Source of the DNA: Thuidium tamariscinum
Taxonomy: Eukaryota > Streptophyta > Bryopsida > Hypnales > Thuidiaceae
Direction: 5' to 3'
Length of the DNA stretch: 64,000 bases
Assembly (NCBI GenBank): GCA_947034885.2
Contig: OX344757.2
Span: forward strand, 21,446,001 to 21,510,000
The notes under the pieces are model-generated. The model worked only from the letters and a program-made list of their open reading frames with translations. It was not told where the DNA came from and did not search any database. Positions 1 through 64,000 of the stretch are shown piece after piece. The position numbers and the translations under genes are program-made. Each line of letters opens with the position of its first letter. The stretch's first letter is position 1.

Positions 1-596
1 AAACACATTAGGATCACCAATTGTTCTAGTAAATACAATACAATTTCATATGTCCAACATGGTTCTCAATTTGTTTCTTTCATTTTATCTCTACAAGATC
101 CATAATTCCCTTTTCATTCTAGTGACATAGAATTAACACTAGTAGAAAATTCAGCGTCCACAGTGTCAGAAAAGTGTTGATTTGGTTTGTTAATTTTTTT
201 GTTAATTAGGACGTGTTGACCCGGACATTGCATAGCAAAGAAGTGTTGATTTGGACGTCCAAATCAGCAGTTTTGTGTTCATTAGGAACTAAAAAGTGTT
301 GATTCGGCAACTAGAATGTGTTGATTTTCAACAATTTTAGATGCAAAATTTTTCCAATTTATTCTTGAAAAACTAAAAATTGCCACATGGACTGCCACTT
401 AGGCGGCCACCACATGGACTGCCACCTAGGCAATCGCCACCAAGTGGATGGCACTAGGGGGGTTTGATCCCAAGACCTTGGAGATAATACTCCAGGGTCC
501 TTAACCACTCAACCACCAAGGTGGTTACATGTCTTAGGGGAAAAAAAATTCACTTTTAGCTACTTCTATGTTCTTGTTGCATGTGCCTTGTGAAGT

Positions 597-940
597 CAGC
601 AGACTTCAAGACCCATTTTCACATAGTAAATTAATTTTTTTCTTGGAACTTTGAACTAAGAAAAGTTGGAAAATAAAGTTATCTTTCATCTCCAAAAATC
701 CGTTTGCAATTTGGAGTTTTTAATAACAAGTTATGGACAAAATTCAGAAAGGTTGTTAAAAAGTGGAAAAAAAATGGCCCTCTCTGAATTTTGTCCATAA
801 CTTATTATTAAAAACTCCAAATTGCAAACGGATTTTTGGAGATGAAAGATAACTTTATTTCCCAACTTTTCTTAGTTCAAAGTTTCAAAAAAAAAGTTAA
901 TTTACTATGTGAAAACGGAACCTGAAGTCTACTGAATTTT
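597..940. repeat. Long internal inverted repeat in the CACTA element
   Basis: Two arms of about 160 bp (597-757 and 781-940) are near-perfect reverse complements separated by about 23 bp. The core runs through words such as CATCTCCAAAAATCCGTTTG and its complement. A related but more diverged hairpin lies at the matching place in the second CACTA-like element (about 30,635-30,890), so it is an old part of the family. RNA from it would fold into a long hairpin. Confidence 0.85.
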
Positions 941-1143
941 GAAAACACCGATTTGTGAATGAAGTTATTAAAAAAAAAATTATATATACTTTCCTTTCAA
1001 ACATGAATATGAAATATGCTCTTGAAGTTTTGAGTATAAATTTTCAACATATTTCTTTAACATATAATAAAAACTTGGAAGTTTTCAAATTGACATACAA
1101 TTTTTTAAATAAATTCTTTCAAAGATAGAACATAACCACTAAG

Positions 1144-1838
1144 TTAACCTCAAATTGACCAAATGGCATTTTTTGGAAATAATGATATTTTGGATAGCTC
1201 AATGTGGACAAAATTTCAATTTTTTTGCTTTCATATTTGACAAGACGTGTGCTGGAAGAGTAGCTTTATGGCACACTAGCTCTTAAAACTTTTGATCATA
1301 TGATTGAAAAATTAATGTATGATATGTGACTTTCATTAATTTTTCGGAAACTTGGAAGTCTCAAAAATAATTTAAAATGTTCAATTGGTTTTTTTATTTC
1401 TTACACCCCAAATAGCCACATTAGATACTTTAAAGTCAAATTGGACTATTAAACCAAATTAATCCTTTTATTTCATTGATGTACAAATTTCATATATTTC
1501 AAGCTAATAAAAAATAAAATTTCTATTTATTTTGTATTTATTCAATAATCTGAAGGAAAAACAGAATTACTTTGATTTTTCAAAAGTAAAGGTAGAAATA
1601 AAATTATATCAATTACAATATATATAAGAATATTTAAAAAAAATATGAATGAAAAGCACACCATTTTGTGTTCTTTGGATTTCAATTTCAATAAATCTTT
1701 CAATTTTTGAGGAACAAAACTTGTCAAGCTTTACTTTCTTAGTTGAAATTGAATTCCAAAAATAGTTATTTTAAAAGTTGTAATCGGGCTTGGCCAAAAC
1801 GCATTCATTTTTTGTATGCCACCACGTTAAAGGGTTAA
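1144..1838 (-). mobile_element. TTAA-family element nested in the CACTA element
   Basis: It begins GTTAACCTCAAATTG and ends CGTTAAAGGGTTAATG, with TTAA at each end. Its interior follows the order of the better copies at 25.9, 49.7 and 57.5 kb: an ATTTTGG-AGCTCA block, a stretch ending GTGTGCTGGAAGAGTAGCTTTA, then an AACTTTTGAT block. It is strongly diverged, which suggests an old insertion. No coding frame is seen. Confidence 0.6.
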
Positions 1839-2858
1839 TGATGATTGGAATTGACATTTCAAAATTTTATAACTAAATTTGAAAGAACTTTGAACTTCAA
1901 ATAATAACAATCCCTTGAAGATGTTAATCCTTCAATCAAAAGTTATGAACAAAATGGAGATAGGTTTTGGAAATTATTTCTTTGTAAATGTAGCAAACTA
2001 GAAGTTGTTTTAGCATATATAGTAGAAGAAATTATTCAAAAACATTTTGAACAAAAAAACAATCATTTATTCAAAACAAACTTTCATCACCAAGATCCCA
2101 TTTGAGATTTTGAGTTTTTACTCAAAAGTTGTAGACAAGGTTCAAAGGAAGGTTGGGAAAACATTACTTCTGAGATTTCTGTCCACAACTTTTGCCTAAA
2201 CAAATGATTGGAGATGAATTTTTTTTTGAATTTACAACTTCTTTTAATTCAAAGGTTTTTCCAAAGAATCCATTTACTTTACCAAAACGGCCTCCGAAGT
2301 CTTCTGAATTTATAAAAAAAACAATTTCCAGCACTTCTCTGAATTTTGTCTATAACTTTTGATTGGAGATTTGAAATCTCAAAAAATTTATTGGAGATGA
2401 AATTTGATTTAATTCTTCAACTTTATTTTGTTGAAAGTTTTTTGATAAATATTCATTTATTATGTGCAAATGACCTCCAAAGTGTGCTGACTGTAATGAA
2501 CACCAAATTGTCAATATTTTTTTTAATTTTTTAACTACATTGTATAATGAAGATTTCAAGAGATTCTAAGAGATTCCAAAAGATTTCAAGAGATTCTTGA
2601 AGGTTCAAAAAATGTTCAACAAAAATCTGTTGATTTTGTCACTTACTGCCCAAATCAACAAAAAAAAGTGTCACCATTAACAAAAAAATGTGAAATTGGA
2701 CATTACAGTACCCAAATCAACAAAAAATCAACATATTTCTGTTGATTTGGACATCATTTTCTACTAGTGTAACCAAACAAAATTGGCATGCATTACTAAT
2801 GAATTTGCCTTCCGCAATGTGAAGTCTTACATCTTTTTTCAATGTACAATGCAAAAGC

Positions 2859-3020
2859 TCAAGTTCCAGACAAGTTTGGCACCTTCTCATAAAAATGCCA
2901 ACTTAAACTTTGTAATTGACAAACCATGTCAGGAATGTTCATCTCATTCATAACTTCTATGTTGTTTTTCAGAGCAAAATAAAGTTTTACAATCTCCTCA
3001 CATGACAACTGACAATTCAT
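2859..3020 (-). other. Short unassigned reading frame, possible exon
   Basis: On the minus strand an ATG (3018-3020) opens a 53-codon frame beginning MNCQLSCEEIVKLYF and ending VPNLSGT. Its composition looks protein-like, and upstream a pyrimidine-rich stretch ends in AG, so it could be an internal exon. I do not recognise the sequence. It lies just left of the inverted block at 3,238-3,510, whose partner at 14.2-14.5 kb sits directly upstream of the DUF7869-like frame on the other strand. It may be a remnant of a transposon gene read leftward. The CACTA insertion at 2,769 cuts the sequence further downstream. Confidence 0.25.
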
Positions 3021-3237
3021 TGCAATACGTTCCTTGAAAAGTAAAAAGCGTGTGATAATCCTAATTAATTTGTACAGTCTTCAAATCTATACATTCTATT
3101 GTTTAATAATAAAAAGTTGTCTACAAAAATACAAGGCCACTAGCACATGCACGTAATTACATCTACATCTACATTCACCAAACTATTGCACTACGTATTG
3201 AGCAACACAAAATATTCTATTGCAATGCCATTTCAGT

Positions 3238-3510
3238 TATTTGTGACGTCCCCCCAAACGTGGGCATAACTTTTTTTGAAATTGAAAAGGCAACTATAGA
3301 TGAAGCGTCAAACTTTTTTGCAAGATACTTGTGTAGCACAACTTTAGAAGTTGGGACCAAACTTATGTATGTACCTTTTTGATGGAAAAATTAGTTTCAT
3401 GTCCACTTCTATTTCGACTTCTGTAATTGAATTGGCTTTTTTAGAGAACTGGTGGGTTCAAAAACCTACTCAATGTACTTGGTGAATAATTCAATTGCTA
3501 CAAACATATT
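3238..3510 (+). repeat. Left block of an 11.2-kb spaced inverted repeat
   Basis: This block is an inverted, diverged copy of 14,210-14,478. Shared words in order include TATTTGT, CCCC...GGG, AAGGCAACTATAG, TTTTGCAAGATACTT, GGGACCAAA, a GTTTC...CCACTT block and GGTTCAAA. By eye about two thirds of positions match over 270 bp. It could be the left terminal inverted repeat of an 11,241-bp element, or one of two copies of an upstream regulatory region reading outward. No convincing target duplication flanks the pair. Confidence 0.6.
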
Positions 3511-5440
3511 TTAGAAGTCTTGGACGCAATTGAACTCTAACTACAATTGCTTTGAATTAATAACTACAATTGCAATTAGTATGAAATGAACTATATAATT
3601 CTAAATCCCAACAACACTTCATCTTCGAACTTCAACAACACTCGCAAATAAGCAGAAGGATTCAACATAAGTTTATTTGCATTGCAATTCTGCTTGCTAA
3701 AGAAAGAACAGAACCAACTAACACCCACAACTACCTCAGATTCACTTGATTTGTTGATAGTGTTATACAATTCAGAGGTCTAAGACCTAGCATCATAGTG
3801 CATCTCCTAGCCTATAGTTCATTCTACTATTTGTTCGTATCTCCTAACTAATTTTAAATCCTTAGTTCCAATTATGATTTTGACTACCTAGAGTATGTTT
3901 ATATGTAGTTGAGGACTTCATCAATTCATGACCATTGCAATCTTTTCATTAAAATAACTATAAGTTTAACTTCTACCTATAAAATGAATGGGATTATTTT
4001 AGAAGCACTCATAAAAAATTCAGAGTCAGTCATCACAATGTAATGACTATAATTATTAATTGATTAAAATAATTCACTATCCATTTCAATTCCAATAACA
4101 ATTATAACATTCTAACAATTGTAATAACCATTTAATATTTGCATCATTATATTCTTTATGATTTGACTTCAAATTCTATTTTCAAAATATTCATAATTCT
4201 TATATGTAACTTAATATAGTCTTATATGGACCCTAAAAGCTATAACCTTTCTTTCTATTGAATACATCCAGCAATGATTTCCCAACCAATATAACTACTT
4301 CCATGTTTGATGGCAAAATGTTCTTTGCAAATAGTCGATAAAAACTACAAGTTTTTACCTTTAACTTACAACACGATTCGCACAGGGGTTTCAACTTCTA
4401 GTTACCATTCACAATCTCAATTGTGATACCAATTTCAACAAAACCTGCACACAACAAACACATTATAAGATAGGTACATCAAAATACCATCAATACACTA
4501 ATGTCATTAATGAGCACATTTTTTGAACGTGGTCCTTTCTAACAAATTCTTATTCAAAATATATGTATAATTGGTTTATAGTGCCCAATTCAATGTTCAC
4601 ATTCTCTAAATATATTAAACCTACACTTCATCACATAACAATCTAAATAAATATCTCACAAGCATGCTCAGAACTCATATATAGGGAAAAAACCCAGAGT
4701 AATATCCTTTTATTTCAAAAGGTTCCATACTGTGAGGACAAATGCCAAAGTCCTACATAGAAGTACAACTACAAATGCTTCTTCATTAACATCTTTTTTT
4801 TTTAAACTATGGATAACTACATGTTGATAAATGTTATTAAAATTTTGTTCTATAGGATTTTCTATATCTTAGTGAAATTTGGAAATGGAATAGTTCTGTT
4901 TGTACATTTAATGGAATAGGAGTAGATTGAATGCAAAATACTTTCTTGCATTGCATTTTAGAATTTATAGACGTCATTTGCAATTAGCAATATTTCATTG
5001 CACAGAAATGTGAAAAGGAAATTGTCCTCCAAAAGTTCTTAGAATATGAATTTCACAAGAGGTATTGTATCCAACTTTTAAATCCACACTTCTAAGTCTA
5101 AAAACGTGTCATGCCTTTTACTGATTGTGAAAGCTTTATCTTGAATAAATTTCCTAATTTAAAAATTACATCATTTCTAGGAGATGCCATAAATTCATTC
5201 TGCAATGACTCATTATATATTTGTAAACAAGTCCACAAATTTTCTTTAGTTCCAATTTGGTTCATAAAAATTCGTAGCACTCTTCATACATGTATTTGTT
5301 CTTGAATCTTCTACTATTTTTCATGAATGTAATACAACTATTATAGTTTCATTCTCAACCATGTTTGCAAACTCTCTGAGTTATTCTTTATCTAAATGCA
5401 CATTCATTGTTTTCGAAATGTTCATTCCCTCATTGCTACA
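3511..5440. other. No gene seen
   Basis: AT-rich sequence with short frames only. Words of the type AACTTCTA recur here, mirroring the GTAGAAGT words common between 9.7 and 18.3 kb. I see no exon, RNA gene or element boundary I can support. Confidence 0.5.
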
Positions 5441-5734
5441 AGGTATGGGGCTGTAATTGCAACCCTATCTTTGAAAGCAATCTGGTAGATTTTGCCCTTC
5501 ACATGAACCAAAAATGTACATTTCAAGAGGGGGTCACTTTTAGAAACCATTGTGTTCCCAACTTCAAAAATTCATAACTAATTCCATGAAGGTCCAAAAA
5601 ATATGAAATAACTTGGATTAAATGCCAATTCAATGTCTTTCACCACAAAAATATACTAATAATTGTTTTAAGGACTTCAGTTTCCCCAAAGTGCAAATCA
5701 ACTGGTAAAGGGTCACTTTTACAGCCCCATACCT
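5441..5734. mobile_element. Small inverted-repeat element (MITE)
   Basis: The ends AGGTATGGGGCTGTAA and TTACAGCCCCATACCT are inverted repeats, with looser similarity further in (CCCTATC against GGGTCAC). The GGGTCACTTTTA word occurs twice, once internally and once near the right end. I find no clear target duplication, so the superfamily is not assigned. Confidence 0.7.
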
Positions 5735-7835
5735 GAATAAGAACTCAACCTTTTTTTCTTTTGCTTCTAAGCATGAAGACTGCTGTGCACCCTCATTATT
5801 TAGGCTTCAAATTAATTATGAATTTTTTTGTCTAATTAAATGATTGGCTGCCAGAACACAGATGAAAGTGTATTGGCTCTACTGAGTTTTAGCGACAAGA
5901 AGCTCCCACAACCGGATACATGAAGCTCCAACAACAAGAACATGGACCACAGTCACCTCAGTTAAATAAGCCACCACCACGAAGTTTTAGTTTAAGTTAG
6001 GTGAGTGCTGTGCTATTCCATTAACAAGTAAAAAGCACAACCATTCCCATAGCAAAACATTGTGAAGAAAGAAGAATATAATCGAAAGGAGAAATAGAAT
6101 AGAGCGAAGTGCTGCCGCAAGGAATTCAAGTGCTTCCTGTAACAAGGTAAATACATCAATTCTTCCATCTTATTCCCTAGTAAGTTGCTTCTACTGTCAC
6201 GTATATCATGCAAGAATTTTGCACAAACAAACAAATTGGACATTTTCACTTCAAAAAACAAACTCCCCCAGGACTTCTCACGTATAGACACTAGTGCTTC
6301 CGGAAATTTCGTTGCTGCCGTTCCAGTTTGAATTCTTGATCCTGCACGCACCTGTGAATATAATTTAGAAAGCATGAAAATAAAAAGCAAATTAGTTCAG
6401 CTACATATATCTACACCAAGACTTTCAAGAGGGTGACGTCACATACCTACTACAAGCCGTCCGCACCCCACCTTCTCAGCGTGCACTTGCTGACATCCTC
6501 ACCACGACATCTGACCGTCAAACAAACAGCGAATCACTGCACAGAGCGACCGGATTACAAAAGGAGAGGTTCAGTGAATATGCTTCCCAGTCCGCAACTC
6601 CCAATTAAGAATATGATTTCCGCTTTTAGTTGCTAAGAGGTCTTCGGGCCCGACTCATGATGGCCGCTTCTGGACCACAGGGCTACGCAGTGAGTGTCAC
6701 CGAAAACGGAGGGACGAAGGGAGTTCTTTTTTTGGATTGGGACCGACTCATGTGAGGAAGTTAGTTTTCCTCAGGCAGGCAGAGGGACGGACTGCTATTC
6801 GAGATCGTTTTTCCCAAATTCTCCCCCTCCACACAAACACCCCAGAAAATTAAAATTAATATTCTTCTCTGCACGGACGGCCTTCCTTCGTCAACTACTA
6901 CAAGTTCCCTTCAGAAAAATCCTGCCGTTTTTCCTAGTGAGTCTCACTCTGTGTCACTCACTTTGTTGTTAGAAAAGGGACTGGACTAAAATGAGGAGTA
7001 CCGGACGAGCTCCCTGGCTGGGCTTCTATTGCAGGCATGATGGGAGTGCAGGCACACGTCTCGAGAATCGGGGGTTGGGGCGTGGGAGCGGAGCAGGTTG
7101 GATCTGAAGGAGGGAGGGAGAGAGGCATAGCCAGCCACCTCCGAGCAATTCCTCTGTCGGCCTCGTGCCAAACGTTGGAGGGTTGACGGAGGGTGGAGGG
7201 GTGACGGAGGTGCACACCAAACCGACACCCACAATAACTGAACGCCTCTGTCTTCTTTAAGCTTGCTTTCTTCAAATTGGTTGCAAGACTGACTTACAAG
7301 AAGACGACGTACTGGACGAGGAAAACCGTGAAAAGTTGGTGAGATAAAGACTCTCTAGAATTTGAATCAGTTGCGACAAGTCAGCAGCTTGCAATTAAGA
7401 AAATCACAGAACTTTCGAAATTGTTTAGGGTAAACGGGATCATTAGATTCCTTCCTCCATCCCACTGAAGCAGTTCGGTGTCTAATGAACTCATGGGGTT
7501 GCTCCCAAATCCGCAGCTGGAGAACTCCCCGCTCACATTCTCGATTTGCCAAACAACGCTGTCATTGTGCTCCATGATTCCGTTCAACATCAGTGAGTTC
7601 TTGACAGAAACCAAGCGAATGACGAACAATGCGGAAAAAGGTTGGCAACGAAGACATAGCAGCATCTAGGTAAGACTTACTCACCCACAAGAACCTCCTT
7701 GTTCCCGTGTTTCTAGGAAGTTCTGGTTTCGAAGTCTCGCACGGCGGGCAGTTTGATAGTGGCCCGACTTTTTCGGTAAAGTGACGAGGAAGTCAGGTTG
7801 CTAACGTGACGTGAATCCAAACTCCTGAAATCAAT

Positions 7836-8070
7836 AGTGCACGTCCCCGGCCGGGGACGTGTACTGTTCCAAAACCGCAAAAGCTGAGGACTCCGTGAAC
7901 AGTGCACGTCTCCAGCTGGGGACGTGCATTGTTCCTCCAAAAAACTCAAAAGCTGCGGACTCCGTGAACAGTGCACGTCCCCAGCTAGGGACGTGCACTG
8001 TTCCTCCAAAAAACGCAAAAGCTGAGGACTCCGTTAACAGTGCACGTCCCCAGCCGGGGACGTGCACTAT
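7836..8070. repeat. 69-bp minisatellite of palindromes, about 3.4 units
   Basis: Four imperfect palindromes of the form GTGCACGTCCCC-AGCT-GGGGACGTGCAC start near 7,836, 7,901, 7,970 and 8,039. They are separated by spacers reading CAAAAGCTGAGGACTCCGTG with small changes. Most intervals are 69 bp and the first is a few bases shorter. Each palindrome carries two ACGT cores inside CACGTC/GACGTG, the sequence plant bZIP factors often bind. Because 69 is a multiple of three, both strands stay open through the array, giving a 23-residue repeat; I think this is a by-product and not evidence of coding. Confidence 0.9.
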
Positions 8071-8171
8071 TCCGCCACAAAGAAGAAACCTCAACCGCAA
8101 TGCTACATCGCCCCTAAACCCTACTGATAACACATTGAACACAACAAAGAAATTCATGTGAAGAAACGCAC

Positions 8172-8620
8172 CTGAACATCTGCGACTGCTAGGGAGAGTG
8201 CCAACGCTGTCGGCCAGGGCATCTTCCAAGAGTGGCTCACAAAACGAGCGATGCATCAACCTGGTCACATAAAAACTAGAATGTTATTGGCATCATTTGA
8301 GGGAAACTATCAATGCAAGTTAGCATCGTTGCGCAATCAGAAGTAAACATTGCGGACAGGTGCTCACCTCGGACGAGGCCACCGATCCGGCGCACTTCTG
8401 CCCTTAATCAGTTACTCAAGGAAAAATTCGTTCATTTCTGAAATTGGACCTCTTCAGTGCGCCTTGTCTCCGAGGAAAGAAATCGCCGGGTTACTTTGAA
8501 AGCTGCGGCAGTGGATGTGCACGCCCTGACTTGCTGTTGGGAATCCGGGGGGTTCAGTGAACGCTTAGCAGATTAGGGTTTCGGGAATAGGGGTTAGGGT
8601 TACGGCACCTCTGTTTAAGA
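8172..8620 (-). other. Possible first two exons of an unrecognised minus-strand transcript
   Basis: Reading leftward, telo-box-like words (about 8,620-8,570) are followed by a GC-rich stretch ending CCGAG/GTGAGC (donor at 8,367/8,366). Next comes an intron-like stretch ending GTGACCAG, an 89-nt segment (8,260-8,172) and a second donor, TTCAG/GTGCGT. The splice signals agree well with plant consensus. The first segment contains a short upstream frame, MNEFFLE. No long coding frame follows directly, so this may be an untranslated leader or a non-coding RNA. Confidence 0.3.
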
Positions 8621-8640
8621 GAAGCCAATCTTTGGATTTC

Positions 8641-10858
8641 GTGGACATGTTGGAAAGTATGTTTGTCGACACGGGAAAGGAGTTTCAATTCCATATGTTA
8701 TGGAGAGAGAATCGATGCAATGGAAATACCTGAAACTGTTGAACTAAGGAATTTAGCATAGTTGGAGGTAGCGTTTTCTAAAACTGATATTTTTCCAGTA
8801 CTACTGATACTAGTAAGTGAGAATCATGAATATTAAAAAAAAAATTCGGAATGAGTATGTAATTTTTATAAGTTTCCAAAGTGTTGGCTCCGTAGACCGC
8901 TAGAACCATCCTATAGGTGTACCTTTAAATGAACACTTGCTGAAACCAATGTCAGTGAATGACAACTACGCATGTGTCTTACAACTGCTTAAACAAATTA
9001 GAATTAAAAATTAATGGGACACTTTAATGAATGCTTTTGGACTGATGTAGTGGTATTCTAGGGTCTTTCAATAGGTACAAGGACAGAAATGGGTGTTTGT
9101 CCCTTAACCAATAAAGTCATCACGTTTAGATATAAGGTAAGAGGCACAGAAAGCAATCATTTGCCCAAGATCAATGTGTCCGGAACTCATGCCTTAGTTA
9201 CAGTGATTCCAAAACTGGCTAAATTTCAATCATTTTCTACTTAATTTTTTTGGGCCCTTTGTATAAATTTCAAAAAATCTTCCATAAAGAAATAGTTGGC
9301 TAAAATCCCTAAACCTATTCTAGGATCAATGCTTGGTCATTTAAAAAAAAAAATTAATTTCCTAATTTTTGAGAACCATTTGAACATTGAAATTCAATAA
9401 CTTCTTTGCCATAAGTTGGAATGCCACAAAACAAAGCCCACGCACCCCTCCTTGCCGAGAGCTTTCGAACGATACCGAACACGCAACCGGGTGAACCCAC
9501 AGGCCGAAAGATCTCAATGTGACAGACACAAAAACCAAAAACAACGAATCAAAATTAAACTAGATGTCTTGAGGTTTAGTTGTCTGCAGGTACAGATGTC
9601 TCAAGGTATAGTTGTTTGAAGGTGTAGATGTGCGTTCCTCAGGTACCTTCTAAGATGGAAATACTCTAAGTTTATTTTTTAGTTATAGAGAAGTAGATGA
9701 GAAATCTGTTAGAAGTTGTTTTATATTTTTTGAAGCATGATTGAATTAGGTATCAATTCTCAAACACAATCTATTGTAGGTCCCTATTTTTGATCACATG
9801 CCCATGGGAAACAAAGCACAAAGAGTTTGAGAAAAAAACAGGTCTTCTTGGAAAGCTATTTCGGCAGCATGTATAGAGCAATAAATTTGGTTTTCAGAAG
9901 CACCACTTCCTACATGTAAAATGAATTCTTGAATTAATCATTATTTCAAATTTCTTAGTCAGAAGGTAGTTGAACAACAACTCTTTATTTTAAAATAAAT
10001 TAGGATTTTGAATTCAAATATTAGGCAACGAGCCACTTTATTAGGAATGCAGTAGTATGGCTCTGAAACCATCTATAGGAGGAAGGAAAATCCTATTGAA
10101 GCTCCATTGTAGTCCACAATACTTTTTTCCATAATCCAAGTATCCATTTGGTACAAATGAGGTCAAGTATCATGTAGAGGACGATGATCTAATTTTAGTG
10201 AAAAGAATGTACCTCAAGGAACGCAATCATAGAAAGAAATGAAGACAAGTGTTTGAAAATTGGATAGATTGTGGTGTTTTTGTTTTTTCAGAGAATTAGT
10301 CAATATTCTTTCAATAAGTAGTTTATGAGTGTGACTCATACAATTGGGGTCATAACTAACATTACCTTTCTAATTGTCATGAATATAGCATATACTGTTT
10401 AAGTATATTAGGTTAGTGAGTTCTTCATTGTTTATTTGTAATGTAGGTGTTGATGAGTTTTTTTGCACTTACTGTATTGTTCACTCCGCATTGTTTATGC
10501 CTATAGTTTTTTGACCAATACCATTGTTTTCCACTTGCCTATGTTTTGGGCACTAAAATAGATATTGCAGTGCCCATTCTTGTACCGGAAGCAGTGTTTC
10601 ACATTCTCCAATTTTTTAATTAGTTGAGAAACCTATTTATTTTTATCTTTTTGATGTGGAGTACAAGGTTTTGGAAAAAGATGTTTTTAGAAGTAGACTT
10701 CTAATTTTTGTTTATCCTTTTCATAGAGGATGTATAGTAGAGGAATGCGGTGGGTAGAAGTTTTTTAATTTCAATTCATGTCCGCCCTTTTTGTATTTGA
10801 TTTGGCAAGTTTGAAGGAGGTATTGTTAGAATTTGCACTCCCCCCCCCCCTCTGTTTT
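8641..10858. other. No gene seen
   Basis: Mostly AT-rich with a slightly richer patch at 9,415-9,540. GTAGAAGT-like words become frequent after 9.6 kb. A run of twelve or more C residues lies at about 10,838-10,850, just before a TTAA-family element. I see no supportable exon. Confidence 0.45.
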
Positions 10859-11788
10859 GTAACCCCTAAAGGAACATGGCCGGTTTTCGACCCAAAACCA
10901 CTCGAAACTGCCATTTCTGCTCCATTCATCTACAAAACTTTAAAAAACTAAATTTTTAGAATCTAACCATAAGATCTTGTACTTTATGTAACTCAGATCA
11001 ATTGGTGAAAATTTCATGAAGTTTGACCGTATAGATAGGAAGATATGAGCATTCAAAGTTGGAAAACAGAGTTTTCTTAAACTCAAGTTTGCAACTTCGA
11101 ATGACTTTGTCCTCCATTTCTGTAATTTTTTTGCACTACAGACCTAGGATTTAAATATTTTTCTATTGAAAAATTGAGCTAAGAGCTTAGCAAATTAAAT
11201 TCACAAAATGAAGACTTTTTTTTCATTGGTAAAAAAATTGTCAAGTAGATGTAGGTCCAAGATTGAAAGAAAAAGTAAATTGCAAGTATCTCATAGATGG
11301 AATTGAAACACAATAATCCCAATGGTGAGATTGTTCTAGCAAACAAAATGTACCGTATCCAAATTTTTTTTTGAAAAATTGTGAAAATTGCATTCAAAAA
11401 TGAGTCCTATAAGTTATTTTTTCAAGAAGATGCTTACCTTGCCAAAAAAACAAGATTGTTCATAACTTGCACATTACTAATCCAAATGGAATGAATCAAA
11501 GCTTTACTTGTAGACAAAAATGAAATCTAGAAGAAAAAAACATTAATTTTTTAATTAAAAATTTTTTGTAGATTTTTTTTTGTGCCCGGCGACATGAAAA
11601 TTATATTTAAGGTGGCATAACTTTTGCTCCCGGTCACCAATTGAAAAAATAATAACATTCCCACAGAGCTAATCAGTTTTTCTATCTTATGTGAAAACTT
11701 CAATAAAAGTCATTGAAAATTGGAGTCACAAGTACCTACCCGAATTCTTAAAGTCCCCCGAGGGGACTCTTGGTCCTTTAGGGGTTAA
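10859..11788 (+). mobile_element. TTAA-family element, subfamily with terminal hairpin
   Basis: The ends are GTAACCCCTAAAGGA and TCCTTTAGGGGTTAA, the left TTAA carrying one change. Close to the right end lies the hairpin GTCCCCCGAGGGGAC. The interior matches the copy at 36.9 kb over most of its length, including ATCTTGTACTT, GGAAGATATGAGCATTCAAA and the right-hand ATAACTTTTGCTCCCGGTCA. There is no coding frame, so it is non-autonomous. Confidence 0.85.
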
Positions 11789-12559
11789 TATGAAATAGAA
11801 GATAGTGTAGAAACATGGTCATCTGTAAAGTAGAAGTCCCTTTGTTCTTCATGTTTTCAATATGGAATTGTCTCAAAGTTTGAAGTTTTAGACGAAGGTT
11901 GTACCTAAACTTATACCCTCAATTATTTGGAATTTTTGTGGACCCGAAGAATAGTTGGGTAATTAAGTAACTTATACTAAATCTTACACCTCCTAAATTT
12001 TCTACATCCATTTGGAATGTAGTATGTAGTTTCAAAATATATTGATTATAGAAGGTCATGTCCCTATCATTTTCAATCCTCTTCTAGTAGAAGTTAAAGT
12101 TTTGAAACATGGTACAGAATCTAACATTTTATGTTTTATTAAATTATTGTGTGAGCTTCAATGTTCTTTGATATTGTGGTTTGGAATGTAGGCAACGACT
12201 ACCTAGAATAGACAATGATCTTTAAGTAGAACAACTTAGAAATTTTGAACTTCATGGTCACAACCTGAAGCCACCTTAACATTTCTGGAGGTAGTATTAT
12301 TTAGTATGACTTGTGGTCTTAGAAATTTAAAGGAGTACCCTTGGTTTAATGTTTTGCAAATGCAATCCATAGTTGAACACCATGTAGGAGTTCGCATACA
12401 TCAAATGTCATTGGACATATATATTGTATTATATGAAAAAGAATTATAAGTTCATGACTAATTTTAAATTAGGCACCTTATATTTGTTTGGACATTTATA
12501 TCTAATGCTTTAACGCAAAGAACCCTCCAAGGAAATGTCTAGAAGAATATAACTAAACA
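11789..12559. other. No gene seen
   Basis: AT-rich sequence with repeated GTAGAAGT-type words in plus orientation, like the rest of 9.7-18.3 kb. No frame or element end is recognisable. Confidence 0.45.
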
Positions 12560-13295
12560 GGGTCGTTGCAAGAAACACCGTCCATTTTCCGTAGCGATTT
12601 GGAAATGGACACTATTTTCTTTGGGAGTACTATTCAATTTTAAAATCAAGTTTCAGAAGATCTAAAAAATATGTCTAATGTATAAAACTTAAAGAAGAAG
12701 GTATCCTATGAAGGAAAAGCTTAGCAAAATTCTCCAAGTAGGGGAACTAGAGAAGTGGAAACTCTCATGAAAATGGGCCTATTGACATTCTAAATTGTAA
12801 AAAATAGGAAAAGTTACTTTTCTTGAATCTAAAAATTGTCCATTTGGGAAGAGTTGATGGTGATAATATTTCACCAAAAAAATAATCTCAACTCTATTAT
12901 CAATGGTCAGGAATTGCGTGCAATGGGAGTGCTGTTTGCACGCATGTGGAGGACATAAAATAATGTGTTTTAAGATTCCCTTCTAGGGGAATATGCTTTC
13001 CTACTAGGCAAATGCACCATGAAAATTTCAACTGTAGATCATTAAATTTGGGTACTCCTAACATAGTAAAAACCCCTAAACCTCAGTTTGTGACAAATTA
13101 ACAAAAAACAATTTTAAATATAAAATGTTTTTTTTTAATTTCTTAAAAATAAGGGATGTAAAAATCATGAAGTTAGGAATTTCCAATAATTATTGCATAT
13201 TCTTGAATATTTTAATTCAAAAGTTATAGTAGAAAAAAGAACAACGTCACTCCAATTGTGATGGGGAATAGGACCAGTGTTTCTTGCAACCACCC
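12560..13295 (-). mobile_element. 736-bp inverted-repeat element, copy 1
   Basis: The ends GGGTCGTTGCAAGAAACAC and GTGTTTCTTGCAACCACCC are inverted repeats. The copy at 63,230-63,965 has the same ends and the same length, in the opposite orientation by internal comparison. AACA precedes the left end and follows the right end, a possible 4-bp target duplication. It has no coding frame and the superfamily is unknown to me. Confidence 0.75.
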
Positions 13296-14209
13296 AACAA
13301 TCGTTTCTTGTTGTAATATTAGATGATATAGATGGAATTTTCAAGGTCTACAGTACGTGCACCATAGGAAACTGGAGTTCGATGTCTCAGAATTACTTCT
13401 ATGACCACAACGAAAACACCGTTTAAGTGCATTGTAGAAGTTTACATTTGTATGAAGAGATCTACGAAGTAGTAGAAGTTCTTTGGATTCACTAATCTAT
13501 TATAACTTAGAGAATTTTTGAATCATATGTAACTATTTCATTTCAAGGGAAATGAAGATTATGAAGCAAAAATAAAGAACTGTTCAAAATGTAATAAATC
13601 ATGTAAAAACAAATTTAATGTTTGAAGTTTTGTAGTGCATGCTTTTCGAGGTCTTATTTAGTAGATGAAAGATTATGGTTTGTGCTAAACTGCAAGACTG
13701 AAGGGAGTGTTAGAAAGCATGTCTTGTTGAACTTTAAAAGTCTTTGGAAATAGTTCATTACAAAGAACGAGAGTAGCATGAACACCATTGAGAGTGATGA
13801 TGACTAAAACTGCAGGAAGACAAGCTACAGTGAAGTGCAATTAAAACAGTCCGGTACTAATGGATTAATTGTAGAAAGACATGCGGAAGTCATAATTGCC
13901 AGTGAAAACAACTTATAGATTTTTCAATGTCTACATTAAATTTGAAGGACTACGAGCTGGTCTTCTATCTCATAGGGAAACCTTCTGTACAGTCCATCGA
14001 ATGTATGAAGAGTACATCCATGTTGGAAAGATAATGTAGTGGTTTTTCTTTAAATTAAAGGTGATGATGTTTGTAGTGTAGAAGTACTGTCACATAAATT
14101 AGGAAGTAGGCAGGGTCGGTGGACTACATAACAAATGAGTAGTATATGCAATTTGAATTGAATGTTTCATTTTCAAGTAAAATAGTGTTGCATTCCACTA
14201 TACTAGGTG
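13296..14209. other. No gene seen
   Basis: GTAGAAGT-type words continue (for example at 13,425-13,470 and 14,070-14,090). Reading frames are short. This may be non-coding body of the large element suggested by the inverted blocks at 3.2 and 14.2-14.5 kb. Confidence 0.4.
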
Positions 14210-14478
14210 GAAATGAAAGAGAATTGAGTTATTCGTGAAGTACCTAAATGGGGTTTGAACCAATGAATTTTGTAAAAGAGCCAGTTTAGTTTAAAAAGTC
14301 AAAATGAAAGTGGGTAGGAAACTCATTTTCCCATAAAAATTGCACCTCAAAAGTTTTGGTCCCGATTTTCGATGTCGTGTGACATAAGTATCTTGCAAAA
14401 GAGTTTAATGCTTAAACTATAGTTGCCTTCTCGAGATTAAAGAAAGTCAAACCCAAAGTGGGGTGGACTTTACAAATA
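14210..14478 (-). repeat. Right block of the 11.2-kb spaced inverted repeat
   Basis: This is the partner of 3,238-3,510 in opposite orientation. It ends about 200 bp before the DUF7869-like frame, so it may hold that gene's promoter. Alternatively it is the right terminal repeat of an element occupying 3,238-14,478, with the coding frame belonging to a neighbour. The sequence alone does not decide between the two. Confidence 0.6.
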
Positions 14479-14683
14479 GCTCAGATGTTGAATTTTTTTT
14501 TTGGTTAATTTTTGTATGTACATGTACCGATCCATAGAACTCTTGTATTTTGAATTGATATATTGAAAGCATCATATACCAATACTGAAACTTGTTTAGG
14601 AAAATGGTGAGGACAGTGTACTAAGAGGACTGGAACGTGTCTCCAACAAGGGTAATGTACAGGCAATACACCACCTATGAATA

Positions 14684-17600
14684 GTGGTTAAACACAATTA
14701 TTGTAGAGATATGGCAGCAGAAGCATTCGGGAGTCTTGTAGTTGTGAACGTTTTAGGTTCACAAGCTGTTGCAGTGGAAGGAACTAGTGCAAGTGAAAGA
14801 TTGCCAAGTGTTGTACGAAGAAGACTTTTTGATGGAGAGGACAGTGTACTTGGAAATAGAGTAACTCGTGCTGCAAATGGAATGGTGCAACTTCTTGCAG
14901 ATGATGGTAACGTTGTAGGAGTTGGTGTGGTCGATACAAGCTTCAGAGCAGGTGTTGAACTCCATGAAGTAAAGTTACGTCCTTTTGAAATTGCAGTTCG
15001 TGTTACACATGTTGTGGACGAAATGAAATGGGTTGGAGAGGTGGTAGGGGAGTATCTAAAAGATTGTGTAGAGAAAGTCATACGATGGCGTCGTTCTTTA
15101 GTCTGTTGGGCTCATCCTTCTGAAATAAGGACAACGACGAGTACTTCAACGGAAGGACAAAATTTCAGTTTTCCTCCTATTACAACACCACAGTTTGATT
15201 TCCATGAAAATGAGGAGGACCAAACTTATTCAGATGTGACACCACCAAGCCAAGGAGAGAGAAGCACAACAGAACGAAGTTCGCCTATGACGCGAGGATC
15301 CCGAGGTAGTACACCTGATGTTGGAACAATTGATGGAATGCCTATGGGATTGGGAAGAAGGAGGTATTCAATGACGAATCGAAGGGCTAGGGAGAGAGGT
15401 CCAAGAGAGCGTGGTGAATCAATGAGTCAGAAAGTTACTCTTGAAAGTGTGTTGAGCGCAAAGGAAAAAGGGGGATGCAAACGTAATTGTTTAAGTTGTA
15501 TTGATCCAAAATATATATTGGACCAACGATATATGGCTTGGGGTCAGAAGTATGAAGCTAGAGCTACATGGATAATGCAAATGTTGAATGCTTTCTACAC
15601 CCGCACTGAGGGTCCGACCAGAGACAAGTATGTTACAAAGATAGATGGCATAGTCGTTTGCAATGCATGCTATGCTGTAGCTTTGGGATACTCTCAAAGA
15701 CGTTTTAAGCAGTTGAAGACATCACATGTCATATATGGTAGAGTGGCAGCTGTACATGGAAATACTTGTCAAGGGAGGGAAAGTGCAAAAATGTCAACTG
15801 CTAGGGAAAGCCTTGGAATGTTTGTGAATGAAGCTGGATGTCAACAACCCCATCGATCAGTACGAAGGAAAATGGACAATGCAGTGTTGCCCCTCATCTT
15901 GTTGCCTATGAATACAACCAAACTGGATGTGTTTCAATATGTGAATGAAGAAGTGAAGAAACTAGTGGATGGATCAGAACTTTCAGAGAGTTCGTTTCGT
16001 CACTTATGGCGGAAGGAGTTTCCGCATGTACAAATTCCACCGTTCTCAAGATTCTCAAAGTGCTATCATTGTTGGGAATATAAGTGTGGAATGGAGTCAA
16101 CAACAAATGTAGCAGCGAAGGAGAAGATTAAAGAGTGGTACATTCTTCACATCCAAATTCAAATGGACGAGAGGCGAGATTATTGGTTGTTCAAGAGGTC
16201 TGCAATGATCACTCCAGATTTTTTTATGTGTTTGATAGTGGATGGTATGGATCAAAACACAACCATGATACCCAAGATGAGGCAATCCGTGAAGAACATT
16301 GAATCCCGATTTGTGAAGACTCATCTTTGTGGAGTATTGGTACATGGAATTGGCTTCTACGCAGACGTGTGGATAGATGCTCACCACAAACATGATAGCA
16401 ATCAAGTGATTACATCACTAATGAATGTTATAAATGATGTGAAGCGAAGGAAAGGATCATTGCCACCAACACTGAAGATTCAAGCAAATAACACCACCAG
16501 AGAGAACAAAAACATCTACATGTTTGCCATGTGCGCAGCACTAGTGGGGCTTGGATTCTTCAAAGAAGTGCATTTGTGTTTTCTGATTGTCGGCCATACA
16601 CACGAAGATATAGATCAAAGATTCAGTGTCATTTCAAATGTGTTGAAGAGGAAGAACATAGATACCTTGGAAGAGATGCTACAATTAGTAGAGAAGGGGA
16701 TATCATACATGGAGTCGTTTGTGAGTGCACGTAAGCTTGAGCATGTCCGTGATTGGAAGTCCTTTATCACGCCTCATTTGCTACAAGGTGGGGAACAACT
16801 CACAGGAATAACACTTCCCTACCATATGAGGTTTTATATAGAGAATGGAATGGTTCGAGTACAACACAAACATTTTAGCTCCGATGAATGGGGCCCAGCA
16901 GGAGGACATTTGTGTTTGCACTCTTTACCAAGTATAGCAGAGAAACCCGAGTTTGCGCAGGTATTTGCAGCGGATGAAAGGGAATTGAAATCACTGGACG
17001 AATTCATCGCATACAAGGATAAATTAATCTTGAGAGGCTCTGAGCCAATAAGGAACATGGAGGTTGTAGAAAAAATTCAGCAATTCAAGAAGTACTTAAA
17101 GGAGTTTCCACAAGAAAATCGAGGAGGCATTATTGGCTTACCTTTTTGGCCAAATGAAATTGCGAATGACATTGAAGAGGGACCAACTCTTCCAAACCTT
17201 CAAGATGAACTTACAAATGTAGGTGTAACATTGGATGCAGATGGGAATGTAACAGGAAGTGCAGCTCTCAATTTGATAATGGCAACAATGCCCAATCCAG
17301 AGCGGAGAGGGTATTTTGGACCTCGAAAAGACCGACCACGTCAAGCAAAATCACGAAGAGTGATTGGAGGGAGGAATAGAGATGCAAGTATCCAAATGGC
17401 ACGTGAAACAATAGGGCAAGCAAGCGATGATCCTTTCCCTCCATTCAATCCAGAGAATGATGTTGTTATAGGGCAATTTGTAGCTCTTCAAGTGGAATTG
17501 ACGGAAGTAAGAGCAGGAGTACCTTTCTATTTAGCAAAGGTGTTGGAGGTAGGTCAAGGAAATTGGGCCAAAAAGATGAAAGTCTTGTGGTACTGGCCTA

Positions 17601-17905
17601 GTATGAAATCTGGAGCACGAGATGAAGCAGGAAGTCACAGAGTGAGGTACACGAATTGCATGGAGGCAGCATGGGAACCATCAGGTGAAAATATGGATTG
17701 GGTTGAAAAAGAAAGTGCCATTTATTCCTGGGTGGATGTCTCTCGTCGAGGGCAAAGTAGTAATATAATACGGTCTAACATTACAGTGCATAGAGTGCAA
17801 ACAGAGAAGACAGTGATCATTCTAGTAGATGCTAAACCCCATCTTCTAGAGTATTTGGCAAAGAAAATGGAAGACTTGGACGATGACCGTCTGGAAAATG
17901 ATTGA
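14684..17905 (+). CDS. DUF7869-like transposase-type protein, 1,073 codons, uninterrupted
   Basis: A single open frame of 1,073 codons, by far the longest in the window. The second ATG (14,711, MAAEAFGSLV) may be the real start, because TTGTAG just before it could be a splice acceptor. Residues 1-250 are low-complexity and basic near the end. A cysteine cluster follows: C265, C269, C272, C326, C329, then C460, C463 and C468, which could bind zinc. The core holds three blocks I associate with DUF7869 proteins: VDGMDQ (519-524), NNTTRENKN (602-610) and VGHTHEDIDQRFS (636-648). These look like the acidic sites of an RNase H-like fold; the aspartate I expect in the second block is asparagine here. 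The C-terminus (about 927-975) has an SH3/chromo-like pattern ending VLWYWP. I infer a DNA transposase because such genes are repetitive and single-exon, but a domesticated host protein is possible. No second copy is in the window. Confidence 0.75.
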   Translation: MVKHNYCRDMAAEAFGSLVVVNVLGSQAVAVEGTSASERLPSVVRRRLFDGEDSVLGNRVTRAANGMVQLLADDGNVVGVGVVDTSFRAGVELHEVKLRPFEIAVRVTHVVDEMKWVGEVVGEYLKDCVEKVIRWRRSLVCWAHPSEIRTTTSTSTEGQNFSFPPITTPQFDFHENEEDQTYSDVTPPSQGERSTTERSSPMTRGSRGSTPDVGTIDGMPMGLGRRRYSMTNRRARERGPRERGESMSQKVTLESVLSAKEKGGCKRNCLSCIDPKYILDQRYMAWGQKYEARATWIMQMLNAFYTRTEGPTRDKYVTKIDGIVVCNACYAVALGYSQRRFKQLKTSHVIYGRVAAVHGNTCQGRESAKMSTARESLGMFVNEAGCQQPHRSVRRKMDNAVLPLILLPMNTTKLDVFQYVNEEVKKLVDGSELSESSFRHLWRKEFPHVQIPPFSRFSKCYHCWEYKCGMESTTNVAAKEKIKEWYILHIQIQMDERRDYWLFKRSAMITPDFFMCLIVDGMDQNTTMIPKMRQSVKNIESRFVKTHLCGVLVHGIGFYADVWIDAHHKHDSNQVITSLMNVINDVKRRKGSLPPTLKIQANNTTRENKNIYMFAMCAALVGLGFFKEVHLCFLIVGHTHEDIDQRFSVISNVLKRKNIDTLEEMLQLVEKGISYMESFVSARKLEHVRDWKSFITPHLLQGGEQLTGITLPYHMRFYIENGMVRVQHKHFSSDEWGPAGGHLCLHSLPSIAEKPEFAQVFAADERELKSLDEFIAYKDKLILRGSEPIRNMEVVEKIQQFKKYLKEFPQENRGGIIGLPFWPNEIANDIEEGPTLPNLQDELTNVGVTLDADGNVTGSAALNLIMATMPNPERRGYFGPRKDRPRQAKSRRVIGGRNRDASIQMARETIGQASDDPFPPFNPENDVVIGQFVALQVELTEVRAGVPFYLAKVLEVGQGNWAKKMKVLWYWPSMKSGARDEAGSHRVRYTNCMEAAWEPSGENMDWVEKESAIYSWVDVSRRGQSSNIIRSNITVHRVQTEKTVIILVDAKPHLLEYLAKKMEDLDDDRLEND

Positions 17906-18410
17906 AATGCGTAGTAGAGAAGTACTAGCCAAGCATTATATTGTTGTTCTAGTAGTTCTTTGTGTTCTAGTGTATTCAAGTACAAAGTAGAGAGTGAAAT
18001 GGCTTATAAGTAGTTTGGAGTGGAAAATGTATAAGGTTTTCTTGAATAAATACTAAGTTTTCATGAATATTCCATGCATTCATTGAACTATTTCTACTAC
18101 AAGCAGTACATGATTTTTTTGATATACCCCCCTCCCCCCATTATTTGAAATTGTTCATTTTGGATGGCAATAAAGCCAAGTGCAATGTCACCCCCCCCAA
18201 GTGCAAGAATGTCTAATTGGGTGTTTATATTGCAAGGTCCAATCTGGTAGGTAGACTAGGATAGTAGAAGGTGCTTGATGGAGTTACGTATATGTTTGAT
18301 TGTACAGACCAACATCCAATTCATAAAAAATTAAAAATTAAAATTATAAAAGTATGGTAAAGGGGTCCTTGAAAACTAAGAGGAGCTAGCTAGCTTGTAA
18401 TCTAAATAGA
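17906..18410. other. Downstream region of the DUF7869-like gene
   Basis: GTAGTAGAGAAGTACTAG and further TAGAAG words follow the stop codon and fade by about 18,280. AATAAA words (for example about 18,045) could serve polyadenylation. Two C-runs lie at 18,124-18,140 and 18,189-18,198. I cannot identify the right end of the element. Confidence 0.4.
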
Positions 18411-18703
18411 CATTAGGGTTAGGGGAGATTTGAAGCCTCTTAAGGGCCGTTTCAAGTCTATTTCCAAAACTGTTCCTAAAATTGTTGGTTGTTGTTAAGC
18501 CAACAATTTTTAAGAAAATAAAAAAATTGGTTTTGAAATGCAACAAAAATTTAGAAAAAAATTTGAGTTTTTTTTGATGACATGGCACATTCTTGACCAC
18601 GTTAGATACTTAGATTTGTGCATTTTGCATTCCCGTAGTAGTTTTTGCATTTTAATAGTTTGGGAACTCACAATCTACCATAGGCTTGAAATATCTTCTA
18701 ATG
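18411..18703 (-). mobile_element. CATTAG-family MITE
   Basis: The ends are CATTAGGGTTAGGGGAGATT and the related inverted AATATCTTCTAATG. The interior shares the family's blocks in reverse order: a GGGCCGTTTC block near the left, and a GACATGGCAC...GACCACGTTAG block and GGGAACTCACAATC near the right. It is diverged from the copy at 31.0 kb. It lies 39 bp upstream of a TTAA-family end. Confidence 0.75.
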
Positions 18704-18741
18704 GTTGGTAGTTTGAAAGTTAAGAATGTTGAAGGGATTGA

Positions 18742-19395
18742 TTAACCCCAATAGGACCAAGGCCCTTTTCTACCAAAAACCTTTCAAAATTGTTATTTTT
18801 GTTGCATTCACCCATGAAAACAAAAAAATAATTTTTTAAGAATCTAAACATAAGATATTGTACTTAACCTCATTGTGATCATGTGGTAAAAATTTCATGT
18901 AGTTTGACTATATGAATTGGAAGATATGAGCATTCAAAGTTGGAAAAACAAATTTTTTTGAATTGTAGTCTACAATTTTAGATGACTTTGATTTCCATTT
19001 GTAAAAAAAATTGTACTATAGAAATTGAATTTATAATTTTATGTGTTACATAAAAGATTGAATTGAGAGTGTAGAAAAAAAAATTCACAAAAAACACACT
19101 TCATTTCTATTCCTTAAAAAATTGTTAAATAAAACTAGGTCTTAGATTGAAAGAAAAACTAGATGGTTAATAGCTCTAAGATGAGATTGAAATACAACAA
19201 TTCCAACAATGAGATTGTTCTAGCAAGTTAACATTGTCCAACAATTTTCTTAAAAAATTGTGAAAATTGCATTCATAAATGAGTCTTGTAAGTTTGTTTT
19301 TTGCAAGAAGATGTTTAGATTGTCCAAAAACAATATTGTCCATAACTTTCTCATTATAAGTCCAAATAGAATGAATCAAAGCTTCATATGTAGAC
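18742..19395 (+). mobile_element. TTAA-family element, right part missing
   Basis: It starts TTAACCCCAATAGGACCAAG and follows the copy at 36.9 kb through ATCTTGTACTTAA, GGAAGATATGAGCATTCAAA and CATAACTTTCTCATTATAAG. Similarity stops after a TCAAAGCTTCATATGTAGAC word, and no right terminus is present. It is either a deletion copy or truncated by later rearrangement. Confidence 0.75.
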
Positions 19396-19490
19396 ATTCA
19401 ATGCAATTCTCTTGAAGGCAACTAAGATCTGATCCAAATTTAGAATCAATTAGTAAATCTTTAGGAGATTCTACAACTATCTTACACTTA

Positions 19491-19629
19491 GGGGTGTTTC
19501 ACACTATGGCCATCCAACTTAAGAGGCCAAGGTTTTCTCAAATTTGATTGGTGGGAATCATGGTTTTTAAAATCTAATTGGTGGAATTGACAACCTCTCG
19601 ACTTGGACGGCCATAGTAGGAAACACCCC
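19491..19629. mobile_element. Tourist/Harbinger-like MITE, 139 bp
   Basis: Inverted ends of about 36 bp begin GGGGTGTTTC and run through CTATGGCC and CCAA to AGAGG, with about five sixths of positions matching. The duplication TTA lies on both sides (19,488-19,490 and 19,630-19,632), as expected for PIF/Harbinger insertion. Almost the whole element is hairpin. Confidence 0.85.
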
Positions 19630-19751
19630 TTATAAAATAGAATAAAGTTAAAGAAGGTAGAGTAGGATGAAGTTTAGGTTATATTAAGATGAAAGTTATA
19701 ATCACTTGTTTACTTTGAGTGAAATTGAAACCTCAAGAACTTAGATTGACC

Positions 19752-20010
19752 TTAACCCCTAATGATTGAAAGGAATTGTGTTTTCAAAATGGGCCAAAAC
19801 TGCCAAGAACTTGAACAATTTACTCATTTTTTTTCTTAAGATCAAATAGAATGTAATTGTAGGATCTTGAAGTTTACATAAAAAGTAAGCACCTTAAAGA
19901 AATTCAAATTGATTTGACTTCATAATTTAGTATTTTGAATTTTTTATTTGGGCCAATGGAAAATAGTGAACACACTTTGAAGGAGCATATCTTAGTGAGA
20001 ATAATTAAAA
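19752..20010 (+). mobile_element. TTAA-family fragment, left end
   Basis: It begins TTAACCCCTAATGATTG and retains diverged versions of the CCAAAACTGCCA, TGTAGGATCTTG and GGAGCATATC words in family order. No right end is visible, and the boundary given is where I stop recognising similarity. Confidence 0.5.
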
Positions 20011-20607
20011 TATTCAACCTTTTGTATTTAGTGAAAAACAAAAAAAAACAAGAATGCTCATCCAAAATTTCACAACATTTTGAGCATTTTTCAATTCATC
20101 GTGGAGCTTGTAGTGTACAATGATCATTACGATTAGAGTAGAGTTTGTACAAGAAAACAAAAATAGGTCACTAATTTTTTCTTTAAGCTCTTAGGATCTA
20201 CCCTTTTAGATGCAAATATGACTTTCTAGAGGCAAGCAACAATTGCATTGGTTGGTTGACATTCTAATTAATGTCTACACCAAAACCCAAAAATGAGCTT
20301 TGAACTACATGACACCACTCAATTTTTTAAAATTCCCCAAGACAAAATTTTATTAAAAAACTACTACCATTGAATTTGAAACACAATTTGGTTTTTTAGA
20401 AATGACTTTTTTTTTAAAATTCAAAATTCGAGGATGGACAATTAAAAAAAAAGGGATAGTGACCAAAAAATGGTCTCTTAGATCATTAAATCCAAAAGTA
20501 GAAATGAATTTGGATCACTATAGTAGTTAGGAATAATGGGTGAAGTTTGTTAAAACAATTTAGAAGTAGAACTCCATCCATGTATGGCTTTTGACAACAA
20601 ATTCCAA
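20011..20607. other. No gene seen
   Basis: AT-rich, probably old repeat debris. A few words resemble TTAA-family interiors, but I cannot set boundaries. Confidence 0.4.
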
Positions 20608-20961
20608 TTAATGTCTAAATGTTTTTTACTATGTTTTCACTAAAACCACTCCAAACCTACTATTTCCAATATAAGTATCAAATCTTTTTTTTAAACATTT
20701 TTGACATGTGCAATCGTAGGATCTTGCACTATATTGATTTTGAAGGACATGAAATAAATTTCAAAAATTTCTACCATGTAGATTGCAAAATATTTACATT
20801 TAAATTGACAAAATTATTTTTTCTGGCCCTTCAAAAAACTAGTCAATTGCACTTCACAAGGTCGTATTGGTATGAAAAAATGTCCAAAATGGTGGTGCTT
20901 CTTTGGATTCATTCTTCAAGGCAAATTGGCTACATGTTTGAAAAAATTTAGATCATTTGAA

Positions 20962-22367
20962 ATTGTACAATGGGGTACCAATCAAAATGTCGTTTTCGAA
21001 TTTGCAATGAAAAAAATTTCAATACTGCCAACTTTGAAAGCCTCCTGAGAGCTCAAAAATTGGTATTTTACCACGAAATTTGTATCACAGCATCATCTTT
21101 AAGTTAATTACATGTATGCCAAATTTCAAGGCCAAAAAATTCACCAAAAAAAAGTTATTCAAAATCTACCAACATGGGTAGTGGTGAGAAACATTTCACT
21201 ACTTTCAACTTTGACACCTTCCTAAGGATTGAGTTTTTTTTCTTTTGCCATGAAATTTTTGTCATGAAACAATGTCTATGTTTTTAATATGTACAAAAAA
21301 TTTGAAGGTAAATTTCTTTTCTAAGAAGATATTTGAAATCTCCCAACAGGTGTAGTTTTGAGAAAATTTTCACAATTTCCAACTTTGACACCCTCCCAAG
21401 GGCTGAAAAATTGGTTTCTTACCATGAATTTTTTATTGGTGAAGTCATACATATGCTGATAATATGAGCTCCAAATTTCAAGTTCAAATGAATTACCAAA
21501 AAGAAGATATACAAAATCTCCCAACATGTGTAGTTGTGAGGAGGAGTTTTTGAGCCCTTAGCATAGTGTTATTTTGTGGAGCAAAGTTTGACATGAATGT
21601 AAAAACTCAACCTCACAACTACACATGTTGAGAGATTTTGAATATCATTTTTTGAGGAAGTGTTTTGAACTTGAAATTTTAAACATATATTATCAACATA
21701 AATTTGATCTTATTCAAAAAAATTCATGTTAATTAGACAAATTTTCAGCTCTTGGGAGGGTGTCAAAGTCGGCAATAGTGAAAATTTTCTCACAACTACA
21801 CATGTTGGGAGATTTTGTATATCTTCTTTTTGGTAATTCATTTGAACTTGAAATTTGGAGCTCATATTATCAGCATATGTATGACTTCACCAATAAAAAA
21901 TTCATGGTAAGAAACCAATTTTTCAGCCCTTGGGAGGGTGTCAAAGTTGGAAATTGTGAAAATTTTCTCAAAACTACACCTGTTGGGAGATTTCAAATAT
22001 CTTCTTAGAAAAGAAATTTACCTTCAAATTTTTTGTACATATTAAAAACATAGACATTGTTTCATGACAAAAATTTCATGGCAAAAGAAAAAAAACTCAA
22101 TCCTTAGGAAGGTGTCAAAGTTGAAAGTAGTGAAATGTTTCTCACCACTACCCATGTTGGTAGATTTTGAATAACTTTTTTTTGGTGAATTTTTTGGCCT
22201 TGAAATTTGGCATACATGTAATTAACTTAAAGATGATGCTGTGATACAAATTTCGTGGTAAAATACCAATTTTTGAGCTCTCAGGAGGCTTTCAAAGTTG
22301 GCAGTATTGAAATTTTTTTCATTGCAAATTCGAAAACGACATTTTGATTGGTACCCCATTGTACAAT
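20962..22367. mobile_element. Foldback element with near-identical arms of about 580 bp
   Basis: The left arm (20,962-21,543) and right arm (about 21,787-22,367) are reverse complements around position 21,664.5 with no length difference. I found no mismatch in the long stretches I compared. Outermost is the self-complementary ATTGTACAAT on both sides, then GGGGTACCAATCAAAATGTC. Other TTAA copies show GAATTGTACAACATATAGG at the empty site, so part or all of ATTGTACAAT (4, 6, 8 or 10 bp) is the target duplication. No transposase frame is present; the 68-residue frame in each arm is the same frame mirrored. Long inverted ends with an 8-10 bp duplication would fit a Mutator-like or hAT-type non-autonomous element. 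Confidence 0.9.
21612..22316 (+). repeat. Four 174-178 bp tandem units inside the foldback element
   Basis: Units start at 21,612, 21,789, 21,967 and 22,141 with the word CTCACAACTACACATGTTGG or close variants, each followed by a GATTTT-ATATCTT block, a long AT-rich body and a CTTGGGAGGGTGTCAAAGTT block. Units differ clearly from each other although the two arms are nearly identical, so the tandem array is older than the inverted duplication. The first unit forms much of the central spacer. Confidence 0.85.
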
Positions 22368-22962
22368 ATAGAGGAAAAGAATATTAAATAGAAAGAAGTA
22401 GCAAATCATTTAAAACACTAAATTGTTGGGAATTAATTTATAGAATTGAAAAATGCCAATGGCTCAATGGTTGTAATGTTCCAAAAAACAGTCTTTATAC
22501 AAAGTTCTTATTTTTTTCAAATAATATTAATATTTTTTAATTAAATAAATAACTTTAAAATTTATTGTAGAATACATTATCAATAACCACCCACAAACTA
22601 AAATTCCTCATAATTTGCATTTCATCGATCAAAATGGAATGATTTGGAACAAAGCTTTCCATGTGTATATAAATGTACAAAAGCAATTTTAAATTTTCAT
22701 TTCTTGGAAAGTGAGTTAAGAAAAAACTCAGATTCTAGGATTGCTTGCCAAGCAATGAAAATTACATATTTTACAATAACTTTTTAATCTACCGGATCAA
22801 AAGTTATGAAATCTTTTGGGAATAAAAGATACTCCTTTGAGCACATGTTGTATGAAAATTTCAAAGTAAATAATAAAAAATCCATTTGTAGTGAGCGTGA
22901 TAGTGAGCTACCTAAAATTCCTATGTTGCCAAAAAAACGTAATTTAGGCATTCAGGGGTTAA

Positions 22963-24059
22963 AGTGTATTTTATCATTTTCAAAAGAGCCTGCAATACTC
23001 TACAATTTAGACTACTTTAAAATGAAATTTGGTTAAATTTTCTTTGAAGCTCTAAAATTTTAGTTCATATTAGCCAAAATCAACTAAAACTTTTGACAAC
23101 TGAAGGTTACATTGCTTCAAGTTAACATTTAGACCATTTAGGATTTAGCATCACAAAAGACTTGTCTATTACTTGGAAGACCAATTAGCCAATGCTTGAA
23201 AACCTATTTTAGGATTAAAAGTTTAAAATACAAAAATCCTAGTTGTGCCTATTTTGTCTAAAGATTAGAGGTGAAACTCTCACAACAATACAATATATTG
23301 TTGGATTATTATTTTTCAACAATATCATGGAGGCAAGATAAATGGCCATCTCTTCTACTCCAATTTATAATTGTTCTTAAAAATCATGCATTTGTTAAAT
23401 CATCTTACTCCATTTGATGTTAGTTGTAACCAATGCTTTAGATCCCCTCACTTTAACTAATGTTTATTTTATTTTAAAAGATTAGACATCTATCAAACCT
23501 TTTTAACAAATAAAAAATTTAGTGATGGGATTGGATATCAGACTACCTTCCATCAATAAACATAAAATTCAAAATAAATTCAAAATGAAACTTCAATTTT
23601 TTTTAATGTAATTATAATAATTTACACTGGATTTACACCAATTGATTACACTTCCAATAAAACGGCTTGTATTTAGAGGAGAATACTTTAATTTGAGTTC
23701 AAAAAGTTGAAGTCATAACAATTATTTTAAGGCCTTAGGAAGTTAGAATGTATTCTAAATCATTCTTATTCTAGAATGTTAAAAGAATTTGCATTGAAAA
23801 ATCTAATAATATAAACTAAATTAAATTAGAGTGAAAAAATCCCTTATATATGGACAATCTTCAAGAATCCTATTTGGTAGCATTTCTAATCCATCTAGAA
23901 ATCTTAGGTTGGATTAATAGGTAAACAAATTAATAATTAGTTCTATGATCCTCCTTCAAATTCCTTTTTTCTTCCAAATCAATGATTTTTGGAGGTGCCA
24001 ACATCCCCTCTAAATCTTCAACAATAATATTTCTATTATAATAAAGTACAGTGTGACTT
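22963..24059. other. No gene seen
   Basis: AT-rich sequence with short frames and no paired element ends that I can find. Confidence 0.5.
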
Positions 24060-24184
24060 TTAACCCCTGAGGACCATTATGTATAGGAGGGCCAATTACT
24101 TTTAATATATATAGATACATACATAATTCACATGATATACATATATAATTTACAATTGTTCAAAAAAATATGTAAATGGGTTTC
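24060..24184 (+). mobile_element. TTAA-family left-end fragment
   Basis: TTAACCCCTGAGGACCATTA matches the family terminus, then similarity fades before the CATTAG-type insertion at 24,185. No matching right end was found downstream. Confidence 0.45.
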
Positions 24185-24546
24185 CATAAGAGGATTTTCA
24201 GCTACTTTATAAGACTGCGAGTTCCCAAACGTTGGGAACACATTGGGAACGATGGGAACGTGATGCTGATGTGGTCGAGCGACTGCCACGTCAGAAAATA
24301 ATAATTTTTTATTAATTTTAATTAAATATTAAATATTTTTAAAATATTTTTTTGAAAAAAAAATATTTTTTTAAATCATTTTTTTCTTCTTTAATACACT
24401 CTGAAGTTTTTTGAAAAAATAAATTTTAATTTTTTTTTTTCAAAATTCAAAAATTCAGACCAACAGGGGGCTGGTTTGCAGTAGTGGGAACAATTTCGGG
24501 GAACACCCCTGAAACAGTCTTCTGGGGGCACAAAAATCCTCTTATG
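24185..24546 (+). mobile_element. CATTAG-family MITE, long variant
   Basis: The ends CATAAGAGGATTTTCAG and CAAAAATCCTCTTATG are inverted repeats. Family blocks follow in order: AGACTGCGAGTTCCC, GATGTGGTCGAGCGACTGCC, CACGTCAG, an AT-rich middle, ACCAACAGGGGGCTGG and a GAAACAGTCTTCTGG block. It differs from other copies by a longer AT-rich middle. Confidence 0.8.
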
Positions 24547-24791
24547 ATACAAGGGGCTTTTCCAAATTTAGTTGACGAATACAAATAATTAGAAATAAAG
24601 GGAAGGAGTTTGTGGTGAAGACTACGGTTTACCTCAAAGTGACAAAGTTTATTAAAATATCTTAGATGTTTTGCATCTTGTTTCAACTTAAGGCGAAGGT
24701 AGTAGGTTGATTGCACAATTTTCTTGCATTATCTAGCTAATAGTGCTCTAAATCGATTATGTTCTATATGGTGACCATGGAACTATAGAGG

Positions 24792-25374
24792 TTAATCCTT
24801 TAAGGACCAGTCGACCACTTTTGGGTTGATTTTTGCACTTTTTTACTATTATTAATCATAGAACATCTCATTTCTAAAAACTTAGTGAACAACACAATTA
24901 GAATGTCTTTGTATGCTTCTAACAAAGCCATTTTCAAAGAAATGCGTGCAAAAATGCATTAGCTACGCTTGTCCGAACTTAAATTACTTGGCCCTTCATA
25001 TGTGAAATATTGCAAAAAAATATATAATGAATGTAAAAGATGACTACTTATATATGTGAAAGAACTAATTGGAAGGTTTAGGATCAATTTTTGGAGCATT
25101 TAGTGAAATTTATGCCCAATTGTGGCGAACCCTATTTAGCACCATTGCCAGAGGCTATTTGCAACACATTAATCTTTGAAAATTAATTACAAAGATATGA
25201 ACCGTTGGATCGCTTCTATTTTTTGTTTGATTCAAGGATTTGTCCTATAGAACCAATTCATACAGTTTGATTTAGAATTTCATTCATAGAATGGTCACAA
25301 AATGGGATTTTTCAAGAATTGTGTAAAGAAATTGCACCCGCCCCCCAAATCAACCACGGTCCTTAAAGGGTTAA
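24792..25374. mobile_element. Short TTAA-family variant, 583 bp
   Basis: The ends TTAATCCTTTAAGGACC and GGTCCTTAAAGGGTTAA are inverted repeats with TTAA outermost. Inverted similarity continues inward: CCACTTTTGGGTTGATTTTT against CCCCCCAAATCAACCACGG. The interior differs from the 930-bp copies, so this is a separate subfamily. No coding frame. Confidence 0.8.
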
Positions 25375-25921
25375 GGAACAATCAATGAAAAATGTAGGCA
25401 CATAATGCTAGAGGAGGTCATAATGTGAGGGCTATTCTAGCAAATCCTTGCATTGTGTGGACTAGCTCAAATGAAACTTGTTGTTTGAAGTAAAGGACAA
25501 GATCATCACTTTACTACTAAATTATATAATTTTGTTTTTAAGCAAATGAATTTTGGAAGATTTTAAATAAAGAAAAATTCTATTAAGAAAATTGCTAATT
25601 TTTTTAATGATGATTTTTCAAAAATTATGAATCATTACATAATTTTTAAAATTATAAAAAATTATATTTAAAATTACTTTTAAAAATATTTTTTGTCAAT
25701 TCTATCCTACATTTAACATACTACATTTGCCCTTGCATCAAAACATTCTATTATTTTTTTCCAAAATCACAACTCTATGATATTTTGTCTGAGAAAAACT
25801 TTATAGTAATGTAGCTATTGGCTCACTAAAGAATGAGCATCCACAATTGACTCTTAATGTACACACAAAATCTAAATGCTTTATATATTGATGAATGCAA
25901 GAAATTTCAAAGAACCCCCTC
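25375..25921. other. No gene seen
   Basis: AT-rich spacer between two TTAA-family elements; nothing recognisable. Confidence 0.5.
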
Positions 25922-26875
25922 TTAACCCCTAAAGCCCTGAACATTGTTTTTTGAGATTATAAATTTTTTGGGCAGCTCACTACGGATGGAGTTTTTATTT
26001 TTTTTCTTTGAAATTTTGATACAATGTGTGCCCGAGGAGTAGCTTTAAGGCCTGACAATTTTCATAACTTTTGACTTCACGGTTAAAAAGTTATGGCAGG
26101 ATATGTTGTTTTCCTTACTCGGCGGGCAGCCTGGGCAGCTCAAAAAACTTCTTCAAAAAAACTTTTTTTTTAAAAGTGAAATTTCAAATTGGTTCTTTAG
26201 ATTTATACAAACATGTGAAGCTTTGAATCAATCCATTCCGATCAATGGGTCAAAAGTTATGAAGATTTTGAGTTTGGGGTAGTTTGCAGCCAGTTACAGA
26301 ATCTCTACAATACAAAAAAAGTTTGAAATTCTTCATTTAATTCAATTTTTCATATTTTTGGAAAAAAATAAAAACACAAGGTGTAGATTGTTTATTACAA
26401 CATTTTAACCATTGGGATTGAAAATTTTCAATTCCATGAATAAAATGTTCACAATTTAGTATTTTGGCTCATTTTTTACTTCTTTCTACTTACTTATTTT
26501 TTCCTATATGTTGTACAATTCCAAATGGTTTGAAATTTTTTGAGAATGTAGCCAACTTGCATTGAAGTATGAATTCAAAGAGTAACCACCATTTTGAATT
26601 TTTTTTCACACAAATGTGACCTTACGAAGTGCAGCTGCCCGGATTTTCGCAGGGATAAAAAAACAATTTTTGTCAATTCAAATGCTTATATCTTGCAATC
26701 TACACGGTGGAAATTTCTGAAATTTTTCCCACATGTGTACAAACCACCTTATTACAAGATCATACGGTTACATGAGTCAAAAATGTGTTTTAAGAAAAAA
26801 AATTGCGCTTGTATTAGAAATGGCATTTTTGGAGCATTTTTGGTGAAAACATAGTCAAAAACCTTTAGGGGTTAA
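25922..26875 (-). mobile_element. TTAA-family element, 954 bp, both ends present
   Basis: The ends are TTAACCCCTAAAGCCCTGA and AAAACCTTTAGGGGTTAA. It belongs to the second subfamily, which carries GGGCAGCTCACTACGG near its left end in place of the GTCCCC hairpin. The 13-mer TCATAACTTTTGA occurs at 26,062 and its reverse complement at 26,250. Closely related to the copies at 49.7 and 57.5 kb. No coding frame of note. Confidence 0.9.
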
Positions 26876-28390
26876 CAAATTGTTCCACCATAATTATGTC
26901 TTTGCCAATGTTCTAATTCCACAAATTGTATAAAAGATGCTTGCTTATGCCTTGATATGCTTTGCCTCTTAACAATACCTTTCTAATTTGATCCATCAAC
27001 TAGTCCATTACAACAACACAAAAATCAATTCCTTGAATGTACATATTACAATAATAGATTCTCCTTGAAATATGTGAAACATAAGCACATTAGATACCAT
27101 TGGGCAAATGCATACTACGCTATGCCACTTTTGGCATCATTTTAGTCCATTTTTAATGGCATTTTATACATTGGATGGATTCAATTGTCCATAAGTTGTT
27201 GAAAATGATAAGAAAATGATTTGAAAAAAAATACCATTCTAGATAATCACTTGTATAAACATTTAGTGAAGACAACATATCAAAATTTTAACTTTAAATG
27301 TGTCAAATCAATCCCCAAAATTTAGTGGCAATTCTGGATAGATAATAGTCCATATCTACAAATTTAGGTGTCTAATTCAACATATTTTAAACCTAAGCAT
27401 TTTATCATATATAACCCTATTTAAATATAATTCCTTCTTTTGCAAAATATTTGAATTCTTTATTGAACAATGAATCTTTATGGTGAATGTTGTGGACTGT
27501 GACAGTATATAAAGAGTCCATATAAAAGTCCTTTACAAATAGAATATAAACTATTTGTACAAGATTTCTTTTGCAATGCATAGATAATCAAGTATACAAT
27601 ATGAAAATGAGTCCTTTTTTATATGGCACAATTTGTTTCTATTTGAAATTATAGGAATTCCAAAACATCCTACTGAATTAAGGACTGTGACAGTCCATAT
27701 TGGTACAACGTAGTATGCATCTACCCCATTCACTCATTATAAATAGTTAAACCTAGGCTAGAATACACAACCACTAATGATAATTACTATTGGCTCCCAT
27801 GGCACAAACCATACAACATCTATATAATCACTTCACCAATATTTTGAAATCTCCATTAGTTTCACCTACAAAAACTATATTTTCTAATATATTGATCTTG
27901 TAAAAACACAAACCTCTATGACCAAAGTAATCACCATAATTCTTTGATTATAAAACCAATAGGTGCACTCATTTTTTGTACAATTAATGATAAAGCCATC
28001 CATGATACCACTTTAGTCTAGCCAGCATCCTTTCAAGGTTAATAACATTATTATGAAGTCTACTACTTATATACTACTATACAAACAACAATTAAAAAAC
28101 AATTTAAAAAAACAATTAAAAAACAATATTCAATATACATGACCTTCAATAAAACAAATAGCATTTACTCTTTAGACCGCCATTACCTTGACCAAAGCTC
28201 AATGCACTCCCTTTTTACAACTCAAATAATTTTTTGACTGTTTTCCTTCTTTCCTTCCTTTCCCTTCTCAAAATAAATTAGTTAGTATAGTGCCTTCCTT
28301 TTTGCAAGCCTTCTTATGAAGATGCCTAGTCTAGGTCAAATTGACTTTTTGGAGTGCAACATGAAATGCTAATTAAACAACCTCTTCATG
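26876..28390. other. No gene seen
   Basis: AT-rich. The word GGACTGTGACAGT occurs at about 27,493 and 27,682. I find no exon or element ends. Confidence 0.5.
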
Positions 28391-31032
28391 CACTATAAGA
28401 AAAAATGATGTCTAAAATAATGTGAAAATGAATTGATATATGTTGATAATTTTTGTTCGTTAAGACATCTTGATTTGAAAAAATAGTCAACACAATTGTG
28501 TTGATTTAATTTCAAGATTTGGTCAATTTTTATTATTCAAAAATCCAAATTTATAGACTAACAACACATATACTTAACCCCTAAAGGACTAAAGTCCCCT
28601 CAAGGGACACTTGGAATTTCGAGCAGGCTTGTGTGGCCTGAATTTTTGCTATGATTTTTTGAAACTTTTTTTGAAGATAGGAAATCAAGTTAGATTTCCA
28701 AAAATATAATTTTTTTATTTCAATTGGTGCTTTGAAGCAAAATTGATGCCATTCTAAGTCCAAAAAGCAGTTCGTCGGGTAGAAAAAAAAAACACAAAAA
28801 AAATTACTTTTTTATTTTTTATTTTTTTTCTCAAAGATTATGTTTAAACCCTACATCTGAAGCTTTGGTTCATTTTATTTGGACAAATAATGAGAAAGTT
28901 ACAAACAATCTTGTATTTCGGGCAATTCTAAGCACCTTCTTCAAAAAATAACTTATAGAATTCATTTTTGAATGCAATTTTTCAAATTTTCAAATTTTCT
29001 TTTTTGATAGGGTTTAGGATGTTTTCAAGAACAAGCTCACTTTTGGGATTATGGTTTTTCAATTACATCTTAAAGTTATTAACAACTTAGTGTTTTGTTC
29101 AATCTTAGACCTACTTCTACTTAACAATTTTTTAATGAATGAAAATCAAGTAGTCTTTTTTAAGAAAAATTTCCCCTAATTCTCAACTCAAATTTTCAAC
29201 ATAAAATTTTTAACTTCATGGTCCATAGTGCAAAAAAATTCAACAAATGGCAGTCAAAGTCATTTGAAATTGCAAGTCAAAGTTCAAAAAAAAAAAATTT
29301 CCAACTGTGAATGCTAATATCTTCCAATCCGTACGGTCAAACTTCATGAAATTCTTACCACATGATTTTAGACAAATAATTTACAAGATCCTATGGTTAG
29401 ATTTTAAGAAAATTGTTTTCTTTTGTTTCTTTGGGAAGAAGTAGCAAACATGGCAGTTTTGAGTGGTTTTCAAGCCAGAAAATGCCTCAATCCTTTAGGG
29501 GTTAATTAAAAAAAAATTAGCACTTTGTTCAGAGTAGTTCAATGTATACTTGACAATTATACTTTAAGTGCCACATACTTTGGTGCTTAGGGAAGGGAGA
29601 AGACAACCTCTTCACTCAAGTGGGATAGGAGGAAGTAGAACAAATACACAAATTAGGATGGGTAGGAGCTCAACTACTCATAGTTAAGTCATGATTAGGA
29701 ATTGTACATAAAGTAGAATTTCAAACCTCATTTAATCTAAAAGTGCGCCAATGTCCAATTTTTAGACAATGTATAGATTAAAGTAAAGATCATATATCTT
29801 TTTCATTACACATTGGATGAAAGTCATCATAATTTTTAGAGAGACTTTATGAAGTTGTTATCCTATCTAAAGATTGAATATGATGAAACTAGAAAACATG
29901 TTTTCTAAAATTATAAATGAAGAATTATGTCTAGTGGTTGATGAAGCCAAGATTGCATTGATTCAAGTTCAATCTTCAAATTGCAAAATAGAACTTATAG
30001 AATCAAAGATCACAAAATTAAAAATCATCACCATGTTAAGAGAACCTCATTTCAAATCCATTCCAACAAAGTTTACTCAAAAAATGACAATATTTGGCTT
30101 ATAATTGAATTTAGAAGGAATCTTGAATTTTCCCTTTCGTTAAGCACTTGGGTTTCCAGTCTCATTCTAAATAATTGATGCAATAACGCATTACAATATT
30201 TGGGAAAGTGCAACGATGCATTGCACTGTTGCAAAGCTTAAAGATTTCTTTCCAAAAAATATTTCTTTGCAAATTTCAACAGGAAAGAAAAAGAACCCTA
30301 GCACACTTAACACTAGGTTACAACCCTCCTTGAGTGCATATTAGGAAATTTTCTACGCTTAGGCTACAGCCCTTGGGCAGCAATTTCCCAATATGCACTC
30401 AAGGAGGGTCGTAACCCCTTACAAAATTTATAGAAAAATATTGGTTATAGCATTAGTAAATCTAACCATAAGAATAGAATCTAAAACTCAAACTCTACAA
30501 CTTTTATTTGCATCTCAATTCCAAAATATTCTTCTAAATAGCTCTTTCTAATGATTTTTTTTAAAAATTGTCAATTCTAGAGATGGGTCTCAAGACTGAG
30601 GAATTAAGCATAGTAGCCAATAACTTCTCTTAAGAAACTTTGAACTAAAAAAAGGTGAAAAATCAAACCAAATTTCATCTCCAAAAATCCAATTAACATT
30701 TTGAACCTCCAATCAAAATTTATGGACAAATTTCAAAGAGGATTAAATTGTTAATGAAAATGTCTTTTCCAAACCCTCTTTGAAATTTGCCCATAACTAG
30801 TGATTGGAGGCTTCAAATCTCAAATAGGTTTTTGGAAATAAAATCTACTTTGATTTTTCACCTTTATTCAATTCAAAGATTTAAGAAAAAATATTCTACT
30901 ATGTCTAAATAAGGTTTGAAATTCACCTTAATGTATGTTTAATGGATTACAAGATCAACATATGAACTTCTACTTTTTAACAATCAACACAAATTAGTTC
31001 TATGTTGATTAGGGCCCCCTTTTCTTGTAGTG
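28391..31032. mobile_element. Second CACTA-like element, carrying a nested TTAA element
   Basis: The ends CACTATAAGAAAA and TTTTCTTGTAGTG are the CACTA type. The 3-bp flanks (ATG and ACA) do not match, so the duplication has decayed or one end is misjudged. The interior hairpin at about 30,635-30,890 is a diverged relative of the one at 597-940 in the first CACTA element, and ATGTTGATTAGGG near the right end matches subterminal words there. Without the nested 931-bp insert it would be about 1.7 kb. No transposase frame. Confidence 0.7.
28575..29505 (-). mobile_element. TTAA-family element nested in the CACTA-like element
   Basis: The ends TTAACCCCTAAAGGAC and TCCTTTAGGGGTTAA are intact, with TTAA at both. 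The hairpin GTCCCCTCAAGGGAC lies next to the left end, placing it in the first subfamily in reverse orientation. Words such as TGAATGCTAATATCTTCCAA and ATCCTATGGTTAGATT match the family. Confidence 0.9.
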
Positions 31033-31045
31033 ACATATGCCAATG

Positions 31046-31340
31046 CATTAGGAGGGATTTGAGGGCTCTGGGAGCCTGCGAGTTCCTACAGCCTGAAATC
31101 CGTAATCAGTCGCGGGAACGCAAATATGCAGGAATCCGACGTGGTTGAGACCGTGCCACGTCATCGACTTATTTTCTTGAAAAAAAATAAATTTGGATTT
31201 TTTTTCATATTTCAGGACCCAAAAAAAATCTTTTTTTTTTAAATTTTTAAATGTTGACCTGACAGCGGCCAGCCGTTCCCAGACCAGTTTCGAGAACAGT
31301 CCCGAAACGGCCCTTCGGAGCCCTCAAATCCCTCCTAATG
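31046..31340 (+). mobile_element. CATTAG-family MITE, best-preserved copy
   Basis: The ends CATTAGGAGGGATTTGAGGG and CCCTCAAATCCCTCCTAATG are perfect inverted repeats of about 20 bp. Inner blocks: a CTGCGAGTTCC word, GAATCCGACGTGGTTGAGAC, GTGCCACGTCATC, an AT-rich middle, GACAGCGGCCAGCCGTTCCC and GAACAGTCCCGAAACGGCCC. Base composition is much richer in G and C at both ends than in the middle. No coding frame. Confidence 0.9.
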
Positions 31341-31961
31341 CTTTCAAGGAGGCTTCCATGTGGAGTCAAGAAACTATAAAGTATACAAATCATTAGGAGA
31401 ATGGGAGTTTAGACAAATTTTTTGAAGTCTTCATTCCACGAATGATTAGTTGGCTTCTCAGGGAGGTCACTTCCCCTTATATTTTGGAACCACATGTGTT
31501 AAATACATATGTGATTGGGGGCTATTTACCTAATAATATGATTTTAAGGGATCCTTTTAGTTAAAGAAAGAAGCCATTTGGTCTTAATTTTAAGCACCCT
31601 ATTGGTAATTATAAATGGAATCTAGCTTAATTTTTGGCCTATTATAGTACTTATAAACTTTAGGAATTTAATTTTGTTTGACAATGACGGACTTTAGGAT
31701 GAATTTTTGGCGTGAAGCATCATAAATTTTTTTGGATCAAACTCAAAAGCAACATGAAACAAACAATAATAGATTAACCAATTCACCTATAACTTCTTGA
31801 ACAAGTAGAGTGTAGTCACTCTGGTTTTTGAAGTGTTTGTTCTATCATTAAAAATATTTAGATGAAGTTGCACTTGAAGTGATCCTTTCATGAATCAAGT
31901 TAGACGTCTTTGTATGTGGTTAGATTTACATAACACATCCTTTTGGTTTGAAGTCACATGT
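31341..31961. other. No gene seen
   Basis: AT-rich spacer without recognisable ends or exons. Confidence 0.5.
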
Positions 31962-32743
31962 TTAACCCTTGAAGGACGAAGGCCTTTTTTTTGCCAAAAG
32001 AACACTCAGAATTGCCTCTTCTATTTTGAAGAGTAAAAAAATTTGAAAACTATTTTTTTGCACGTCTCACTATAGAATTTTATACCTTATTAGTATAAGA
32101 GTGTGTAAGAAAATTCAAAATTTTTGAATGTACATATTACAAGATATCTTTGTTTAAAGTGAAAAAGAAAGTTTCTCAACACACTGCGGGTTGGATTATT
32201 TGACTCCGAATCTTCTTAATTTTGATTTCTTGCACTATATAATTCTAAGCTTTAAATATTTATAGTGGAGAATTTAGTTGAGGGTTTAGGAAAAAGATGA
32301 AAATATTTAAAAATATTAATTTTTATTCTTTTTATTCTTTGAAAATCTAAAGTATTGATATCTCTAAGATACAATTAAAATGCACTTATATTAATTGTGA
32401 GACTGTTTTAGACAACAAAATAAACAATGTGGAACTCTTTTTCTTGAAAATTTGTAAAAATTGCATTTAGAATTGAATTCTATAGTTAATTTTTTTTTGA
32501 AGATGATCAAATTGCTCAAAAAACAAGATTGTCTATAACTTTCTCATAACAAATCCAAATGGAATGAATAAAAAAATTTCATGTAGAAAAAATATAATCT
32601 TTGGATTTATTTGGATATAATTTTTGTTCTTGGGCATTGATTGAAAAAAAATTACATTTACACAAAGCTAACCAATTTTCCTACCTTCCAATAGAGTTTC
32701 AAAATATTAGGATAAAAATTGCAACCAAAGGTACCTACCAAAA

Positions 32744-33278
32744 CATTAAAAGAAATTTGAGGGATGTAAGAGACTACAAGTTCTCGCAGTCTGGGAATGC
32801 AGTCAAGTACTGAATTGCAGAAATCATTAGATGAAATTTGAGGCATTAGGAGACTGCGGGTTCCCGGACTGCAGGAACGCAATTTCTACCCTATGAATTC
32901 AAATCCTACGTGGTCGCGCCCCTACCATGTAATTATTATTTTTTTTCAAATTATTTTTTGACTTATTTTCATATTTCAAGATTCGATTTATTGATTTATT
33001 ATTAAAACCAGCCTGACAGCGGCCAACGACATTGGGAGTCATTTTGGGAACAAACCCAAAACAACCTTGTAATGCCCTCAGATTTCTTCTAATGTCGATG
33101 TGGCTGGGGTAGTGCCACATTATTTTATTTTATTTTTTGAAATTTTTTTTGGACTTTTTTTTACATTTCAAGATTCAATTTTTTTTAAATGCTGGCCTGA
33201 CAACTCCTAGCCATTTTGAGAACTGTTCCGCGAACAGTTCTAAAACATCCCTTTAGAGGCCTTAGATTTCTTCTAATG
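32744..33278 (+). mobile_element. CATTAG-family MITE, outer copy of a nested pair
   Basis: It starts CATTAAAAGAAATTTGAGGG and ends CTTAGATTTCTTCTAATG. The left part (AGACTACAAGTTCTCGCAGT) and the right part (GATGTGGCTGGGGTAGTGCC onward) are the two halves of one family member, split by the copy at 32,825-33,094. It lies near the right end of a TTAA-family element. Confidence 0.75.
32825..33094 (+). mobile_element. CATTAG-family MITE, inner copy of a nested pair
   Basis: The ends are CATTAGATGAAATTTGAGGC and CCCTCAGATTTCTTCTAATG. Inside are AGACTGCGGGTTCCCGGACT, CCTACGTGGTCGCGCC and GACAGCGGCCAACG. Joining the outer copy across it gives GCAGAAAT-TCGATGTGG, which lines up with GCAGGAAT-CCGACGTGG of the copy at 31.0 kb with no duplicated base. 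Confidence 0.8.
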
Positions 33279-33322
33279 ATCCCATTTGTTCCCCGAAGGA
33301 ACAATGGTCCTTTAAGGGCTAA

Positions 33323-33709
33323 ATTAAATAAAGACCATTTTTATAGTTAAATTTGAGATCCAAAATAAGGAGGTAGAAGGTACCAAAATACACTAAAAAA
33401 GCATCTTTGATGATTTATTTTTAACACTTCTTCTTGTATGAAAAGATTAATATCACCTCAATTAGGAAATTTCCACCACCATCTATTATACACATACACA
33501 ACAACACTATTATGTGAGCATGTGATTATAAAGCAAGGATTCTATAAGCATAGAACATAGAAATTTGAAGAAGCACTATAAAACTTAATTTTATTTGTAA
33601 AAATAGATTCCATCTTAAAATTTGAACCAAATTTTTTAATTTAAAAAAAAATTTAGTACTTACTTTCATGGACCTATTAGCGTGATCATGTTGAATTTAG
33701 ATGAAAATT
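33323..33709. other. No gene seen
   Basis: AT-rich spacer, nothing recognisable. Confidence 0.5.
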
Positions 33710-33925
33710 CATTACAAAAAAAAGGGGTGTTTTAAGTGAGTTTTTAAGTGTAGTCCTAAACACCAAATTATAAGTAATGGCCTTTAAGGCAATTTTAGCA
33801 AAAAATTTCAAGACATGTGTATCTAGTAAATTTTTGCTAAAAATTGCCTTAAGGTCATTACTTATAATTTGATGTTTAGGACTATACTTAAAAAATCACT
33901 TAAAACACCTCTTTCTCTTGTAGTG
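33710..33925. mobile_element. CACTA-derived MITE, 216 bp hairpin
   Basis: The ends are CATTACAAAAAAAAGGGGTG and CACCTCTTTCTCTTGTAGTG, a CACTA-type terminus with one change at the left. ATT lies on both sides (33,707-33,709 and 33,926-33,928), a 3-bp target duplication. The arms are near-perfect inverted repeats over about 90 bp, including CCTAAACACCAAATTATAAG, so the transcript would fold into one long hairpin. Confidence 0.85.
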
Positions 33926-34033
33926 ATTCTAATTGTCAATCTTACTTAGAAGTATACTTTACAAAAATGAAGAACTCAATTGATATGAAAAATGAATGGA
34001 GATGAAATTAAGTTTATATAAAATATTGATTGA

Positions 34034-34560
34034 TCACTGTCCTATAATAATATAGATCCTCTTAAAGGTACCAAAAATTTTCTATTAATGTATTGTTATT
34101 GGAGTTGTTTATATTTTAGAAAAATAATTTGTTGACAAAGATGTTTGTTGCAATGAATTTTATTTTGGTTGATCATAGTCATAGTCTTGTAGCATTGTAA
34201 GTTCTCTCAAGGCCAATAGAATGGTATCAATTATCTCCTATTCCTTTGCAAGTTGGTGGACTTATTTAAATTTTGGAAAAAATTTGTTCATTGGATTTCA
34301 TTATATGTGGAAAGAGCTTCATTGTATTAAATTTTATTTTATTCATGACCATCTTGTAGTAGCGTAGGTTTCTTAGAGGCCAATGTAGGTACCTATATTT
34401 TTATCTTAATGTATCAATAATTGAACTTGTTAAGATTTTAGAAAAAAAAATTCAGTTGATAGGGATTAATTTTGTAAAGAATGAACTTAGTTACACAAGA
34501 TTATTGATTAGTTGATCATTGTCTTCTTGTGGAATCTATCAAGACATCAATTTTTTTCTT
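34034..34560 (+). repeat. Degenerate tandem repeat, units of about 140-175 bp
   Basis: Versions of GATCAT-GTC-T-TTGTAG followed by a TCT-AAGGCCAAT block recur near 34,034, 34,174, 34,341 and 34,516, separated by TTTTAGAAAAA and GAATTTTATTTTA-like words. Units are strongly diverged and spacing is uneven. No coding sense is apparent. Confidence 0.45.
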
Positions 34561-34700
34561 GATTTAATTATTGTTTAGTTGATTACTCCATTCTTTGTAT
34601 CTTTCAATGTCGAGAAGAGGATTGAGCATTTGTCATCTTGATATGATATTTATTGAACTTTGTTACATATTTGTAGTTACTCTCTTTTGTCTTGCTTCTA

Positions 34701-34972
34701 AGGTAGGTACACCCAAAATGGCACCTGACCTTAAAGCGCCCTGTACAACATCCATACATTTTCAAAATCAGTCATGTACCCAAACTGTAGATGGTGCTTT
34801 CAGAAACACACTTTGACTGTTAATAACTTTTGTATACGATATCCAAATCCACTATTCTTTGGTGCATTGGAACATGCTTCACTCACCAACAAGATTGTAA
34901 GAAAATCTAAACAATATAATAACAGGAACTAGGCACAATATGAAAAACTGCCACTTTTGGGTGTACCTACCT
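34701..34972. mobile_element. Stowaway/mariner-like MITE, 272 bp
   Basis: The ends AGGTAGGTACACCCAAAA and TTTTGGGTGTACCTACCT are perfect inverted repeats, flanked on both sides by TA (34,699-34,700 and 34,973-34,974), the duplication made by Tc1/mariner transposases. The interior has no coding frame. It separates two 17-bp inverted words, CTCTCTTTTGTCTTGCT (34,680) and AGCAAGACAAAGGAGAG (35,006). Confidence 0.85.
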
Positions 34973-34974
34973 TA

Positions 34975-35729
34975 AGTTACTTTTTAGCGTTGAGAGGTAC
35001 CTCAAAGCAAGACAAAGGAGAGTGATCATAAACATTTAAATCTGAATAGAATGATCTAATTTGATTTTTTTTTAAATCCTAATTAGTCACTAATTTTTTT
35101 AATCTAGCAAAATATAATAAATGGTACACCAAGGATGTTCAAGGGACTACAATTATAGGTCTACAATATAAAAAAATTGTATTATCACAGGCTCACAAAA
35201 TAGCAACCTTGTACACACATACATTTAAGAAAGTGTAAAAAAACTTGAATGAAAACCATGTAGTTGCTAGGAAGTCTATTGATTGTTCAATTGTCCACAT
35301 GACTACTTTTTGGCTTTGGTGGTATTTAGGGGTTAATTTCACCCATGTGTTATATTAAGTTTTTAGTCATCAAACAACCACATTGTGATCATTTTAGTGT
35401 CCAAGTAACATAAAATGTGTGAAGAATTGGAATTCATGTTTTTAAATTTAGATTATGCTATTCATAGTATATAACTAGCAATATAAGAGAAAAAATATAG
35501 AATTTTTCAATTATCAAAATACTTGTGAGAAAAACACAAAAAACTACACATATTTGAAAATACAACAAATAATATCAAACACAACTAATTTACTATGCTA
35601 TTTTTTAAATATTTGAAATTGGAAGTTTGTTATCTTTATTTGCTTGTTTGAATTGCATTTTATTGTTCATGTTCTAGCAATAAATGTATTTTAATCTTGA
35701 TCAATATTTAAACTCTTTTCAACATGTAA
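34975..35729. other. No gene seen; one isolated TTAA-type end
   Basis: AT-rich. At about 35,327-35,338 the word TATTTAGGGGTTAA resembles a TTAA-family right end, but no partner was found. No exon is visible. Confidence 0.45.
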
Positions 35730-36410
35730 AATTGTATTTAAAATTGTATATGCCTAAATTACTTTCATTGATAAACTTCACAATAATTATATGTGAAATT
35801 AATATATATGACATTGCTAAATTTTTTAATTTTTTTAATTTATAAATTTGACCAAATTTCTATTTAACTCAAAAGTCACTCTCATTCACAAGAATGGTAT
35901 GTGAATTAATTCTTGATTTGAAAGTTTCAAGAAAGAGGTGATGACATTAGACATTGCTAAATCACTTTACTTTTATTTTTTAAAATTTAACTCAAACATC
36001 ACTCTCACTATAAACCAATTGTGTATGAGTCTATTCTTGATACAAAAGAATGCAACATTGTATAATCTCTTTACTTGCTACCATACTTTTATTTTTTAAA
36101 ATTAAATCAAGATTTTATTTAACTGAAAAGTGACTCTCACTTATAAACTTCCGCTTAATGTCTATTGGCTTGATATAAATAGTTGCAGCATTGCTTAATT
36201 TCTTTAGTCATCATTTTATTTTTATTTTTGGAAATTGAATCAAAATTCCATTTAATTGAAGTCACTCATATTATGAACTTTACAATTAATTATCTATAAG
36301 CCTATTATTCTTGATATAAATGGTTGCATTGGAAGGGTGATGATATCAAATATTAATATATCTCTTTACTTTTATTTTGAATTTAAACCAAAATTCTATT
36401 TAATTCCGAA
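35730..36410 (+). repeat. Degenerate 130-bp tandem array, about five units
   Basis: The word ATTTAACTCAAAAGTCACTC and variants recur near 35,858, 35,987, 36,116 and 36,247, with a shortened form at about 36,389. Between them come TATAAACTT, TTCTTGATATAAA-TTGCA and CTTTACTTTTATTTTT blocks in constant order. Spacing is 129-131 bp, with the last interval longer. AT-rich, no long frame; it looks like a small local satellite. Confidence 0.7.
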
Positions 36411-36936
36411 GGCACAAATCTTCAAAAATCTCATTTTTGAATGAGTATACGGTAATCTAGTTCAAGTACACACCATCCCTTTTATTTCCGGCACCATGGG
36501 GCCAAATTGCACCATTTCAAAATAAATGTCTTTTTTTTGCCAGATAAAAGTAATCTTTTTTCACCAAAAAATTTCCAATCTCCTTTTAAAATATGGATGA
36601 AGTCACCAAATTTGGATAAAAAAGTGTGTGAATATGATGAAAAAATGTTTTTAAGTCCAAAAGATGGATGAATGTAGAAATACAATGCTTCACCAAACTT
36701 GAAGTGATCACAATCTTGGCACTTTCTCAAAAAGTAAAAAAAGGGCTAGTAGACACTGTGATCTTTGAATTCCACCATTGAATGATTATCTAATTTTGAC
36801 AAAATACTCTCACTCCAATTGAAACTACAATTGTATAGTTAATTTTTGCTTTGATCCATTTTATTTTGTTGGTATCAATCTTGAAAGTAAATTTAGTGCC
36901 CAAAATCTAATCCATCTAACTACAATATGGAAAGTG
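36411..36936. other. No gene seen
   Basis: A minus-strand frame of 82 codons lies at 36,482-36,730, but its composition (runs of K, F and S) does not look like a real protein. Nothing else is seen. Confidence 0.5.
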
Positions 36937-37869
36937 TTAACCCCTAAAGGACCAAGGCCTTTTTTCTGTCAAAAACCTCTCAAAACAGCCATTTCTGTTG
37001 CATTCATCCAAGAAAACAAAATATATATATTTTTTAAGAATCTAACCATAGGATCTTGTACTTAACTTGATTGAGATAAAGTGGTAAAAATTTCATGAAG
37101 TTTGATCGTACAGATTGGAAGATATGAGCATTCAAAGTTGGAAATACAAGTTTTTTTGAATTGTGGTTTGCAATTTCAGATGACTTTGACTGAAATTTGT
37201 ATTAAAAAATTGCACTATAGACTTTGAATTTATAATTTTTTGTGCTAATAAATTGAGTTCAGAGTCTAGGAAAAAAATTTCACACAAAAAATACTTGATT
37301 TTCATTCTTTAAAAAATTGTTAAGTAGATGTAGGTCCAAGATTGAAAGAAAAACTAAATGGTTAATAACTCTAAGATGGGATTGAAATACAATAATCCCA
37401 ATGGTGAGATTGTTCTAAAAATTAAACATAACCTTGTCCAACAATTTTTTTTGAAAAATTGTGAGAATTGCATTCAAAAATGAATCCTATAAGTTATTTT
37501 TTCAAGAAATTGTTTAGATTGCCCGAAAAACAAGATTGTCCATAACTTTTTCATTATAAGTCCAAATAGAGTGAATCAAAGCTTCACATGTAGGCAAAAA
37601 TATATTATTTTAGAAAAATAAATTTAAAAAAATAAATTTTGACTTTTTGCAAAAAAAAAATTCTGCCCGCCGAATGAAAATTTGGGCTTTTTGTGGTATA
37701 ACTTTTGCTCCCGGTCACCAATTGAAATAAAAATTACATTCCCATGAAGCTAATCAGTTTTCCTATCTTATGAAAAAGTTTCAAAAAGATTCATTAAAAA
37801 TTGAGGTCTACAGAACCTACCCGAACTCCAAATTGTCCCCCTAGGGGACAATGGTCCTTTAGGGGTTAA
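36937..37869 (+). mobile_element. TTAA-family element, best copy of the hairpin subfamily
   Basis: The ends TTAACCCCTAAAGGACC and GGTCCTTTAGGGGTTAA are perfect 17-bp inverted repeats including TTAA. Near the right end is the perfect hairpin GTCCCCCTAGGGGAC. Interior landmarks: TGCATTCATCC, ATCTAACCATAGGATCTTGT, GGAAGATATGAGCATTCAAA, GGTCCAAGATTGAAAGAAAA, CAAGATTGTCCATAACTTTT and ATAACTTTTGCTCCCGGTCA. No coding frame. Confidence 0.92.
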
Positions 37870-39047
37870 ATGGTTAAAAACATATTATTTTTCATTACTT
37901 CACTAGAAAGATTGGAGATTATATTCATTCTAAAAGTAATTTTTTTTCTTCTCTAATTTTATTCATACTAATTTATATTTACTTTATCTAAAATCAAGAC
38001 ATTTTTCAATACCCTATATTACATAAAATGATATTTCAAGAATTAAATTTAGGCTAAGTCGATCCAAATCATTTATAAATTTTCATCAATGAATAAAATG
38101 CACCCTATAGTTTAACTCACATGGTTTTCTACTTTTTGTATAGTGACCTCTCTAAAGTTGGCTTCATTGGCCCTATATTCAACTTAAAAGCAAGACTTTA
38201 GAATAGTACATTGAATAGGGTTTTTCAAAGGATTTATATAAATTCATCAACAATCTCGACTAAATAAATATCAACCTTTGTTGTACATCAATAATTATTG
38301 AAGTGCTTGGAAACTGTACATCATGTTTTAAACATCTACAATTTTTTGCATTAAAAGGCCCTTTTAATTTTTGGTCCTATTAGTACCCCTATTTTGTGTG
38401 GAAGACTTCAGGTTATCGCTTGAGGTTATTTGGCATTACAAGGTTGGATTCTCTCATCAATGGAAAATAAATGAATAATTTTGTTTTCTTATCGCCAACA
38501 AAAATTCAATGTCCATATAATGGTTGGAGCTAGTTGTTGATTGAATATGAGACTCTTGTCACAACATGGAAGAATGAGCTTTTCCTTTCACCCAAGTTGT
38601 TGGTGCCACTTTCTAGGAACAATTGAGATTTCTTGATACTTCATTGCCACAGTTTTATACATTTGAACTACTCCTTTTGTCTACTTTTCTTCAAACTTTG
38701 TACTATTGGTGCTTTCAATGTGAGAGGGTTGAATTCACCAATTTTTCTTGGAGGACTTCAAATATCATTGATTAATAACCATTTGGTTGTTGCACCTTGA
38801 ATATAGTATTGCAAATTGTTTTGTTTTGTTTTGTTTCTTCACATTTCATTCTTCTTCTATATTCCATTTGTTTGCAAGTCATGTTTTATTCATGAATTAT
38901 TCATGACAATGGACAAGTTGTTGTAGTTTGTGACTTTCAAGTTTTAGTATCATCAGCTTCAATTCACAATTCTATAATTCAGGATTTCTTGAGCTTGTAA
39001 TTCTTACACTTGCAACAGTTTTCTAGGAAAAAAATTGTTGCTTACTT
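37870..39047. other. No gene seen
   Basis: AT-rich; TTTTGTTTTGTTTTGTTTC at about 38,820 is a short tandem tract. No exon or element end is supported. Confidence 0.5.
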
Positions 39048-39693
39048 TTAACCCCTAAATGCCCAAGGCACCAAAATGTGGTGTTTGTAAAACTTTGAAG
39101 TTAAAGAAAACCTAACCAAGTTGCTATTTTAAGTAGTTTATATTTTTGGAAAGTTCTTTTAGAAGTTTAGTTTTAGTGTCAAAAATCCGATTTGGAAAAT
39201 CAATGATAGTGATTTTTCTATTCAAGATTTTGTACACATTGCAATCTTGACTTTCCATAGTATTGAGAGCTCTTGAAAATGAGCCTCAAATACACTAGAT
39301 CTTGGAGAAAAATCACATTCAAAATTCATTTACAAAAATTGTAGAGTAGATTTTGAGAAGCCACAAATTGATTGGAGTTATACATGTTAGGCCCTTTCAC
39401 CTCATATTTTTTTGGTCACCAACTTTTCAAATTTGACTTGCAAAAAGTGGATAGAAAGACTTCACATCACTTTTGCAGGTTTAACACCCTCATGGTCAAA
39501 CATTATAATTTTTCACTCCATAAGTGATATTGTTGTGTGTTTTTTTCCTATACAATCTCTAACATGTCTAGATTGAATTTGTATGGTTACAATTTAAAAA
39601 AAATTGATATGACTTAACAAAATGTTGGCATTTTATTCAATTTAGAGCAAATTCCAAGAAGCTCAAAATAGGCCTTGGGCATTTAGGGATTAA
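39048..39693. mobile_element. TTAA-family variant, 646 bp
   Basis: The ends TTAACCCCTAAATGCCCAAG and CTTGGGCATTTAGGGATTAA are inverted repeats of about 20 bp. The interior does not match the 930-bp copies, so this is a distinct subfamily that shares only the terminal design. No coding frame. Confidence 0.85.
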
Positions 39694-39761
39694 AATAGAC
39701 TTTGAAGCCAAATAATTCCCACTCCATTCAACATTGTTGCTAGATGAATTTGTCCCCCTAA

Positions 39762-40116
39762 GAGCATCCCCATGCCTGCACTTCAAAGCAACACTTTAAT
39801 CATTCTAGACCACTAATCTTCCTCTTAGAAAGAAGATCAATGGTCCAGAATGTTTAATCCTAAAGCTCTCCGACGTCCATATTCAGGACAATGAACAGAG
39901 GTCTTCAAGGCACTGTTTCATCCAATTAACTTCTAATTTATCAAATGTAACACTTGAATCTAGAGAAGACAACCTTCCTTAATGACCAAATTCATAAAAT
40001 TCTGGTAAATGATATATCTGCACAAAACTATACACGAAAATGTGCAAAAATTCAAAAAAGGATTGAGACGTTTCAAGGTTAAAGTGTTGCTTCGAAGTGC
40101 AGGCATGGGGATGCTC
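39762..40116. mobile_element. Tourist/Harbinger-like MITE upstream of the PML3 gene
   Basis: Inverted ends of about 38 bp begin GAGCATCCCCATGCCTGCAC and finish in AACACTTTAA. They are flanked by TAA on both sides (39,759-39,761 and 40,117-40,119). At 355 bp with no frame it is non-autonomous. It ends about 640 bp before the PML3 start codon, so it may lie at the edge of the promoter. Confidence 0.9.
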
Positions 40117-40319
40117 TAACCTCATGTATCACCAGAAAATTTGTGCATCAAAACCACCTCGACTTCAGAACAAGGAAGTCCACCAAAATCAATGCATGCA
40201 ACTCTAGACTGGCCTGTTGGTCTGTGATTTGGGAATTGGGATGTTGACTGCGCCGTTTTAGTTTTTTCTTGTGAGCTTCGCCAACGCCGTCAAGAACTTT
40301 TCCGTTAGTGTAGGCAGCG

Positions 40320-40758
40320 TCTTTTCTTTTAAACTAAATAGGCCAATCACATCCAGACTCCGGAGTCTTAAATTACAAGAGACTGCCTCACAGCAGTGCA
40401 GTAGTGCTTGTCAAAGGCGGGTCCGCGTTCAGTGCTTCTAAAACCCTATTGTCACGTGCATTAGCAATTTCGAGTCGACTGCGCCGTCGGTTGGTGGAAA
40501 CGGCGCGCAGTCATCGTTCTCCTTTGAAGGCTCTCATCACTGGTCGTGTACCCCTATTGCATGGGCGCATCGCATGGCGCCACAATAGTTCATGATTTTC
40601 TGCACCGCAGCAGTCGCAGCGCCGTTGCGGTAGGGTTCGGGGAATTATAGGCGCGTGTGCTTTGGAGTTTTCTGCGAATTTGAAGGTGAACGAAGTTGCA
40701 CGGGGTTCGGTGTCGCGAGGAGGAGGGAGGGCGCTTGGTTAAGGATCCAGATCTGGCC
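40320..40758 (+). promoter_or_regulatory. Probable promoter and 5' leader of the PML3 gene
   Basis: CpG-rich sequence contrasting with its AT-rich neighbours. It contains GGCCAATCAC (CCAAT-type, 40,341), a telo-box-like AAACCCTATT (40,441), the G-box CACGTG (40,453-40,458) and a reverse telo-box-like TAGGGTT (40,631). Telo-boxes and G-boxes are common in plant housekeeping promoters. No clear TATA box is seen near a plausible start. Confidence 0.5.
40561..40650 (+). promoter_or_regulatory. Possible upstream reading frame in the PML3 leader
   Basis: An ATG at 40,561 opens a 29-residue frame (MGASHGATIVHDFL...) that stops about 108 bp before the main start. If the transcript begins upstream of it, it could lower translation of the main frame. 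The transcription start is not known, so this is an inference. Confidence 0.3.
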
Positions 40759-43485
40759 ATGGCGTCCTCACACGCCATGCGCTTGGTCGTTTTCATGCTC
40801 TTGGTGACTGGTTTGTTCGCGCAGCAGGTGTGACCTCGTTTCTCGTCTTGGGTTTGAAGTTTGTCGGATGTTGTACCAGGTTTTAAGGAAGAGAGGAGCT
40901 GCTTTTGATCAATGCTGATTAGGGTTTAGGTTGGGATGAATTCCGCATGCTGCTCTTTCATCGTTAGAGTTAATGAGGCATAGATTTTAGGTGATGAGGT
41001 CTTATGCTTTCGATTTTAGCAAAGGTGAGTTTTGCTTCGGTGGAGTGTTTTGGATCTGAACCGATCAGAGTGCTCGGGGTTTTGTTGACAGTTGGACAAT
41101 GGTGACGAGGGAGCTGGCGCTGTTTCTGGAGATACCGACGCTGTATTTCGTCGGAATAAAGTACTGTCTGGTTTTCCTTTCCTTTCGAAACATTGTTCAG
41201 GAAATTTGCTTAATTCTATCACTCTGTTTTCTTAAATATTTTAAATGACCTCTGGATCTGTTGGTTAGTTGAGCTTTCTCTTTCGGTAGCAGTAGACCTA
41301 CGTGGTCTTTGAGTAGGTTTTGAATTTAGTGCGCAATGCTGGTCGTGGGAAGTGATATTAATGCGCTACCGAACTGAAGGTAGCCATATTCAAACCAGGG
41401 CAATGGATAGCGCCTGTAGCTAGTGCCACAGTCTGGGGGCTTTGTTCGAAGCTCAAATTGCGTGACGTGGATGCACTTCATATCTTTACTGATGTCACCG
41501 CTCAAGCTGACACGCTTGCGGTTTAAGTTTCTTGACCATGTAATTTGAATTTTATGTGATGGCAGGTTCTTATTCATCATGTGGCAACCCTAGCAGGTGA
41601 TGATGAGATGGTTTGAGTTAAATTTTTGATGAAGCGATTAACCGATACCGGTTTTATATTGGGTCCTTTGCAGCTCATAATGAACAAGAAGGATGTGTTT
41701 CCCAAGCGGGCAGTTTTTGATAAAGATGAAGCTGGTAGAGAGGTTGCGACAGCATCTGGTGGGGATGGATTTACGGATGCGACTTTTTCAAGTTTGTCCA
41801 TGATCCTAGTCAGTGAGGTATTTATCAGTGCGAATGTTATCATCCAAACCCTGATTTTTTGCTGCTTCAACGCGCTGTTTCCATCCGAATGTTGTGCTGT
41901 GTGTTTCTCTCATTTCTTAGCCGTGTTGTCTCGATTGATCTACATGTATCATTTCCCATTAATTTGCCAGATCGGCGATGAGACTTTCATTATTGCTGCC
42001 TTGATGGCAATGAGACATCCCCGATCCATTGTACTGTCTGGAGCACTATCAGCTCTTATCATCATGACTGTGAGTTCCTGGGATACCATCTTGCTGCGTA
42101 GAATGTTATTGGATGTAGTGTTGTCAGCATTTTGAAGAATTACTACGATTGATTTTAGTGTGAACCCTAGTAATGGCTTTAAGAATGACCACGGCCAGAC
42201 GAATCATCTATATTGTAGAATTTGATATGCGGCTGAACTTTCACATGTTGCTGTAGAGATCCTTGAGATATCTCTTGCAGACAATGCACTCACCTTCATT
42301 TTCGATCGTTACACAACGCAGGTTTTGTCTACTGGACTCGGTGTGATAGTGCCCAATTTGATATCTCAAAAGCTTATCAACAAACTTGCAACAGGTTTCT
42401 AGCCCTCCTGGGTTTTCCTAGTACTTTGAATAATTTGCGACAACGTAGAACCGTGTTGGTTGTGTTGGTTGTGTTGGAGGGATCTTAAGTCTTAGTTTCA
42501 TTAATGTAAATGGAGGACCTTTTCGTAGTGATAATAGGATAATAGCATTTCGGATGGAAAAGCTGAGTTCTCTCTTCTACCGTTTGTAACGTTTGTTGAT
42601 AAGTTCTGTGTTGACATTGATCAGTGATGTACTTCTTACTTGTTTTGAACGATGGTGACAGGACTCTACACCTTTTTTGGACTTCGGCTGCTTTATATTG
42701 CATGGAAGTCTGATGCCCACAGCACTCCCCAGAAGGAGCTTGAAGAAGTGAGTAATGTCCATAGCTGTTGTCCTTGCTCAAGTTGACCTGGACTGACATG
42801 GCATAGTGGAAGTTTCAATTGCTTCTGTTTAGGAGCAGATTTTTCTGATCCCTTCCTATTGACGTTGGTACAGGTTGAAGAAAAACTGGAAGGAGGGGTA
42901 CAAAAGAAAAATATAGTTCGTCGCATTTTTTCTCGCTTCTGTACACCGATATTTCTTGAGGTATGTATTTATTGTCAAGGCTTATCTTCTCCTTCTATCC
43001 ACTAATGAAAGGCGTTGCATTCTCCGTGATAATATATGTAGTTCTTCCAAACTCTAAATGCCGTTGTGGTGGACTTGTGCAGTCCTTCATCTTGACCTTC
43101 TTGGCAGAGTGGGGAGATCGAAGCCAAATAGCAACTATTGCGGTATGTTCACCCTCGTCTGACCACGTACGATTTTCCAGAAATTTAATTGCGTGTGCTG
43201 TTCTTTGTCGTCTGACTGAAACTTGATCTGAGTGTCTAATCATAAGGGTGGGAAAGATTGGTTCTTGTAGCTCAGCAACTTCTGTTTTACTTGCAGCTTG
43301 CAATGCACAAAAATCCTTTTGGAGTGACGCTCGGTGCAATTGTTGGACATTCAATGTGTACCTCTCTTGCTGTGGTGGGAGGTCGACTCTTGGCGCTGAA
43401 AATATCTCAACGTTCCGTTGCCACAGTTGGAGGCTGTTTGTTCTTGTGTTTTGCAATGAGCTCTTACTTCTACCCTCCCTTGTAA
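40759..43485 (+). CDS. PML3: GDT1-like protein 3 (PML3-type Mn2+/Ca2+ transporter), nine exons
   Basis: Cation/H+ exchanger of the GDT1/UPF0016 family. The Arabidopsis relative works in Golgi membranes, loading manganese for glycosylation and wall synthesis. Exons by splice consensus and homology: 40,759-40,827; 41,092-41,160; 41,674-41,817; 41,971-42,069; 42,322-42,394; 42,662-42,747; 42,874-42,960; 43,083-43,142; 43,297-43,485. They join to 291 residues with every phase consistent, close to the 293 I recall for the Arabidopsis protein. Residues 1-21 form a signal peptide ending LVTGLFA; 24-80 are variable and lumenal. The two family signatures are EIGDET (94-99, across the exon 3/4 junction) and EWGDRS (218-223), each holding the acidic pair that binds the cation. 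The first has glutamate where many family members have lysine, as in plant PML3. The protein ends SSYFYPPL, as expected. The gene looks intact. Confidence 0.93.
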
Positions 43486-44165
43486 CCCTAGCATGTCCCA
43501 TTTAATTAAGCTACCGGTAGATCCTTCGCAGGCCACTCTAACAGCTGTGTACCTTATCAATATTTTTTGATTTATTACCATCTGCTGTGTTGGCGACGAA
43601 AACATTGGGTTCGTCCACTCAGCATCAGCTTGGAACATTCTGATTTCCCTACACATGCTATTGTTAGTTCGGGATTGGAAATTCTAGTCGTGAATTGTTG
43701 CTAGGACATGGCTGTGTGCAAGAAGTTTCGAGCAGGCGATGGAGGAGACCTGAGTATTTTTTTCTTACGTTTAATCAATTTGAAGCTGTGGCATTCTCCC
43801 TTCTGGAAGCTTTACGAAGGGAGCTGAGTGCCTGCGTTTCCACCTTCGAATGTTTTTTCAGGAGCGATACATTTCTCTTTTGTAGCAGCAGGTTGGAATC
43901 GCTGTGAGCCCTGATTTTAGTGAAGAAACTTCACTGTCTCTGCATTGCATGACTTGCTGGCTTCTAGTATCTGAACGTGAGTCGTTTATATTCTACAAAT
44001 GGATTTAGCTGACGGTGAAGTTTGGGCTAATACTGTTCCTGAACGTGTTGATGTAATGTCAATCATTTTAACCCGTGAGTACCTGAGTCTTGGCAAGTGT
44101 GTTTTTCTTATGAAAAAAGAGCATTGGCTTCTAGTAATCTCCAATAAAGCAAATTTTTCTTTTTT
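43486..44165 (+). other. Probable 3' untranslated region of the PML3 gene
   Basis: The sequence stays GC-richer than its surroundings to about 44.1 kb, then becomes AT-rich. An AATAAA word at 44,143-44,148 is a candidate polyadenylation signal. Short frames here look accidental. The true end is not visible from sequence. Confidence 0.4.
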
Positions 44166-45788
44166 CAAAATCCAACTGCATAGATATCTTAAGAGTTTGC
44201 ATATTGATATGCAAACTAATTTTGAGTGCAAAATTGTGAAGAAGTCCTGTGATTATAACAAGAGAAATGTGATTTTTGATTTATTTTTAGTATATTACCT
44301 GTCCCTAAAATTTTTTAAAATATTGTTTATTAAAGTTTTTTGGGTTATCACTGACAGTGCATATAGTGTTAGCACACTGAAATGTACTTTCAAAAAACTT
44401 AATTTCATATGAAAAGCTATCAAATTCATTACACAATCTACTTTGCAATTGTTGAAATACAAATTTTTTCTATATATAGAAATTGCAAATGTCTTCAAAT
44501 CAACACTTGAATGTTTAAATTTTCAATAGTGAAAATCATGAAAACACTTTATACTTTATACTTTGACCATTTTCAAAGCATTTGGATAAATACAATTTCT
44601 TAAATCTCAAATCAAATGAAATGGGCAGGTTGAGTACAAAATTGAAAAATGGAGTAAAATTGGCAAGTTTTACTCTTCACTTATGTTACATATATGCCTT
44701 TGAAGACCCCTCAATAATCAATTTTTTTTTCTTTGAATAATGAAAGTTTTCAATAATTAACCCTAAAAGCTACTTGGAAAAAAAAATTGAAACAATCAAA
44801 GGAATTTAACTACCCATTGAAATTTAAGCCTAAAATTTCGAAGTGACCATATATGATTGCTTAGGTGGTTAGGGATTAAGCATGGGTTCATTCCTAACTA
44901 TGTCAACATCTAAAGGTAATGAGCCTTTTTTCATATATTACCTTATAACCACATTTATTATGTTTTTTGTGTTATATATCATTGATATGATGAACTTCCA
45001 AAACTTAGTTCAAATACAAGGAATCAAATCATACACTTGGAAAAAAGTGTATTTTTTGTGAGAAATAAAATTAATAAAAATTTTATTTTTACTTTTGGGA
45101 TTTTCTAGTGTTGCTTGACAAACCTAATTTAGGTTTTTAGGTGGAAAAACTTTTCCCCTATTGCGGTTGGAGGATTATAATGGGATTAAATGATGTATAG
45201 TGGTGGTTTGATAAATATAGCTTCTAGGAGGGATAATAATAGAAAGAGTTGGACAAGCATTAGCGAAAGCAAATAGAGTGGACTAGTGATCATTACTTTC
45301 AACATAATAATTAGAGAAGTTGTGGCCCTAATTTTATCCTTGTTGATCTTTTTCTTCATCACCTTACATATTTTGGATTGAAGGGCATGCCACTAGACTG
45401 TGGGCCTTGTTCAACTAATTCTACAACCTTATTTAGATCTTAGTGTCCTAAGAGACAAGGGTTACAATCCCCCAAATGGAAAATTCTAGCATTGTTTGAA
45501 TTTTGACATGCTTGTTCACTTTGTCATTGGGGCTATAAACAATAAAGAAACCAAGAGCCTTGACTAGCTTTGGGGGAGGGTTTTTTTACACAAGTATAAC
45601 ATATCTTATTTTGAGGGGAGCACAAGTAGGAAGGTGTGCTATAAAGTTTAAGTCACAATGTTGAAAGGCTTATCTGGTATATTTTCTATTCCAAAGAATT
45701 GATGCTTCTAATCATCATGAGCATACAAACCATTGAATCTTTCTTCTACTTCCTTGAATTGGTTTTAGTGAAAACAATTGTATCATGC
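44166..45788. other. No gene seen
   Basis: AT-rich sequence between the PML3 gene and a TTAA-family element, with no supported frame or repeat boundary. Confidence 0.5.
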
Positions 45789-46480
45789 TTAACCCCTAAA
45801 GGACCAACATGCCTTTTTTGGCAACATAGCGATTTTGGGCAGGTACATGTAGCTAGAGATTTCCATATTTTGGAACCAAACTTTAATAGAAGGTGTGGAC
45901 AAGGAGTATCTTCAAAGCCCAACAATTTTCATGACTTTTGACTACATGGTTGAAAAGTTATCGCATAAAATGTTGTTTGTTTCTCAACTCAGGCAGATAA
46001 AAAAAATCACTTTTTTTGGAAATAAATTTTTTTAATTGGTTTTATAGATTTATATATACATAGAAAGCTTTGAATCGTTCCATTTGGATTAATGAGTCAA
46101 AAGTTATAAAGAATTTTAGTTTGCGGGTAGTTATGGATTCTCTTCTCTAAAATAAACTTTGAAGTCCTTTATTTTACTCAATTTTCAATATTTTTGAAAA
46201 AAAATAAAAACATTGGGTGTAGGTTGTTCATTACAACATTTGAGCCATTGGGATTGGCATTTTTCAATTCAATAAATAAATTGTTACCATTTTTGGATTT
46301 TGAAATATTTTCTACTTTTTTCTGCTTACTATTTTTTTGTATATGTTGTACAATTCCAAATGATATGAAAATTTTCAAGCATGTAGCTAATTTGAATTGG
46401 AGAATGAATCCAAAGAGTTGAAACCATTTTGGACATTTTTTCATACAAATATGGCCTTTTGAAGTGCAACAATGGTGCCA
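45789..46480 (-). mobile_element. TTAA-family element, right part missing
   Basis: It begins TTAACCCCTAAAGGACC and follows the copy at 49.7 kb closely (TTTTGGCAACATAGCGATTT, GGAACCAAACTT, AAGGTGTGGACAAGGAGTAT). It stops at about 46,480, after a GAAGTGCAACAATGG word. The right third, including the terminus, is absent; an AT microsatellite lies just beyond. Confidence 0.85.
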
Positions 46481-46531
46481 TGTCAAATTGCTAATTTTTA
46501 GATTATTATTTTAATATTATCTTTAATGATT

Positions 46532-46536
<5 letters not shown>

Positions 46537-46585
<49 letters not shown>

Positions 46586-46615
46586 TTTTATTTTTTTTTT
46601 TATTTTTATTTTTTA
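46537..46615. repeat. (TA)n microsatellite followed by a T-rich tract
   Basis: About 20 TA units (46,537-46,577), then nearly 40 bases of T with scattered A. Likely variable in length between individuals. Confidence 0.95.
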
Positions 46616-46687
46616 AATTAATGATTTTTGGTATGTTTTTTTAATGTCATCATTGTTCATCATTGATGATGAATAGTGGCCATTTTC

Positions 46688-46752
46688 CCTCAAAGGGTTT
46701 GTGAGTTTTGTTGAATGGAACTCTTAAAAGGAAAACAACCCCTTTGAGGATT
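46688..46752. repeat. Short hairpin element
   Basis: CCTCAAAGGGTTT on the left and AACCCCTTTGAGG on the right are inverted repeats about 40 bp apart. It could be a tiny MITE or a chance hairpin; no target duplication was found. Confidence 0.4.
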
Positions 46753-48397
46753 GAATTTCTTCCTTATGATTGCAACTTGTGATGAAATCTTGTCTTATAT
46801 TGTAAATAAGATCATTTGTGATTGGTCCACAAATAATATATTGGGTTAAGGGAGAGAGCATGATTGAATTGAAGCCTTGAATGTAGAAGTGGAATGAATT
46901 TTTACTTTGAAAGGCAAATATAAAGGCCTAGATAAAGGATGCTCTTATCATATGCTGCAACATTCAAGTCTCTTTGAGCTTTCTAGAACATGCATTGAAT
47001 TTGCTTCCTCTACAATTTTGCACTAGGATATGTGTTGGGTTTGCAACTTTTTACATCTTGCCTAGGTTCCATTGTTTTGGATCTATAATTTTGGGGGAAT
47101 TGCCTTTTCAAGAAGTGCTTGATGATAACATTCTTAACTAATAACGCAAAGTTCCTCAAAAAATTATTGAACCACCCACAAATATAGGCTTAATAGAAGA
47201 ATGATTCTTACTATAAGTCAAAAAAGCATAGCACCTCATCTTTTTGAAATCAAATTTTTCCTAAAGACTTAGCTTTTCTTAAAATGGGAGGCTCTTCACT
47301 TGGTTAAGAATATTATGTTTGGAAACATTTTTCCTTCAAATTTCCCACATAAATTGACCTTTATTTCTATTATTTGCACTAGATCATCTTTTGTTAAAGA
47401 TTTTATGCAAAGGTGTTTAATTTTTGAAATTAATCTTCTAGTGATAAAAGCTCTAAGAGCTAAGCCTCAAATACATTAAATATTAGAATATTAGAACATT
47501 ATTAAATAATTTATTTAGGAAAGCAATTGAATAGATTTTGCAATGTTGTAAGTTAATTGTAGTCAAATATCTTATATTATCTTACCTCAGATCTTTTTAA
47601 TGACTGAAGTCTTAGACTTGATATATTAGAAAAGATTAAAAAACTTCAAATTTCATTTAAATGTTTAAATCTATCAAAGTCAAGTATGACTATCATTTAG
47701 TCTATTTGTGAAATTGTTGTGTTTTTTTCTATATGATCTATAGCTTGTCTAATTTGAAATTGCCATGTAGTTTCAATTCATTAAATAATGATTAACATTA
47801 TAAAAAAATCTATCTTTTCTTTTAAATTTAAAAACATTCTAAAGATGTCTTAAAAGCCTCAAAGTTACAAGAGTTGAGATTTTGAAATTGCAACATTTCA
47901 ATATTTCATAATCATCAACTACCTTTCACTACTAAAGCAAAGGATAATAGTATCCTAGTTTAGCCTCTTTTACATCCAATGGAAATGTTGAATTGGAAAA
48001 AATGACATATTTCACATCAACATATACTCTTAATTGTCAAAATCCAATGTAAAATTGAAGTTTGAACATATAACATTATTTTTTTCACATAGTATATTGA
48101 AATTTGTTAATAACATGGTCACTATTTGCTAATAATAATTTCAACTTTTTTTTCATTATATGCTTATGAAGTCATCCATAAGTTATAGAATAAAATGTAA
48201 TTCAAATGTATTTAAAAAGTAAAGAAAGCTATAAAGTACTCTTATTGAAGCTTGAAAGGAAAAATAACATGATAATTTTAGGTTTTCAAAAAATTCTCTA
48301 TACTACAAAAATTTAAACTATATTTTTAGATCTTTATTAGTCTCTATGTAGAAGAATATAGGTTTGAATATAAACCAAAAATAGTATTTATTTTCAT
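46753..48397. other. No gene seen
   Basis: AT-rich with only short frames and no paired ends. Confidence 0.5.
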
Positions 48398-49336
48398 TTA
48401 ATCCCTTCAATTTGTTGACTATATTTATTCTCAAAATAGTCAAAAACTACCATTTGTAGTACGAATACAAATTTTTTTTTTTAAACATTTTTGAGATTTG
48501 TAACCATAGGACCTTATAGTATATTGGCTTAAGACCATGGAGAAAAAGTTTTAGAGCTTTCCACTAAAAAAATTGCAAGATATTAGTGTTTGAATGTTCA
48601 AAAATAATTTTTTTCACCCTACTAAAAATAGGGCAATTGCACTTCAGAGAGGAATTCGTTCATATTAAAAATGGTCTACAACAATTGTGCTTCTTTGGAT
48701 TCATTGTTTAGGCCAAGTAGGGTACTTTTCTAAAAAATTCAAATTATTTAGAATTCTACAACATATAGGAAAGAAATAATAAGCAGAAAGAAGTAGCAAA
48801 TGATTCAAAATACAAAATTGTTAAGAATTTATTTATGGAATTGAAAAATGCCAATTCCAATGATTGGAATGTGGTAATAAACAATATATACATCCTATGA
48901 TTTTATTTTATTTTTAAAATATTGAAAATGGAGTAAACTAAAGGACTTCAAATTTTATTTTTGAGTAGAAAATCAATAAATGTATGCAAATAATAACTCC
49001 TCATAACTTTTGATTCATTGATCAAAATGGAATGATTCAAAGCTTTCTACACATACCTTACTGAAGAAAACCAATTTCATATTCTTTTTTTTGAAAAAAT
49101 GTTTTTTTTCCAATTTGCTTGAACTACACATTTACAAAAAAAACAAAGTATAATTATTAGGCTATAACTTTTGGCTCATATTTCTAAATGTCCTAATTTT
49201 TAGTATACATGAAAGATATTCCTCGTCCTCACCATCTATTCATATTTGGGCCTAAAATATGGAAAACTCTTATCACATGTATATGCTTAAAATTGGTATA
49301 TTGTCAAATTTAGGAAGCTAGTCTTTTAGGGATTAA
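48398..49336 (+). mobile_element. TTAA-family element, diverged copy
   Basis: It begins TTAATCCCTTCAATTTG and ends TCTTTTAGGGATTAA. The interior follows the second subfamily in reverse order relative to 49.7 kb: an ACCATAGGACCTTAT word, TTGCACTTCAGA, TTCTTTGGATTCATT, a CAATTCCAATGATTGGAATG block and TCATAACTTTTGATTC. It is more diverged than the neighbouring copy, so older. Confidence 0.75.
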
Positions 49337-49711
49337 AAATCAAAATATTGTTTTAAATGACTCTAATATTTTTATTTTTTTAAGTTAAAGTTGATAAGTA
49401 AATGATAGTCACAAAAATGTCATTGCTTTTTTATCAACAATACATTTTGGCAATATAGAATTAGGTCAATTTTATTATAGTCTTTCATATAAAAAAGAAG
49501 TTTTGTCCTTACAATAGTAACTTTTGAATTTTGAAACAATTTATACTACCATTCTACAAGTGTTTTGTCTAATTAGTGTTAAATTTCATCATTTCAAAAA
49601 AATTCTTCTTTCATTAATGATTATTATTTGGATTGTCATAGATCAAAGAATAATTTTTAATATTATTCCTTTTCCATTGAATGATAGAGTATTATCAAAC
49701 AAAATTTATTC
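49337..49711. other. No gene seen
   Basis: AT-rich spacer between two TTAA-family copies. Confidence 0.5.
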
Positions 49712-50641
49712 TTAACCCCTAAAGGACCAAAGTGCTTTTTTGGCAACATAGCGATTTTGGGTAGGTACGTGTGACTAGAGATTTCTATATTTTGGAACCA
49801 AAACTTGATAGAAGGTGTGGACGAGGAGTATATTTCAAGCCCAACAATTTTCATGACTTTTGACTACATGGTTGAAAAGTTATTGCATAATATGTTGTTT
49901 GTTTCTCAACTCGGGCAGTTCGGGCAGATAAAAAAAATCACTGTTTTTGGAAACCAAAATTTGAAATTGGTTTTATAGATTTATATATATGTGGAAATCT
50001 TTGAATCATTCCATTTGGATTAATGAGTCAAAAGTTATGAAGAATTTTAGTTTGCGGGTAGTTATGGATTCTCTACTCTAAAATAAACTTTGAAGTCCTT
50101 TATTTTACTCAATTTTCAATATTTTTGAAAAAACAAAAAATATTGGGTGTAGAATGTTTATTACAACATTTGAACCATTGAGATTGGCATTTTTCAATTC
50201 AATAAATAAATTGTTAAACATTTAGTATTTTGAATCATTCTCTACTTCTCTCTACTTACTATTTTTTTTGTACATGTTGTACAATTTGAAATGATTTGAA
50301 ATTTTTTGAGCATGTAGCCAACTTGAACTGAAAAATGAATCCAAAGAGTAACAACCATTTTGAATATTTTTTCATACAAATGTGGCCTTCTGAAGTGCAG
50401 CTGCCCGGATTTCCGCAGTGATAAAAAAGGGATTATTGTAACTTCAAACACTATTATCTTACAATCTACATGGCGGAATTTTCTGAAATTTTTTGTACAT
50501 GCTCTCAAACTAGTTTACACTAAGATCCTATGGTTACATTATTCTAAAAATGTTTTTTTTCTAAAATTTGATAGTTATCCTAAAAATGACAGTTTTGGAG
50601 CAATTTTGGTGAAAACATAGCCAAAAACCTTTAGGGGTTAA
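49712..50641 (-). mobile_element. TTAA-family element, 930 bp, both ends present
   Basis: The ends TTAACCCCTAAAGGACC and AACCTTTAGGGGTTAA are present, with TTAA outermost. It is the closest relative of the truncated copy at 45.8 kb. Interior landmarks: GGCAACATAGCGATTTTGGG, TCAAAAGTTATGA (50,028), AGTGCAGCTGCCCGGATTTC and a GAAAACATAGCCAAAAACC block beside the right end. No coding frame of note. Confidence 0.92.
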
Positions 50642-51046
50642 ATCACATTTATTTGACTTTCTTTTTGATATTGGCCTATTGTCTTGTATTTTAGAATTTT
50701 CTTTTGGATTATTAGAAGACATCTTAGAATTGGTCAATCTTCAATTGCTATAGGTCTTGTAGTTTAAGATTGTCATTTTTTTATTATTGGATGGCATCCT
50801 TCAAGCCAATCTCAATTTGCTATTAGTCCGTTATTTTCTCTAGAAAGCATTGAAGTTGTATTTGAATTTCTTGTAGATGTCATTGTTATTGGATCATATC
50901 CTTGTTGTCCTTCTTGAACTACAATGGATTCATTAAACTCAATTTTAGAATATGGTGAATTCATAATTAAATGTTTGTCTTCCAAATAAATTTGTATTGA
51001 AGAATTATAAAAATAATCAAATAGAATATACATGGTTAGATTTGTA
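50642..51046. other. No gene seen
   Basis: AT-rich spacer, nothing recognisable. Confidence 0.5.
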
Positions 51047-52297
51047 TTAATCCCTTAAGGATCAAGGCTATTAGAGGGGTTTCGAGGATAAAAAAAGCCC
51101 ATTTCAAGACTATTACCCTAGATGTTCCCTATGCTACTAGAAATTGCAAACCAATCTTATTGATTGAAATTTTCAAATTTTTGAAAAAAGATAAACTTTT
51201 TTTTCAAAAAATTCTAAAAAATATTAAGAAACCTAAAATTGTCTTTTTTGTAATTTTAAAAAATCAAATTTTTTTCTAATATGACAGTCTCTTAACCATA
51301 TTGAACTGCTTGTGTGGTGTATTCCTACAATTTGGGAATTCAAAATAACTTGTGATTGCTCAATGTCTTCAAAACTCTTCTAATGATTTTTTGGCCCAAA
51401 AAACACTCAAACTGTCATATTTACTACTTTCACCCAAGGAAAAAAAATCTTAGAATTTAACTATAGGAACTTGCACTTTACTTCTTTTAAATCATGTGGT
51501 AAAATTTTTATGAAGTTTAACCATACTAATTGGAAGATATTAGCATTCAAAGTTGGAAAAAAAAAGATTTTTTGAACTTTGCATTGGTGTACAATTTCAA
51601 ATGACTTTGATTGCCTTTTGTGGAATTTCTTGTATTATGGACCATGTATTAAAAAAGAACTATATTGAACATTTTGTGTTGAGAGTTGGAGATTTAAAAA
51701 AAGAAGTAAACACTTGATTTTCATTCATTCAATAATTGTTAAGTAGAAGTAGGATGAAGATTGAACAAAACATTAAATTTTTAATAACTTTAAGATGGAA
51801 TTGAAATACTAAAATTCCAATGGTGAGATTTTGCTTGCAAAAAAATTGAACCCTATCAAAAATAAAATTTGAAAAATTTGAAAATTTGCATCCAAAAATT
51901 AATTCTGTAAGTTGTTTTTTCAAGAAGTTGCTTAAATTGTCCAAAATACAAGATAGTTCATAAATTTTCCATTATTAATCCAAATTAAATGAATCATAGG
52001 CTCAAATCTTCAAATGTAAACAAAAACATATTCTTTGAGAAAAGAGAATTAAAATTTTAAAAAATTAAAATTTCAGGTGTTTTTGTGGGTTGAACCTCAA
52101 AAATTGCTTTTAGGACTTAGAATGGCATAACTTTTGCTCCCAGACACCAATTGAAATTAAAAAAAGATATTTTAAGAAGATAGTCTAATTTCCTTCTTTT
52201 TTTTGAATTCAAAAAATCATGTCAAAAATTCAATTCCTACAAGCCTACCTAAAATTCCAAGTGTCTACTAAGGAGGTTTTGATTCTTTAGGAATTAT
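51047..52297 (+). mobile_element. TTAA-family element carrying a CATTAG-family MITE
   Basis: It begins TTAATCCCTTAAGGATCAAG; the decayed right end reads GATTCTTTAGGAATTAT. Between them are the hairpin-subfamily words AACTATAGGAACTTGC, GGAAGATATTAGCATTCAAA and CATAACTTTTGCTCCCAGAC. A CATTAG-type MITE occupies 51,069-51,385, immediately inside the left terminus. Confidence 0.75.
51069..51385 (-). mobile_element. CATTAG-family MITE inside a TTAA element
   Basis: The ends are TATTAGAGGGGTTTCGAGG and CTTCAAAACTCTTCTAATG. Diverged family blocks are in reverse order (CCCATTTCAAGAC, CTCTTAACCATATTG, TTGGGAATTC). The uninterrupted 36.9-kb copy reads AAGGC-CTTTTTT at this place, and here the flanks join as AAGGC-ATTTTTT, again with no target duplication. 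Confidence 0.65.
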
Positions 52298-53310
52298 TAT
52301 TAATGTGGGATGACAACTACCAATAAAGATAAAACAAATTAATCTAAAATGGCTTTGATGCAAAACAGTGCACTTTGAAATACCAAAGCGCAATTATGAT
52401 TCATTGTTGCTTTGGATATAAATACTTGATATAATGCACATCTTATTTTTTATTTTTTTCCATTTTTTTCCGTTTTTTTTCCATTTAAATTTATTTTCAT
52501 TATCTTTTTCTTTCACTATTGATGAGGGCCTATTGTCTTCATGTCATGTAAATGTCTTGAATTTGATATAATGGTGTGGCAAGGTTGTCATTGTATTTCA
52601 ATTTTGAAAATGGAAGATAGATCATCCAATCTATATTGTAAATCTTAAAAGGTTTTGTCACTTAGGGGACTTGCATAATTGCCTTGTCCTTTGAAGAATT
52701 ACATTATTATTAGGCAACTTTGGGACCTTTTTATTCTCCCAAAATTTTTAGAGGCCTTTAGATTTTGGCCTATAGAAGAACGAAACTAACAAAATAATAG
52801 TGCTTTTAAATGCAATCCTCTAGGGATTATAGAAGGTTTATCCATATCTCTTGGGAAAAGCTCAAAGCTCATTAATCTTTAAAGTTTCTTGGATTCATTA
52901 GAGGACTCTTGAAGGTTTAGAGAAGTTTCAATAATTTCAATTATTTTTAGAGAGATTTTTTGAAATTTTTATGGAATATGAGGTGTAAAAGGAGCTTGCA
53001 ACTATGTGATTATTTTCAAAGCCAATTCATGATTGACAAGTTTTGGAGTTTTTTTGAAAACAAAAGAGAAGAAACAACAATTACAATATGGATATGCTAA
53101 TTTCCATTGACTTTGGTGAATATAAGTGGAAAGGGCATTGGAGGCAGTTTTATTGGAAGTCTTTTGTGTCTCTTAAACCTAAAAACATGAATCGAGTGTG
53201 ACTTCTACTAGTCAAAGTATGATGCCAAAAGTTCCTTAGATGGCTCTCAAAGTCATTTGAAATTCTTTGGTAAAAATCAAGAAAAGTTCCCCCCTCACCC
53301 AACTTTTGAA
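52298..53310. other. No gene seen
   Basis: AT-rich. No exon or element boundary is supported; TTTTTTCCATTTTTTTCC at about 52,450-52,490 is low-complexity. Confidence 0.5.
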
Positions 53311-54303
53311 TTAATCCCTCATTGTTGAAGGGGACAAAAAGTATCCTTGCATAGTCTTGACATTCCTATTCAAAGTGTTGTAACTTTTGCATCAAATGTC
53401 CAAATTCAATAAAAACTTGTTAGAAAAGTTGCAAATACTAGTTTATTGTGTGTAGTAAAAGTTTCAAATCAAAATAAGATGTGTTGATTTTTTGAAAACC
53501 ATTCAAAGTTCACAAGTTCAATTTGAGTTCATCAATTGACATTTCAATGGGTGCAACTTTGGGAGTTTGTATCTTTTTCATGAAACATTGGTTTTCAATC
53601 AAATTTATTAGGTTATGTTTTCTTTGAATTCTAATTATTGTGGTTAAATTATCATGTCTATCCAAGTTATTTTGAATGTTTGGGAGCAATTCAAAGTTCA
53701 AACTCTTGGCATTTTTGGATTTTAGTGAACTTTGGTGGTTTGTTTCTTCCTCGTACAATTCATTCTTTTGGAAAAGTTGTGCATACTAGTCTAGTTTGTA
53801 TGAATGAAATTTCATTTCAATCCAAGAGGTTTGACTAAAAAGTGAGTGACTAAAAAGCATTTTAGTAGAAGAAGGTTCAACCATAGATGTGTTTTTTTTC
53901 AACTTTTTCAATGTTTTTGACATTTCAAAACAATTTAGGAGATGCAATGACAATAAGTCAATTAAATGATATTTTCTTTCACCAATGTCTTTGAATTGTG
54001 GTTTTGAATCACTTCACAATTTGATTTTTTCTCATTTGAGTAGGTTTAGAAATTGAATTTGCCCCCCAAATGTGTTTTCAGGAAAATTTCAGCATTTTTT
54101 TTCAACACTAAAATATTATAATCTTGCAATCTATGTAGCCAAATGACTCCAAATTTCATTTCCATCATCTACAATATGCATAGTACATGATTGTAATGTA
54201 CATTTGAAATTTTCATTCCTCAGTGACATTTAGTCTTATATATAACACTTGAAAAGCAAGGATGCAATTAGACAAATTTGGGCCTTAGGCAATGAAGGGT
54301 TAA
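53311..54303. mobile_element. TTAA-flanked element, 993-bp variant
   Basis: The ends TTAATCCCTCATTGTTGAAG and GCCTTAGGCAATGAAGGGTTAA are imperfect inverted repeats with TTAA outermost. The interior is unlike the 930-bp copies. The GCAATGAAGGGTTAA end also occurs alone at about 57,401-57,415, so this variant has at least one relative here. Confidence 0.65.
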
Positions 54304-54492
54304 TATCTTTCAATCTAAATAATCAAACTTGATGAAATTTTGACCACATGATCTTACAAAATTCTAGTACAACATCCAATGGTTGAATTCAAAAAAAGAA
54401 AAACATTCTGTGATTTGCATATATCCATGTACTAGAAATGGAAGTCTTGAGTGTTTTTTTAGCAAGAAAAGGCCTTGAGACTTCAGGGATTA
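54304..54492 (-). mobile_element. TTAA-family right-end fragment
   Basis: Words ATATCTTTCAATC, AACTTGATGAAATTTTGACC, ACATGATC and AAGAAAAGGCCTTGAGAC, then CTTCAGGGATTATG, match the terminal 190 bp of hairpin-subfamily copies. The 993-bp variant may have inserted into this copy, but its left part was not found. Confidence 0.5.
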
Positions 54493-54585
54493 TGCAATTT
54501 TCTTATAAACCTCAATTGATCCGGGTTAATCAAATCAATTGAGAGTGCTCAGAATTTTTTATATACTTCTTTGACGTAGGCCCAA

Positions 54586-54711
54586 ATGAATGTAAAGGGA
54601 CTTGGCAAGTGCAAATCACTGACATTTAGAGGGGCCGGAACTCCAGAAGTCACGTGGTTTCTGTTGTGTGTGGCACAGGTTCATCCTGAACTGAAGTTCA
54701 AAGTTGACAAG
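54586..54711 (+). other. Possible exon of unknown gene
   Basis: A less AT-rich stretch reads MNVKGLGKCKSLTFRG... and ends VHPELKFKVDK before a GTCAGT donor-like site; GACGTAG and GGCACAG could be acceptors. It resembles a host exon in composition but I do not recognise it. It lies 60 bp left of a Tourist-like MITE and may be an isolated gene fragment. Confidence 0.2.
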
Positions 54712-54770
54712 GTCAGTTCAACCTGTACGCACATTATTTTATCATCCTCTATCTTACTGGACCCCTCTAA

Positions 54771-55149
54771 GAGCCCGTTTCCATTGAGCAGCTAGATGTC
54801 CAGGAGCTGGAGGGTGCTCCAGAGGGGATAATCAGCCGCTCGTCTCTCCTGCTGCTCACCTTTTCGAACTAATGTTTTGTCTGTTTCCCTGTTTGGCATT
54901 TGTAGCAGGTAATGGATTAAAGCGCAGCAAGTATTCCAAACCTGTAGCAGGGATTTTTTGGACGTTTCCTAGGATTGGGGGTCTAGGCAGCCCTCAAGGC
55001 CCTCCATGTCTGCATTTCACTTCTCCCCGACCGAGAGGCCTGGAGGGGGATCTGGACGTCTGATTGGAGGTCCAGCTCCCCTCCCGGTCAATGGAAAGGG
55101 CTTGGACCGTCCAAGGTTTGGACGTCCAGGCCCTAATGGAAATGGGCCC
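54771..55149. mobile_element. Tourist/Harbinger-like MITE, 379 bp, GC-rich
   Basis: The ends GAGCCCGTTTCCATT and AATGGAAATGGGCCC are inverted repeats flanked by TAA on both sides (54,768-54,770 and 55,150-55,152). GACGTCC-like and CCAGGAGCTGGAGG words give further internal symmetry. It is much richer in G and C than its surroundings. No coding frame is convincing. Confidence 0.8.
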
Positions 55150-55152
55150 TAA

Positions 55153-57543
55153 GCTAAGGCTCTTCACCAATCACCACATGGCACACTCACATTCCTCATG
55201 AAAATGGAACCACGCACTTCAATTCTCTGCCATAACTTATGGTCCAATCCCACCATTTGAAAATAAAGCCACAACCATATCCTTTCATTTTGCAAAGCTA
55301 CAAGTACTATACGATAATATAACTTAACCTTTAAACAAACATGGAGCACCGTAGAAATCTTTTTTCTAAAACCATCGAAATCATTGGCTAAAAAAATCCA
55401 AAAGTGCACATTAGAAGTCAAAATATTGTAGAAGATCTTCCCTTTTGACTCCTAATTCTATAAATGAATAGATGTAGTTATGTCCTACACAACAAGATGT
55501 TATCTCATTCATTGACAAGAAAAAGGCTTTAGTGCCATTTAAAAGTTAACATTGTTTACTAATGACATAGAGGTTCATTTTGGCATCTTTAGAAAGGGGA
55601 TCCTGCAAAGAACAAAAGAGTCTTAGAAGGCTCATCAACCAACTCCAAACCTTGCATTGATTGGTAAGTCTGTCTCAAACATTTAGAAAGCGGCATAATA
55701 TCTTCTCAACCCATGAAGGACCACAACTTGGTTAATTTATAACTCACAATGTTATGATATTTAAGAAGATTGTTCTTTTAATAGAGAGGAAAAACAAATT
55801 TGGAGCACGACTTTTTTTTCATTTTTTATGAAGTGCCAAAGTAGCAATATAAAATGTTATAATGGTGCTTTAAATTTCAACATTCATTCATATATTGAAT
55901 AGAAAATATTACTTTAGTAAATATCACAGGTTCATAATTTTGTTTTCATCCATACTCTCGAAATTTTATCCCAGATTTTTTTTAGTTCAAAGTTTTCTAA
56001 CAAAAACTTCATGGTTTTGGTTCATATTTTTTAGCCAAATTATTATTTTTTGGTGCGATTTGGCACCAAAAAGCCCCTCAAAAGCCCCTAGTTTGAAGGA
56101 AGGGAGGCAATCCATTTCTAACCACTTAAATAATTCAATATGTCTTGAGTCCGAGTATGTTGAGGGGAAAAATTTCTCCAAGTACACCACTAGGTTTGAA
56201 AAGGATTTGATATTTTCTTAGAATTTTTTTCCTCATAACAAAATTACAATGAATTTTTTAGTTGAAGATTGTGTTCATTCCACTTTAGTCATATAGGTCT
56301 TCTCATTTTTTGACTAAAGCTAATTGCAAAATAAACCAAGGGTTGGTTGCAATGTTGAAACTTGTAGCCAATCATAATGTACTACAACTATGTTGAGAAC
56401 TATACCATGATTAAATACTACCCATCTTATTGCACAAAAAGACATCACCCTACAATGCTAAAATGGGGACTTAATCAAGAATGTGTTGCCTCCTATAAAG
56501 TAGGCTCTACTCATGAAGCAATCCTTTGAGGTCTTGTTGACCTCTTTGATGGTTTTTAGATGTATAAAAACACTTTCCAATATTTTTTATTTGAAGACAA
56601 ACTAATAAGGAATCTAATACAAGTGGTATCTTGTTTTTTGGAGCATTTATGGATCACTTATGAATTTCTAAAGAATTATATTATAGATACCTATTAAAGA
56701 TTATAGCCTTTACAAAACCCATACTCATGCAGTTTAGAAAAAGATATGGATTAACCAAAAACAAGCATTGTAGCAATAGGAAGTAATAGAAAAAGGTTCC
56801 AAAATAGAACCATTACTAAATTTAAATAGATGTTTGAGGCAATGATGATTTCAAATATTTTTAGCATCCATAAGAAGGTAGTTGGACCATCAATTCTCAT
56901 TCTGGAAAAAAATCAATTAACACTTGTCTATTTAGTTTGAAATGGACCTATTGTAGATTTTATTCCATTCATTGGTGGCATATGAACCAATATTAAACAA
57001 ATCTTATTACACTCTCACATGATCAATAATCCATTTAAAGACAATCATGTATCCATTTAACAACTTCCTATAGGGACACTTTAAAGAAGAAGGCCACAAT
57101 AAGTAGACACTACTATATGCTAATTTGGAAGCCTACAAAAGTTTATTAAATTGGTGTGAACCCATACATTCTCATTTAGATAATGATTTCACTATGATAT
57201 AATTTGTGTGAATTTTTGGATGAAGTTCATAAGAACTGGATGAAAATTACAATATTTCAGATAGTAATGAAAATAGTGTGGACCATACTATTCAATTATT
57301 TGCAAAAAATTGTGAACTAATATATTAGTTTGTACTATAAACCAAGCTTAGTGCAAAATAGCATTAATAGTGTGAGGGTCAATAGTTGATTTAATTTATG
57401 TAGCAATGAAGGGTTAATCAAAATTATCTACAAATTTAGTGTCACTACAAAATTTTGTTTTTGTGTGAATCGGTATGCTATAGTAATGATTCAATTTGCA
57501 CTAATTCAAATTGTATGAGTTTAATGATTTAGTGATACAAAAA
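55153..57543. other. No gene seen
   Basis: AT-rich. A 108-codon plus-strand frame at 55,895-56,221 is rich in F, I and S and has no protein-like motif. A lone AATGAAGGGTTAA end lies at about 57,403. Confidence 0.5.
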
Positions 57544-58498
57544 TTAACCCCTAAAGCCCTAAACTACATTTTTTGGCAACATAGCAATTTTGGGCAGCTC
57601 ACTATGAATGGAGTTTTTATTTTTTTTCTTTGAAATTTTCACACAACATGTATTCAAGGAGTAGCTTCAAGGCCCAACAATTTTCATAACTTTTGACCAC
57701 ACAGTTTAAAAGTTATAGCATGATATGTTGTTTTGTTTGAATTGCGGGTAGCTTGGGCAAAAAAAAAACTTCTTTAAAAATTATTTTTTCTAAAAATAAA
57801 ATTTTTAATTTGGTTTATTAGATTTTTTATCTATTTAGAAAGCTTTGATTCATTCCATTTCAATAAGTGAATCAAAAGTTATGAGGAATTTTAGTTTGGA
57901 GTAATTTGGGGATAGTTATAGAATCTTTACTCTACAAAAAAGTTTGAAATTCTGTATTTAATTCAATTTTTAATATTTTTGGAAAAAAAGTAAAACATTG
58001 GGTGAAGATTTTTTATTAAAATATTTTAACCATTGGGATTGACATTTTTAATTTTTATAAATAAATTGTTCACAATTTAGTATTTTCAAGCATTTTCTAC
58101 CTCTTTCTACTAACTATTTTTTTCCTATATGTTATACAATTCCAAATGATTTGAAAATTTTTGAGCATATAGCCAACTTGAATTGTAAAATGAATTCAAA
58201 GAGTAACCATCAGTTTGAGTATTTTTTCATACAAATGTGACCTTGTGAAGAGCAGCTGCCCGAATTTCCATAGGGTTAAAAAAAGGATTTTTGCTAGTTC
58301 AAATGTTAATATCTTGCAATCTACACGGTAGAAATTTCTAAAAGAAAATTCCACATTTTTTCAAACCACCTAACTACAAGATCCTACGGTTAAATATGTC
58401 AAAAAATGTTTCTTTTTCAAAAAAATTGCACTTGTATTAGAAATCACAGTTTTGGAGTGATTTTGGTGGAAACATAGTCAAAAACCTTTAGGGGTTAA
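57544..58498 (-). mobile_element. TTAA-family element, 955 bp, both ends present
   Basis: The ends TTAACCCCTAAAGCCCT and AAACCTTTAGGGGTTAA are intact. It is closely related to the 954-bp copy at 25.9 kb, sharing GGGCAGCTCACTA, GGAGTAGCTT and the paired TCATAACTTTTGA (57,684) and TCAAAAGTTATGA (57,872). No coding frame. Confidence 0.92.
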
Positions 58499-58663
58499 GA
58501 AGAACAAATCAATGTAGTGTTTCTTGTCTCTTTGGAGAATCAATGGTGGTAGTGGTTTATAGCATTGCTTCAAAACTTTAACCCTTAAGAAATTTGTGGA
58601 ATATCTTATTTACCATTGATAATCAAATTTGGAAGCTTTAAATTCATATTTGGAATCAATGAC

Positions 58664-60592
58664 TGTGAGCCCTCGAGATGGCACTCAGGACTCTGGGTCC
58701 ATTTTTTGCGATTAAATAGCGAAAAATAGTCAAAATATTCAAGAAAAAGACATAAAAAGAGTGTTGAGGGAGTTTTGGTATCAGTCTATGCCAAAATGGT
58801 AGAAAACCAACTTAGAAGGAGGAAAATTCCTATTACTAGAAATTGGAATCATTCTAAGTCTCCAAAGCAAGTATATGTGAAGAATTAGTAATTCCGAGAG
58901 AAATAAGGAATAGAGAGTTAGTCAGTCCTAGCAATTGTCTGTGCAAAGTCAACCTTTTAAGGATGCACACGACATACTGACTAAGCCAAAAGAGTATACT
59001 ACGAGCGTGGGAGAGTTACCAGGGATTAAGTTCAATTTTGGAATAAATTGGATTTAAAGGTAAAACCACTACAATGGATTTGGAGAATTCGAATTTCACA
59101 AGGCAAAAGATGGAGGATTGGAGATTGAAGACTACAGAGAGGTGTTCCAAGGGTAGGAGCATGCCAGGAGCAAACAAGAATCAAACAATTGTCCAAGATT
59201 CCCGGGCATCGGGAATTAAATTGTCCAATTGGGCGAAGTAATTCCAAATTGCTAAAATTAGAAAGGTGCAAGGTTGCGTGGGACTTACACCAAGAATCTA
59301 GGAGTGCCCTAGATGTTACCCAATTTATTTCGGATTTTTCCGAAATTCCACGTTGACTCCATGGGAAGTCAACCACACATAGAAATGTTCGTAAAATCAT
59401 AGAAATTACACATGGTGCGGTAAAATCTCACTAAAAATTATGCTAGGTTTTTGTGTGCTTAATAAGCTCTTGGTCAAGTTTGAAGACATTCCGACATTCC
59501 CAACTACCAAAACCGGCATCGACATTGAAATTCACTGGAAGTTACAAGTTGGCGGCGGGTTGACCGGCGTATCAGGAGCGAATGATGTCCAATTGTCGCA
59601 AATAAGGAGTCATTCATTACTCTCACAGACATTCCTAACAACCCTGGCCTGACAGATTCATCAAATTGCGCAAATCCTAAAAGTTAGATTTTTGACTTTT
59701 AATTGGAGTTACCGTAATTCCAATTTGGGCGCGCAATTGGCCTAGGAGTGAGGGGAAGGGGTCCCTTAGACTAATTGGGGTCTTCTGAAGACAATGGCGT
59801 AGACGGTTTTCCGTTTCGAGTTGTTCCCTAAAAGATAGAGAGGGTCAGCTCTGAGTTTGACTTTTTAATCGTTAATTGCGGTTAACTAGAAGTGATTTTG
59901 GAAATATCTCTTGGAAAATCAAAGATTGGATTTGGTCAAGATCTCTTTCTTGCGTAAAAAGCCATCTTTGGGCTAAAGAAAGACAATTTGCAAAATAACT
60001 TTTGGTTAATTTGCAAAATATCTACGTAAATTAGGGTTAATTCCAAAATATTTTGGGTTAAGATCTTGGATTTGATTTGGCCAAGATTTCTTTGACAAAA
60101 TGGGGATGTTTTTAGAAATTTCCACCATTAAACAACTAATATTTTGGAATTACATTAGGGTAGTTTAGGGTAGGAAGTAACAAAGTGTTTTCACTAGCAA
60201 TTACCGAGAGGGGCCCGGCCACGGGTATATAAGGGCCCCCCTCGAGGTTGCCAGTACCCTTTTCTTTTGTGCACCGACACTTTGTTTCTTCATTATTGTG
60301 CTACCGACTTGGTCGGAGCACCCCTTGGACCAAAGTGCTTGGCCAAGGTTTTTTGATTTCTAGTTCGATTATGAAACCCTTGAAGGCTTAGGGCCCCTTC
60401 AACTTATTTTCACTATTATACGTTGGATCACACAACTTTTTGAGCACTGATTTGTTGAGACACTAGATACTGGACATTCCTAAGTTGAGTACCAAAGTTC
60501 GGTTAAACACTGTCATGTGTACCTCCTTTTGCAAATAGAACTCTCAAAATACAACAATCTTTAAGATACGGCGGAGCTTTGAACCCACAACA
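58664..60592 (+). mobile_element. Probable long terminal repeat of an LTR retrotransposon (fossil)
   Basis: A GC-richer block of about 1.9 kb begins TGTGAGCCCTCGAG and ends GAACCCACAACA, followed at once by TTTGGAGGGACC, which may be a primer-binding region. A TATA box (GGGTATATAAGGG, about 60,224) lies roughly 360 bp before the end, where an LTR promoter would sit. No second LTR and no gag or pol region is recognisable, so it is a solo or incomplete remnant, perhaps Ty3-like. Boundaries and family are uncertain. Confidence 0.4.
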
Positions 60593-60822
60593 TTTGGAGG
60601 GACCTTATCTTTAAAGTCATACTTGCGTGGGAAAGGGATTTCCCCAAAAATCTCACTGGAACTATCGTTAAATTATTGCCAAATTGGAACTTCCAAAATT
60701 CTTACCAAAGTTATAAGGAATGTCCAATTGAAAGGCATGTCCAAATAAGCCAAGATTCCAACTTGAATTTGGTTTAAAGAGCCAGACTAGCATACTTAAG
60801 GGCAGACCAGCCACACCAGGGC

Positions 60823-60951
60823 GGACCAGCCGGGTACGGGGACCAACCGGGTACGGGGGGCCAGCCGGGTATCGGGAGCCAGTGGGTCGCTGGGGAGTGG
60901 GTCGCTGGGGAGCCAGGGTCGCTGGGGAGAGCCGGGGTCGCTGGGGAGGAT
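60823..60951. repeat. Compound GC-rich minisatellite
   Basis: Three 17-18 bp units of the GGACCAGCCGGGTACGG type (60,823-60,876) are followed by four units containing GGGTCGCTGGGGAG (about 60,882-60,951). The strand is strongly G-biased. It lies in the 60.6-61.2 kb stretch after the LTR-like block, where no gene is seen. Confidence 0.9.
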
Positions 60952-61440
60952 AGGGAGCACTCCAGGGACTCACAGTACGTTTGAAACTCCAAAAACTTGG
61001 ATTTTAATCACACTCATGGTTGGTAGTTGACGCCACACCTTTGTTTTTAAAACTAAAATCCAACATTTGGGAGTCACAAAATACTTCATCATCTTCTACA
61101 CGTCCTAAACTCCATAGCCGCATCTCTCCACAAAAAACTTGCAAAAACATACTAAGCAAGAATGAGAGAGGAGAAGACGTAGTTAGGAAGATTAAGGTGA
61201 CGAAACCCATCACATGAAGCAAATAACAATAAACAATTGATTTTCTTTTGGAATAATACTATTGAACTAGATTCTTATTCTTTGGGGTTGACCCTTGGGA
61301 ATAAAAAACTAATTTCTTTAGGAATAACACTATTACTAATATTCTCGTTCTTTAGGAATGTTCCACATTCTTTGGTAGCTAGTCATTAAATAGATTCTTA
61401 GAAGGTTTGGATTTTGTTAGTTTTGTTTTATTAGGTCTAA

Positions 61441-61672
61441 TAAGCCAAAAAGAAAGAAACAAATTGACAACCAATTTCTTTAGAATTAACACAAATTCAA
61501 AAATTAATTAGATTTGAAAAGATTTGAAGATGATTTTTTGATTAAAATATTCTACTAAGCCAAAAGGGAAACAAACAAATTGCCAACCAATTTCTTTAAA
61601 ATTAACACAAATTCAAAAATTAATTAGATTTGAAAAAGATTTGATGTCAATTTCCGATTTAAATAATTAAAT
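61441..61672 (+). repeat. Two-unit direct repeat of 115 bp
   Basis: TAAGCCAAAA starts both units (61,441 and 61,556), and both continue through CCAATTTCTTTA and a perfectly shared ATTAACACAAATTC-AAAAATTAATTAG block to GATTTGAA. By eye about nine tenths of positions match. The surrounding 61.2-61.9 kb is AT-rich with no exon. Confidence 0.9.
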
Positions 61673-61932
61673 CAATTTGAATTTTGGATATTAATCTAGG
61701 ACCAAAGGAAAAAGCATTAAACAACTAACCTTTAACTTTCATTTATTTCGTTAGAATAGAATATTTGCTAACCAAACTAGGTAGACTAATTAAATTGCAG
61801 TATTTCTTAATTACCGGGGAATTAGGAATTAACAGAATTACGCAATTAAATTAAGTGCTACATAACATTTAATTTTCTTTTTAATCAGGACAGAATTAAT
61901 TGACCAACAACGTGAGAATCATTATGGATTAG

Positions 61933-62028
61933 ATGGAGAACCGGGATGATTTCGATGGCGAGGTCGTAGGGGAATATTTACACATGATGATGTTTGACGA
62001 CGGGACCATGGAGATTTACGCAGAGGAG
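61933..62028 (+). other. Possible first coding exon, gene unknown
   Basis: An ATG at 61,933 opens 32 codons (MENRDDFDGEVVGEY, then LHMMMFDDGTMEIYAEE) ending exactly at a strong donor, GAG/GTAAAC. The peptide is acidic, balanced in composition and flanked by AT-rich DNA, so it looks like a genuine exon. I do not recognise it and find no second exon in the next kilobase. It could be the 5' exon of a gene or transposase gene continuing outside the window or lost. Confidence 0.35.
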
Positions 62029-63229
62029 GTAAACCGCTCGCATTTGATTTTTATTCTCATTGTTTTACTGTTAAGTTTCTCTTTACCAAATGCCTGGAAT
62101 TAGGTTTAGGTAACATCATTTGATAGAATAGAATAGAATAGGGCCTCGTTGGGTTGAATTTTAGAATAGAATATAAAGAATTATAACCACGAAATTAGAT
62201 TAGGAACACTCAAAAGACGTGACTAAAAGAGTTCATTGCTTGGAAGGCTTTCTTTTTCACCCAATTAGAAAGAAAACTCAATTAGACACAGGACCCGTGT
62301 GAAAAACTCTTAGCTCGAGGGTGGAGTTAGGAGCGCTCACAGTGACCTCATTTTGCAAGGAAATGTCATACTATACAAAATCAATCATTTGCAAAATATG
62401 GTTAGGTTTTGAAGTTTATCATTACACAATAGTAGTCATAGAGAATCCCCTCCACGAAGTAGTAACTATGGGATCAATTCAAGTAGTATTGCATAAATAT
62501 CCATAGTAATGGCAAATGCTAATTTCTAAGATGCCCAATAGAATGCAAGCTATGATTCAATAAAGCATAGAAACACTTGATGGTAAAAAGTATATAATGA
62601 AGATTCAAATTGTTGAATGATTTTGAATTCTACATATATCCATTTGCTTTGATGTTCAAATACTCTTCACTTCTATTCCAAAATAATCTATGGTTTGGAA
62701 ATCTATTTATTTTTTAGTATCCTAGAGATTCCTAAGTTCATGAACTTTTTAATAGTTGAATCTTCTTTGGAAGAAAAAGTCATAAGATTATTGGACCAAA
62801 TTATACATCTATAGTAAAAATAAAAATAAATTAAATGCATTAAAAATAACCCTTTATGTCCAACTCTAATTTTGATGTTTTTTCTTTGTTTTTTTTAGTT
62901 TCTATGAGTAATTGTATGATTTCATTTGATTTGAATATTAAATTTTATATACTATTTTATTCAATATTGTTCATTGAGTCTCAAGATGGAGTAGGAAGAC
63001 CTAGGGACTTTGAAACTGATTTTACATTTGATTTTTCACTTTATTTGTTGTACAACTTTCAAAGTTGGATAAACTCATGATTAATTTTACAATTAATTGA
63101 AGAAATAAGTTGGAAAGACATATGAATTTTTTTAAATTTCATATTCATGCTTGAAAAAAATAAAAAGTAGAAATAAATAGAGATTTTAAATACTAAATTG
63201 TTAACAATTTAGTTAAGGATTTGAAACAT
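62029..63229. other. No gene seen
   Basis: AT-rich; an AGAAT pentamer tract lies at about 62,123-62,140. Nothing else is recognisable. Confidence 0.45.
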
Positions 63230-63965
63230 GGGTGATTGCAAGAAACACTTGTTCTATTTTTTGTTCCCTTGGCCTTGGACAAGTGTTTTTTTATTCATAA
63301 CTTTTGCGTCATTTTTCCATTTTACACAAAACTCAAAAGAAAAGTACACATAATAATTTTTTAGTTCTACACATAATAATTTTTCTTGGGATTCTTAAAA
63401 ATTATTTTATTATTTTTAAACAACCCCCAATTGGGTGTCTACCTTGGTCATTCTCGGGATTTTAAGTCCTATTTTTGACCCTAAAATGCAAATTTTAAGC
63501 TCAAGAACTTTTACTAAAGTTACACAAGACCATGAAGAAATCTTCTAAAAACAGTAAACCATCCAACTTCCACATTTGTTCAAAGTAGTCTACCTTCCGA
63601 CTACCTTTGTGCACATGTACAAGATACAATTTATTTTTCTCAGAGATGAAAATGGTTGAAGAGAAGCATCTTAAGGTTAGGAAAAACAGATCTTTTAATT
63701 TTATTTTTTTGAATTCTTTTACTATTTAAAAAAATCAAACTTCAAAATGTCTATTTTTATTGTATTTTTCATTGTGCTTTTTTTGTGCTTAACTTTTAGA
63801 GTTAAATTTTCTTAGGTTTGAATTTTGAGAGACACAATATTCTCATTGTTCTTCAAATTATCCATGTTTTATTTTTATTTAAAAAAAATTTATTCAAAAA
63901 GTCACAAGACTCATCAAAATAGGCCATTTTGAACCAAAAACAATAAGTGTTTCTTGCAATGACCC
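63230..63965 (+). mobile_element. 736-bp inverted-repeat element, copy 2
   Basis: The ends GGGTGATTGCAAGAAACAC and GTGTTTCTTGCAATGACCC are inverted repeats. Length and ends agree with the copy at 12,560-13,295, while the interiors are diverged. It contains CATAACTTTTGCGTC near the left end. Flanks (CAT and ATA) do not give a clear duplication. Confidence 0.75.
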
Positions 63966-64000
63966 ATATGCCTATTACAATGTACCAAAAATTGGCAAGG

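Follow-up and report, generated by a model that had tools for sequence, protein, structure and literature searches.

The target-site duplication is the standard signature by which DNA transposons are found and classified. CACTA elements duplicate 3 bp of target; Helitrons and Helentrons leave no duplication, have ends of a different structure and join the host at a fixed dinucleotide, the Helitrons having a host A-T junction and no terminal inverted repeats (TIRs). Duplication length varies among transposon superfamilies (PMC10045372): it is 9-12 bp in Mutator and 8 bp in hAT (PMC11304231), TWA in PIF/Harbinger (PMC4482050) and TA in Tc1/mariner (PMC10045372). The closest described counterpart of the elements reported here is Spy, which is described there from insects and an oyster and inserts between AAA and TTT with no target-site duplication (PMC4482050, PMC11304231). 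Like the elements reported here, Spy (PHIS) elements are bounded by TIRs, behave as cut-and-paste transposons and leave the host sequence at the junction unaltered (PMC4482050, PMC11304231). The first-pass annotation of the DNA examined here had called inverted-repeat elements without a duplication rare and had known of no plant family with the ends in question. The first statement is fair, Spy being the sole eukaryotic TIR group of this kind met in the literature covered. The second agrees with a limited set of searches, judged by titles and the opening lines of abstracts, in which no plant family with these ends was found; likewise, among the matches listed for the ten-base end strings, none was a transposon paper by its title.

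The window, by which we mean the whole 64,000-nucleotide stretch of DNA that was analysed, spans positions 21,446,001-21,510,000 of contig C9, and the genome searched comprises 363,211,507 bases in 19 contigs. In this genome, 49 matches to the chlorophyll a/b-binding family indicate a green plant or alga, perhaps a moss, although one cyanobacterial control is matched by this family as well. The window contains several copies of a non-coding, high-copy MITE family that we call CATTAG. The TIR of this family is 23 bp long, CATTAGGAGGGATTTGAGGGCTC, and the two consensus ends are identical over these 23 bp and diverge beyond them. The exact 19-base end CATTAGGAGGGATTTGAGG occurs 905 times genome-wide, 452 times forward and 453 times in reverse, while the reversed-pattern control returns 0; the bare hexamer CATTAG, found 39 times in the window against 36.6 expected, is not enriched. 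The family is defined by the 19-base end, which is far above chance, and not by the bare hexamer. Two query copies gave 2,048 and 2,060 candidates genome-wide, the best 40 of each being scored, and the family numbers several hundred copies at least. Copies were sampled, not at random, as the best matches to these two queries together with the first-listed places on contig C1. The fetched loci and the window together yielded 98 distinct full-length copies. Of these, 87 carry exact CATTAG...CTAATG ends and range from 247 to 335 bp, with a median pairwise identity of 82% and a maximum of 97%. The family is thus short, TIR-bounded, high in copy number and uniform in length, as MITEs are. One of the fetched loci (L049, C1:20099644-20101477) contains two CATTAG MITEs in the same orientation, at most 250 bp apart.

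The reference copy in the window is an intact element of 295 bp (31046..31340, forward strand) with CATTAG...CTAATG ends, which covers profile positions 1-302 (7e-96) and shows 83-100% identity genome-wide over its best 40 matches scored. Nearby, two copies are nested. The inner one, 270 bp long (32825..33094, forward), matches the whole profile, positions 1-302. It interrupts an outer copy, also on the forward strand, whose left part (32744..32824) has a weak profile match at 32744-32793 alone (profile positions 1-50, E=0.066), and whose right part (33095..33278) continues directly after the inner element at profile position 92 (33,096) and extends to position 302. A divergent copy with the left end TATTAG (51069..51385, reverse) lies near the start of a 930-bp repeat. 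An older copy of 293 bp (18411..18703, reverse) was recognised by profile match, and a degenerate relative (24206..24539, forward) consists of two matching pieces, 24206-24309 and 24417-24539.

From the inner copy and the copy at 51,069-51,385, the first-pass annotation had concluded that the family inserts with no duplicated base, and both joins are present as it described them. The joined flanks of the inner copy, GCAGAAAT-TCGATGTGG, are equal in length to GCAGGAATCCGACGTGG at 31.1 kb, and two further copies align without a gap over the flank join, which gives a 0-bp duplication. Those of the copy at 51,069-51,385, AAGGC-ATTTTTT, fall within the ~930-bp host repeat. Uninterrupted forms of this repeat are present at 36937..37869 (forward) and at 28574..29505 (reverse, where the junction reads GAGGCATTTTC); four of six spanning matches are gap-free, and the duplication is again 0 bp. 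The outer copy (32,744-33,278), for which the repeat at 36937..37869 serves equally as the empty site, is inserted in that ~930-bp repeat too. Its flanks join as CCTACCAAAA-ATCCCATTTG with no change in length, and four of its five matches are gap-free; it is a third duplication-free case, absent from the earlier annotation. A search of the fetched loci and the window with the joined flanks of the copy at 18411..18703 yielded no empty site.

Empty sites were sought more widely with 84 joined-flank queries, representing 81 exact-ended copies and three window copies (32744, 51069 and 18411), against the fetched loci and the window; six exact-ended copies, fetched later, fall outside this comparison. 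Junction-spanning matches were obtained for 30 of the 84 queries, two of which (L001 and L035) are self-matches, leaving 28 valid comparisons. Nineteen of these are clean, with no base gained or lost: L006, L009, L028, L037, L042, L050, L052, L058, L062, L064, L065, L066, L076, L078, L118 and L126, and the window copies at 32744, 32825 and 51069. L028 was scored as clean on seven of its nine matches, its best match being gapped. Two comparisons (L033 and L121) show one extra base at the junction, which matches its neighbour, two are ambiguous with a possible 1 bp (L041 and L044), and five are weak or indel-rich and hence uninformative (L005, L020, L068, L073 and L079). Several of the empty sites share host repeat families, at different positions. 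Of 367 mock junctions placed in these alignments, 279 had no gap within 10 bp, compared with 13 of 16 real junctions under a stricter filter, the other three comprising two 1-base subject gaps and one 3-base query gap; the junction is therefore no more prone to indels than its surroundings.

For four joined flanks, the matched length across the junction was also compared with the query length genome-wide, with the best 40 candidates of each scored and two self rows each excluded for L121 and L126. L058 has equal length at 38 of 40 places, three of them with 100% identity across the junction, and two of the 40 are off the main length; L126 has equal length at 33 of 39, with six off the main length. 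All 40 places matched by L033, on the other hand, are one base shorter than the joined-flank query, as are 32 of the 38 matched by L121, the other six being off the main length. Taken together, the length checks and the empty sites indicate that insertion as a rule gives 0 bp and that a minority of insertions do gain 1 bp. The original claim of duplication-free insertion accordingly stands for the normal 0-bp joins, and is refined by a minority, represented by L033 and L121, with a 1-bp duplication.

These joins also fix the boundaries. Were the element to start at GGAGGG instead, a TA (mariner-like) or TTA/TAA (Harbinger-like) duplication might lie within a CATTAATG target, and both TA and TTA/TAA are indeed contained in CATTA...TAATG. 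The TTA/TAA pair is inverted, however, and not direct, in the 19 clean comparisons the host sequence abuts CATTAG/CTAATG and cannot accommodate CATTAATG, and the three L058 places are perfect across the junction. Misplaced boundaries of this kind are refuted by the empty sites, and we regard them as extremely improbable. The termini of the element are CATTAG/CTAATG, and its insertion normally adds or removes no host bases. A chance that is close to negligible attaches to the alternative that normal duplications were made and later lost, by recombination between copies or by mutation. The copies are moderately old, to judge from their median pairwise identity, which would allow for such loss, but recombination would join the flanks of two different loci, whereas the 19 joins match one continuous host repeat, and it is unlikely that mutation would erase all 87 duplications while 87 end pairs stay exact. 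Loss through recombination is thus disfavoured by the empty sites.

The flanks themselves were tested for duplications in the 87 exact-ended copies, the 11 of the 98 without exact end hexamers being excluded, with expectations taken from flank re-pairing. One-base matches occur in 34 of 87 copies compared with 22.7 expected (p=0.006), two-base matches in 10 compared with 6.5 (p=0.11) and three-base matches in two compared with 1.8, and none of the 87 has an exact direct flank repeat of 4 bp or longer. Similarly, when exact 6-base direct repeats were sought at 81 sites for any offset pair from 0 to 11, none was listed with two or more cases. With one mismatch allowed, flank repeats of 3 and 4 bp are at chance level and those of 6-8 bp are absent from the 87 copies, while 5-bp repeats occur in six compared with 2.4 expected (a count matched in 52 of 2,000 shuffles) and a 9-bp repeat in one, L110 (matched in 19 of 2,000). 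Clean empty sites are available for two of the 5-bp near-repeats, L062 and L066, which are therefore chance resemblances. The flanks of L110 (C1:21849518-21850312) are single-copy, a flank search returning its own two flanks alone. A regular duplication of 2-10 bp, which the first-pass annotation had named as the outcome of wider sampling that would speak against its proposal, is thus absent from the 87 exact-ended copies, and insertion without a target-site duplication is borne out by 19 of the 28 valid comparisons together with 87 flank pairs. The excess of one-base matches suggests that about one in six insertions has a 1-bp duplication; among clear empty sites, two of 21 have one extra base. 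A regular 1-bp duplication in all copies was rejected, given that the one-base match is found in only 34 of 87 and that the L058 and L126 joins are mostly of equal length.

These results set the family apart from several TIR superfamilies. PIF/Harbinger MITEs (Tourist-like) are also short TIR-bounded MITEs of plants, and the PF13359 domain is abundant in this genome; nevertheless, their TWA duplication contrasts with three-base matches at chance level in CATTAG. Tc1/mariner MITEs (Stowaway-like) are likewise TIR-bounded and reach high copy number in plants (PMC12550479), but the clean CATTAG joins leave no room for a TA site. Mutator, hAT and CACTA differ in that exact flank repeats of 4 bp or more are found in none of the 87 copies and of 3 bp in two, and that one-mismatch repeats of 8 bp are found in none and of 9 bp in L110 only.

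The first-pass annotation had also recommended a search over ten or more sites for a consistent target preference. No strong motif emerged, but there is a preference for A/T at 3 bp on either side. At 81 sites, no host base is fixed at the junction, and the third host base on either side is G or C in 28 of 162 half-sites compared with a 31% background (p=6e-5, uncorrected and noticed among 15 positions). The base A occupies positions -1, -2 and -3 in 43, 59 and 79 of the 162 half-sites. The target is otherwise nearly random; host dinucleotides at the junction include A-T at four and T-T at 10 of 87 sites, with none fixed. This bears on two further explanations. An element of the rolling-circle or HUH type, such as a Helitron or Helentron, would share the absence of a duplication, but CATTAG has 23-bp TIRs, that is, two identical ends, it lacks a fixed host dinucleotide, and occasional 1-bp duplications occur; we judge this origin very improbable. 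Insertion by a tyrosine or serine recombinase, through Crypton- or IS607-like strand exchange, would also be traceless, since such enzymes leave no duplication, as one abstract describes for IS607. IS607 is presented there as having no terminal inverted repeats, however, and no fixed host base adjoins the CATTAG element, so that we give this explanation a similarly slight chance. As for Spy, its lack of a target-site duplication is found here too, in the 19 clean joins of 28 and with a 1-bp minority. The Spy target AAA-TTT, in contrast, occurs at one of 87 sites, against a nearly random target in CATTAG. The family is not filed as Spy, because of this difference in target and because no transposase is linked to it.

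Neither an autonomous CATTAG copy nor its transposase was found in the C1 spans, the lone end, or the PF13359 and DUF7869 loci checked. Two long TIR-to-TIR spans on C1 (L039 and L040; 9.7 and 3.7 kb), considered as autonomous copies, are separate MITE copies or fragments; between their inward-facing exact ends, the longest stop-to-stop frames have 178 and 112 codons. A lone end (L023) was rejected as an autonomous partner, the sole full-length match of its adjoining DNA being itself (eight matches, seven of them partial), and looks like a truncated copy. The Harbinger-type domain PF13359 is abundant, with 150 matches scored of 331 candidates genome-wide. No CATTAG-type ends are present within 1.5 kb of the 12 best of these 150, nor within that distance of eight DUF7869 loci, and a profile search found no CATTAG copy at two further PF13359 loci (L105 and L106). 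Zero to one CATTAG copy was recognised by the model in 24 transposase-gene loci, 89,450 bases in all, which makes the family less dense at these loci than in the window. Transposition may rely on an enzyme other than those checked here, or the autonomous copies may have become rare or disappeared. Seven PF13359 matches have an identical score and 458-codon open frames (G000 C2:10729380, C2:28667779, C4:8996368, C6:2739543, C7:14115939, C9:16099507 and C9:16107457); spread over contigs as they are, they probably represent a recently active Harbinger-type family.

We consider it likely that CATTAG MITEs are a high-copy family moved in trans by a cut-and-paste transposase whose insertion is normally blunt, with an occasional 1-bp stagger. 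The two identical ends point to double-ended, DDE-type recognition, and a transposase of this type would recognise both ends and excise the element there. To judge from the products, the target strands would be cut directly opposite each other (0-nt stagger) and occasionally 1 nt apart. With an unstaggered target cut there is nothing to be filled in, so that no duplication arises, and the 1-bp minority implies that cutting is not blunt in every case. Target choice by the enzyme probably depends on the shape of ~6 bp of DNA, with A/T at -3 and +3, and not on a fixed motif. The leading guess for this candidate enzyme is a PHIS-type (Spy-like) DDE transposase.

How such an enzyme relates to Spy is a separate question. 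A plant branch of Spy/PHIS proper, with a PIF/Harbinger-related DDE transposase and blunt integration, would accord with the non-staggered cuts of Spy itself (PMC4482050, PMC11304231), with the variation in duplication length among PHIS groups, none or 1 to 4 bp (PMC10045372), with the many PF13359 transposases in this genome and with the A/T preference at -3/+3, which are the outer positions of the Spy target AAATTT. We nevertheless think it unlikely, in view of the rarity of AAA-TTT sites, the absence of CATTAG-type ends within 1.5 kb of the 12 best PF13359 matches, and a PHIS survey of 836 eukaryote genomes that reports no new Spy families (PMC4482050). More tentatively than the blunt mode of insertion itself, we put forward as a possibility an undescribed plant transposon group with an essentially unstaggered cut and very little sequence preference. 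It would be a second, independent origin of duplication-free cut-and-paste transposition in eukaryotes, and would have escaped notice because programs that search for MITEs use a duplication as a criterion. Our preferred reading is that CATTAG represents a new plant version of the cut-and-paste elements that leave no duplication.

A 2025 survey of 207 plant genomes combined EDTA-TIR-Learner with MITE Tracker, the latter set to require a duplication of at least 2 bp, and used duplication and TIR to classify the families (PMC12550479); a family like CATTAG would presumably be missed or misfiled by such a survey. A sizeable duplication-free family in a plant would show blunt integration beyond Spy, and its mix of 0-bp and 1-bp outcomes gives direct access to the way in which the stagger is set by a transposase. 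Near-random, traceless insertion would also be an advantage in a gene-transfer tool.

The window holds further repeats and frames. The host repeat group of ~930-955 bp has the ends TTAACCCCTAAAGG...CCTTTAGGGGTTAA and is represented at 10859-11788, 25922-26875, 28574-29505, 36937-37869, 49712-50641 and 57544-58498. Eleven end pairs of this group were found by a pattern that includes TTAA, allowing up to two mismatches; the right edge carries TTAA in all 11 and the left edge in 10 of 11, the other having GTAA, which suggests either a TTAA duplication or fixed ends, the empty-site evidence being from one insertion only. An intact stop-to-stop frame of 1,074 codons with a DUF7869 domain (E 5e-50) lies at 14681-17902 on the forward strand. 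Genome-wide, DUF7869 has at least 150 scored matches (854 candidates). Many of these lie in open frames of ~950-1,070 codons, and contig C11 carries a large number of them. The DUF7869 proteins are probably a high-copy, transposase-like family to which no function is assigned; no name for it was found in the literature searched. One pair of DUF7869 loci (L103 and L104) has 4,897 bp in common at 99.3%. This element was rejected as the mover of CATTAG on its right end, the end covered by the fetched sequence, which reads ...AAGGCCTT and not CATTAG. Two inverted arms of 579 bp with 100% identity (20962-21540 and 21789-22367) lie ~250 bp apart and contain shorter repeats, and a short array of overlapping direct and inverted repeats occupies 7833-8081.
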